Of a stretch of 64,000 bases of DNA, positions 1 through 64,000 are shown piece after piece. The position numbers and the translations under genes are program-made. A model generated the notes under the pieces. That model saw nothing but the letters and a program-made list of their open reading frames with translations. It searched no databases and was not told where the DNA came from. Positions within the stretch are counted from its first letter, which is position 1. The number at the start of each line of letters is the position of its first letter. The stretch spans positions 4,333,135-4,397,134 of the forward strand of contig NC_030385.2 of NCBI RefSeq assembly GCF_001625215.2, in the 5' to 3' direction. Source of the DNA: Daucus carota subsp. sativus (lineage: Eukaryota > Streptophyta > Magnoliopsida > Apiales > Apiaceae).

Positions 1-424
1 CAGAATCGATCCGATTGATGAAAATAAATTTGTTTGTGTAAAACCTTGCGATTGGGGACGAGAATGAAGAAGAAATAACACAACAAACCCTCTCTCTCCT
101 GGGTCCGACCCGGTAGATAAGGTAACGCTCGCCTATTTTATATGTGAGTTTTATACCTGAATATTATCTACATTAATGTTAAATTAAAATAGTCAAGCAT
201 AAATTGTAAAAACAAAAAATATAAGCATAATTTGTAAGAGTTGGGCTTACAAATATTTTTTTAGGTCTTTATAGAACAAAATATCTATATCGGATTTGAA
301 AAAGTAATGAATGACTAAAATTAATTAAAGAATAAAATAGTTATTCTTTTTTTATTTAATACAATCATGTATGATGTATATGTTATTTTAGAAGCGTATA
401 TTCAGCAATTATAATTGTATACTA
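1..424. other. AT-rich intergenic DNA, no feature
   Basis: I see no coding exon, RNA gene or clear repeat here. The sequence is AT-rich and ends at the left target-site duplication of the Mutator-like element. Confidence 0.5.
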
Positions 425-434
425 TATTTTTTTC

Positions 435-1584
435 GAGTAGATAACACCTTGGTGATTTATACTATTTTCAATTTGCACGTTAGTGGTCGTTGTATCAAAC
501 TCAATATTTTTGTGACCGAACAAATCACTTTTTAACAAATAAAAGCTCCGTTCGATGAGACTCAACATCGTTAAGAATATATTAATCACTTTACCTTCTA
601 ACGACTCTTTTTGGAGAATATATATATAGATTTTGTGTTCTCCTATCTTTTACCCACATATTTGCAGCATCACCACCTTTAGCGAAAAATCACATACACC
701 AAAAGTCAATAGTCATTTCCTTGAAACGTGAACCGCGGGCCACCTTGTTTGACACATGGCACTCTAAGAATATCAATATAAACTTGTCAATTCGACTTTC
801 TAGGATCTGTTCGTAATTTTGTGGAAATGTAAGTTTCACTTAATGAAGTTCAAGCACTGCGGTACATCACAGGGACGATGCCAGCCTTTCGCTGAGCAAT
901 TTTCATGAATGCAGGTTTGGCCTTATCAAAATGAGTGTGGCTTGCACCACCGATCATTGTTAGAGTGGGTGGACATATGTTCGTGGCTAAGGCGACTTTT
1001 TGTAGCACTAAGAAAAATAAACGCACTTAATCTGAAAACAAGTTCCGCATACATATCCGTTTTTTAACAATGTTGAGTTTAGTGCTGCTATATCTACACC
1101 ATAATCATTGTTGAACAAGTTCCCATAGCCGCATGCTCCTCCTCAATATCAACCAAACAAAAAAAATAATTACAAAAAGGCAAGACTTTCATAAACCTAC
1201 ATTCACTTGATAAATAAGATAGCACACATACGATACCCATTGTTGCAGAGGCAGACTCATCACCATAACATGTAGCATGAGTAAGAGACCACGACCTAGG
1301 TCGGTAAATTTGTACAGCAATGGATTTACTCAAGTTCATCACTAGAAAGGACATAATCAGGAGTTTGAAGTAAGATTTTCTTAGAAAGAGTCGTTTAAAA
1401 GAGCCGTTAGAAGGTAAACTGACCAATTTGCGCTTAATGACCGTTAACGGGGGTGAGACTCACTGAGCGGAGCTCTTCATTTTTAAAAAAATGATTTGTG
1501 CGACCACACAAATGTTGAGTTTAATACGACTGCCACTAACGTGCAAATTCAAAATAGTAAAAGCCACCAAAGTGCTATTTGCTC
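435..1584. mobile_element. Mutator-like element (Pack-MULE) carrying an expansin copy
   Basis: The two ends are long imperfect terminal inverted repeats of about 180 bp (435-612 and 1399-1584). Read inward, both begin with GAG, and both contain the words TTTGCACGTTAGTGG/CCACTAACGTGCAAA and GTTAGAAGGTAAA. The element is flanked by an identical 10-bp direct repeat, TATTTTTTTC, at 425-434 and 1585-1594. That length fits the 8-11 bp target duplications of Mutator-like elements, and the GAG start recalls the maize Mu terminus. No transposase is present, so it is non-autonomous. Its cargo is a degenerate alpha-expansin gene on the minus strand with at least one intron retained, so the capture was from genomic DNA and not from mRNA. 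The arms differ at many positions, so the insertion is not recent, although the target duplication is still perfect. Confidence 0.85.
640..1354 (-). pseudogene. alpha-expansin pseudogene inside the Pack-MULE
   Basis: Expansins loosen plant cell walls at acidic pH. Read on the minus strand, exon 1 (1354-1238) gives a hydrophobic signal-like start and then THATCYGDESASATMG, which matches the expansin HATFYGG..ASGTMG block. A GT..AG intron follows at the family's usual intron position. Exon 2 gives [14 protein letters not shown], then [12 protein letters not shown], then ATNICPP, the HFD motif (HFDKAKPAF) and [10 protein letters not shown] third segment near 765-650 gives RVPCVKQGGPRFTFQGNDYW and NMWVKD. 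Frames shift between these blocks, stop codons interrupt them, and the donor after YR is lost. Most of the C-terminal cellulose-binding domain is missing. It cannot make a working expansin. The family identification is firm because the blocks occur in the right order and spacing. Confidence 0.88.
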
Positions 1585-1594
1585 TATTTTTTTC

Positions 1595-3009
1595 GCATCT
1601 CTCTCTAAGCAATCGGCAGTTACGTACATATCAAGCCTATCACTTTAAAGAGCATTGCATTGCGAGACAATCAGCTTGGACATCGAACTTCCGGCACGTT
1701 TCACTTCACCGACTTGAGCCATGTTTAGAGGTTAGTTGCAGAAAATATCTTTGTTCTTATCTTTTCTAGTTTTTGACATTTTCCCTTTATCCATATGTGC
1801 TGCATTAGATTATGGAGAATGGCAATGGAGGTGCAACACGCTGAAGTTTATTTGATTTCAAGATAGAGAAGAAGAACGATGTCTGGTGATGAATAACAGA
1901 GATGTGCATAACAATTGCAAAAAACAGAGATATAAACACAAAACGTAATTGATATCTATGATTGTAGTTATAAATAAAATACAAACAAATTTAAAACAAA
2001 AATACAAACAAATAAGTGGAACTTGATTGACTATCCTGGTCAAAATATCCCCACAATAAGGGTCACCCGTAAATGAAATAATTAACCCTTCAATTAAGGC
2101 ACAACTAACGTTCTCAATTAGCGCCACAATAAACGCCCTCAAATAACGCCAGCGCTAACGCCCTTCCTTTTCGAAACCTCCTAATAAACCCCTCACCGAT
2201 CTTAAAACAACCATCGTCGCCATCATCTTTTCCCGCCACTATTGTCCTTTCACTCCCACACGTGGTTGTGCCTCCTCCGATCTCCAAGTTTCAGAACCGC
2301 AGCGTGTTATTTTCAACTTTTGAGAATGTCTGATCTTTCGATGAACGGATCACCACCGAGCATCTCGAACAACGTCAAAGGGCTTTCTCTTGGTCAATCA
2401 TGATCGTCGATCTTGCTTGTGGCTTGATGTTTATCATTACGTCAGTGTGTGATGATTATGTATGTTGATGAAGTTGTGTGATCAATGTATTTGAGGATTT
2501 GGATCGTGGATTCAATGTATTTAAGAAAGTTTTTTTAATCTTGAGCTGGGGTTTAAGTAAGCGTATATATTAAGTTCTTCGATTCTAAAAACTCCACAAA
2601 ATTATCAATATAGCATTGTAATCAAATCTCAAGAAACTTGTATCGTAAATAACTATTATATATATACACTATATATTATTATTACTAATAAAATATTTAT
2701 TAAATATTGAAAATTGGGTCAACTGTTCGATTTTGGGTTAACCTTAGTTAAAGATTGAATAACTGAAAATTCAATTTAAAATTTTCACTCCAAAAACCGA
2801 ACCGAAATATATAATTTAATTAATCAAACGGAAAAGATTTCAAAACAAAAAAGATTCAATTATCGCTGCTGTATAAACGTTAATGCTACCCGATTTAGCT
2901 GTTAGCGCAGAAAACTATAGTTTGTTAAAATTCAAAATCAGTTCCCGCAAGAGTTTTTAACAGCAGACGGAGCATTACTTTGAACAGTCCGATCAATACC
3001 TGCATCTCA
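1595..3009. other. intergenic DNA upstream of PTD
   Basis: No supported gene. The open frame at 1858-2142 (-) has no family features. A CG-richer patch at 2160-2420 contains a short open frame but nothing I recognise. The last 100 bases before 3010 are the probable promoter and leader of PTD. They contain the word TTCCCGC at about 2941, one base short of the plant E2F consensus, which is only suggestive. Confidence 0.4.
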
Positions 3010-6000
3010 ATGGCGACGCCGCGTCACACCAGAGGATCAACGCCGCTCTCATCCTCTTCACATTCAGGTTCCTTTTCTTTTCCTTTTTATTCTCTCATTT
3101 CGATTTTAATCATTTCAATTCCACTTAATTACAATTATGTTTGCTTGTGATATTCCTCTGTCAATTTGTTGTAACTCGGACCTTCGATTTGTACTTTTTG
3201 CTTTATATGTTGTTTTCGGAGCGCGCTTAACATTGCTGATAATGAAAGATCGAATGTCAGATATATATGTGAACGTAATGTGATGTTGCTTTGAGATAGA
3301 GATCAAAGTAGAATACGCGAATATGATTGATTTAGTTCCTGGAGATGAAGATGTCGAATTCGGAGTTAGTTTGAATTTGTTTGTACTGAAAATATTTAGC
3401 TGAGTTTCCGAAGGATAAGAATTGTTACTCATCAGCCTATTAGTTGTCTGTGAGAGTGAGACTGTGACGAGCCTTGTCAACAGAGGGAAGTAAAAGGTCT
3501 GAAACTATGGATACAATTACAGGGACCAGGAGGCCGAGTAAGGGTAAGGGAGAACACTTCTTCGTCTGTATTAACAAGTTTGGTGCTCCCTATACTAACA
3601 CGTGTATGGGGGCACATGCTTTACCATTTTTGCACAATAACCTGCTTAGCTTGATCTGGTATCCTGCTATAATGTTGTAGGATCTTATGGATGTGTTGTG
3701 GTTAAATTTGGAGGGGGGTGATACTCTATACATAGTATGTTTATGTCGGTATTCGAGTGGTGACTAGTCTATTTTCATTTTGAAATATGCTATATCTTAT
3801 AAATTCAGTTACAGTCTCGGCAATAGACTAATTGAAAGCAATAATATTTTGCTAGTTCACTGGACTTAGACTTTTAAGGGATTTTCTTGCCAAATGGTGG
3901 TAAACCTTAATGTTAGATGTACTGTCTCAGAGAAACAGTTATCAAGATGCGCTAGTACGATTACTGATGTAATGTTCATTGTCTTAATTTGTGAATTTTG
4001 TAGAACTTAAGCATGTACTATTAACATGAACCTCCTAAAAGTGAGAATGTCATATCCAGTATATTATTGTTTCTAGATAATATGCATTATCTTCCATGTC
4101 AATAATTGAGTATCATGTATTGTTCATTTCCTGATTATAAGAAATGTTTGCCGTTAGAAGTTATAACTGATGGACCTCTGCTCCTTCTTTGCAGTTCTCC
4201 TTGGCAAAAATTGTATATTATTTAGTGTGTTGTCAGACTGTCAATCACTCAATCTGTGCGTATGTGCCTGTTACGAGTATTTGTTACTTGAATTCTAATT
4301 TTAGTTCCCGGAAATGGAAGTGCCAAATTTTTGTCGGTCTCAAATTGTTTGAACTGAATAGTTTTTAGCTGAGTTGCTTAAGCAGTGGTAGCTTGATTAA
4401 AGTAATTAATTTACAAGAAAATTGTATAGATTTAGCTTTTAGAACTTACTTATGCCTAATACCCCGCAGGGGGGGGGGGGGGGGGGATGCGTTTATCTTA
4501 TTGAAGTTGGTCCTCCCTGTTGTTTCTGGATATGTAAGTACTGTTTAAACATGTGTTTGTGAGGTACACTTATCATATCTGCACAAAATATATGATGAAC
4601 TGGATCTGGCATCCTGCTTGCAGAACTGCTGTAAGAATCATATATTTACGACCTAAGTACATTTGTTTAAATGTTGTGAAGTGATTTGGAGGGGGACTAT
4701 GCTGTCTAAACAGCATGTTCATGTGAGTATGTGACTATCAGCTAGACTATTTCAATGCAAGATAGGCTATGTCTTAGTCAGATTCTTGGCAATAGACTAA
4801 TTGAAATAAATTCTTTAGCTAGTTCACAGTACGGAGATTCTCAAGGTATTTTTCTTGTGAAATGGTGGTTAATTTTAGGTGCACTGTTCCAGGGAAACAG
4901 TTATCAGGAAGCTAGTTTGATTACTGATGTAAGGTTTTATATTTTAATTTCCATCAGAACTAGCAGCAAGGTCATTTGTGAAAGTTGTAGAACTCAAACA
5001 TTAAGTATTATAAAATTCTGTCTCCTAATGCCTAGATATCATCACTGTTTATCAACTTAATTAGTCCAGAGTCCAGATTCAATTTTTTGGAAATAAAACC
5101 AAGTTCATATTGCAATCCTATCCTTTAAAAGTTCCAACACATGCAATGTGAAATTTATATCAGCGTCGACAAGACAGATGGAAATTGCAATGTACAACAA
5201 TAAAAAAGGCTTTCCATATTCTGCAGTCTTTAGATACTATTTTATACTTATCCCTATATTATCTAGACTTTTATTGTTTCTTAATACTGTACATTAGCTT
5301 CTATGTCTATTTTTTGAGTGTACTATATAGTCTATATTGTTCATTTCCTGATTATAAGAATTGCTTGCAGTTATAACTGATGGAGCTCTTGCGCTTCAAC
5401 CTAGCAAAAATCGTTCGATATTATGTCTGATTTTTTATTGTTTGTTATTTCCTTGATACTTTGCTTGTTGTAAAGATTTTTTGTGAACTGTGATTCTTAA
5501 TTGAGTTGCACGTGTGCTTTCAAGTTTTTCAGCATTTGTTGGCAGAGGCTAAAGTTTTTTGTTTTTTTCAACATAGGCGCAGCTGGAGTTTGTGTGATGA
5601 GTAATACATGGAGAGATGAACAACATCCATCGTTCATCGATTTTATCTCATCCTTTCTCAGCTCAAATTCCTTCAGATTAAACTCTGCGCCAATAGCTCC
5701 CGTAAATACTTATCTTATGGCAGTTGAAGTTGTAGTTATCTACATATTGCAGTCATCGTCAACTCACTTTTAAAAATCTCTTGAATGTAGGATTTTATCT
5801 TCAATTGTGGGGGGTTGTCAGTAGCATTTATATTTGTAACTGACTGGAGGAACAACAACATTACAACTGTCATAAGCAGGTATATAATGAAACTTTGTTC
5901 CTATCACTGAAACTTTTCAAAACCTGTGATATTCTTATCTTCTGGACAGAGTTCAAAAACTGAAGGCGCAATTTGCAAATATCTATGTGGTGGTTGTGCT

Positions 6001-7345
6001 CCCAACACAGGAGCAAAATGACTCATTCATCTGTTCTTATTTTAAGTCAGTAAATCCTCAATTATTTACAAGTTTTATTCAGGCACAGTAGCACTGTATT
6101 GATTTTGCAAAATTTTATGTATTTGTTTGAAGATATAACATGGAGCTTGGCAGGCCAACATTCATTCCTGTACAGGATTTAGAAATGGGATTTGAAAAGA
6201 TTGTGAAGTTAGCACATGCTCGTGGTGGTAAGCTGATCACAGAACAGAAAATAATAGATCTATAAGCTTGAAATTGCGTCTAAATGTTGTCCTTGCAGTG
6301 TGTAAGAGGCAGAATGTTATCTCCAAGTTGAAGGCTGATGTGAGTTGGTTGAATGATTTCTTTATTTATAAAAATAAATTTTTAATGAGCTCTATAAGTT
6401 TATCAAGGTGGATGAAGTATTAATATATATTGTTTCTTAAATTTAGAGGGAGAGGTCGGTGCAAGGAATGGAAATTTTCCTTAAAGTGGTGACGTCCATT
6501 CCCACTGTTCAAAACCATGATGCAAATTCGGTACAGTAATCTTAACCAGTAATTTTGTGTGATTGTATTTCTTGTATTTATATTTCTATATTCTGAAACA
6601 TACATAGTTGTGCCACACACAACTGTTGTTTAAAGCATTGGGAATACTACCTCTCCTTTTTTGTCAATTGGTTGGTAATTTGGGTTTCTCCTTGGAGGTC
6701 TTATTACTGGACTACACTAGATGTCTAAAGCTACGAATTGAAAACCCCCCTTTATTAACCCGTCCATTCACCCGAAAAAATCAGTAGAAGATAAATTAGT
6801 AAAGGAAGACGGTGGAACTATACTTATTTCAGATGTTATTCTTAGAATATATCTGGATTCCTGTTGCACTCATTCTGTATCACTGTGTTTAGATAGATCG
6901 AGTTTACCTGATGTTAAGCAGATCAGACTATAGGTTTTAATGGCAACAATAGTAAATTTTCATCAACTAATTGTGAAAAGATTCACATACATGTGCCTTT
7001 GTCTGCGAAGTGTGTTAGTGTTCTGTTCATATTTATTCGGCGTCAGAAGATCGATACAATATCTAGTAATTGATGTTGGTGTGTTCTGCCAATTTACTCC
7101 TGATCAGTGTAGAACTTGATGCTTAATCACACTTGTTGCTCTTAAAATATTATGTAGACCTTGCCATTCCCCCCAATTTTTGCTTGTGTTTGCAGCTTTT
7201 TCAAGCCATTGGTTCAGTAGAAGCAATTGCAAAATCATCAAAGGAATCCATAATGGGAAATACAGATCTTTCGGCAGAGAAGGCAGAGACAATTGAACGG
7301 TTTTTCAGAGATCCAAAGTTTTATCTCTGCCCTAAAATCAGTTAA
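3010..7345 (+). CDS. PTD: PARTING DANCERS (PTD), ERCC1-like meiotic crossover protein
   Basis: PTD is the ERCC1-like partner of SHOC1 (an XPF-like protein). Together they promote class I interfering crossovers in plant meiosis. I read eight exons: 3010-3067, 5577-5701, 5791-5879, 5950-6045, 6133-6227, 6299-6339, 6447-6530 and 7196-7345. All introns are GT-AG, phases agree, and the total is 738 bp (245 aa). Diagnostic blocks are [64 protein letters not shown] and the C-terminal [21 protein letters not shown], a helix-hairpin-helix region as in ERCC1. The start was chosen because the ATG at 3010 opens a short exon that joins exon 2 in frame. This first exon is the least certain part: intron 1 is 2.5 kb and internally duplicated, and an ATG within exon 2 is a possible alternative start. 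Regulation is not evident. Confidence 0.9.
3331..5430. repeat. diverged tandem duplication within PTD intron 1
   Basis: Two copies lie head to tail, about 3331-4230 and 4302-5430. Shared landmarks in the same order include TTAGTTCC(T/C)GG, GGCAATAGACTAATTGAAA (near 3820 and 4790), GAAACAGTTATCA, ATTACTGATGTAA and TTCCTGATTATAAG (near 4128 and 5346). The spacing between matching landmarks drifts from about 970 to 1,210 bp, so indels have accumulated. No coding exon is duplicated. Confidence 0.8.
4469..4486. repeat. poly-G homopolymer, 18 bases
   Basis: An uninterrupted run of 18 G lies inside PTD intron 1, in the second half of the duplicated region. Such runs are unstable and are also a common place for assembly length error. 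Confidence 0.9.
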
Positions 7346-7570
7346 AGATGTTAAGGTCCATTAGCTAGTCCATGTGATTATTTTTTCTTCTAGCCATACT
7401 GTGACAATGTAATTAGCGGGCCTCCAAAGCACAACCTGATATGATGATACGATTTCCAGTTGAATTCTTGCTTTCGAATGCGACTTGGTCAATTCTTGTT
7501 GGCTAAATTGATCGCAGCTTACTTTTGCATGAATAGTACCATTTGTTTTAGTGGAAAAATGGCTCTTAAA

Positions 7571-8901
7571 TCAATATACTTATATAAAGGAGAAGCGAGG
7601 GGCGTGTAGGTGGCGCCTCTCACATCGCTCCGTCTTATTTTTCTAATTTTCTGGAATTTTTGGATGCAAAATATCAAAAATTAGAATTATCCTTTTTAGT
7701 TTCGGATATATTAGAAGCAAGTTTCAGAATCTGATTTTGTTTCAGATTATTTATGGAATACTACCTTTTTAGTTTCGTATATATTAGAAGCAAGTTTCAG
7801 AATCTAATTTTGTTTCTGATTATTTATGGAATATAGTAGCTTGAAAGTTTTAATCTGATTTTGTTTCAGATTATTTAATTATGGGAAAGAGTAGCACACA
7901 AATCTCTCTGCACCTATAAATACCCCTATAGGTTGTAGGGTTTTAGATCATCTAAACACAACCTCTTCTCTCTCAATACCACAACCATACCTCTCTCTGG
8001 TGATAGTTCTCTTGCTCGATTTCTAATTCGGTGGTGGCGTTCTTCTGCAACAATAAGTGAAGGTTGTTTATACGGTATTAAAAAAATAAAAGTTGTTGCA
8101 AGCAAAGGTAGTTATAGACCGTTATGTGGGAGTCGACAAATCTAAACACGGAAGAAGAATATAGTCTTGACATGATATTGATGGTTGATATCAATAAATT
8201 AACTATTAGTGATGTATGTTTGTTGATTATTTTTTTATAATAGTTGTTTTGTTCATTGGACATGTTTGTTATTGTTAATTTTTATATGATTTACTTTGTA
8301 TACATGAAAATATTATTCATGCATTATAAACCGCTATACAAGGAAAATACTTATATGAAGGAGAAACGAGGGACGTGTAAGTGGCGTCTCTCACATCGTT
8401 CTGTTCTATTTTTCTAATTTTTTGGATGAAAAATATCAAAAATTGATCCGTTCAAGTAACGTTTAAGTGAAGGTTGTTTATATAGTATTAAAAAATAAAG
8501 GTTGTTACAAGTAAAGGTAGTTATAGAATTTAAGTTAGATGTTTTTGTGCACAATCAATCCAAAAAAATTGGAGGAATGTGACAATGTAAGAACATGATT
8601 ACTTTAAAAAAAAACACATATAAAATTAAGATTCGTCGTTCTTTAAATTGTTAATTGCGTGTAGAAATTATTTTCATTTTTTCACCATGAATTATAGTCC
8701 AATTTTGCAATTTTATATATTAGTATTGGTATTACATCAAAATTTTTATAATATAAAAATTATTATATCCTACAAATATTAATTTGAATCATTAATATAT
8801 TTTTTATAGACAGCCACAAAATTATTGCATTCTACAAATATTAATATTGAATCATTAATATAATTTTTATAGGCCGCCGCAACGCGCGGATTCTCAACTA
8901 G
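7571..8901 (+). mobile_element. non-autonomous Helitron with RPA-like remnant
   Basis: The element starts TCAATATACTTATATAAAGG and ends with a CCGC..GCGG-type hairpin (near 8877-8890) followed by TTCTCAACTAG. It is bounded by A on the left and T on the right, as expected for Helitron insertion between A and T. There is no target duplication. A TATAAATA box at about 7915 precedes a short remnant near 8120-8200, which reads ESTNLN..EEYSLDMIL, the OB-fold RPA70-like gene that plant Helitrons carry. A second copy of the 5' head begins near 8347, and part of the interior (GTGAAGGTTGTTTATA near 8057 and 8469) is repeated, so two truncated copies appear to be fused. Related copies lie at 57551-59747. 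No RepHel helicase is present. Confidence 0.82.
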
Positions 8902-9854
8902 TTATGTTATGTGAGATTATAAGATAATCAAGTTGTTCGAATAATATAGGCTTTCTTGTGACAATATGCATGTTTATAGCCTGTATGATATATTTAGGGG
9001 TTTATTCGAATAAAATTTAAATTCATTTTTTTCATTCAAAAAATTCAAGTATATTCAAATCAAAATTTATGATTCATAGTAAAATATAAATATTCAAGAT
9101 CAATTGGTTCAATATCATGTGTTTAATTGAGTGTTGAAATCAATATATTCAATTTAAAAAATTAAGTTATAAATTCATATTAATTAAAAACATATTAAAA
9201 TTTGTTGCCATTATATATTTTTGCATCTTTGATTATTCTTATAATAAATATTAATATATACTTAAATAGAGAGAAAAATCAAAAAATAATTTATTCTAAT
9301 ACTTTCATCTCGTACCAATTAGACAACCCTTCGATTTGATACTAATGATATTATTATTTTAAAAATCACAATTATATATTTAATATTAATAGTAAATCAA
9401 TCTTTAATCAAGGATTAATTGATTCGTAATTAAGTTATTCATCAAAAATTAGTTAGGATATTAAATTTTACAAAAGATTTGGAAAAAAATTAAAGAAAAT
9501 ATATCGTTAATATATATAATAATATTAGATTAACTAGTGTAAATCAGTTATGGCGAGGAGTAAGTGAGCCAAACAATTACTTGACCTCCGTTCTTAAAAT
9601 ATTATTCAGCTCGAAAATAATGAAGACGGACTCGAGCTCGAACTATTCAAATAGTTTCCCAAGCTGAGTTCGAGTTTCATGTTACTCAGTTCGTGAGGCT
9701 CGCAAGCCTAATCAAACCTATATTATATTAACTATTTTTATATTATTTCTATATTATTATATAAAATAGTTAATTTCAATATCTTTTTTATATATTTAAT
9801 CGAATCAAACTCGAGTCAAATCGATCATTTTGAAGTTTTTCTAAATTATATTTA
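8902..9854. other. AT-rich intergenic DNA
   Basis: No gene seen. A patch at about 9560-9720 is rich in CTCGAGCTCGAACT-like words typical of decayed hAT termini in plants, but no end or target duplication can be fixed. Confidence 0.4.
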
Positions 9855-11091
9855 GGAGGTGTTTGACAGGGGCTTAAAAGACCAAAAAAAACTTATAAAA
9901 AGTTGGAAATAATATGGGTTAAGAAGCAAGTGCTTCTTTTGAGTGGAAGCCCAAAAGAGAAGCTGGGCTTGTGTTTGGGAAAAAGAGCAGAGCAATTAAA
10001 ATGGGCTTCAGAAGTGGATAAAGAGAAGTAAGGAGTGCATGCTTTTTTCTTTCACTTCTCACCTTATCCAAAACATGTCCTTACTAACAGAAAAACCTAT
10101 CCATCTTTCTAACAAGCTTGCGCCATCTTCGTTGTCTTCCTCAACAGCAAAAGTCGCCCCTAATTCTGAAAATTACTCCTTCAAATTATCAACTCACTCG
10201 TCTCTCTACTCATCTCGATTTATACTCAGCTCGATCTATCTGAACATTATTCCTCCCGCTCGCTCAGGTAATTTTTAGCTACTGTGTTTTCAATTTTAGT
10301 TATTTACAATTGTAATGGTGGTACTTGTTTCGATTTATGTTTGCGCTTGTAGATGTGGGTTATGCACACAAAAAAGGATAGATGGCGTATAAAGGTTCAA
10401 GTATACGATACCATATACAAGATTTTCGTCTCTCTAATGGTACCGCACGTCTTCCCTGAAATACGAAAGAAGGATTTAATCATCTACATTCTTCATGTAG
10501 AATGGTTATCGAACATATATTTGAAGTGTGGAAGGCCAGATTTGCTATTTTAGCAAATATGCCTATGTACAAAATTACTACTCAAACTGATATTGTTCTT
10601 GCTACAATGACGATTTATAACTATATCAGAAAATAAAGAATTACAAACAACGCATTTCAAACCGCTGAACTAGAAACTCTAGAAACTTATATCCCGGAAA
10701 ATGCGACTTCAACACTTAATCCTAGTCAAGGAGCATCTGGCGGAGAATGGAAACGGGATCGTGCTTGGAATGCAAATCGTGATGAAATTGCGGCAAATAT
10801 TCCTCAAGTGTTACACTATTTTTATTTGAATTATCCGTATTTAGTATTTTGTATTTAAATTTCTATACAAGTTGATCTATTATCAATTTACAATCTTTTA
10901 AAAATAATATTACAATGTACAAAACACTGCATGAACTTATAAGTCAAATCATCCAAACACTAAATAATACTTATAAGTTTAAGTAGCCAAACACTTAACA
11001 ACTTAAAATTTTTACTTCTGATTCTCACTTCTACTCCATTTTTTTATTTTAATCAAGAAGTCACTTCTTTTAAATTTATCCAAACACCCCC
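9855..11091 (+). mobile_element. PIF/Harbinger element remnant with transposase C-terminus
   Basis: The ends form a short inverted repeat: GGAGGTGTTTG on the left and CAAACACCCCC on the right. This is the terminal pattern of PIF/Harbinger elements and their Tourist MITEs. Around 10503-10640 one frame reads VIEHIFEVWKARFAIL, MPMYKITTQTDIVLATM and YNYIRK. This is the conserved C-terminal part of the DDE transposase (RV.ERSFG.WK.RF..L and HNFIR). A downstream segment near 10665-10800 reads GGEWKRDRAWNANRDEIA, like the tail of these proteins. The catalytic N-terminal part is missing, so the element is dead. A clean 3-bp target duplication was not found. Confidence 0.75.
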
Positions 11092-13600
11092 AATAACTTT
11101 TCTTTCATAATTTTTACTTCTTTCTCAAAACTTTAATCACTTAGAGCAAATCCGACATCATATTTTATTATTTTTATTAAGCATCCACTAAGACATTTTT
11201 AGACTTCCTCTTACAAGAGAAACACTTATTTTAAAGTCAATCAAACCGCTCCTTGGGGAAATCAATCAAACGGCTGCTTGGGGAAATCATTCGAGCCTAT
11301 CAAACTTTTTCGGAGTTTAAAATTAAAGTTTGTCCTCTAAGTTCTAACTCCTCCAAACTTTTTAATCAAGTTTGAGCCGGACATTGCAGTGTCAGCTCGG
11401 CTTGGCTGACTGATTACGCCAAATGCATCATAATTTCCATATTCCTGTTAAACGCATTGTCATTTCAATTTTCTTGCCATCTTTTTAATGATTCAACTTT
11501 ATCCCAAAATTTCCATTTGCATCAAAATAAAGTTTTTGTTCAGCAGTTTAACAGCGAATCAAAATAAGAGGGGATCAGACTGACGTGCAAATTTTTGTTC
11601 AGCAGTGAACAGTTAATAACTGAGCCTCTGATTAAATGATATAATCATCATCATTTCCCACCATCAAACTTCTAACCAAAACTATATTAAAACATTATTA
11701 TTAGAAAACGATAATAAAAAAAAAAAAAGTTTGAATAAGAACAAACTATAAAGAAAAAAAAAGAGGGGCAGTATCAGTTCTCCAAGGTGAGTTTAGCATC
11801 ACAGTAAATCAGATGCAAATTACCCATTTGTCAATACATGTGTTCATCATCTACCCAGAAATTCAAATTTTCAATTACAAAATAAAATCAACAAAGCAAA
11901 TTAAAAATTAAAATCAATGTGAGAAAGAAAAAAAGAGATGAAGCGATCAGATCCTGTCGGGATTCATTGTTTCACATCAAAGATTATCAGTGGATTGACA
12001 GACCAATGAATTCTATCGTCATTTCGCGAATATATAAAAGCGTGTTTATAGATAAAATTCAAATATTGATGCTGCAGAGACGAAACAGAAGATGTTGAGA
12101 GAAACACAGAGAAGGCAAGTATTTATATACACTACTCAAACCCTAATCTGATACAGCTAAACCCACGACTTAAAGTGGGCCGGGCCTGAATTTTGTCATT
12201 GCAGTCCAGAACAAGTAGGAGAAGACTTCGAGCCTGTGGTCAAGTGTCAAGGCAGCAAGAGGCAAACTTCGGGTCAATTCGATTATATAATTAAAATTTT
12301 ATATTTGTGTAATAAGTTAACATTTTCAATTTTTTTTAATAAGTTAAGAATTAATTTAAACTACATATAAGTACAAAATGAATTTAAATTAAGAAATTGT
12401 TAGAATGTATTTTCTGAATAACTGATTTTGTTTTTTCAGATTTTTTGATAAAAATAACATTATCATTTAAATGAATATAACAAATCAAATTCTTTTTTTA
12501 TTATCATTATGATCATATTATAAATCATTTATAATATAAAATTATCTAGAAAAATTTAATTTAAACAAATTAAACTGTCACTTGTTAAATTTTAAATAAT
12601 TTATGTAGGCTCTATCCGTGATTATTAAATATAAAAATATATGTAAAAATAGCAGAATTGCTTCGTTTGTAAAGCAACTTGAGAGAGATTAGCACATGTT
12701 CTAGTTACTTGATCAATTTAATTACTAAGAGTTATTAATTATGTCATTATGTTTCGATCCCGTACTTGCTAGTCCCGCTAATAACAAACACCGTGCACTT
12801 GCGGATATTAATTTAAAACGCATACTTATATTATGAGAAAGATGATCAAGTTTTATCACCGTAGAGGTTGGATTAGAATTAGGGTTAGAGATAGACCTAT
12901 AAAGGAACTATGGCTTTTATGGATGTGACGACTTTAAAGCTTAAAGGTTTCCTTCCTTAGTGTTCTCTCTTTTCTTATTATTTCTATTATGTCTTTTTTA
13001 TTGCTTTAGTTGTTTATTTATTAGCGAGCAGTGTATTTTAGGGCTTAAGGAGAAGTCATGTTTGCACTATGATCTTGGCATGATTTCACGGTGATTTGAT
13101 TGATTGGTTAATTCTTATTAATATGTTTTAATATTGATTTGTGTAATCGGCCGATACCATGAATTAAATCTTTGTGAATAGAAGTATGTTGAGAGATATA
13201 CTACTAGAGGCACGTATACAATTAGCAGAATTGAATTTGAGTGTGAGAGCATTATTGAATTTTTGAGAGCGTTAATACTAGAGAGAGGTTAACATTGCTA
13301 TAATTACATGATTAATTGGATTACTAAAAGTGATTATTTGTGTAATCATGTTTTGAGAGTGTTGATGCTTCGGAAATATTAACATACTCTTGTTACTTGA
13401 CCACTTTAATTGTTTTAACTTAGAAGTCAATTATTGTGTAAGCATGATGGACCTGATTGCCCTAGATCTTTTATATATTATTTTAGTGTCTTAATAATTA
13501 GTGTTTGTTTAGTTATATTAGTTAGTTAATTATATCGTCTATAATTGTTTTAATCGGGAAACAATTGTCTGTAACCGAATCAAAATTGATAGTATTTGTC
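11092..13600. other. AT-rich intergenic DNA
   Basis: No supported gene or RNA. The word CCGTGC(A/G)CTTGCGG occurs at about 12789 and 13649, suggesting old related repeat fragments on the approach to the gypsy fossil. Confidence 0.4.
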
Positions 13601-13659
13601 TCCTTGAGGATACGACCTGCATTTGTCAGTCTGCACTACGATAGTTACCGTGCGCTTGC

Positions 13660-14283
13660 GGTTATTTATAAAATAATAAATCAGCGCGGAATTGAGGCCA
13701 ATCCCGACAAGAATAAAGCTATCATTGACATGGAACTACTCAAAACCATAAGGGATGTACAAATATTGACAGGAGGAATTGTAGCATTGGGACGATTCAT
13801 ATCCAAATCTGAAGATAAGTGCTTGCCCTTCTTTAAGGCACTCAAGAAAGTCAAGAACTTCGAGTGGACAGACGAGAGACAAGTGGCTTTTGAGGAGTTA
13901 AAGAAATATATGGCAGAGCCATCTATTCTTTCAAAACCTGTGGATGGTGAAGTATTATGTATATATCCAGCGGTCTCGGATAAAGTACTGAGTGCAATTT
14001 TGGTTCGTGAGGATGAAAAAAAATCCAAAGACCTGTTTATTATGTCACTAAGGTTTTATATGGAGCATAGCTGAACTATTCAGTTCTTGAGAAGTTTGCG
14101 TTGGTCATTATCACAGACTCGAGAAAGTTAAAACCTTACTCTCAGTCCCTTTGTAATATCATGCATAGCTCGAAGGCCAGCGGAAGACTGATCAAAAGGG
14201 TAGTAGAGCTCGGGGAGTTTGATATTCGTTATAAGCCATGGCGATTAAGACTCAGTTTTAGCCGACTTCCTCATAATATTTAA
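13660..14283 (+). mobile_element. Ty3/gypsy retrotransposon fossil, RT end and RNase H fragment
   Basis: The translated fragment contains RGIEANPDKNKAI, GGIVALGRFISKSEDKC, PFFKALKK..FEWTDE and VRED, which follow the end of reverse transcriptase and the start of RNase H in Ty3/gypsy pol. A later piece contains the RNase H end, with ITDSRKL and ELGEFDIRYKP. The copy is broken and fragmentary. No gag, integrase or paired LTRs were identified. It looks old. Confidence 0.85.
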
Positions 14284-14518
14284 ATATTATATATATAATA
14301 TTTATAAAAAATCAAGAAAACAAACAAAATATAAATTTAATTTTAAACTAATAACATTATTTGATATGAAGTTTAGTTCCGCATAATATTTGTTTCTAAG
14401 CTCAACGTGACAAATATAATATATGAACAATAGCATTCACCAATTTTTTTTTCAGAAAAAACAGCCAACAAAATCCCAAATCGAATAATAATTTAATAAA
14501 CCGAGTTTTGCCGTAACT

Positions 14519-14526
14519 GAAAGTTC
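14519..14526 (+). promoter_or_regulatory. possible partial heat-shock element upstream of the DnaJ gene
   Basis: The word GAAAGTTC fits two inverted nGAAn units and lies about 114 bp before the start codon. A functional heat-shock element normally needs three units, so this is weak. The leader that follows is rich in CA and in CAAT repeats. Confidence 0.2.
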
Positions 14527-14639
14527 CCCAGTTGATCTCAGCACATCAACACGTCTTCTGCACTTGGAGAAGACACACACTGTCACACACAATCACACAC
14601 CCACAAAACACACACACAATCAATCAATCAATCAATCAA

Positions 14640-17600
14640 ATGGGTGTGGATTACTACAACATCCTCAAAGTGAATCGCAATGCCACCGTGGATGACCTCA
14701 AGAAAGCTTACCGCCGACTAGCAATGATCTGGCACCCCGACAAGAACCCCACCCATCAGCGCACCGAAGCCGAGGCCAAATTCAAGAACATCTCCGAAGC
14801 TTACGATGTTCTCAGTGACCCCCAGAAGCGTCAGATCTATGATCTTTACGGTGAAGAGGCCTTGAAATCTGGGCAGGTGCCCCCTCCTCCTCCGGCGAGC
14901 AGGGTGGGCCATCCGGGGTCTTATGCGAATAATTACTACCACCAGAAGCACCCCAATCCTTCTTTTAGGTTTAATCCGAGGAATGCGGAAGATATTTATG
15001 CTGAAATGTTTTCTGGGTCGGAGGGTGGGGCTAGTGGGTCTGGTGGGGGGAGGAGTAGAGCGTATAATGATGGGTTTTTCAGGGGTTCGGAGACGGAGTT
15101 TGGGAATTCGAGTGGGGGGTCTGGAGGAGCTCAGAGGAAAGCTGCTGCTGTTGAGAATGTGTTGCCGTGTAGCTTGGAGGATCTTTATAAGGGGGCTAAG
15201 AAGAAGATGAAGATTTCGCGGACTATTGTTGATGCTTCTAGGTATGGTTTCAAGATTTGGGATTTTTATTGTTTGATATGTGGATTTTGTTTCAATTATT
15301 TCTTAGGGTTTTATATCTTGTGCAGTACCGTTCCATTGGAATTAAATGATAAATGTATCTCTGAATTTAGATGTTTGTTGATGTTTGGGATGATGTGTGT
15401 AAATGTATGCGAATTGCCCCAATGCTGGTGTTATCGGTATGCTATTCTGTTATTATGGTTTAGATAGCGTCACCGGGAATCTGAGTTTTTCTCTTATCTT
15501 ATAAGGAGTTTTTGTGTTTTTGTGTTATAATGCTGGTGTTTTTGATATGTGGATTTTGTTTCAATTTACTCTTAGGGTTTTATATCTTTTGCAGTACCGT
15601 TCTATTTGAATTTAAATGATAGATGTATCTCTGAATTTAGATGTTTTTTTGATGTTTGGGATGATGTGTGTCAATGTATGGCAATCACCTCAATGCTGGT
15701 GATATCGGTATGCTATCCTGTTATTATGGTTTAGATAGCGTCACCGGGAATCTGAGTTTTTTTCTTATCTCATAAGGAGTTTTTGTGTTGGTTGATAAGA
15801 GAGGCAACGCGGAGTCGTACACGTGTATGGAAATGCTAATGATATCGGGATGCTATCCTGTCATTAGGGTTTAGATAGCGTCACCTCGAATCTGAGATTT
15901 TATTTCTTATCTCATAAGGAGTTTTTGTGTTGGTTGATAAGAGAGGCAACGCGGAGTTGTACAAGTGTATGGCAATGCTAATGATATCGGGATGCTATCC
16001 CATCATTAGGGTTTAAATAGCGTCACCGCGAATCTGAGATTTTCTTTCTTATCTCATAAGGAGTTTTTGTGTTGGTTGATAAGAGAGGCAACGCAGAGTT
16101 GTACAAGTGTATGGCAATGCTAATCATATCGGGATGCTGTCCCGTCATTAGGGTTTAGATGGCGTCACCGCGAATCTGAGATTTCTTTCTTATCTCATAA
16201 GGAGTTTTTGTGTTGGTTGATAAGAGAGGCAACGCGGAGTTGTACAAGTGTATGGCAATGCTAATCGTATCAGGATGCTATACCGTCATTAGGGTTTAGA
16301 TAGCGTCACCGCGAATCTGAGATTTTCTTTTTTATCTCATAAGGAGTTTTTGGTTGGTTAATAAGAGAGGCAATGCGGAGTTGTTTATAATCTTCTTTGT
16401 TTTTACATACCTCCATATGCCCATCATTAATGACTGTTTTCTTCGCTGCTACGCTTTTGCATGATTCTATTCCATTCAGCTTACATGTGGTTTGAATCCC
16501 ATTTGTTAAAGATCCTTGAAACAAGCTCTGCTGCTTTATAATAACTTAATTTAATGGCTAATATGATGTTCAAGTTTTTTTTGGTAAAGCTCTAATATTC
16601 TAAAAAAGTCCACATACGCCGTATAAATGCCAAAGTTGGCAATTTCTTAGAATATATTTTCACCCTGTAGGCATGCTAGTAAAAGTATTTAATGAAACGT
16701 TGATAAATGAAACAGTATAGCTGTATTAGGTGACTTTCTTATCAGTGAAAAGATGCCGTATTCCAATTGGAACGCTGTTTCTCTAATTTTGTAGTCACCA
16801 TATTCTTCTCGCTCTTTTCTCTTTCATAATGTTGTTTCCCTTGGTAACTAACATTGCCATTTGCTCATGCCCTTATATGGATTTTTGTTTCTTTGGCCCT
16901 GGCTCCTCCAAAATCTCCTTGTCATTTGATTCCGATTGTAACTGTGATTTCAAAGCTTTTTAGAAGACTATAGCTGATTATCTGTGCACCTTATATGCTG
17001 AATATATGCTAAAAAAGTTTCATCAAATGTCATTTTTAAGTTTATTACACATCTTTTATTGATATATTACTCGTCTTTAGTGTATTTCGTGATTTAATTC
17101 AGCAGTGTCTGTGTGCCCCCCACCCCCTCTCCATCGCGCCTCTTTACTAATAAAACATCCTTATGATTACTTTGTTTACTGGAGTATATAGCAGATTTTA
17201 ATATCTGCATCTTAAAGTAAGTGTATGTACTGCAGAGTCCAGTTCCTGCTAGTTGTAAGATTAAAAGTTCCTTCTCTTCATAAGCTGATTATTTACTTAT
17301 ACTAACATAGCTAATGAAGAAGCTTGCCCATTGTTTTTTTAAATGCAGGCTCTTATATGTATATATATAGAATTCCCTGGATTTGTAAAGGTGTACATGC
17401 ATTAAAGTTTTAGGAATGCTAACATTTCTCAAGTGAAGCTCCTAATTTTAAGAGTAAACACCCTTTATAGTGTCTTGCTAATTGTCCAGATGACTTCAGT
17501 TCATCTTATCACCAATAAGAATAGAATATTAGCTACATGTTCATAACTTTTCAAGTTATTGGTTTGTCATTGTTATCTTGGAACAACACATGTTCAGTCC

Positions 17601-19007
17601 AAGGATTCTTTAAGCAGAGCTTTTTGTTGTGATAGTTTGAGTATGCAAATACCTGAACTTAGAAGTTGTACACATATATTGAGGCCTATAATATATAAAT
17701 ATATAATATGATCTTATCATTATCTATGTTTGCAGTATATCAGTATTCATCTTGTGTGCAGTCTTCCAGAAGTTTTTCAATGTGTTTTCTTATAATGTTA
17801 TTTGCAAAGTAGTTTTGTCATGTTTTGACTTTTGACTGCCACCAAGGAGAATTTGGTTTTTCATATATTCCTTTGTAAGTTAAATGACGCTGTTAGCTCA
17901 AACACGGGACATAATTGAAGACTTGATTTTAACTACCTACCTATATAGTTCCTATTAGATTCTTTTCTATAAACTTTATCAACTAGTTCTGGTGTTTTTT
18001 TATAAATTCTCCGCGTCACTGTTTGTCTTGAGAGGGACAGGAGAGAGTTGTGAGGTGCTCAAGCCCATGTGAGATTTTGCGGATCTTCTGTCTTCACAAC
18101 CATAACCTAAGTAATAATTCATCAGCCACAATATAATTCAGTATGTCTGATTGTAGGATAGTACAAAATGCCTTTTATAATCTCAACTCTCAAGTGTCTA
18201 CTTTCTAGGTTACGGGTTGGAACCCATGGAAACAGTTTTTAAAGAAAAAAATAGTGTTCACTTGGTAAGGCTGCACTAGCAAATATCAGAGTCTTGTGCA
18301 ATAGATACGGCTTACGGCTTTAGATGAATCTTCATTTGCTTATAGCAAGTATGGGTGTACTAGAAGACATCTGTAAAAAGAATTGTGAAATTGGGAGCTT
18401 TGTGATAAAGCTCATCTTGCAGAATTTCATGTTATGCTTCGTGTATTGCTTGTGGTAAACAGCAATTGGTTATTTTCTGTTTAGTATATGTATTTTGAAG
18501 CTCTAGGTTTTTGCTGTTACGATCTTGAGCATATTTTAATGGACCATTGTTTTCTTTTGTGGCAGGACTCGTAATGTGGAGGAAATTTTGACCATTGATA
18601 TTAAGCCTGGTTGGAAAAAAGGCACTAAAATTACCTTCCCCGAGAAGGGCAACCAGGAGCTCGGTGTCATAGCAGCTGATCTTATATTTGTGATAGATGA
18701 GAAACCTCATGCAGTCTATACAAGGGATGGCAATGATCTGATTATGAATCAAGAAGTATCATTGGTGGAGTCTCTTACAGGTAAGATTTTCGAGATCACA
18801 ACTCTGGACGGAAGAATTGTTCCCATCGCAGTGACAGAGATCATCAAACCTGGCCATGAGCTTGTTGTCCGTAATGAAGGAATGCCAATCTCCAAAGACC
18901 CAAGAAAGAAGGGAAATCTGAAGATCAAATTTGATGTCAAGTACCCAACAAGGCTCACCGCTGAACAAAAATCTGAATTAAGGAGAGTCTTAGGAGGCAG
19001 TATGTGA
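14640..19007 (+). CDS. class II DnaJ/Hsp40 co-chaperone (DNAJB1/SIS1-like)
   Basis: J-domain proteins stimulate the ATPase of Hsp70 and deliver substrates to it. There are two exons, 14640-15241 and 18566-19007, joined at AG|G in a GT-AG intron (1,044 bp, 347 aa). Residues 1-75 form the J domain with the HPD motif at 32-34. A region rich in Gly, Ser and Pro follows (about 80-175). The two C-terminal peptide-binding domains include [14 protein letters not shown] and [18 protein letters not shown], then VRNEGMPI and [13 protein letters not shown]. There is no CxxCxGxG zinc finger, which makes it class II. No signal peptide or CaaX box is visible, so it is probably cytosolic or nuclear. The frame is open upstream to 14532, but the chosen ATG begins the conserved MGVDYYNIL. 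The family usually has more introns, so the single long intron may reflect fusion or loss. I infer full function. Confidence 0.95.
15270..16390. repeat. two-tier minisatellite in the DnaJ intron
   Basis: Two adjacent copies of about 275-280 bp (starting near 15270 and 15543) share TTTGATATGTGGATTTTG, the GCAGTACCGTTC word and GATGTTTGGGATGATG. Their common 3' half then recurs as a 141-142 bp unit. TTTTTGTGTTGGTTGAT or a close variant starts near 15780, 15922, 16063, 16204 and 16346. The units also contain GATAAGAGAGGCAACGC and GGGTTTAGATAGCGTCACC. Copies become more alike toward the right. The first copy overlaps the exon 1 splice region only by a few dozen bases. Confidence 0.9.
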
Positions 19008-21202
19008 TGCTTGGTTTCTGGTTACAGTTATATCGGACAAAGGGCAAACTACAGCTTAGCACCGATATCAAATTGAAGGTTGATACTTGTCGCTGTATAT
19101 CCACCCTCTCTAGGGCTAAAAAGTAAAGATTCTTTTTTCTTTTTTTTTTTCTTTTCGGAATAGGTGGAAAGTAATATCAGCCTTACATTTTGATATCGAC
19201 ATAGACACACACAAGTACATAAAACTTAAACTTAGTTATAAGAGATGGTTTAAACTTAGTTATAAGAAATGGTCGGGTCACCCATGTCCGTGTATATAAT
19301 GGTTTTGTAAGATCTTTGAATTTGTTGTTGCTGTGTATTAGCTTGGATTTTGTTTTATGACTGACTAAACCTTTTGTTTTAGTTTACAAAGACCACAGGA
19401 TATTGATACATGGTGCAACTTAGTGAAAGCAAATCTTTGCATATAAATTGAAACCTCCCCATCAACGTTAATGAAAGCATCATATACTATAACCCATTAT
19501 TATACAGTAAAGGCAAACATGTTTAGCTCAGTCTTTTTCCCTGTCGTTTGTGGTTGTTTATAGTAATGTATGTGTATAGAATATTAGACTGAGGACCATG
19601 AGAAACAATGGCTGTTCTTAATTATAGTGTCTCTCCTGCTAGTGATATACACTTTTAATAAATGTCCGGAATGGGCAACTTTTTTCATTAGGACCACCAC
19701 TGTTAACTTCTTTTTCATCAGGACTCGTATTCAGGTTTCTAAAAATCTCCCATCTTTTTATATCTTTTTATCGAACTAAATCCTCAATCTTTTCTATTAC
19801 AGTACATAACTTATAATCTTTACCTATAACCAGCTTTTTTTTGCCCGAGCTCCGCGCACAGGCGTCTTGATATTTGTAGTTAGGTTTTTGTGGCGTAATA
19901 AAATAATTTTTGTGATTAAGAATAAAAAATCAAACTATCAAATAATCCCAAATGAAGAATAAAATTAAATAAAATAAAATATCATCCAAAATAAATATAG
20001 TCCGGATGATAACCTCATAGTCTATAAAAAAATTTGAGCATAATCTCAAATACTTGTTCTCATATTACATAGATGTATTAAAACCTTTACCTATAATAAC
20101 TTAGTAAAAGGAATTGCAGAGATCTAAAGTTGATGATGTATCTTTTTTCTTGAAACTTAAAGTTTACTTGTCATCGAGTAAAATCATGATATAAAATTTT
20201 AAGATTATAAAGTTGAAAATATGATTATGAAATAATCTTAGATGGAATGAATTTTAGACTATACTGTATCATGTTTCATTTGGACATAAAATATCAAATC
20301 AAACAATGGGGTCGATCATCGTATGTGCTAAATTTCAACTGATCGCAAAGAAGAATCATGCAGTAGAATCATTACACACGCGCACTCGCACCAAATGTCA
20401 TGTCTTTTGCAGTAAAGTTGCATTGCATCCATGTGTTGGATAATTCGCTTTATGCAAACCAAGATGCTCGTTTAACTTTATTTAAATAAAATATCTGGCA
20501 TTCAGATTTATTTACGTACTCTATTACTAAGCGGGATATACAAGATATATATATTTGGTTTGGCTTGGTTTATAATATACTTAAAATATAAATTTTGAAA
20601 ACCCATATTCATGTATTACACGGATTTAATTTGACGAACAATACAAATATACCAGCGAGTTGTTAGAGCCACTTAGAGAGAAAGACAAACACAACCAGCC
20701 GTATAATTGTTGAGTTGATTGAGATGGGCACAATAATGGAGTGCAAGAGAAGATGAAGAATGAGCAGGACCATGCATGCATGTGAATAATATAAGCTTTT
20801 TACTATTTAAATTTTATCAAAGGTTATTGTCGGTTCTTTTTGTTTCGTTTCCTTTATTAAAACTTAAAGTTGGCTCTCCATCTCATCCGATAGCTAGCCT
20901 TTTATATACAACCCTCCTTACTTTACACTGCATCGTTTTCAAATGAATGTATGAACCCGGCCGTAACTTTCACAAGTCGATTGAGAATCTCTTGAAATTT
21001 CGTTTTTTAATACCTGAAAATCAATATCGAACGATCAGTCAGCCGCAAGGTTTTGGTCCGGGCCCTGTGAATTGTGATTAGAGTTTCTCTCCCCGCCAAA
21101 ACTTATTAGTCCATAGAGTCTGCTTGGCCGTTTTAAGAATTTTTATTTTTAAGTCATAAAGATGTTTATCCGTGAAATAAGTTAGAAGTCGGTTTAAACT
21201 AA
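19008..21202. other. intergenic DNA after the DnaJ gene
   Basis: The first few hundred bases are the probable 3' untranslated region of the DnaJ gene. The rest is AT-rich DNA in which I see no coding exon. No convincing terminator, tRNA or repeat was found. Confidence 0.4.
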
Positions 21203-21449
21203 GTGGGTGTTTGGCTGGCACTTATAAGTCCAGCTTCTGGATTATAAGTTATGAGCACTTATTCGTACCGTTTGTGTAATAAGTGAAGAAGCACTTATAA
21301 AAAGATAGGAATGCTAACTTTTGTTTCAGGGCTTCTACTTATTTCCCAAACACTTTAATCACTTATAAATCTTATCTTGCTTCTAACTTCTACTCCACTT
21401 ATTTATTTTAAGCAATAAGCATTTATTTTAAGCTCACCCAAACGGCCCC
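21203..21449. mobile_element. Tourist-like MITE (PIF/Harbinger), 247 bp
   Basis: Its left end is GTGGGTGTTTGGCTGGC and its right end is CCCAAACGGCCCC, an imperfect inverted repeat. It is flanked by TAA on both sides (21200-21202 and 21450-21452), the 3-bp duplication of PIF/Harbinger elements. The interior has words such as ACTTATAAG and CTTCTACTT that recur in related copies at 21643, 36812 and 56680. It has no coding capacity. Confidence 0.75.
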
Positions 21450-21642
21450 TAAATATAAGTCGGAGCTTAAAGTTAAAAAAATTTTTGGGGTTTGAAATAT
21501 GGATTTAAAATTTTACTTATTATAATTAAATACCTAAATTTAAAATGGTCAAAATCATACTGATTTCAGGTCTCATGAACTACCCGCAAGATATTTCAGC
21601 TAATGCATCACATCATCAAGCTAATGGATACATATGAGATTA

Positions 21643-21866
21643 TGGGGCGGTTTGGCAAATTTAAAAAAAAGTGATTTTTTGTCTAAATTAAAAAAATGGA
21701 TGAGAAGTGAGAAGTAAATAAGTTAAAAAAATGTTTGGAAAAGAGTAAGATAAAAGTTAGCATTCTCAGTTTTTTAAAAATACTTCTACTTATTTGCACA
21801 AATGATTAAAAAAAAAACAGAAGCGAGAAGCAGGAGTTGGTTCTCCAAAACAAACATGCGCTGTAA
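21643..21866. mobile_element. related MITE copy, about 220 bp
   Basis: It opens with GGGGCGGTTTGGCAAATTT, contains GAGAAGTGAGAAGTAAATAAG and GTTAGCATTCTCA, and closes near CCAAAACAAACATGCGC. The family words match the copies at 21203 and 36812. A clear target duplication was not found, so the ends are approximate. Confidence 0.55.
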
Positions 21867-24283
21867 GTACTATATAGGACAGAATAATTAGACGAGTCAC
21901 GCACCACTAACAAAGTAATCATATCTGAAACACTTTTTAACTGGTATACGAAACAAATCAAATATCATATCTGTTTAGTTATGTACAATATAGTTCAGCC
22001 AAGATTAGTTGAAGTCGTGATGTTAACACATACAATGATACAATCCTTGATATTTCCCCGCCATGAGTTCAACGAGTTACTTATTTTAACACTTATATAT
22101 TTTGCATGGTGACACGTTTGAATAAACTGAAGATTTTGTAGTTCTGCAACTTCCTAATAATATGGTTTTCAAATAAAGATGGGCTAAATACGATACATAA
22201 GTGTTGTTTAATTTAGGTTTAATTTTGACTACATAACAAATTTTAAATGAGCTTCATCTTTTTTATAAAAAATGCTAAATACAATACATAAGTGTTGTTT
22301 AGATTAATTTTGACTACATAACAAATTTCAAATGAGCTTCATCTATTTTATAAAAATTGTTGGGTCTCAATTTCTTTTCAAATCTATTTGGCAATATATG
22401 ATGACTGTTCATCAACCACCCAATTAAAATTAGTCATATGTACAAAATTTATGATACCTAACTCGTCTTATTTTATTATACAAAGCCCAACAAAAATTTA
22501 CCTCCATCTTTATTTTTAATACAATATTTGATAATTAATTCTGCAAGTTTGCTTATTCACACGAATGAATGTAGATTTTGTTCCACATATTAATTGTTTA
22601 TAGATCAAATTTTGCATAATAATTAATAATATATTCATTAATTAAAATAATTAATACGGGTAAAGATGAAAATTAAGAATGATAATATTAAAAGTCCTTA
22701 GTAGTATAAGTAATTTTTTAAGCTTATCGGAAAAAAAAGCTTATCGAAAAAAATAAGTTATCAGTGCCTTTAAAAAATGATACTTAACCACTGTACACAT
22801 CATCTATTATACCATTGATACATAATGTCTTACGGTTTCAACAAATTTTACATAATATATTGAGTTTCAATTTGCCGATCATTATAACCAACCCCTTTGG
22901 AAATGCTCTTATGTTTGCTTGCGCTTGTGATACAAAAGAAAGATTATACTTTGGACAATTATCTAGTAAAATTAGAATATATAGAAATTGTCACTATCTA
23001 AATAAAAGGGGCAACAGACTAGAATCCGAATCTCCAGAGGTTGCATTTTTAATTATTACGGGAAATCAAATTATATATGATCTGGGAGACTGGGACTTAC
23101 TAATATAGTAGTAGTAATAGTAAAATTATATAGACAATCCTAACAGGTGGCATCCAAATCTAATGCTTCGAATTAGCCGCATGATCATCTTGGAAGCTGG
23201 AATTAGCTTTTAATAATTGATCCTTACAAGTTACAAGTGGAGCAGGAGTTCAAGTTAAGAAAACAAAATAACAAGTAGTCCAAACTCCAAATATTTTTAA
23301 CTTCTTTTCTGAATTAAAAAACAGAAGGAAAAAACAAACCATTAAGATTAACAGAACACTTGACAGAAAAAACAACTCAGCAAGCGTACGGATGTATTTG
23401 GTTTGATGGAAAGGACAAATAATATGTGAGTTAATTTGCATGTGATTAGAGATCCTAATACGGACATTTGTTGAGGTCTTTATGTGCTGAGGTCTTTATG
23501 TGCAAATACAAAATTTAATCTTATTGTGTGACGGGGACGCAAACACGTAATTTAATATTTTTATAAAATATAAAATATAATTTATTTTTAAAAATTTATT
23601 TTTTGTGACTGAAGATATGTCATATTTTTGTTAAAAAAAATATTCTAAAAATAAGTTATTAAACTGTTATTTTATAAGAGTATTTAAAATAGGTATTGAT
23701 CAGTATTATTGCACCTGGTTAACAGTCATATTATGTTATATTTTAAAATTTAAAATTTATAAATATAATTAGCTAAAAATATTAAGAAAGAAGATATTTC
23801 AAATAACTTGTGCATGGTTTTTTTTGGTCATGCTGCATAGTAATTTTTTTGTATATCAATTTTTGTTAAAACTAATTAACAATGATTCAAAATTTCAAAT
23901 AATCCACCTTTTGCAGTTTATGGGAAAGAAATCAGATGCCCAAATTTCGCCATAAAGAAGTACTTAATGCTTCTTAAATAGACGTTGAGGAGTTTGTATT
24001 CGGTGACTAACGTGGTAACGTGATAAACGAACGTGTTCAACAAATCAGAAAAGACACTCTTTGATAAAGAAATAAATGAGTGGCGTTTTTCTGTATAATA
24101 AGTGTTTACAAACTTAAGAATCTTAATTTTCAAATTTGAAATTAAATTAATTTGAATATACTTATTTCAGAATAATTCTATACTGCCTTTTATTTTGTTT
24201 CAATAGCCCGAAACGTGATTCAATCGGTTTAAGTATATTAATTATTAAAAATAATTAAACCCTCGTCGGGCAAAAGGAACATG
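21867..24283. other. AT-rich intergenic DNA with a local tandem duplication
   Basis: No gene is supported; the open frame at 22815-23108 has no family features. At 22190-22360 a unit of about 90 bp is repeated twice, with ATACATAAGTGTTGTTTA and TGACTACATAACAAATTT in both copies. A 14-bp word, TGAGGTCTTTATGTGC, is duplicated near 23473. Confidence 0.5.
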
Positions 24284-25002
24284 CACTACAAGAAAAGCGG
24301 ACGTTTCCGACCGCCAAATTCGGTCGAAAATGAATGAAATTGGTCGGGTTTTTATATGATATGAATTTTTCACTATCATAAATAGAATATACTCCTTTTA
24401 TCTTCAACTGCACAGTTTTTTTTTCCAATTTAAGGTGAATATAAAATCTAGTTTCATAATTTATTTTTAACTTCTTCTTTTTTGTATTAAGGTTTAAACA
24501 TCGAATTTTTATTTAGAAAAAATTTAAAAATAATTTATGGAGCTATAGTTTAACAGAACGTCAAATGTTATAACAATAAGACTTGGTGAGAGAATATAGC
24601 AATTTAATAATAGCAAAGTCATTTCCGCCTGCTTTTCCGGACCGACGTCGGTCAAAAATGAAAGTTAGGCTCCACCGCATCCCCATTGATCCAATCACAA
24701 GTCGACAACAAGCTAAAAACTGATCAATTATTTTAAAACAGTCGAGACGGTCAGAAATGACCATAGACAGTCAAACATTAGTCGGTCAGATTTAGTAACG
24801 CGACGTCCATGTTAGCTGAATAACGTTGGTGAATGGGACCACACCAACTTATAACCGACCGAACTTTTTTGGTCGGTAACGGCGGTCGTAAATGACCCAC
24901 TTTTTTCCGATCGATCTCGTTTGGTCAGTAAGTCGGTCGGAAATGTCCGACCACTGTGGTCGGTCGGTTTGACGGTCAAAAATGTCTATTTTTTTAGTAG
25001 TG
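24284..25002. mobile_element. non-autonomous CACTA element, 719 bp
   Basis: The element begins CACTACAAGAAAAGCGGAC and ends with TTTTTTTAGTAGTG, the inverted CACTA terminus. An identical ATG trinucleotide flanks it (24281-24283 and 25003-25005), the 3-bp target duplication of CACTA/En-Spm elements. Subterminal regions carry many short GGTCGG and CCGACC words in both orientations, as in the transposase-binding arrays of this superfamily. No transposase frame is present. Perfect ends and target duplication suggest a fairly recent insertion. Confidence 0.9.
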
Positions 25003-25992
25003 ATGGTTAAAGTATAAAAAGAAAATGCAATATCACGTAAAATAGCTTGAAAGTAAAACCTTATTCATAAACTCGTGGTACATATGTCTGAATAATACTC
25101 TATCCAGTGTTATATTATAACTTTGATAAACAATTTGTGATCAGACTATTACCATAAATTATGGACCATCATTTACAAAAATGGGATCTCCCTCCTACGT
25201 CGGATAAAAATACATATTTTAACATACATATCACTGAAACTATATACAAGACAAGAGTATTTAGTATATTAAAAATTATCGATTACATAATTTTAGGATA
25301 TAAGAAAATAGAATGAAAAAAGGATATATATTATTGAAATGATATACATGACTGACAGAGTAATATACTCAAAAAGTCACTTGTTATGACGTTATACATA
25401 ACAAAAACGTTTAAAGGATATACACGACCTACAAAATGATATTCTTGGAAGTCTTTTGATATAATTATGTAAATAAGACTTGTAAATAGATATATATTTA
25501 ATGAATATAATTTTAAAAATATAATGATTGGTGTTGCTGAATTAATCAATTTAAAATCTAGTTTTCTTCTTCACCTATTTGTCAAATTATAATACACAAA
25601 AAACTTCAAATATGTATATTTTGATTTATAAACTGAATCAAAGTAACTATATTAGATTTTAATTAGATTTTCCGAAAATTCAAATTTAAAGCTCATCTAT
25701 AAGTCAAGACTCAGATATCATAAAATTGTAGACAATCCAATAAGTCGGTATAAAATTTGAATTTATCTAAATTATATTGAACTAGTTTGGGATAAAAATA
25801 ATTAGAAAAATTGACAGCAGGTACAACATAAATGAATAAATAAGTTGTTTTCATGAAAGACATATTCATAAGTCAGAACCCATAAAGCAGGTAGGATAGT
25901 TCACCCATCAAAGACCTGATTCAGTTTTCCAACAATTTCCAATCACATTTTATACTGTTTTTTCATAATCTGCATCTATTATATCCTTGTGT
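25003..25992. other. AT-rich intergenic DNA
   Basis: Nothing supported in this stretch; it is very AT-rich with no long open frame of recognisable content. Confidence 0.4.
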
Positions 25993-26298
25993 TTGTGTTT
26001 AGTTGGGGAGAATGGAATGAAATAAAATGAAATGAGTAAAATTATTTGAAACTAATAGAGATAGGAGGGAAGTTTTGAAATAAATTTAAGTGAGTGCAAA
26101 ATTTCTATGATAAGATTTGAGAAAAAATTGAAGGTAGGAGAGAATGGAGCATTCCATCTCAAATTGAAGGTATGATCTCTAGCACATAATGTAAGGAATG
26201 GAATGGAAGAAGGAATGAAATTTGTTAACAATTGCCGATAATATAATTCATTATTCATTCCATTTCTTCCGAAATCATTCATCTCAGCCAAACACAAC
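25993..26298. mobile_element. MITE-like inverted-repeat element, about 300 bp
   Basis: The left end, TGTGTTTAGTTGGGGAGAAT, and the inverted right end, TGTGTTTGGCTGAGATGAAT, match at most positions. The GGAATGAAAT words continue the symmetry inward. No coding capacity. Superfamily not fixed; boundaries are approximate. Confidence 0.6.
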
Positions 26299-26355
26299 AT
26301 TATTCTTTCTGATTTCCTCTTTCTTTTAGTAGTTTCGCATTATCCTAAATTAATA

Positions 26356-26571
26356 TTCTCTCCGTCTCACCAGGATGTTTACGTTCACTGTTTACACGCA
26401 TTTTGAGACTCTTATAAAGTATAGTTCAATAATATTTTTTTAATTTTTCATTTTTTGAAATAAAAGTTTAAACGTCAAACTTTTTTTCAGGATTTTTTTA
26501 AAAATAAATATATAATATAAATATATTTTTGTGAAGCCTTAACGTAAGGAATGTGGTGGGAGGGAGGGAAT
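26356..26571. mobile_element. Stowaway-like MITE (Tc1/mariner)
   Basis: The left end reads TTCTCTCCGTCTCACC and the right end GGTGGGAGGGAGGGAA, with TA on each side. This is a worn version of the CTCCCTCCGT Stowaway terminus, and the interior word AAAGTATAGTTC is shared with the cleaner copy at 49896. It lies about 550 bp upstream of the H+-ATPase start. Confidence 0.7.
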
Positions 26572-27124
26572 ATTTATTGAATCCTACTACTTTCATAAGA
26601 GTGAGCAGAAGCCAACATTTATGTAAAATTGAATCAAATAAAAAATTATTACATATATTGCTTAACTCGCACTAGATATCACAATCATAATCCAATATTT
26701 TAGTTAATAATTAAAAGTTCTTGAAAAGATTTGATTTATTGTATTCAATACGTAACAAAATAAATTTTAAAAAAAAGTATCCGGATAATATTTAACACTC
26801 CTCGTTTTCCAGGCTTATATCAGCTTAAAAAACAGTAAACACAAGAAGAGCTTGTAACAGTTAAGTACACTACCTCTTCTCTCTGAGCTGTTCCACTTCT
26901 TCTAAGTAGATTTGGTGTTGGTGGGTCTACCTCATCTATCTTTTACAAATCTTTCCTTGGTTTTTTTTTTTTGATATTTCAATAATTGCAAAGTGTCTCC
27001 TTTTCATTTCTTGAAATTTTAACTACAGGTTCTTGAAATTTTATGCTGGTAGCTATAGTTCAGGTAGAAAATTAGTGGGTTGTAATCTTTTTTCGATTTC
27101 ATAGACAATTTGAAGCAGAAAAAG
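26572..27124 (+). promoter_or_regulatory. promoter and leader of the H+-ATPase gene with a possible uORF
   Basis: This interval precedes the H+-ATPase start codon. A CT-rich stretch around 26870-26960 looks like a transcribed leader. A 10-codon upstream open frame at 27043-27075 (MLVAIVQVEN then stop) ends 49 bp before the start codon. Upstream frames are known in the leaders of some plant H+-ATPase genes and modulate translation. Whether this one is transcribed, or lies in a leader intron ending at 27028, is not decided. Confidence 0.4.
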
Positions 27125-30100
27125 ATGGAAGATAAGCCTGAAGTTCTTGAAGCTGTGCTGAAGGAAACAGTTGATTTGGTAATGGATCTGTGAACTGTGT
27201 GCTGTGAAGTTTTTGTGTGTGTCTGTGTGTTTTTTTGATGATTTTGTACTCTTTGTGTGTGCAGGAAAGCATTCCCATTGAGGAGGTTTTCGAGAATCTG
27301 AGATGTAGCAAAGATGGTCTAACTAGCTCTGGTGCTGCAGAGAGATTAACCATATTTGGACATAACAAGCTTGAGGAAGTCAAGGTACTTATGTTTTTTT
27401 GGGACCACTTTTTCTTCTCTGTTGTTTTTCTCAATTTGGAATCTATCCTGTTGTTCATATGATTGTTATTAGCTTTATTGTTATGATTTTCTCAAGGTGG
27501 TGGTTTAATCTTAATGTTGGCAACATTGAATTTACAACTTTGCTTTATGTTTTATTTGTAGCTCTTTATGGTTTTTTTGGGTGCTTGTAGTGCTTTATCT
27601 TGATGATATGGTATGTGTTTTGGTTGTGTGCAGGAAAGGAAATTCTTGAAGTTTTTGGGGTTTATGTGGAATCCTTTGTCATGGGTTATGGAAGCTGCTG
27701 CAATCATGGCAATTGCTCTTGCTAACGGAGGCGTAAGACTGTCTATTTGATTTACAAATTGAAAGACTCTCCCTTGTTTCATATGCAATTATAGTAGGTT
27801 GCAAAACATTTTACCAACCATTTATTGTTTATGATCTTGCAGGGAAAGCCACCTGATTGGCAAGATTTCGTTGGTATCATTACTTTGCTTGTGATTAACT
27901 CAACTATTAGTTTTATCGAGGAAAATAATGCAGGAAATGCGGCAGCTGCTCTAATGGCACGTCTTGCTCCAAAAGCCAAGGTATAAAATTCTGAACAAAA
28001 TTTTACTTCCACTGTTCAACCACTTTGTCTTCACGTCCCAACAGAATGCAAGAACCTCAATTTTCAATAGCAAATGTAGCTGTGTCTTAAAATATTAGAG
28101 CTTAATTGGTTAATTATCATTATAATAAAGGTTCTCCGAGATGGAAAGTGGAACGAGGAAGATGCTTCTGTTTTGGTGCCTGGGGACATTATCAGTATAA
28201 AACTTGGAGATATTGTTCCTGCGGATGCTCGTCTTCTTGAAGGCGATCCCTTGAAAATTGACCAGGTAACTATTCTGTTGAAATTTGGTTCTTAGCTGTC
28301 TTTCTACATCACATTTGCCTGAATGTATTATTCATATTGTGCAGTCTGCTTTGACTGGCGAGTCTCTTCCGGTGACTAAAGGCCCTGGGGATGGTGTGTA
28401 TTCTGGTTCTACGTGCAAGCAGGGAGAGCTTGAGGCTGTGGTCATTGCCACCGGGGTTCATACCTTCTTTGGAAAGGCCGCTCACCTAGTAGATTCCACT
28501 AACCAAGTGGGCCACTTTCAGAAGGCAAGTAAATGCAGTTCTTTTTGTTCTTTATTTTCTTTCTCCTTAAAGTCAGTTGTAATTATATTTCCATTTGACA
28601 GGTTTTAACTGCAATTGGAAACTTTTGTATATGCTCAATTGCTGTGGGAATGATTATAGAGGTTATCGTACAATACCCCATTCAAGATAGAAAATATCGC
28701 CCTGGGATTGACAATCTTCTTGTGCTTTTGATTGGTGGAATTCCGATTGCAATGCCCACTGTTTTGTCTGTAACAATGGCAATTGGTTCTCACCGTTTGG
28801 CCCAACAGGTTTGCTATGTTCCCTTGTTGCTTCAAGTAGTGTAATTTAGGAAATCTGGTGCTGAAAGTATGCGTTAACAACAATAGGGTGCAATCACAAA
28901 AAGAATGACAGCAATTGAAGAGATGGCAGGAATGGATGTTCTTTGCAGTGATAAAACTGGAACTTTGACACTAAACAAGCTTACGGTTGACAAAAATCTT
29001 ATCGAGGTTTGATTCTTGTCGATCGCTGTGGTTATAAGTTAATAGTTGCTTGTCCTTTGAACTTGAACCTTATCTGTTCTCCATAGGTATTTGCCAAAGG
29101 AGTGGATGCAGATACTGTTGTTTTGATGGCAGCTCGAGCCTCCCGGACAGAAAACCAAGATGCCATAGACACCGCCATAGTTAACATGCTAGCTGATCCA
29201 AAAGAGGTAAACTATCGAGTAGCACAAGTTCCATTTGGTTTACACATCTTTTAATAAGTCATGCTGACTCACCAAGGGAGTTATCACCTCTGGCAGGCAC
29301 GTGCTGGTGTTCAAGAACTTCACTTCCTTCCGTTCAATCCCACTGACAAGCGTACAGCTTTGACCTATCTTGACAGTGAAGGTAAAATGCATCGCGTCAG
29401 CAAAGGTGCTCCAGAACAGGTATTGTTATATATTCCGAATATTTACGCCTATGATCATATTATCTTGTCTAATTAATTAGCTTTAATTTTTATTTTTTTT
29501 ATATGGCTTTTTAGATTTTGCATCTCGCCCACAACAAGTCAGATATAGAACGCAGGGTTCATTCTATAATTGATAAGTTTGCAGAGCGAGGGTTGCGGTC
29601 ACTTGCTGTAGCTTACCAGGTAATTGGTTCCTTCTTTTTTCTTTTTTTGGACCTATTTGATGTAAAATTCTATTTCCACTATCTTCTTATAGCACTTCTC
29701 AGTTCTCAGTTTTGCACTTCGTTGTATCCATGCAGGAAGTTCCCGAGAGAAGGAAGGAGAGTGCTGGTGGCCCATGGCAGTTTGTAGGTCTCATGCCTCT
29801 CTTTGATCCGCCAAGGCATGACAGTGCAGAAACAATTAGGAGAGCATTAAATCTTGGTGTAAATGTAAAGATGATCACAGGTACTTGTTTAATTCATCTA
29901 TGCCATTAACATGTAATTAGTTGGAGGAAGTGCTAAAAAATCCACATCAACAAGAAAAATATCTCCCTCAACTCTGAAATTATTAATATGAACTTCAAGT
30001 GAGGTGGCTTTAATTAAAGCTTTGTGATTAAAAAAGTCAAAACACATATAAAAAATAAATTAATTTGTAGTGAAATAGGTATGGAATTATAACATTATTT

Positions 30101-33100
30101 CCGCATATAATATGTATTAATGAGTCAATCCTAGGTGTTGGTGACATGGTTGCAAATTTAACCTTATGGACCGAAATTTTTTTAAATAGAACAAGCTCCT
30201 GTTATATATCCTTTTGTTTAGTTGCATCTGGAAATAAGTGGCAACCCGAAACATCATTGAATTTTCCAGTACTTACCATCAGTTTTATATATTTCTTTAT
30301 TGATATTAACCTTCCATTTCTGAACTTGAAACTTGTAACAGGGGATCAATTGGCCATAGGAAAAGAAACCGGTCGTCGCTTAGGTATGGGGACCAACATG
30401 TATCCTTCTTCGGCTTTGTTGGGACAGAACAAAGATGAGTCAATTGCTGCCTTACCAATTGATGAGCTCATAGAGAAAGCAGATGGTTTTGCTGGAGTTT
30501 TTCCAGGTCCGCTAGCACATGTTTTTCTCACATTTCATTTGTACTGGTGGGAAGTTAAAATGTTTTGTTTGCATAGGTTTCGCACTATGTTTTGGGTTGC
30601 TCTCATGGTTTAATATTGTTTCAGAGCACAAATATGAGATAGTGAAGCGCTTACAAGCTAGGAAACACATCTGTGGAATGACTGGTGATGGAGTAAATGA
30701 TGCTCCTGCTCTTAAAAAGGCTGATATAGGAATTGCTGTGGCTGATGCAACTGATGCAGCACGTAGTGCTTCTGATATCGTACTTACTGAACCGGGACTC
30801 AGTGTTATCATTAGTGCTGTCTTGACCAGTCGTGCAATCTTCCAAAGAATGAAAAACTATACGGTGATCCTCAATTTTAATTATGTGATAGAGACTTGTT
30901 ACTATATATCTTATGTCCTGGTGGTTTATGATTGAGCGTCTAGACTTGATTTACTACTGTGACGTCTCAGACATATATATCTTCTTAATCTGATACTTTT
31001 ACACCTGAACTCACCACATTTATATCTTCTATTTTTTGACAGATATATGCAGTTTCTATTACAATTCGTATCGTGGTAAGTTATCTGGTGTTGTTCTCTC
31101 CGCCCCCATCCTTTGTTTAATAGTTTTTTATGGTCATTATTTTTGGTTGCTGGAGTGCAATGCCTATATCATTATATGATTTAATTTTCTCTCCTTTTTG
31201 TTCTTTTTGTTTTGCAACAGGTTGGCTTTATGCTGCTAGCCCTGATATGGAAATTTGATTTCCCACCCTTTATGGTGCTAATCATTGCAATTCTTAATGA
31301 TGGTATGTTCTTCCTTCCGCGACACTCAAGCATCTTCTTCTCCTTAAACACTTGCAGAAAATTTTGACTCTCAGACAAATCTCTTAAGTTTTAAACCTCT
31401 CGCAGAATTGAGTTTAACAGTAGAAATTATCAGGAGAAGTTCTTAAGTAATAACAAAGCCTCTCGCAGAATTGAGTTTAACAATAGAAATTATCAGGAGA
31501 AGTTGTTAAGTAATAACAAATCAGTTCGTGCAGTTCTTGCTCCAAATTAGTTTTTAAAATCTGTAAAGATTTACTAAAATGATGAAATTCCTGCTTTCGG
31601 CTAATTAGTAGTTTTCGATACCAGGTACTATCATGACAATTTCGAAGGACAGGGTGAAACCATCTCCTCTGCCCGATAGCTGGAAGCTTGCTGAGATTTT
31701 TACCACTGGTATTGTTCTTGGTAGTTACTTGGCAATGATGACAGTTATATTCTTCTGGGCTGCATATAAAACAAACTTCTTTCCGGTAAGGAAGCTACCT
31801 GCCAACCATCACTTTCTTATACCATTTCCTATATCAATTTCTGATCAGTTGATATTTTCTTTTTTTGTTAAAGAGACAGTTAATATTAAATCCTTTAAAG
31901 CACGATATCTATTATTAAATTTCTTATGCTGCAATGTGTGTTGTTCTTTGAGCTGGCTTATTTTCTTATTAGACCATCTCCAACCCATGACACTATTTTG
32001 GTGTGAAAAAGACACCAATTTGGTGTGAAAACTACACCAAATCAAAATTTCACTCCAACCCATCAACACCATATCCTACACCAAAAAGAATCTTTTACAC
32101 ATTAAATGGAATATTCTCCCTTTTTAAGTTATTTATATCAATATTGAATTTGTACTTAAATTTTAACATGTTCAATAAACAAAGACCTAAAATAATTATA
32201 AATTTATTAATAAATTTAAGAGGACAACTTAATTATATGAATTCTCGTGCTCTTCCCATATGTGCTCGATCAAGGCGTTGCGAAGTTCAAAATGAGATTC
32301 CTGAATGAATATTTGAAAAAGTTTGGAGGTTCTCTGGATGATTTTTCAGAAAACTAGTTATTATCATGCTGCTGTTTCTTCAGATGGTGTACTGCATAGA
32401 TGCATAGGCAGGTCATGTAATCGTGGTTTCATGCAAAAGTAATGCAAACTTTTTAGTTTTATTTAATTTATATTTTAATCATTGTGTATTTTATTTTTGA
32501 ATCAAACCTATTTAAAAAACATATCTTCTATATAAGAATATAAATTTATTGATATTTGGAAATAAATAAAAAACTTGAGCAAAATAGTAAAGAAAGAAAA
32601 TTTAAAACAATTATGATTGAAGAATAAATAACATAACATAAAACAACTTTAATGGGACATAGATGGAATAATTTTGTTTTCATTAACATATGTGAGGGTA
32701 TAGAAGGTATTTTGAAAAACTCCAAATTTGGTGTAAAAGTTACACCAAATCAATACTTGACACCAAATTTGGTGTCAACCAATTCATTTGGTGTCAACTT
32801 TACACCAATTTGGTGTTGGGTTGGAGTGAATTTGACACCAAATATGACACCAAAATGGTGTTTTGGCGTTGGGTTGGAGTTGCTCTAAGGCCTTTTAGTT
32901 TTGTGCTTGCCAAACACCTTTAATTTTCTTTTCTTCTTTTTTCTAATCAGCATCTATTTAGTCAAGTTAACATTTCAGTGATGGCAGGACAGTTCAGTTG
33001 TACTGACAATTTTTTTCTCTGACATATAAGAATACATTTGGGGTAAGTTCACTCGAGAAGACCGCCCACGATGACTTTAAGAAGCTTGCTTCTGCTATAT

Positions 33101-33948
33101 ATCTTCAAGTAAGCACTATAAGTCAGGCACTTATATTTGTAACAAGATCCCGAAGTTGGTCTTTTGTAGAGCGTCCTGGTTTGTTGCTTGTTGCGGCATT
33201 TGCAGTTGCTCAATTGGTGAGGCAATTATCCTTTCACATTAAGGGTACTGTTATAGATGTATGGAAATGATTCTTAGTTCTGATTTCTTTGACAATCAGA
33301 TTGCTACCTTGATTGCGGTTTATGCGAACTGGAATTTTGCTGCAATCGAAGGAATCGGATGGGGATGGGCTGGTGTAATTTGGCTTTACAATATCATCTT
33401 CTACTTCCCCCTTGACATCATAAAGTTCTTTATCAGATATGCTCTAAGTGGAAGAGCCTGGGATCTTGTTCTAGAGCGGAGGGTAAGAGTTGCTGTCCGA
33501 TATACCCAAATCAGACAGTTGACATGCTTTACATATTTACTTGTTTACAATGTTCCTTTTCTAAAAACATATTTTTTTTGGGGGGCAGGTTGCTTTTACG
33601 AGGCAAAAGGATTTTGGAAAGGAACAGCGGGAGCTTAAATGGGCACATGCCCAGAGAACCCTCCACGGGCTTGAAGTACCTGACACCAAGATGTTTAATG
33701 ACAAATCAAATTTCACCGAGCTCAATCAAATGGCCGAGGAAGCTAAAAGGAGAGCCGAAATTGCCAGGCAAGTAGCTTGATCAAAATCAGCAGTCTAGTT
33801 GGTTTGGGGATATGAAAGAAAAGTATATTGATCCACATTGTTTACGTGCAGGTTAAGGGAACTACACACACTCAAGGGTCACGTCGAATCAGTTGTGAGA
33901 TTGAAGGGTCTTGACATCGATACAATTCAGCAATCATACACCGTCTAA
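27125..33948 (+). CDS. AHA11: plasma-membrane H+-ATPase (P3A type), AHA11-like
   Basis: It pumps protons out of the cell with ATP and energises secondary transport. I read 21 exons: 27125-27178, 27265-27384, 27634-27732, 27843-27980, 28131-28265, 28345-28524, 28602-28808, 28887-29006, 29087-29206, 29297-29419, 29515-29619, 29736-29880, 30342-30506, 30625-30863, 31043-31075, 31221-31302, 31625-31785, 33031-33216, 33300-33482, 33589-33767 and 33852-33948. The total is 2,871 bp (956 aa), the normal family length. Visible motifs are the actuator LTGES, the phosphorylated [15 protein letters not shown] of the nucleotide site, the hinge [19 protein letters not shown] in M4 and the C-terminal QQSYTV, whose Thr is the 14-3-3 switch. 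The start [13 protein letters not shown] matches AHA11 closely. Two introns (donors at 28525 and 33768) use GC instead of GT. No breaks are seen. Confidence 0.97.
31398..31521. repeat. 62-bp tandem duplication in an H+-ATPase intron
   Basis: Two nearly identical copies share CCTCTCGCAGAATTGAG, GAAATTATCAGGAGAAG and TTAAGTAATAACAAA. They lie in intron 16, before the exon at 31625. The few differences suggest a recent duplication. Confidence 0.85.
31969..32888. mobile_element. non-autonomous TIR transposon in H+-ATPase intron 17
   Basis: The ends TTAGACCATCTCCAACCC and GGGTTGGAGTTGCTCTAA form an inverted repeat of the common plant GAGCATCTCCAACC type. Both subterminal regions carry many copies of TTTGGTGT and its complement ACACCAAA, most densely at 32730-32860. 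The interior word GTGCTCGATCAAGGCG resembles internal parts of PIF/Harbinger-like elements. It explains why this intron is the longest of the gene (1,245 bp). No transposase is present, and the target duplication is ambiguous because TTA/TAA can be read as part of the terminus. Confidence 0.75.
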
Positions 33949-34375
33949 GTAACTAAATATGTACTTAGGCTATCCTCAAGCATAGCGAAAACTGTGCTTT
34001 CCCTTGAGCTCGTAGGTCGGCTTTTCATGTCCATTTTCGTTTTCCATGTTTATATAAATTGTTCTTCGGTCATTTCAGGGATTTGCAATCCCCAGCAATA
34101 CAACTAAACTGGGATATAGAGCAATCATATATTATGTCTATACTTTTTACTTTATATAGTAAGGTTCTCTAAGCATACAATATCTACCTTCTGCCTCTGA
34201 GGTTAATACCTATTTAGGCTTGCAATGTTTACATACTTTCTAGTACAGGTACACTTCTCTTTCTAAAAGTACTAGCTCTATCACTGCCTATTTTTCTAGG
34301 ATTAGGACACGAAAACAATTTCTTTATTCTTATATTATTACCCTCTCCGGATCCTTCTCTCTGACGAGACATACA
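33949..34375. other. 3' flank of the H+-ATPase gene
   Basis: Probably contains the 3' untranslated region; no other feature seen before the pogo-like element. Confidence 0.45.
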
Positions 34376-35304
34376 GTTAAATTTCTTTAAATTAATATCT
34401 TGGGACCGGAGAAAAATATTACTTTACCTAATTTATTATTTTATCGATATAATAATATTTTATTACTTTATCGATAAAGTAATATTTTATTATTTTACCG
34501 CATTTCTATAATATATTTATAAATTATAATCCATTATTTTTAAAAACAAGAATCACTCACATGCAATGTATTTGATTTAAAATTACTTTTATAATAATTA
34601 GTTATATGGCTTGGAATATTGATGTGAAAATGACCACAATTGCAAATTATTTTTTCGGCATTGCAATATTCGTTCAGAAAAAAATGATGAACAAAAACTT
34701 GGTGAAATAAATGAAGGTGTCGAAGGAACAAATGAAGCTATCTCCGATTTACGATACAGGAATGTGATAGATGTGGAGCATCTATTGAATTATCCAAGCG
34801 AAAATGATACAATTATGGAGTCACCTACCGATGAAAAAAATCATTGAGTCGGTAATAAACACCAACGAAGGGAGTGATGGTGAACTAGACGATAGCAATG
34901 TCATCCCATCCCAAGCGTGTCATTAAAGGAAGTACTTCAGGCAATCAACACTTTAAACAATTATTTGTTACAACTTGACCAAAACACATCGGGAGGAGTT
35001 TATGCTTTACATAAAGTCAGGATAAGATTAATTTTGGCATTGGTGGAAAGAATACACAAGCTGCTATAGATTCCTATTTCAAAAAGAACTAAATTTAGTA
35101 ATTCATATACAATACATATTTAATTCATGAATTAATATTACTTTACATATTACTTGGGTCTTTAATGAATTTTTAAATTTTTATTATCTTATGCTTTTAG
35201 CGAAAATATTACTTTAGCACACTGACCCAAGTTGAGACCGACAAAAATTATTATTTAAACGAGGTTATTACTTTATCGGATATTACTTAGTCGAGGTTTA
35301 ATTG
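34376..35304 (+). mobile_element. pogo-like (Tc1/mariner) element remnant, 929 bp
   Basis: The left end, CAGTTAAATTTCTTTAAATT, matches plant pogo termini, followed by CTTGGGACCGGAG. The right end, inverted, reads CAATTAAACCTCGACTAAG. TA flanks both ends (34374-34375 and 35305-35306). The interior around 34770-35080 encodes a piece with LLNYPSENDTIMESP, SLKEVLQAINTLNNYLLQL and ALHKVRIRLILALVERI. This resembles the region after the DDE domain of plant Tigger/pogo proteins. The DDE domain itself is gone, so it is non-autonomous. Confidence 0.75.
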
Positions 35305-35455
35305 TAGTAATCTTCCACAACAGATAAAACATACATTATGGTTTTAGTAACTATGTTGAATAATGTTAATTTCTCTTTAGGTTTGTCATTATATATGGAC
35401 TGTTGTTGTTTATTACTCAAAAATTATTCTCAATATTTTCTTCAAATTTTAGTTT

Positions 35456-35656
35456 GGGAAAATGCTAGAAACCCCAAAAAGTTGTCCCAAATTTTTTTAC
35501 CAAATGACATGTCAAATTCTGATTGGCCGCATTTTCTCCAATAATAATGAGACCCCTTGTATATACACCAATCACCCAATCACAATCATCCACTTGTCCG
35601 CCACATCATTTGGTAAAACAATTTGGTAAAAAAATTTGGGGCACCTAGCATTGCCC
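35456..35656. mobile_element. 201-bp MITE with 8-bp target duplication (hAT-like)
   Basis: The ends GGGAAAATGCTAG and CTAGCATTGCCC are inverted repeats. The symmetry extends through AAATTTTTTTACCAAAT on both sides. TTTAGTTT is present at 35448-35455 and 35657-35664, an exact 8-bp duplication of hAT type. It has no coding capacity. It lies just downstream of the first NPF gene. Confidence 0.75.
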
Positions 35657-35893
35657 TTTAGTTTGAGAATATTTGATTAGTACTATTTACTCTAGACGTG
35701 TAAACGTATAAACCAACCAATTAAAATCAGTCATTTGGATTACGTCATCCTGGAAAAAGAACTATTCAGAAAAACCTAAGTAGCAAAAAAGAAACATCCA
35801 GAAAAAACTCTGGTTCAAGTAATTGAGATGAAGGAACCTTTATATTACCAAAATAACAATAACATGCATTCAGGCTTGAAAGGAATAGCTTGA

Positions 35894-38215
35894 TTATTCC
35901 ATTTGTTTAGGTTCCAGCTCAACTGAAAGAGTTTCATCATCTGGGGTCCCTTTGTACTTGTACCAACTGGAAGTAACAAGAAAAACAGCTGCATTGAGGA
36001 CAGAAAGTGCAGCCAAGAGGTAATAGAAATATTCCAGGCTGCCCTTGTTAAGATCTTCTGCCAACCAGTCTCCACCAGCAGTCTGTTTTGTGGTCATGTG
36101 AACCGTTCCGATGAGAAAGCCATAGAAGTAACTACCAGCAGCCATTCCGCAGCAGTAGAATGAGCCTCCTATGCTTTTCATGTTCTCCGGGAACTCCTTG
36201 TAGTAAAACTCCACTAAGGCCACTGAAGTGAAGGCTTCAGCTATTCCATTGAGTGTCAGCTGAGGGACTAACCATAGTCCTGACATCGATGAAATCGGGC
36301 CATGATGAGGGGCTATTCCCACAGTTGGCTCTGTCAGAGCCAAGTGCTTTCTCTTGATTTCAACGTAGGCTGATAAGAGGGAAACTGCTATTGTGAGGAA
36401 GATACCACATCCGATTCTTTGTAGGATTGTGATTCCTGCGTCCTTTCCGGTGATTTTACGGAGTTGGGGGACTATGATTCTGTCGTAGATGGTCAGGAAG
36501 ATGGTGCAGCTGAGCATGACAAAGACCACGTAGCTGGCTGGTGGGATCATGAAACCGCTGTGGCCAACACGCCTGTCGCTTTGCAGGGCTTGGAAGACGA
36601 TAAATTGGTGCTGTTGAGCTGTGGCAGCTGTGTAGATGATGCCGCAGGCCCATATAGGTAATACGCGGATAAGGCATTTTACAGCTTCTACTTGCTGCAA
36701 ACTGCAGAGGTTCCATGGTTTCGATGGTGTACCATCTGCATTGATTTTGTCCTCTTGTGTCGCGATAGCTGCTTTGTCAAGAAACCTGATAATATACCAA
36801 GATTAATCAGACAATGGAGTAGAAGTGAGAAGTAAATAAATTAATAAAGTGTTTGGAAAAGATATAGAATCTTTGAGAGAAAAACTAGCATTCTCAACTT
36901 CTTAACACAAACGGGTCAGAAAAGCAGAATCCAGAAGCAACTTCTATTCCCGGTAAACAAACAGCCACTATATCTGTAACAAATTGAAAATCAAGTCAAT
37001 TTTGAATAGGTACTTGCCTAAATTGTCTGGTGTGGGGGAGCTTAGAACTGATAGACTTGGGAGGTGCATAGTTGTAGAGACAATGGGACGGTTGAGGTGG
37101 CAAATGTCTTTTCTTGAAGGCAACCACAAGGACTCGAACCACACTTGTCATCGGGCTGCCCTCGGCCTTGACCTTGACGTATATTTTTGATCCAAAGAAG
37201 AAGAGTAGACATGACACGAACATGAAAAAGGTGGGAATTGCCAGACCTATGGACCAGCCGATCACTGTTTGGATATAGACGACGATGGTGACACTCACCA
37301 TTTGAGCAAATGTCAGAGTGATGAAGTACCAATTGACGAAACTATTAACCCCCCTCTTCCCGGATTCAGTGTTGGGATTGAACTGGTCGGCTCCAAAGGC
37401 CATGTTGCAGGGACGGATGCCACCAGCTCCGATCACCATTAGGCCGAAGCCACAGAGCAGAAAAGCCATTTGGAATGAAGTTGGTCCGGTGCACACCTCC
37501 TCTGATCCACATGGGGGAGGATGCAGCCAGCTCACCGCGGCTGTTAAATTGATTGCAGCTAATCCCTTCATTCACAAACAATAAGTACTTATAGCATCTG
37601 ATACAAAGCATAAAATGTGAGTATTGTTTTTAGGGTCTTTCGTCTTTCTACTGTGTTCACATGGGCACACACTAACAACTACTTTGTGCATCGTTATTAA
37701 TGAGATTGGAGCAAATAGAAATCCACCACCTAGCTAAAAAGTGGTTGTTAAGAACACGAATCTAGAAGACACGGGAAAATAAGTACCATAAAAGATGCAA
37801 TTGATGCAAATGCAATGGTCTTGTAGCGCCCAAAGTAGGTATCAGAAAGAAAAGCGCCAACTATGGTAGCCAAGTTCGTCGTGCCTTGGAATGCACTCAT
37901 GAGAGTCGTCGCCTGTATGTTCTTCATATTGAAAACGCTGCTTAGATACATCACGAGGTTCACCAGGAGCCCCATAGATCCCAGCTTCTCGAATGTCTCG
38001 TTTCCTGGAAAAATCACAAAAAATGTCAGCATGTCATTAAACATCTGAACAAAAAACAGGCCCTAATGTAAAAAAATCTTGATTTAAATACCTATGATAT
38101 ATGGCATGGCTTTGATCCCTCTGTAGTTGACCTGAGGTTCATCATTTTCCTGGTCCTTAATTGGGACAATCTTCTCATAACTTGTATTTATTGTTTCCAT
38201 CTCCTCCTTATCCAT
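35894..38215 (-). CDS. NPF2-type proton-coupled transporter, copy A
   Basis: NRT1/PTR family carriers move nitrate, glucosinolates or other solutes with protons across membranes. Four exons on the minus strand: 38215-38092, 38004-37787, 37565-37018 and 36785-35894 (1,782 bp, 593 aa). The first helix has the proton-coupling ExxEK motif (NETFEKLG). [39 protein letters not shown] and [16 protein letters not shown] are hallmarks of the family and of the NPF2.9-2.11 (GTR) clade. About 12 hydrophobic segments are expected and visible. Intron 3 has a GC donor (AG|GCAAGT at 37017) and contains a MITE remnant. The substrate cannot be read from sequence; outside Brassicales this clade is known for nitrate and specialised-metabolite transport. 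Confidence 0.93.
36812..36965. mobile_element. MITE remnant in NPF copy A intron 3
   Basis: Words GAGTAGAAGTGAGAAGTAAAT, GTTTGGAAAAGA and CTAGCATTCTCA match the Tourist-like family at 21203 and 21643. The outer ends are lost. Confidence 0.55.
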
Positions 38216-38910
38216 GGCTTGAAGAAATATTCAAATTTGCTACAATTTCTTTCTACGTTTCCCGGACGACAAATCTATGTAATTCTCTGCTACAATTAGC
38301 CGCGACAAAGAGGCTAATCGTAGCAGGTTGAATGAATACTAAGGCAACTTTAAGAACCGATTAGTTTCTCCAGAAATGTCCAGAGAAACTAACCTTGTTC
38401 TTGCAGACTCAGGGACCCTGAAACTTTTTCTGAGACGAATCAAATGAAATCCCATGTCTCTTTGCTCATATATAGGCCACAAAAAAAGAAGGGGAAATGT
38501 GAATGGTTTAATTTGGCACGTTTGAAGATCACGCAAGATATGTTGCATCTTTTGGTGTCCTTGCAGTTAATTTACTCATTTAGTGAAAAATGATGATTAA
38601 TGGTCACCAGCCATGCTATTTGCAAGGAATTTACTAAAATTTGCATGGCTATTTTTTCACACTACTGCTTTCATTCTACTAATATTGATCGATAGAGAGA
38701 TTTCTCACATTTCATTTTAAAAAAAAAAAGATAATTGAGAGAACTATGACGGTTTTTAAATTTATCTTTCGTGTAAGATTTTAAGAACTAGGTAATAATT
38801 AGAAAAGGCTTAAGCTTTGTTGATTGATCAAGAACAGAGAGCATGCATGTATATAAGAGTGTGCATGCATGCAGACTCTTCTTCTTTGGATATAATAGTA
38901 CATTGATGCA
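38216..38910. other. intergenic DNA between NPF copies A and B
   Basis: Upstream region of copy A and 3' flank of copy B. I see no other gene or repeat. A TATATAGG-like word lies near 38470 in the minus-strand promoter orientation, too weak to call. Confidence 0.4.
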
Positions 38911-41004
38911 TCAAACAAGAGGCTTTTCGGATTTTAATTCTTCCAATGCAACTCCAGGGTCAGGGGTGGTGTCTTTGCTTGCTGTTTTATACTTGTACCA
39001 CTTGCCACAGATTATGAAATAGGCCAGATTCAAGGCTTCAAGTGCGACGATGATGTAGTAAAAATAGTCTAATCTTCCCTGGTTAAGGTCTTCTGCTAAC
39101 CACCCGGGCTTACCTTTACCTTCTGTCATTTTCTGAACCATTGTTTGCATGAAGCTACTCAAATAACTCGATACAGCAGATGCACAGAAGAGACATGATG
39201 TGGCTATACTCTTCATGTTCTCTGGGCTTTGCTTGTAAAAGAGTTCATTTTGTCCTATCATGAAGAATCCTTCGGAAAGTCCTGCTACAATTAACTGTGG
39301 GATGAACCAATAGCCAGACATTGAAGAAATTGTGCCTTTTCTTGGTTCAATTCCTAGTGTTGGCCTAGTTAGGGCCCATGTTCTTCTTTTGGATTCGATT
39401 AAGGCTGATACAAATAGACTTAGACTAGATAAAACAATTCCAATGCCCATTCTTTGGAGCACAGTAATACCGCCTTCTTTTCCTGTGAATTTTCTGAGGA
39501 AAGGAACGATGATTCTGTCATAAATGGGAATCCAGATAGTGAGTGTTATCATGGTGAATACAATATAAGTTGCAGCTGGAATCTTGAATGTACTGCTTTT
39601 GATGAGGCGTCTGTCGGATTGAAGGGCTTGAAAGACTAGGTAGTTGTTCTGTTGGATGAATGCTACATGGTATATGAGGATAGCAAACCATATTGGAACT
39701 AATCTTAACAAGCATTTCACTTCTTCCACTTGCTGGATGGTGCAAAGTCTCCATGGATCCGCTGCTGATCCATCTATCTTCAGTTCGTCTTCTAGAGTTC
39801 TAACTGCCGCTTTGTCCAAGAATCTGGATGGTTAAGTTCAGTTTGTCAGGGAAAAATCACCAGCAAACAAATGTATAATAGAATAGGAATTGCTCATCTT
39901 TGGGTCATTACCTGAATTGATCTGTGTATGATAATCTTGAGTTGGTGGAACTTTTTGGTATATAGTCAAAAAGGGTAAGCCATGGTTGCTCCGGTGACTC
40001 TAATCCCCTCTTCTTGATAGCGGCCACAATGACTTGCACCACAGCAAGCAAAGGACTACCTTGTGGCAATACTATGACATATATGTTAGTGCCAACAAAG
40101 AAGAATACACAAGAAAAGAACATAAGGAGTGTGGGAATTCCTAATCCGATAGACCAGCTGATATTGGACTGCACATACACTATGATCGTCAAGGACACCA
40201 TCACAGCAAAAGTATAGGTGAAGTAGTACCAATTAAAGAAACTATTGATGCCTTTTCTTCCAGAGTCTGTATTGGGATTAAACTGATCCGCGCCAAAGGC
40301 TAAGTTACATGGCCGAATCCCTGAACCACCAACAACTAGAAGTGCAAAAGAGCTTAACAGAAAAGCCATTTGCCCTGTTGTTGGTCCTTGGCATATGCTA
40401 GTTTCTTCTTTCCCACAGCTTGGTGGATGGAGCTTCGAAACTGCTGCTGTTAGAGTTAAAAAAAGCATCCCCTGATTTTTCAAAAATAAAAAACACATTA
40501 TATCTCATTACACATTGACACTATACTGACATGAAATTTGCTAAAAAGACTCTGTACCGTGAAAGAAGATATTGAGGCGAATCCAAGTGTTTTGTAACGA
40601 CCAAAGTAAGTGTCTGAAAGGAAAGCTCCTATGATGGTACCAAAATTACAAGTTCCCTGGAAGATATTGTTGAGATTTGTTGCAGTTATGGTCTTCATGT
40701 GGAAGACAGAAGTGAGGTACACTAGGAAGTTAGATGAAGTCCCGATTGTCCCCAGCTTCTCAAACGTCTCGTTTCCTGCAAATTAAAAACAAAAAGAATG
40801 TCATATCTACTGCAACTCAAGCAGAAACTTGAACAAGATATAATTGCATTATCAATCAAATTAAACAAATGTAAGCTGTCTGAGACTGTAATCGTTACCT
40901 ACGATGTAAGGCATTGCCTTAATTCCTCTGTAGTTAGGCTCACTTCTCATAGTTTCATCGTCATCTTTCTGCGATTCAGGAATTACCCTCGGGGATTTGT
41001 CCAT
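38911..41004 (-). CDS. NPF2-type proton-coupled transporter, copy B
   Basis: Second gene of the tandem array. Exons on the minus strand are 41004-40899, 40775-40558, 40471-39912 and 39823-38911 (1,797 bp, 598 aa), with the same intron positions and phases as copy A and all GT-AG junctions. The N-terminal block [19 protein letters not shown] carries the ExxEK motif. It also has [41 protein letters not shown] and [16 protein letters not shown]. It differs most from its neighbours in the central loop, with [15 protein letters not shown], and in [11 protein letters not shown] instead of FYKQFPENM. It appears intact. The likely role is plasma-membrane uptake of an anion or glycoside, by family membership only. 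Confidence 0.94.
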
Positions 41005-42551
41005 GTTCTTGTTTGTACGTGCTAGAGCACTCTGTGTTTGATTATTCTTTTAAGAGTTTGCATGTTTATTTATATACTCATTCCAGCACCACACTACGCA
41101 AGTCAGTTCAAAGATTACTACCTCTAGCTGGTCCTCTGCGGCTGCACCCTTATAACAATAAAACTCAACATGATCACGTAGTCATATTTAAGACAAAATT
41201 TTCCAAGAATGAGGGAGAAAACAAGGCATCTACTAGCAATATAACTTTCATATAGTGAAGCATAGCTGCTCGTGACTAATAATGTATCTTTCATCTCTGA
41301 CGAAGAATGTTCAATTAAATAAAATCTAAGTTACCGATCTTCCTAAAACTCAATGTGTTAGGAAGGGGACTTGGTATGTATTTTAGTGATTACGTTTGTG
41401 TGTTAAAATGTTCTCTTACTCAAACCCGGGATTGGAGAGTGAATCACTAGGAGCCGAGGAATAAACAATTTTAGTTCAATCTAAGTACAGAGTCAATGGA
41501 AATAGATGAAAAAAAATCTGGCAAAAACCGTGGACAATTTGTCTACCAAGTTCAAAAATCTGCTACGATGATTGATAGGAAAACAACAAAATCTAGAATT
41601 CACATATATACGGGTTCACACTCGACAGTGATGGCAACATCAATATCTAATAACACCAGGGACCATGTCTTCTTCGAATACTACTGGTGTTAAATATCAG
41701 TACATGACTATCATTACTACTGTTACTATATGGAGGTCATTAGGCCAAGTGCATTGTGACCACTGACCACTGAGTAGATCAGCAGATCTGGGATTTCAGA
41801 GTCGACATTTGAACAAGACGATATACTGGTTAAATCTGGTTATTTAACCGAATCACATTTGATCATGTGGTGGACAAGCATTTTGGCAGACAGCGATGGA
41901 TTAGACTGCATGTGATGAAGAACGTGTCTTCTTTGAAATGTTCGAGTTCACATTGAATTGTTTGCTAGCGAATTGTTATGATTGACGCCATGAGTCCATG
42001 ATTGTGGCTGAGAACGATATGTGATCCAATCAAGGACCTCCACCTTCACCGACACCTTAATGTTTTGGGGGAGTCGTGATCATTGTACTAGATTCTTTAG
42101 GAGAGCTCGATTTTGAATCCTGTTACACCCAATACTGTCAACTTTCTAAGCAGGTTAAGTGTTAAATAAGTATACATGATCCACATAAGTCTTGTTTACA
42201 ATCTTTTATTGAAAACCAGTGTTTGATTATGCTCCTGGATTGTGTAGTATTTTGTATGTCTTTAATCAACTAGAATAATCCTGCATAAAATTGTCACTTT
42301 CCCGAAGTTGATGAGCAGGAAGATCCAGGACTTTAACAAGAAAAGCAAACAGCAAAAAATTTAGAAGTATTCGAACTATTCTGAATATTATATAATTCAA
42401 CTCCAGATTCATCACATAACTACTTTTTTTTTATACAAGGGCAGGGGATGCCAGTTGAGCCCGAGTTCATTTAACATTTTGGATACGCTTTTACCACTAG
42501 GGTATCACCTGATGACCGAGATGTTCTACATTGTTGTAACTTGCGTTTATG
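41005..42551. other. intergenic DNA between NPF copies B and C
   Basis: Promoter region of copy B and 3' flank of copy C. The open frames here have no family features. No repeat ends were recognised. Confidence 0.4.
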
Positions 42552-44085
42552 TTAAACAGCTGACTTGTTAGGTTTCATGTTCTCCATTGCAACTTCATGG
42601 TCATTGTTGTCAGCAGTTCCCTTGTACCTGTACCACTTTGCTACCAGTAGAAAATACCCTACATTTAAAAACTCTAAACCTGCAATGAAGTAGAAATAGT
42701 AATCCAATCTTCCCTTGTTAAGATCTTCTGCCAACCAATTTTCTCCAGCTGAATTTCTAGTAATTCTGTGTACAACTGTTATCAAGAAACTACTCAAGTA
42801 ACTTGATATGGCGGTGCCACAAGCGAAGAAAGATCCCCCAAAGCTTCTCATGTTTTCCGGGAACTGTTTGTAGTAAAACTCTACCAGCCCAACAATTGCA
42901 AATGCCTCTGAAAGGCCTAAAAGTGCCAGCTGAGGCACCAACCAGTAACCTGACAAGGAAGAAATAGCTCCTTTTCGTGCTAATCCCAGTGTTGGCTTTG
43001 TTAATGCAATGGTCCTCCTTTGTTTTTCCACCAGGCCTGATAATAGCATAGCAAATACCGAGATAACCAGGCCAATGCCTATTTTCTGGAGGATCGTGAT
43101 ACCTGATTCTTTCTTTGTTATTCTTCGAAGAACTGGAACTATTAGTCTATCATAGATAGGTATCCAGATAGTGAGACAGAGCATCTGAAATACTGTGTAA
43201 GATGCTGCTGGAATTTCAAAAGTTCCAATTCCAAAACGTCTATCCGATTGAAGTGCTTGGAATACTCCATAGGTATGCTGCTGAGTCAAAGCAATATAGT
43301 ATATTGTTCCTGCAAACCAAATAGGAAGTACCCTCACAATGCATTTTACTTCTTCCACTTTCTGCACACTGCAGAGCTTCCATGGATCCACTGCTGATCC
43401 ATCAGAATTTATCTCATCGTCTCGTGTTATGACAGCTGCTTTGTTAAGAAATCTGAAATTGATATAATATGGTATTAAGGCCTTATAAATTAACATTCAG
43501 CAAGTGATACAGTGTCACCAACAATTATAAGTAACTTATTTTACAGAAGATAAAGAGGAACAGGCACCTGATTTGTTCTGTATAGGGAAGCTTCGAGTTG
43601 ATTGAATTAGCAGGCATATAAGTGTACATTGATAGCCAAGGTTGTTCAGGTAACTCCAATTTTCGCTTCTTGATTGCTGCTACCACAACTTGAGCAAAAC
43701 TCGTAAGAGGACTCCCTTCAGGCTTAACTTTGACATACATTTTAGTACCAACGAAGAAGAAAGCACACGATAAGAACATAAGAAATGCCGGGATGCCTAA
43801 GCCTATTCCCCAGTTAACATCCGTTTGCACGTAGACAATGATCGTGATAGATACCATCATAGCAAAGGTGAAGGTAAAATAATACCAATTAAAGAAACTA
43901 TTGATTCCTTTTCTTCCTGATTCTGTATTAGGATTAAACTGGTCCGCTCCAAAAGCCAAGTTACACGGCCTTATCCCACCAGCTCCAATAATCAATAGCG
44001 CGAAACTACTCAATAGAAACACAAGTTGCCATGCCGTTGGCCCTGAGCATATGCTTCCAGCTTCTTTTCCACATTCAGGCGGATG

Positions 44086-44625
44086 CAGTGGCGGAGTTAG
44101 CACGGGACGAGGGTGGTCTATAGCCCCCCCTGGATTCTGAAAAAAAATTATTTTTTTTTTTTTTTGGTGTACAAGATTAAAAAAAAAAAATTAGACCCCT
44201 CTAAATATTTTAGTACATACTAATTTATTTTTAAAAAATGAAAATTATTTTCAAAAAGTCAAATGAATACATAAAAAATATTTTTATCAAACTTTTTTAA
44301 TAACATTTTAGTTTTATATTTTATTTTATACTTTAATATTACATTTGTAATAGACTAATAGTTAAATTTAATTATACTTTAATATTACATTTATACTTTA
44401 ATATTACATTTGTAATAGACTAATATTTTATACTTTAATATAAATTGATGTTGAAGACATTATAGTGAGGTTTCAAAATATGGCACCTAGGAGAGTGTTA
44501 TTGTGAATTTGTAAGTTGTAACAATAATATGTCAAATTTAATTATATATTATGTACCCAAAAATTTTTTTCCCGGTGGGACTAAAATCCAGCCCCCTCTG
44601 GACTTAAATCCTGCATACGCCACTG
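44086..44625. mobile_element. 540-bp non-autonomous hAT element in an NPF coding exon
   Basis: The termini CAGTGGCGGAGTTAG and, inverted, CAGTGGCGTATGCAGG match the common plant hAT end CAGTGGCG. GGCGGATG at 44078-44085 and 44626-44633 is a perfect 8-bp target duplication, and its sequence is the HPP-encoding part of the host exon. The interior is AT-rich and has no transposase. The word TACTTTAATATTACATTT is repeated inside near 44330-44430. Confidence 0.95.
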
Positions 44626-45032
44626 GGCGGATGAAGTGTTGCTACTGCAGCCGTTAATGTGAGTACAAGCATTCCCTGTTACGTCGAAAATGATACTATA
44701 TCAAGTAACTAAACAAGCCTTGGAACAAATTTTAGCTGTTCAACACATTATAAGTAACTTTATTTACCAAAAAAGACGAAATGGAAGCGAAACCAAGAGT
44801 TTTATAGCGTCCAAAGTAAGTGTCACACAAGAAAGCTCCCAGCAAAGTACCAAAGTTGCAAGTGCCATTGAAAATATTGATAATATTAGTTGCTGTAATA
44901 GATTTCATGTTGAAGACAGTAGTGAGGTAAACCAAGAGATTTGATGAGGTTCCGATTGTCCCTAGCTTCTCAAATGCCTCATTTCCTGCAACAAAGAGAA
45001 TTCGAAAAACTCTTCGGCATGCATATTTACAA

Positions 45033-45222
45033 AGGAGCGGATCTAGGAATATTTTCTTAGGGGGCACCAAGCAAATTTTCGAAAAATATCTATATATTTT
45101 CAGATTTTCAAGGGTACACTTCTATAATTTAGTAAAATTTAGATTGGTGAAAAAACATCAATTTTTTTTTTTTAGAGGGCACGTGTCCCTCATGCCTCTT
45201 ACTAAATCCGTCTTTTTTACGC
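45033..45222. mobile_element. degenerate hAT-like MITE in NPF copy C intron 1
   Basis: GGAGCGGATCTAGGAAT on the left and, inverted, GACGGATTTAGTAAGAGG on the right form a worn inverted repeat of the GGGGCGGATCTAGG type. Inside are GGGGGCACC and GAGGGCACGTG, also in inverted relation. No target duplication is clear. Confidence 0.5.
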
Positions 45223-45590
45223 ACACAAACTTTGTTTAGCAGGTGTTGGAGTAGTACCTATGACAAAGGGCATGGCTCTGACTCCTCTGTAATTTGGCTC
45301 TTCTTTGGTGCTAGTAGCTTTATCATTTCCATTCATTGTTGCCATGATATCTTCTCTTAGTTTCCTCTCACTCTTGATGTGTTTAGTTTGTGAGATGTTC
45401 TTGGCAAAACAAGTGAGCAGAGATATTTATATATAGATGGGAAGGTCCAAAAAGTAAGACGACTTCTTCTTTGCTAGTGCAACATACAACAGTCATCATG
45501 GTGGGATCGTTCCCAACTACAGATATTTCTTTCTGTTTCCAAGTTTTGATTAACTCACAAATTTATTATTGAAGAAATCTCCGATATATA

Positions 45591-45929
45591 GAAGGTTACT
45601 CCAGAACTTCTTAAAATGAGAACCGTGAGAACTTCCTTAATTTATCATATTTTGACTAATCTAAACATCAAACTAGTGGGTACCCAATATAAAAAGTGTA
45701 TATAAAACTAGTCTCTCCGTAACTAGTCAAAAAAAAAATTCAAAAAAAAAATCCACTGCCATGTCATCAGTGTTTTTTTTTTTTTCCCGGCTAGCTAGAT
45801 GGAGACCTTAATTATATAATTCTTTGTGAAGGTGCCCCTGACGGGGCCCTTCAAATGAATGAGATATTGATAAATTAGAAAAGTTCTCACGGTTCTCATT
45901 TTAAGAAAGTTCTCATTTGAGCAAGTGCC
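45591..45929. mobile_element. TA-microsatellite-bounded element 1
   Basis: It follows ATATATA and begins GAAGGTTACTCCAGAACTT. It ends TTTGAGCAAGTGCC just before a (TA)n run. The inner words AAAATGAGAACCGTGAGAAC on the left and GTTCTCACGGTTCTCATTTT on the right are perfect inverted repeats. It has no coding capacity. The outer TACTCCA and TGCTCAAAT words are shared with elements 2 and 3. Confidence 0.75.
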
Positions 45930-45943
45930 TATATATATATATA

Positions 45944-46518
45944 GGGGCTTACTCCACTAGAAACTAAATTAGCCTAGAAACTAGAAACTAGTCTCTGGCT
46001 AGTTTTTCATCATCCTTCTTAACTACAAAAATCACTTATTTTAATATCAAAAATCACTGATTTATATATGCAAAATCTGACAAATATAGATATATAAATA
46101 CACATATATACATCGTATATCACCATCATGTTCAATCATACTACATTGATGAAACTCTTGGTATCACTATCAACCTCTTTCGCTACTGCCCGCTTCACTT
46201 ACAACCATGATTTGCCTATCGCCGTTTGTCATCATAACTTGCCACTACTAATGACTATTTACCATGACCACACACCTTATCCCGTCATTTGCTACCATCA
46301 TAGACCTTCTACAACTATAATTGATCATCAATAATCGACCACCAATGTCAATCATAAATAAATTTCCTCAATTATTAAAAATAAAAATACTGATGAATAT
46401 ACTGTATAAAATAGTGATTAAGAACATAGAAATTAGTGATTTCACTAGTTATAAACAGTGATTCAAGGAGTGGTTTCTAGTTTCTAAAATAAGAGTGGTT
46501 TCTATTTGATCACTTGCC
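45944..46518. mobile_element. TA-microsatellite-bounded element 2
   Basis: It begins GGGGCTTACTCCACTAGAAAC right after a (TA)n run and ends GTTTCTATTTGATCACTTGCC right before another. The inner words TAGAAAC/GTTTCTA pair as inverted repeats. The interior has several AAATCACT/AGTGATT words and a CAC/CAT-rich stretch without a supported gene. Confidence 0.75.
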
Positions 46519-46542
46519 TATATATATATATATATATATATA

Positions 46543-47371
46543 GGGTCCTACTCCAGTACAAACCCATTATGATACAAACATACAAACCAGTGATTATGAT
46601 AATAATATTTAGTGATTAGAGTGTTTCTAAATTCTAACTACCCCATCTTCACCAATTCCACCTCCACCTCCGCCTTCTTCAGCTTCGCTTCCGCCGTCAT
46701 CTCTGTCATCACCACCTCCACCTCCATGCCGCCCACCCACTCCATACCCACCACCTCCATGTCCACCTCCATTATTTCTATCACCATCAAATCCACTCCC
46801 ACCTCCATCGTCCCCTCCAGCCTCACTTTCGTCACCACCAGCCTCACCTCCGTCGCCTGAAAACATAGCCACATCCCGTTATCACTATCACCAGGTTCTG
46901 TTATGTACCCGTTGTTTCACCGATTTCTAAAGTGATAATTACTAATTTATAAAGTACAAATCACTAATTTGCAAAGTGAAAATCACTAAAGTATATAGCA
47001 GGAGGTGTAAACAGCGGACTTGTGGAGACACGATGGTGGGTGAATTCGTCTCTGCCTCTGCGACTACCATTACACGACTACTGTTGACAGCATCACCACT
47101 AGCATCATCAAAAATTGAAAGCACCACAACTTCATCACTAAATTATATCTATATGTGTGTATCTATCCCAATGGGAACAAAATTTAGTTATGGCAAATAT
47201 ATTGATTTACAGCGCGGCAAATTGAGAGAAAGGCGGAGGTGAGAGAGACGAGGAGAGGGAGAGAGTAGATCTGAGTAAAGAAAGAAAGAATAGACTACTG
47301 TGTATGAGTTCTGTTATTTTTATATATGGTTTGTAGTTTGTATTTTAAGATTGGTTTGTATTTGAGCACTC

Positions 47372-47373
<2 letters not shown>
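46543..47373. mobile_element. TA-microsatellite-bounded element 3
   Basis: It begins GGGTCCTACTCCAGTACAAACC and ends GGTTTGTATTTGAGCACTCCC. TACAAACC/GGTTTGTA pair as inverted repeats. AAATCACT words recur at 46595-46990. A Gly-codon-rich stretch at 46627-46874 (read on the minus strand) is simple-sequence in nature and is not called a gene. It is flanked by (TA)n on both sides. Confidence 0.75.

Positions 47374-47423
<50 letters not shown>
47374..47423. repeat. (TA)n microsatellite, about 24 units
   Basis: An uninterrupted TA run that bounds the third element. Shorter runs of the same repeat lie at 45930-45942 and 46519-46542 between the elements. Confidence 0.95.
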
Positions 47424-47426
<3 letters not shown>

Positions 47427-49740
47427 CTGGCAGATATCTTTATGCTCATAAATACGGTTCTGTATTTATTAAATTTGAATTAGTAACAGTCACTTTAATT
47501 ATAAATTTTTCTAAAAATATTTAGTGACAACAAAAATTTACTATTACATCCATTATTAAAATATGTTCAATATTCATATTTTAAAGATGTTGTGTTGTGG
47601 AGACCTTATAGTAACATGACCAATTTAGAAAAAATTATGCTTACTAGAATATGCAGATAACCTATCCAACTTAATGAACTTAAACTTAAATCATATGTAA
47701 TATATTTGGATGATGTACTAATAGGTCCAATTATTATTTTTATCGGATCTATTAAATATTTAAATCATATTATTTTTTCAGTGTGCTTATAAGCACATGT
47801 TAAACACGAAATTTTATAAATTTGATTCATTTTAATTGGGTTTTATATCTTAATAATGATAGACCCCTATATATATAAGACCAATCTCAATTATATAAAA
47901 TTCTGCTTGCTCATGAACACACACTACACAAACCTTTCGTCATGTTTTTTTTATACGGTAATTTGTATCTTAACTCTCCTCTCCTCTCCCGTCACCCTCT
48001 GAAACAGTAAAAGAAAGTAGTGGATGATTGAAAGCTTGAGTCCTTGACCCACACCACTAGCAGAAATAGATAAGATAAAAAGCGTGGGAGCTACAAACCT
48101 ACCCGTCTGTTAGATTGCAGCATGATTGCTTTCACATACATAGTGGTAGATGGCACTAGTGTTCATTATTTTCTTTCACATGTCTGGAGTTTGACTCTAT
48201 TAGTAAGAGACAAAAGTTGCGAGAAACTTTAGTTTTCGCAATATTTTGAAAACGTTTGTGCCGTATAGGTATATACTTTCACGTCGCTTTCATTCATTAA
48301 ATTTTTCGATTTCGATTTCGACTCAATTACATTCGGATTGGTTTTTCATAATTTTTCGGTTTCGATTCGATTTCGTTTTTAAATCGATTTTTTGCTCACC
48401 CTTATTAACAGGAGTACTCATCAGTCTACCAGACAGGTAAGATTCTAAACAAGGTGATACATGCACAAATAATTTGTGCCAGTACTCTAACTTTATTGCC
48501 ACAGTAGGGCAGGAGTGTCTTGGTTCAAGTCATTGCTCCAAAAATGATTATGGAGTGTTTTAAATTCAGTTCAGACCCGTCTAAAAAAAATATTTTCACG
48601 ATCTTTTTTAATTGTCACATTAGACTTTTGACCAGTCAAATTGATCAAAATTTGATCGAGTTTTATTAATATTTTATCAGTTTATAAAATAGAAAAAATA
48701 TGTCATCGAAAACAATTTTTAATCTACTTTAATATGTAATTTTCAGTTTTCTAAAATAATGTAAAAATGACTTATAATATTTGATCAAATATTTGTCAAT
48801 TTAACCAATTAAAATGAAAATATGACAACTAAAAAACGTAGCAATTATGATTCTTCTGTTTAGACTTTAGAGTTATTCGATTAGAATCAGCGGTCAAGAT
48901 TCAATAATGCATGTCTTTTTCATCTGATGGTCAGCTTAAAGTAATCTTAGATGAACATTTCTAGTACCGTGTGGAAGAGAACGTGCCGTATTGGAATTTG
49001 GAGCACAGTGACTCAGTGAGGATAGCAAAATTGTGCTAAATCAGTGAGCATTTGCGAATATTTAATTTCACATAAAATGGGTAAAAAGTCCAATGAGAAA
49101 ACCTAGCTCTTTAGATTTTAGTGCGATTAGACACCAAATTACGAAAGAGAGGTTGAAAGAGATGGGAGTGCAAGAAAAATTGAAACAAAAAACCTTTGGT
49201 TCAGAAAATATATGATTTTTCTGTTTAGAGCACTTCAATGAGAGAGTTTCTTGATTAAAAAATTATAATCGGTGAAAATTATATATTTAATTATATTCAA
49301 TTTATTAAAATCTTAAAAATTACAGTTAATTATTGATTTATATACTCCTTTCGGTTCATTTTATATGTCTTATTTTAAAAATTACGTATCTTTATTTAGT
49401 TTTCATTTTTAAAAATGAGCCATGTAAAATAAGATGTTGAGGGTGGTACATTGAATTGTTTACCTTGTAAACAATCTCGTTTGATTGTATGGGTGAGAAT
49501 TTTAGAAAAGGTGTTCAATTTTACAAGTTACAATAAGAGAGAATGCAAAAAATAAGGTTTTTTTTGTCTCATTACTTCCTTTTTTTTTTGCCAGAAAGTC
49601 TCATTACTTTTTATTTTTGTCCAATTGGAATTTCCTGTCTGCTCAATATTCTAAACTGGCAGAGGCTTTTTTCCTGGAAAGGCCAAACTTTAGAGTGAAG
49701 CTATTGGTAAACTAAAAACTGAAATTATCATGAAAAAATA
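47424..49740. other. AT-rich intergenic DNA
   Basis: No gene supported. A stretch at 48290-48400 repeats TTTCGATTTCGATT-like words ending in GCTCACCC, a decayed transposon end by type. A weak inverted repeat at about 48605-48838 (TTAATTGTCACAT and ATGACAACTAAA) could be a MITE. Confidence 0.4.
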
Positions 49741-50566
49741 AATTACCACTGTCATTACAATGAAATAGTTACTAATCATATCTATGGGAAGATTTTACTT
49801 TAATTTGACCGATTAAAAAAATTAAAATTCATAACAATTTCCAATTTATTCACTGATTGTGATAATTGAAAATCCAAAGACTAACAAAAATAATACTCCC
49901 TCCGTCCCCTCATTTCTTTACGTTACTTTTTGGCACGCTTTTCCACACTCATTTAAAGTATAGTTCTATAATGTATATTTTATTTTTTTTCTCTGAATAA
50001 AAGTTTGATGTTTAAACTTTTATTCAAGAAAAGAATTTTTAAAAAAAAATTATAAAACTATACTTTATAAGAGGCTCAAAATGTGTGCAAATAGTGAACG
50101 TAAACAATCAGGAGACGGAGGGAGTATATGGGCAAAGTTTTCCGCAACTCCACTGCTTAAATATTTTTATAGAAATACACTTACAACATTATAATTCTCA
50201 AAAAAATAGCTGCTGCAGTAACAATTTACGAGTCTTTGTTCAGCAAGAATGCGTAGAAAATAGGAAAACATAAATTACCACTGTCATTACAATGAAATAG
50301 TAACTAATCATATCTACGGGAAGATTTTACTTTAATTTGACGGATTAAAAAAATCAAAATTCATAACAATTTCTAATTTATGCCACTGACAGTGATAATT
50401 GAATTTCCACAGGTTAACAAAAGTAATACATGGGCAAAGTTTTCCGCAACTCCACTGCTTAAATATATTTATAAAAATACATTTACAACATTATAATTCT
50501 CAAAAAAAAAAAAGCTGCTGCAGTAATTTACGAGTCTTTGTTCTGCAAGAATGCGTAGAAAATAGG
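49741..50566. repeat. tandem duplication with a Stowaway insertion in one copy
   Basis: Copy 1 (49741-50272) and copy 2 (50273-50566) share AATTACCACTGTCATTAC, GGGAAGATTTTACTTTAA, GCAAAGTTTTCCGCAACT and AAGAATGCGTAGAAAATAGG in order. Copy 1 is longer by the 229-bp Stowaway MITE. Without it the unit is about 300 bp in both. Confidence 0.92.
49896..50124. mobile_element. Stowaway MITE (Tc1/mariner), 229 bp
   Basis: Ends CTCCCTCCGTCCC and GGAGACGGAGGGAG are the standard Stowaway terminal repeats, with TA on both sides (49894-49895 and 50125-50126). The symmetry continues inward with CGTTAC/GTAACG-like and AAAGTATAGTT/AACTATACTTT words. No coding capacity. Confidence 0.95.
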
Positions 50567-51730
50567 TTTTGATCTTTTTGCGGATAATTTTGCCCTGGGT
50601 CGGAGTGCCAAAGTGGACAGTGGAGACTGGTTTGTGTGGACAAAGAACAATTTTGAGAGATCCGGGCCCAATAGCAGTGGCCCAAAACGTTAAGATGGTA
50701 ATGGTATTGTGGTGGGTGTCCGAAAAAGAAACAAAAGTGAGAGAGATTCTCCTCTCTCCGGGACAGCTCAGCTCGACTCCCAAATCAAATCACTTGGACT
50801 CGTGCAGTGCAGCCTTCCAGTTACATGCCCCGGCACCAACACGCACAACATCAAAGTCGTATATCTCACGCGCCTTCAATTAGCGGCGTTTGGTTGAAGC
50901 CTTGCAGGTAGTTTACAAAGGAAAGGAAAAACAATTAAAAGGATAATTTCCTTTATAAGTGTTTGTTTCATCAAAACTCTCTTTCCCTTTCACCATTTTG
51001 TCTTTTCATTTATAATTTAGGTATGAAATCGTTAAAACATAGAAATAATATGTAAAATATTTTTTAATATAACAAAATTAATTTAGTTGTTTTAAATTAT
51101 AAAAATGATATAACTTATATATTTATTAATTAAAAATTAATAAAACTTTTAAATAAAAAAATATATTAATTTTAAAAAATATTTATAAATTATATTTTTA
51201 TAAATATAATATATTTGACTCATTTGAAATTATATAATATCATAAAAATCATATATAAAACTTGTCATATAATTTTTCATTCTGTTTCCGAATCAAAACC
51301 AAACAAATAAAATAACTCACAATCATTCATTCTTTTCTCCACTTTTCATTTCTGTATTCCATTCCGTTTAATTTCAAGATATTGATGATTACACTGACAA
51401 GTTAGTAGCGTACAACTGAATCTTTTTAACTAGCTTAGAACATATTTACAAATGTGCTAAGAACTTGTATCAATTGAGTTTCATATTGTTTTGTCAGCAA
51501 AGCTTACAGGAATAAGCTTATTAGCAAGCTTACAACGTATTAACAGATTCATATGCGGATAAAGATCAAATGCGTTTTTCAAAGAGATTGTTTAGGAATT
51601 CAATATGTAAGGACTCTCGTGTTTTACATAAAAGAAGATTTCAAAATCGGTTTCCTGAATTATAGGAGTTGGATTTTCAAAGTACTCTAACCTATACAAG
51701 TTTCCTAATTTTATTAAAATTGATTTTATA
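50567..51730. other. intergenic DNA, one less AT-rich patch
   Basis: The patch at 50580-50890 has overlapping open frames but no recognisable domain. The rest to 51730 is AT-rich. GTTTGGTTGAAG near 50888 and CAAAACCAAACAAA near 51295 may be ends of a worn MITE, not firm. Confidence 0.4.
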
Positions 51731-53775
51731 TAGGGTTGTAAACGAACCGAGCTTTTTGTTAAGCCGACTCAGCTCGACTCGGTCCGTTAATGAACTCGAG
51801 TTCGAACAGCCAAACTAGCTCGATAACCTTAACGGGCCGACTCGAGTTTTTTAGTTGTTCGACTCAACCCGACTCGGTATTGGATCGACTCATATTTGAC
51901 TCGATACTCGACTCGATAAGCTTGTACATAATTGACATTAATAATAATAGAATTTATCATGATCTGCTAATTTAATATTCCAATACCAGTAAAGAGAAAT
52001 TCAAATACATTAATAAATGTCTGAATACTGACTATAATGTCCCAACCACTAAATCCATGACAAATCCATAACATTACGGATAGTCTGATAGTGAACTGTG
52101 AACAACACTAGTTCAAATCAAAAGTTCGAATATTAATACTAAAGTACTTGGCAGTGGCACTTGTGAATCTGTATGACTGTATAACAAATAGTGTAAGTGA
52201 CTTGTGACTTCAAAATAGAGGACAGACTTATAACACTTATAACTTGTAAGTTTTTTTATATAATAGTAATACAAACCTGAAAGGCGAAAGCTGTGATAAT
52301 TGATATAGTCAAATAGTCAATTTATCAAAATTCAAATCGATGTTAATAACATCATTAACTCTGGAAACATCCTGCAATAAAAATATATTACTATTTCCAC
52401 CTTTAGGTGAACAACAAATTAATAAACAGTAGACACTAAATAATGCATGTATCATACCTTAATTGGTTTCTTAAGCCTATATAATTCTCGTACCCAATCA
52501 GCACCACACAATAACATCTCTACGGTCTCCGGTTTTAGACAAGAATGATGTGGTTCAATCACTCTTTTTCCTGCACTGAAAGTTAATTGATTCCGAAGCA
52601 ATTGTGCTCATAGGAATACCCAGGATATCGCGAGCAATGTTGGACAAAATGGGATATTTTGCACTGTTTCCTTTCCATCAAGATAACACAACAAAAGACT
52701 TTGAACAATTAGGAGCAGGAATCACAATCTTTTCAGCTAAATAATCATCTAATTATGATTTTTCCGATTCAAAAATTGCACCACTTTCACAAACGAAACT
52801 CTCATATTCATTTATTCCCCGTGGTGTTTCTCCTTCATCTATGCTGATGTGATTTTCAGATGAGACTTGACTTGATTCAAGACACTCAACTGATTTACTA
52901 TTTAGCACGATCTTCAAGATAGTATTCTTGATAAAGTTCAGTCAACACATCTACTAAATAAGAAAGGTTTATATCTACCTCACCTTCAAGTGGATAAAGG
53001 GTTGGAAATCAAAACATGGGAAGTTTCATTTTGAAACGTGAATCCATAACAGCGCCAATAGATATTACCAGATTGCTCAGACCCCGATATTTATCAAATT
53101 CAAATTTCATTTCAACCACCATCTCTCTTATATGTGAATTCTGATTAGATGATTTCCTGCCTAGAATCTGTTTAACTTGTCTTATTTCGGCCAAAAACAA
53201 GTTTGATGTAGGGTAACGAGTCCCTAACACAATATTAACGACCACATTGACCTTTTCTAAAATACCACAAACTCCTGTAACTTGTTCCCAATCATACATC
53301 AGGAACATAATCTTCAAATCCTTTATCAGATGAGGAATATCGTTCGAAAACTTGCTTAAACTTAACAACACATTACAACATTTTAAAAGTGGAATTCCAG
53401 CGAGTCGGAACATCTAGAATTAACTTTTTATTCTTTAAATGCAGGTGTTTAGCAATTTCAGCTGATTTTATCCTACGAGCTTCAGAAGCGGCCACATATT
53501 TCACACCATCCTTAATTTTATGAATAATTTTTTTTATCGGCTCTAATCTATCTTGCACACATAAATTTAGTATGTGCACACAACATCTCACCTGAAACAA
53601 TTTCCCCCCAATCTGCAAAGCCGTCTTTGTAGTATTATACATATCTTTTAAAGTTCGCAATGCAACATCATTTGGTTTGGCATTATCTACACTAATTGTT
53701 CCTATTTTATACTCAATCTCCCATTCCTTCAAACATTTAGATATAACATCTACAATCACATAACCACTGTGACGA
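51731..53775 (-). mobile_element. hAT transposon remnant (RICESLEEPER type)
   Basis: The left end TAGGGTTGTAAACGAACCGAG is the common plant hAT terminus, followed by CGACTCG-rich subterminal repeats. On the minus strand, 53775-53373 encodes SGYVIVDVISKCLKEW, GTISVDNAKPNDVA, CCVHILNLCVQD and VPTRWNSTF, the catalytic-domain region. 53413-53009 continues with SIGAVMDSRFK. Around 52760-52480 lies the C-terminal dimerisation part, GNSAKYPILSNIARDIL and IPMSTIASES. The pieces are in different frames and the BED finger and N-terminus are absent, so it is dead. The right end was not found. Confidence 0.85.
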
Positions 53776-56131
53776 GGGGGAGATTACAAAAGTGAAATAT
53801 ATTTTATATAAAAAAATAAAGTCCAACCAAAGGAATCCCTTTGGCGAGACACCTATTTTTGATATAAATAAATAAATTATATTTATAAATAATTATCATC
53901 AAGGATGGTACAACAAGCCATAAATTATGACACCCATGAATGGTACTAATTACCTCTTAATGCACAATAAAATCACGAGTTATAAGTGACTACCATAATT
54001 GGTAATAAACAATCATCAGAAATGATATTTATTTACCACAAAAGTTACATATATGATATTTAAACTATCAAAATTATCCATGAATTTAGTACATATTTCT
54101 AATCATGTCAAAATTAGATCAATGTATTAATCTTATAGAAAGGTAACCGAAATAGTCATGCCAAATTAGCATCGAGATTTAAAAATATCATATGGTAATG
54201 CCAATTTAGTAGTGCAAATCCTTCCACATTAGCTCAAGATATTTTTTAAAAAATACGGCACATTAACATATAATTTATGCATATTTAATATATAAAACAA
54301 TAATCATAATTAATAAAACCAAATGATATTTAAATTATAACGATAATAGTTATCAATTAGTATATGCACCTAAAAATATCTTAAGATCTAAAGAATTTCA
54401 ATTCAACAACACGATCATTATCACCCACAAAAAATCACACAATCAAGAAACTCATACAATTAAGAACACCCATTCCGATCAATATTTCGGCCTACCAAAT
54501 TCGGTCAAAACAAAACATGCCAGTAAATATAAAGAATTATAGATTATATAACCCGACATGATATTCAACAAAAACAAAAACAACATCGAACCCAAGAATA
54601 ATATAATAAAGAAAAAACGTACATTTTTCAAAGTGACGAGGAGATTTCGATTCATGCAAAAGTAAGATAATAATCTTACTGAATCCAAAAATTAAAGTCT
54701 GTAAAAGTGTCATTGGCGTCATGACCCTTATTGAATCTGGGCTCTTGATATACTTCATACGGCTGTTTGATAGAACCTAAAAAGTGAAAATCTGCGCCTA
54801 AGGACTCGAACGGAGGTCTATGCCCGACTTGTTTTAGCCACATAAATTTGATCTCATGTACCGCCAATTCTACGACCTTACTGCCACCAATAAAATCACA
54901 ATAAATTTTTTCAGATCGTTATTACTTGTGATTTTTTTATGGGAAATCATAATAGAATTTTTCAGATCTTTCTCTCTTGTGAATCTTCCATGACAAAATA
55001 TATCTCTTCGGACTATCATCCACCACCATAGCTACCTGTTCACATTCATGTTGCTGATGCCATATTTTTAAGGGACATAGTTGTCGTTCTTACTTGTAAA
55101 TTTTCCATGGGACATCATAATAGAGTTTTTCAGGTCTTTTTTTCTTGTGAATCTTCCATGACAAAAACTTCTATGATCACCTTCATGTGGCTTGCGGCTC
55201 TTAAAAATATACATGAAACTCTAGACCTCCTAGGAATAAGTCATTACCATATGAGCCCGAAAAGTCGAGTTCTAAACCCTTTGGATCTTGGAACCGTACA
55301 GTTCGGTACTAAAAGCATCTATGACCCTCATATGTCTCAATTTCCACCCTATCAAACCCCAAGATAACGATACCAAAACTCAACGGTTACCAGATCAGGT
55401 AAATGAGCATCTAATCTCAGCGGGACGTTACAATTAATGGACATCAATGCTAATCTATACGCGGTTAATTCCTGATCTTTTAAAAAAACGTTGTTGTACT
55501 AAATAAGCCCTCCAGATCCTCCAACATCAATATAAGGATTTGCTACAATGATAGGTGTCTCCTATAATTTAGAGCTCATTCATTAACAATCAAAAATTCC
55601 AATGGATGATTGTCTCTAGCATGCTAGTATCCATCATAAACATCATTTTTTAACGGTTTCTTATGTTTTAAAAAATTCGTTTAATTTATGAATAAGAAAC
55701 ATATCATTAATAACAAGAGTGCATCGGTAAAAATAAGTAATACTCCCAACTTCATCTTCAAATTTCAATTTAGTTTTCTTAATAGACTATCAATAAAACT
55801 TAACAAATTTAATTTTTTTTCATAAATTAAAAAATATAAAATTAACCTAATAATTAACTATATATCATAATATATTGGACAATAACTTCTAAATTTTTTA
55901 CTCCTCAAATATGTAAAATTTTCTTCATAAACCGGTTGTAAAAAGTTTATTTATTCACACAAACATAATAATTTGAATATATTTTGTTTGGTAGCCAAAG
56001 TGTAACAGTTTTTCATTAAGAAGCGATGATTATATTCAACTACATAAAAGCAATGCGAAAAACTAGTAAAAATTGTGTGATTCATGACATTGATGATATT
56101 TATAATTAATTACAAAATCAATTTAATTGAC

Positions 56132-56175
<44 letters not shown>

Positions 56176-56341
56176 TCTAAAATATTTACAAATTATGAAT
56201 ACGTTTGAAATTTTTGAAAATTTTATCTTATTGTTATCAACGAATTATATATTGGACTTAATAATATATATTCTAGGTTGAGACTTAATATTCGTTTTAT
56301 TTGCAAAATTTGTAATTTATTAATTTATATTTAAAATAATG

Positions 56342-56390
<49 letters not shown>
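53776..56390. other. unassigned DNA with an exon-like frame and TA repeats
   Basis: A minus-strand frame at about 54885-54676 runs VVELAVHEIKFMWLKQVGH and on through GADFHFLGS to DFNFWIQ, bounded by AG on one side and GT on the other as an exon would be. I do not recognise it. A unit with CATCATAATAGA, TTTTTCAG and CTTGTGAATCTTCCATGAC is repeated at about 54946 and 55112. (TA)n runs lie at 56136-56170 and 56346-56375. TGTAACGTCCC near 55433 (minus) and CCTCGTCACA near 53770 could be ends of an inserted element, but this is not established. Confidence 0.35.
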
Positions 56391-56391
<1 letters not shown>

Positions 56392-56649
56392 GAATAGAAG
56401 TTTCATTAAGCAGCAAACTTAGCAGATATATTCTTATTCTACTAGAAACTAACATAAAATAAAAACTAAAAACTTCTAGATAAGCCCACTAATATATAAA
56501 CCCAACCCAGCCCAACAATAAGCTAAGAATGTTCGAAGAAAAAAAAAACAAAGTACAAATGATACATAAAGGTTCCCTTCTTCCTCTACACTACTTTACT
56601 GTTCATCATCATCGAGCATCGAGCTACAGGGTAGGTCTTTAACGGCGAT

Positions 56650-56920
56650 TTCTTCAGCTTTTCACCAACATTCCAGCTCTAATTAAGCATTTTACTATTA
56701 AAAAGCTAAAAATCTTAACTTCTGTTTTATGACTTCTACTTTTTTCCAAACACTTTAATCACTTATAAATCTTAACTAACTTCTAACTTCCACTTCACTT
56801 TTTTAACTCAAGTAAGAAACACTTATATCAAGCTCACCCAAACGACCTTATTTGCTTCTAACTTCTGCTTCACTTTTTTACTTTAAAAAAGAAGCGCTTT
56901 TTTAAGCTCACCCAAAAGTT
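56650..56920. mobile_element. Tourist-like MITE fragments, tail duplicated
   Basis: Words CTTCTACTTTTTTCCAAAC, TTTAATCACTTATAAATC and AAGCTCACCCAAACG match the family at 21203. The tail (AACTTCTGCTTCACTTTTTTA to AAGCTCACCCAAA) appears twice. The GTTTGG end is missing. Confidence 0.6.
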
Positions 56921-57017
56921 GATGATGCTTTCTTATTTTTGTTTTTCTTGACTCGTGTGTGTAAGGAAGTAAAAAGATATTTTGAAGAATTGTAAATCTT
57001 GGAGTTTATACGTATAC

Positions 57018-57475
57018 ACTACTAACTCACGACATAGATTTCGTTGGGTTTATAGATGGTTCTTGGCAGTATGAAACTTTAACAAAGGCAGGTATTGGAG
57101 GATATCTCATGGACAATAATTTAAATGCCATAAGTTAGCGGTTTTCTTGGATTCTCAAAGCCTTATCCATCACATTCATAACAGCAAATGAAAACTCCAA
57201 GGTGATATAGTGAATTGGGTGCACAAAATTAAATTGGTTTTTATTGATAGCTATCTTAATATCGCTGCGGATCAACTTGCAAAAAAAGGTTGCGGGAGAA
57301 ATGCATTGGTAGCTTCTTGGATTTTTTAAAGTGCAAGGGCTGGGTTGTTTAGGCCTAAGTTGGTATGTTTGTCGTGCCGTTAGGGTTTTTTGTTCCCCTA
57401 TAGTACGGGTTAGTAGCTGCATGTACGATGCTTCTTGAGAGTATGTTATTTAAATAAAATTCTGAATTATCAAAA
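57018..57475 (+). mobile_element. 5'-truncated LINE remnant with RNase H region
   Basis: One frame near 57045-57130 reads FVGFIDGSWQYETLTKAGIG and then GYLMDN, the first strand of RNase H as found at the end of plant L1-type LINEs. A later piece near 57215-57290 reads NWVHKIKLVFIDSYLNIAAD followed by QLAKKG, the usual RNase H end. The element finishes in a run of 13 A at about 57469-57482. Similar words (TCACGACATAGATTT and TCACAACATAGAGTT) flank it and could be a worn target duplication. Stops interrupt the frame. Confidence 0.6.
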
Positions 57476-57550
57476 AAAAAAAATCACAACATAGAGTTTA
57501 CGACCAGATTAGAACACAAGCATAACCTAGTTTTGCTATCATCGATCGAA

Positions 57551-58566
57551 CTAGTTGAGAAGCCGTGAGTTGCGGCGGCCTATAAAAATTATATTAATGA
57601 TTTAAAATTAGTATTTGTAAGATAAAATAAATTTGTGACAGTCTATAAAAATCAATCAATATACTTATATAAAGAAGAAGCGAGGGGCGTGTAGGTGGCG
57701 CATCTCAGATAAAATATCAAAAATAAAAATTATATACTTATATAAAAGAGAAGCGAGGGGCGTGTAGGTGGCGCCTCTCAGATAATTTCGTTTTATTTTT
57801 ATAATTTTCTGGAATCGGGACGTATGAATTCCAATCCATGCAGGTGTATATTAGTGACTCTTTCCTCCAATTTCTTTGGATTGGTTGTCCGCAAAAACAT
57901 CAATTTAAATTCATAAGATAACAGTCTACTCTCATATCCGATAAACTTTTACTCTTGTCAATTGATCATCTCTATCGTCCAATCCATGCAGGTGTATATG
58001 AGTGACTCCCTCCTCCAATTTCCTTACATCAATTTAAATTCATGAGATAACAGTGTACTCCCACATCCGACAAACTCTTACTCTTGTCAATCAGTCATCT
58101 CTATCGTTATTCAAGTCATTCAAAACATCTATCCTAGTGTAACTCATTATTGTATTAGATGGTTGTGTTTAGATGATCCAAAACCCTAAAACCTATAGGG
58201 GTATTTATAGGTGTGGAGAGACTTGTGTTCTATTATTTTCCATAATTAAATAATCTGAAACAGAATCAGATGAAAAAACTTGCAAGCTATTATATTTTAC
58301 AAAATTATCTGAAACAGAATGAGATTAATTTATGCCAACAGAATCAGATTAAAAAACTTGCAAGCTACTATATTCCATAAATAATCTGAAACAGAATCAT
58401 ATCAATTTATGCTAAGATGTAGTTACTGTATTCCATAAATAATCTGAAACATAATTTTTTATTTTTGATATTTTTCATCAGAAAATTCCAGAAAATTAGA
58501 AAAATGAAACGGAGTTATGTGAGAGGCGTCACCTACATGCCCCCGCCTCTCCTTTATATAAGTATA
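57551..58566 (-). mobile_element. rearranged Helitron copy
   Basis: Its 3' end, CTAGTTGAGAAGCC and a GC-rich hairpin (plus-strand reading), lies at 57551-57580, preceded by A. Two 5' heads in the opposite orientation follow at about 57656 and 57732 (ATACTTATATAAA, AAGCGAGGGGCGTG). A head in the expected orientation closes the unit at 58566. Interior DNA with a TATTTATAGG word near 58202 matches the TATA region of the copy at 7571. A segment with AATCCATGCAGGTGTATAT is duplicated near 57833 and 57980. No open RPA frame remains. Confidence 0.75.
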
Positions 58567-59747
58567 CTAGTTGAGAAGCCGCGCGTTGCGGCGGGATATA
58601 TAAATTATATTAATGATTCAATATTAATATTTATAAAATAAAATAAATTTGCGGCATCCTATGAAAATTATATTAATGTTTCAAAATTAATATTTATAAA
58701 ACAAAATAATTTTATATTATAAACATCTCGATGCAATACCAATATTAATATATAAAATTGCAAAACTGGACTATAATTCGTGACTGAAAAATAAAAATAA
58801 AAATCTGCATGTAATTAACGATTCAAAACACCACAAATCTTAATTTGGTTGTGTTTAACATAAATGTGGAAAAGTCTAAAAGATATTGACATACAACTCC
58901 GAAACTATCCCTAATTTTAATAGGGATAAATATTAAGTTCCAGTTGCACGAACATTAATCATCTTACGACGTATGAACTACAATCCATGCACGGCTTTAT
59001 TAGTGGTTCCTTCCGTTTTTGGATTGATGGTCTACAATAACAATAATTTAAATCTATTATAACTACCTTGCAACAACCTTTATTTATACTGTATAAACAG
59101 TCTTCACTTAAAAGTTGCTTGAACCGAGCAAACAGATATCGTGAAAGTGTTGCATGAATAATCTTTTTCTGTATACAATGTAAACCATATAAAAGTTAAC
59201 AATAACAAACATATCCGATGAAAAAAACAAATATTATAAAAAAAATAAAGAACAAACATATATCCCTAACGGTAAATCTATTAACCTTTTTATCTATCAA
59301 TATCATGTCAAGACTATATTGTTCTCCCGTGTTTGGATTTGTCGACTCCTGCATCTGACAAACTCTTACTCTTATCAGCCAATCATCTCTGTCGTCATTC
59401 AAAGCATCTAACATAATTGTATTAGAAGGAGAAGACAAATAAGTTTAAGAAAAATTGTGTGTTTAATTTTATGAAGTCTGGCCTCAATTTATAGGGGTTG
59501 ATATACATATTTTCCAAAAATATGATGATAGTTTCAGATTTTGATTTGATTTTAATATTTTGAAAATGGTAGTTCTGAAACTTTCTTTCAATATAACTTT
59601 CTTCCAATATATCCGAAACAAAAAAGACAGTTTTTATTTTTAATATTTTTTCATCCAAAAATTCCAGAAAATTAAAAAAATAGAACAGAGCTCTCTGAGA
59701 GGCGCCACCTAAACGACACATGCTTCTCCTTTATATAAGTATATTGA
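58567..59747 (-). mobile_element. non-autonomous Helitron with RPA-like frame
   Basis: Read on the minus strand it begins TCAATATACTTATATAAAGG at 59747 and ends with a CGCAACGCGCGG hairpin and TCTCAACTAG at 58567. A precedes and T follows, as expected. The minus-strand frame 59438-59196 gives DDWLIRVRVCQMQES and YSLDMILIDKKVNR, the first OB fold of the RPA70-like protein common in plant Helitrons. No RepHel is present. Its 3' end abuts the 5' head of the neighbouring copy, so it inserted at that copy's edge. Confidence 0.85.
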
Positions 59748-61397
59748 TAATTTATAAGTGTATAGTTGATATCAAAAATTTAAGTACACACATTTTTTCT
59801 TTATTAATACAATTTTTTTTCTTTTTGAAATCTTATTTTCTACATTATCTTATTTTTATTTATATGTGTTCTATGAAAAATATAATATATTATATAAATA
59901 TGTGTGAAAAACATTTATCAAATCAATATAGGTAGAGAATATATAATTTTTTACTGAACATAATTATGTTTAAATTTAATTATACAAAAAGTTTAAGGAA
60001 TTTATCAATAATATCATTTATCAAAAATATTTATTTTGAAATAAATTTATTTTTGAAAAATAATAACAATAAACATCATATTTACATAATAAGAATAAAA
60101 TGTACAGTAAAGTAAATAAATTATCTTTCTAATAAATAAATGAATACTATACTATTTAATATTACGTCACCGACCTAAACAAATTTCATAATATAAGTTA
60201 CTTTGTATGGCATATGTCATGCTTATTAAATTATAAAAAAAATTACATAATAAAAATTAAAGATGTGATCATAAAGCAAATGAATAAAACAAAAGAAAAA
60301 AAATTAGCTTATAATTTTTGTGCGAGTATTTTAAATCTTTAGTTAATACGAAGTGATAGAGAAAATCCGGAAGACGTGACTAAAAGTGTTCCTATATTGT
60401 AGGTAGTGAATCAGTAGTTTATAAGTATTTACGTCAAGATTTTTTTTTAACAAGACCAAGATTTTCTTTACACATTCCATTTTTTCCAAACACTTAAATA
60501 ATTTATAATTATTAATTTATTTTTACTCTGCTTCTGATTTTAAATACAAGGGAGGAGTCACTACCCCTCACCCCTCAGGCCTCAACCACGGTAATTTAAT
60601 GATTTGTTTTTTTTTTAAACTAGCGCATATGTTGGGGTTTTCTCATAAATATCCAAGTCCAAAATTGTTTTTGCAAAAATACTAATTTTTTTAAAAAATT
60701 TTGTAAAAATACAATTTTTTTAAAATATTTACAAAAATACTGTATGCAACCTATTGCGACCACATGCAATCATACTTGCAACCAGATGCAACCCCTGCGG
60801 GTCCAATTAACTAAGTTGCATATGATTGCATCTAGTTGCAGATCGTATTTTTGCAAATATATTCTAAAAATTTAATATTTTAATAATTTTTGTCAAAAGA
60901 TAGTAAAATCGCAAAAAAATTTAGAAATTGTGGTATTTTTGATAAATTCCCTATATTTTAATGCTTGCGAGTATAATAAAGCGAGTAGAAGAGTGCAATA
61001 ATTTATGAGAGTGGGGGTGTTACAAATAAGTCCAATTTGAATTACACCGGGAAACGGCTATGACAATTTGTCTGCACTCTGCACAACTCTCGATAACTTG
61101 TTTAATGAATGAACTACTTTACTAGAACAAATCAACACAATTCAACTCACTTCAACTTAAACTCAAATAAACAAGCAGACCAAACCAAAAAGAATTCCCC
61201 ACATTTCCCCCAATTTTGCATCTTTCAATCTGTTGTCACCAATCCAACCCACCCTAAAACCCCACCATTAAAAACCCTGCTTTGAAATTTTAAAGCTCCA
61301 ATTTTTATCTTCTTTATTCAAGATTTGCAAAGTAGAAGCCCTCATAAGAACCCTAAATAGCTTGGTTTGTGTAAAGATTGCTCTTTTCTTTCAAGAA
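59748..61397. other. AT-rich intergenic DNA and promoter of the receptor kinase
   Basis: No gene or repeat end recognised up to about 61000. The interval 61020-61397 is the likely promoter and leader of the receptor-kinase gene, with a CT-rich and CCCACC-rich stretch at 61200-61270. Confidence 0.4.
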
Positions 61398-64000
61398 ATG
61401 AAGATGGGTGGTCTAAAATGGATCTTTACAGCACTTATTGGAGCAGCCCTTTTCTCCATTTCTTCTCTTGCTCTTACACAAGATGGTACATATGTTTGTG
61501 TGTGTGTGTGTGTTCTATTGCTACTGTTTTGTTTCTCAAGATTTCATCTTTTTGTGTTTTACAATTGCAAAGTCTGATTTTTGATTGTATAGGTATCACG
61601 TTACTGGATTTGAAAAGCACACTAAATGACAGTAATAATTTTCTTAGCAACTGGAAAATTACTGATGAATCTCCTTGTGGGTGGACTGGTATTTCTTGCT
61701 ATCCCAACAGCCAAACAGTTCGCATGATGTAAGTGTCTTGAGTGTGTGTATATATTTTTTCATTTAACTTGTGCAATGTGTTTTAAGGCTATATCGTGAT
61801 TTGGGTTCTGCAGAAATTTGCCTTATATGCAGCTTGGAGGATTCATATCTCCAGTCATTGCCAAATTAAACAGACTTCAGAGGCTGTATGTTTGCTGCAC
61901 TAGTTTTATGTATTTTACGAGTACCAATTATGCTTGTGTTAAATTTCTATGATACTTGAACAGGGCACTGCACCAAAACAGCTTACATGGTCTCATTCCT
62001 AAAGAAATTGCGAAATGTTCAGAACTTCGAGCCCTGTGAGTAGAATTGTGGACCTCTCTTGCTTTCCTAAACTCGCATCAGTTTCTGACTGTATAGGTGT
62101 ATAATGATTCAAGACAAGTAATGTGTTACAACTAATTATTAGGTATTTGAGGGGTAATTATCTCCAAGGAAGCATTCCGGCAGATCTTGGAAACCTTTCA
62201 TCCCTTACCATTTTGTAAGATACATTGTCAATCAGGGTTTCTCATCATAAATTTATTTTTTATTTTGGTAGAACTTTTTCCATGCATTCATACTCCACTC
62301 CCTGTAAAGGATATCAATATCTTTTTCACATTTTTCTTAGAGATTTATCAAGCAATTCACTTAATGGTGCAATACCTTCATCTCTTGGCCATCTCACACG
62401 TCTTCGAAGTCTGTAAGTCAACATTTTCTTCTGTAAGCGAGTCTAATTCGTGTTTTTGATATAGTGCATCATAATCATAATAATGCAATCTATTTCAGGA
62501 ATCTATCTACAAACTTCTTTTCGGGTGAAATTCCAGATGTTGGAGTTCTGAGCAAGTTCAGAAACACTTCGTAAGCCCCCCCCCCCCCCCCCACCACATA
62601 GACATGATCTTAGATAATATATATTATTGTCACTTTCTAGTTTCTACTTCATTTTGGAAACTATGAAATCTCACCATCTCAGTGGGTTTACTGTTCCCAT
62701 GGTAAAGAATGAAATTTGGTTTATATTATGATTTAGGACTAAATATACTAGAAATTTAGAGCAAACAGGCCAATAGTCTGTGTATTAGTTATCTCCTACT
62801 GATTTTAAGTCAGCTTATGACATTTGAGTTGGTAACATCTCCTCATTTAACTTCTCTAAGATCATTTTACACATTGCATTACTGAAAATACTTTATTGAT
62901 TCGAATTCCTCAAGCTTATAAAGGTGGTTTTGCTTATGCCTAGGTTTATCGGCAATTTAGATCTCTGTGGACGACAAGTAAACAAGCCATGTCACACTTC
63001 ATTGGGTTTCCCTGTGGTGTTGCCGCATGCTGAGAGTGATGAAGTTGCTGCAGGTATCCTGTGTATATAAATTAATTCTCAGTAAAGGAGATGTATTGTC
63101 TAAACTATACAATCACTTCACTTGTGGCAACAAACGTAAGACTTACCAATTGATTATATTGTGGGTTGTTCTTCGAACCTGGCCATATGCAGTTCCTAGT
63201 AAGGGATCATCTCATTATGTCAAAGGAGCTCTGATTGGAGTAATGTCAGCAGTGAGTGTTGCTCTTCTTGTGCTGCTTGTTTTCCTTTGGGTTCGATTAC
63301 TATCCAAGAAGGAGAGGGATGCCAAAAAATACAAAGAAGTTTATAAACAGACTCGCAAGGAGACAGGTATTACAAACTGTCTTTATACTAGCTTGTCCGT
63401 GCTAATTACAGTTTTAATTTTTATCACTAAGTCTTGTGTTTTTCTAGGCACCAAGCTTATTACCTTCCACGGCGATCTTCCATATCCTTCTTGTGAAATT
63501 ATAGAAAAGCTTGAATCTCTAACAGAAGAAGATGTTGTCGGATCTGGAGGATATGGCACTGTCTATCGGATGGTTATGAATGATTGTGGGGTATTTGCTG
63601 TCAAAAAAATTGATCAAAATCGTGAAGGTTGTGACCGTGATTTTGAGAGGGAATTGGAGATCTTAGGTAGTGTGAAACACATGAATCTAGTCAATCTTAG
63701 AGGTTATTGCAGGCTCCCTATTGCAAAGCTTTTCATCTATGACTACATGGCAATGGGAAGCTTAGACGAGATCTTGCACGGTATGCTTCATAGATCTTAT
63801 AACTTTTTTAGTTCTCATGAATTTGTTTTTTGTAAATATTAAGTATGACCAATTTTTGGTGTATATTAATACCTTTATAGTCCAAACCAAGCATAAGCTA
63901 TTGATTAACAGAAGCTCAATAAAGATTAATATCTTCCCCTGCAATGGACTTGCATGAAAATAGTGATTAATATCTTCCCTTGGTCGACTTGCATCGAAAA
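61398..64000 (+). CDS. LRR receptor-like kinase, At5g62710 orthologue, 5' part
   Basis: A membrane receptor kinase of the FEI-related LRR group; ligand unknown. Exons read: 61398-61485, 61593-61728, 61814-61885, 61964-62035, 62143-62214, 62341-62412, 62499-62570, 62944-63053, 63193-63366 and 63448-63780, giving the first 400 residues; the rest lies beyond the window. A signal peptide ([18 protein letters not shown]) is followed by the LRR N-terminal cap (CGWTGISC). Five 72-bp exons each encode one 24-residue repeat. Then come [15 protein letters not shown] and a transmembrane helix ([14 protein letters not shown]). The kinase start shows the glycine loop GSGGYGTVY and the ATP-binding Lys in FAVKKI, with FERELEIL as the C helix. 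[12 protein letters not shown] precedes the domain, as in FEI1 and At5g62710. The ATG at 61398 gives the signal peptide directly. Partial gene, no defects seen. Confidence 0.93.
62576..62592. repeat. poly-C homopolymer, 17 bases
   Basis: A run of 17 C begins five bases after the splice donor of the exon ending at 62570. A (TG)n run also lies at 61497-61512 in intron 1 of the same gene. Confidence 0.9.

Follow-up and report, generated by a model that had tools for sequence, protein, structure and literature searches.

In a window of 64,000 bp of the carrot genome (C5:4333135-4397134), we found three TA-separated elements, E1, E2 and E3, placed end to end at positions 45594-47373 without evident genes. 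These are short multicopy non-coding elements with TIRs and microsatellite borders, i.e., microsatellite-inserted MITEs (MiMs, SaTars or mMITEs). With a probability of about 0.82, we consider E1-E3 to be non-autonomous class II MITEs that were inserted serially in a TA microsatellite, and the short words repeated near their ends (iterons) to be docking sites for a transposase acting in trans. The array itself is ordinary, since MiMs have been described in carrot and non-nested arrays in other plants; it is the end architecture that merits attention.

The elements were delimited from the sequence and the ends, and all three are MITE-like and lie on the plus strand. E1 (45594-45929, 336 bp, iteron GAGAAC) shares a (TA)7 border (45930-45943) with E2 (45944-46518, 575 bp, iteron TAGAAAC), which in turn shares a (TA)12 border (46519-46542) with E3 (46543-47373, 831 bp, iteron TACAAAC); both borders were located in the sequence by pattern scan. 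The right border of E3 is an AT/TA microsatellite at 47374-47423 (TA run 47375-47422; pattern scan and Tandem Repeats Finder), and the left border of E1 consists of no more than a few degraded TA units (gATATATAgaa). Thus, the three units with TA-run borders recognized in the initial annotation were confirmed. The outer words, which the same annotation took to be common to all three units, are present at five of the ends, and the left end of E1 is damaged. By pattern scan, the only such ends in the whole 64 kb are five in the array, the damaged E1 end being unmatched. The outer and inner words together form one imperfect inverted repeat of ~21 bp, for example, GGGTCCTACTCCAATACAAAC on the left and GGGGAGTGCTCAAATACAAAC (reverse complement) on the right. 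Helitrons lack TIRs and have a CTRR 3' end with a hairpin; the array elements have an imperfect TIR, matched iterons left and right and a CC terminus before the repeat, and were accordingly not classified as Helitrons. Judged from size and sequence, E1-E3 probably contain no genes. The halves of E1 pair as inverted repeats at 66-69% in many copies of the family, and the interior of E3 is in part pyrimidine-rich on the plus strand. Elsewhere in the window, there are a cluster of three C/D box snoRNAs (snoR14, snoZ101 and snoZ122; 11568-12027, minus strand) and tandem repeats with 271-bp and 142/283-bp units and 91-93% matches (15272-16384).

An inner word that differs among the elements and is matched between the two ends of each had been noticed earlier. 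The match holds, and the word is not single but a repeated iteron (TAGAAAC, TACAAAC or GAGAAC), typically present three times per end at ~15, 32 and 39 bp. In E2, TAGAAAC is found at offsets 15, 32 and 39 on the left (45958-45988, plus strand) and at 15, 33 and 40 from the right end (46473-46504, minus strand). The corresponding offsets of TACAAAC in E3 are 15, 31 and 39 (46557-46587, plus strand) and 14, 32 and 39 (47329-47360, minus strand). The left end of E1 in the window has two intact GAGAAC iterons at offsets 25 and 34 (45618-45632, plus strand), the outer one being damaged, and the right end has three, at offsets 16, 33 and 42 (45883-45914, minus strand); in most other E1 copies, the left offsets are 14, 30 and 39, the outer iteron included. 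These iteron counts (3 per end in E2 and E3, and 2 + 3 in E1) were matched by none of 500 dinucleotide shuffles.

The same arrangement was found in elements across the genome. Left and right ends were paired by their outer motifs, without using the inner words, which produced 101 end pairs; a filter that considered flank, left motif and word removed 21 of these, among them some that look genuine (L004_1510, L027_319 and L109_1398). Among the 80 pairs kept, iteron offsets cluster at 13-17, 29-34 and 37-42, the outliers being the window E1 and one mis-paired row. In the interior, farther than 60 bp from either end, 64/80 elements lack their own word and 12/80 have it once; it is commoner only in four mis-paired rows. 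At least 8 of the 80 are mis-pairings or inner hits (L014_266, L014_984, L027_1114, L034_1967, L037_1504, L044_1430, L083_51 and L088_51); none of these eight has exact words at both ends, so they do not enter the following comparison. Exact words are present at both ends in 62 elements, and in 60 of them the left and right words are the same (33 TACAAAC, 14 TAGAAAC and 13 TGAGAAC), although the copies are related and such counts overstate the evidence: at 70% identity, most of the elements belong to four families, and independent events are therefore few. The two discordant elements, with a different word at each end, are L002_2177 and L022_1504. It should be noted that the pairing relied on outer motifs, and that it thereby predetermined some of the difference seen between left and right outer parts. 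Two diverged copies of the E2 family, aligned by eye, have C for G at 4/5 (L007 2164-2733) and 2/5 (L008 2139-2723) alignable iterons, and a third (L115, C9) mostly retains G. Given this mixed state, the concerted switch of the word is a trend, clearest between families. Iterons in microsatellite-targeting MITEs are not described in the titles or abstract openings of the literature surveyed. L104 1820-2279, which is bordered by TA and has several TTACAAAC words at its end, apparently represents an additional family.

A second set of repeated words lies further inside. The interspersed AAATCACT words of E2 and E3 noted previously are real, and form boxes exactly 22 bp apart within each group. 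Counting AATCACT on either strand, there are 5 boxes in E2 and 4 in E3, and none of 500 shuffles reached either count; E1 has no AATCACT boxes. In E2, the left boxes (46030-46058, plus strand) are 22 bp apart, the region 46019-46075 having a 22-bp period according to Tandem Repeats Finder; the three right boxes (46413-46463, minus strand) have the same spacing in reverse orientation. E3, in which a 22-bp period was likewise detected, has two left boxes in reverse orientation (46589-46617, minus strand) and two exact central boxes (46959-46987, plus strand) inside a 22-bp tandem array (46923-46989), the spacing in both pairs being 22 bp. Of the 131 ATCACT/AGTGAT spacings below 60 bp, 113 measure exactly 22 bp, with 8 at 21 bp and 4 at 23 bp, in a sample of related copies with a few overlapping rows. 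Conservation of the boxes above their surroundings is clear in E2, where the five boxes are 93% identical to two diverged copies versus 65% for the remaining interior (2/5000 random placements as good), a figure that takes in the fifth box, at offset 514, where both diverged copies have changes. It is borderline in E3 (93% versus 84% against 21 other copies; 53/1000 random placements as good).

A search of the genome (441,086,747 bases, 11 contigs) showed that each element has its own family. For E1, there are ~40 near-full-length matches beyond the window, 90-96% identical (40 scored of 198 candidates); for E2, another 39 places among those scored, with identities of 87-99% (first-look candidates genome-wide, 1782); and for E3, 24 other near-full-length places, the best 85% identical by BLAST (40 scored of 770 candidates). 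Since the three families occur separately, at many sites and with different neighbors, the units are not confined to one fixed composite, in agreement with the initial annotation. Three E1-type copies spaced by ~990 bp at C2:58897814-58900143 suggest a tandem-duplicated composite at that place. Compared to other fetched copies, with gaps ignored, the window E1 has maximum and median identities of 96.7% and 95.4%, E2 of 99.1% and 88.0%, and E3 of 89.0% and 85.7%; from these values, E2 could be the latest arrival. No paralogous empty site was detectable genome-wide: the two flanks from the window, joined and compared with the genome, matched nothing but themselves, and insertion at this particular locus is thus presumed.

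The left-end pattern TATAGGGNCYTACTCCA has 226 exact matches in the genome versus 0 for the backward-read control, which excludes chance. Without the TA requirement, the pattern GGKCYTAYTCCANTASAAAC has 370 exact matches (reversed control, 0), and the base six positions upstream of its start is A/T in 360 and G/C in 10, compared to ~120/370 G/C expected by chance at the window GC of ~0.33. Among the 100 A/T cases listed (out of 360), 80 start with ATATA. Five of the 10 G/C cases have (GT)n within the outer 25 bases and the remaining ones have short or no runs, so that a few copies lie outside clear microsatellites. A dinucleotide repeat was present at both borders in 20/20 E1 places, 7/7 E2 loci (of 39 E2 places) and 25/25 near-full-length E3 loci, the window included, as expected of the TA-repeat-targeting family proposed earlier. 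The partial E3 matches L064-L068 were left out of this border count, and at least L067 is not in a TA repeat; L049 has its left end truncated into a neighboring element. At L067 (C1:52419235), an E3-type left part lies outside a TA repeat, and its two flanks resemble, by eye, a pair of inverted repeats. No 8-10 bp target-site duplication was seen by eye in any of 8 non-TATA copies with both ends placeable (14 fetched); nearly all other copies lie in a dinucleotide repeat, where a duplication is not visible.

Arrays are common outside the window as well. At 13 of 35 focal E2/E3 loci, another end of the array type lies across the flanking microsatellite, in one case on both sides. On inspection by eye, this count has L046 as a doubtful case, misses at least two (L008 right and L049 left) and scores one tandem pair twice (L040/L042); the window itself is included (L039). 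The window array and these loci are non-nested arrays of different families joined by microsatellites. Linked or fused elements are described for guayule SaTars at 19-47% per family (PMC5907723), and 46.1% of full-length pineapple Ac-mMITEs are reported as clustered (PMC8449440). The earlier proposal of repeated insertion into the border left by the previous element fits the 13/35 loci; the head-to-tail order proposed with it holds in the window, but is not a rule, as elsewhere head-to-head and tail-to-tail orientations occur alongside it.

The preference for TA could also arise after insertion, if repeats were made or enlarged at the borders by slippage or repair stutter, a rather unlikely account of the data that is nonetheless compatible with serial insertion. 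Consistent with it, in 6 of 20 fetched E1 places (L069-L088) the left end is separated from the TA run directly by (GA)3 or longer, compared to 0/20 with such a run directly at the right end; other copies end with GAGGGTTAC at the left, so that the (GA)n run may have grown out of the element's own end. PMC5907723 cites a proposal of growth after insertion for maize TAFT elements. Conversely, flanking (GT)n and compound microsatellites that are absent from the element, along with the array habit, favor repeats that existed before insertion. The same compound microsatellites can be read differently. In the model proposed for guayule SaTars (PMC5907723), circular copies with microsatellite filler recombine into genomic microsatellites, with no need for a duplication or for target choice by a transposase. 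The lack of a duplication in the eight copies with both ends placed, and copies in (GT)n or in compound microsatellites that differ by side (e.g., L098, with (CG)n(GT)n on the left and (TA)n on the right), would be expected under recombinational spread. However, the elements stop sharply where the repeat begins, PMC5907723 cites empty sites in maize that have no more than 6-8 bp of TA, and the matched iterons imply selection by an end-recognizing protein, which recombination alone does not explain; we regard this route as unlikely. Serial insertion by a transposase, with TA probably chosen at integration rather than grown later, is the reading we prefer.

The nature of that transposase was approached through the superfamily. 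Given the ends that read TAGGG or TAGG and the multiple subterminal motifs, which we take to resemble those of maize Ac, the elements might be of hAT rather than Mutator type. We consider this improbable: among the 100 left ends listed, only one has any of the 150 scored hAT domains (525 candidates) within 15 kb, and that end belongs to an unrelated 329-bp element (L033); the eight copies inspected by eye have no 8-bp duplication; and the published TA-targeting relatives are assigned to Mutator. This placement was based on 9-10 bp duplications and on autonomous partners in some species (PMC8227079, PMC4486113, PMC5907723, PMC8449440). By likeness to these carrot, Medicago, guayule and pineapple relatives, E1-E3 are probably Mutator-like (MULE), an assignment that is inferred only, as neither a target-site duplication nor an autonomous partner was found.

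The autonomous, transposase-encoding copy envisaged in the initial annotation was looked for in a partial search and not found: among the 150 MULE candidates scored of 813 and the listed ends, no autonomous element with array-type ends was detected. Comparing MULE domains to 100 listed ends out of the 226 TATA left ends and to the E1, E2 and E3 lists, only two ends lie within 15 kb, both belonging to E1 copies. These copies, at C2:31955507 and C7:12779995, have a MULE domain at a distance of 13,688 and 13,674 bp, respectively, but in an arrangement that is mirrored with respect to E1; the proximity is perhaps a coincidence. For 100 listed ends out of the 360 A/T left ends, the 10 G/C ends and 40 places assigned to a long left-end family, two lie within 40 kb of a MULE domain, at 7.6 and 24.0 kb. 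The 7.6-kb neighbor was rejected as a partner, being short, of the E2 type and close to a FAR1-like reading frame; also rejected were the long left-end family, which runs into gag-like sequence, and the left end L016, which has a helicase-like frame nearby (all three named by resemblance). A Pfam search with four peptides yielded nothing above the cut-off. Five MULEs with long frames have palindrome-rich 2.2-kb flanks and ends unlike the array type, their right ends not being located. Four of the five MULEs with fetched flanks begin with GGGTCC(T/A)G(T/G)TCC, which bears some likeness to the left end GGGTCCTACTCC, and have no iterons in the part seen; this likeness, spotted post hoc, might at most be a weak lead. 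One of them, a long-frame MULE in L109 (C5:13065500-13067700, from ~1398 onwards) has a left end, GGGTCCTGTTCCC, that abuts a TA run beside an array-type element.

Among known systems, the comparison with rice Micron elements made in the initial annotation was right in kind, with short elements and a TA-repeat target (Akagi 2001; a likeness of description), but carrot MiMs, guayule SaTars and pineapple mMITEs are closer. Carrot MiMs, from the same species, are described as short and TA-flanked with poorly conserved TIRs, and comprise 15 families and 2156 copies, three families having related putative autonomous Mutator elements (PMC8227079). The sections of PMC8227079 drawn on here mention neither iterons nor 22-bp boxes. 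SaTars of guayule and rice resemble the carrot array in forming non-nested arrays of unrelated, microsatellite-joined elements with imperfect TIRs; members of 11/15 guayule families are reported to have 10-bp duplications, whereas none were found in the eight carrot copies with both ends placed, and some rice families are likewise reported without duplications (PMC5907723). MuTAnT of Medicago shares the TA microsatellites and GGGG ends (tirMask GGGGTTTGCTAGAACA, compare E2 GGGGCTTACTCCACTAGAAAC); unlike the array elements, it is described as a foldback element with long TIRs, a known autonomous mudrA-like copy and 9-bp duplications (PMC4486113). Pineapple Ac-mMITEs are similar in TA preference, clustering and the failure to find an autonomous element in either system, and differ in that 1435 copies with 9/10-bp duplications are known (PMC8449440).

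Taken as serially inserted MITEs, the three elements, with unlike interiors and one end-type, would have entered the TA microsatellite successively, each insertion leaving a TA repeat on both sides as a possible target for the next; the order of arrival can only be inferred. The outer 21-bp inverted repeat would be the end at which cleavage and joining take place, and the iterons ~15, 32 and 39 bp in would be docking sites for a transposase supplied in trans, presumably of the DDE type. The same word would be required at both ends, and families with different words would then probably use different transposase variants. The ATCACT boxes, at their 22-bp spacing, may be a second set of binding sites, recognized perhaps by a host protein or an accessory factor.

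A bolder reading is that the ends carry a family-specific address code, in which one word is present three times per end at fixed offsets, is the same at both ends and is switched in concert, with a helically phased array of 22-bp boxes inside. We put this forward tentatively, as a possibility with somewhat less than even odds. How MITEs find TA repeats, and what mobilizes them, are called unclear in the carrot study (PMC8227079). An iteron word with fixed geometry predicts binding sites and may sort families by transposase. If the address code is true, microsatellite-targeting elements would have one synaptic architecture in common with an interchangeable DNA-binding specificity, and the word would predict which transposase mobilizes which family.
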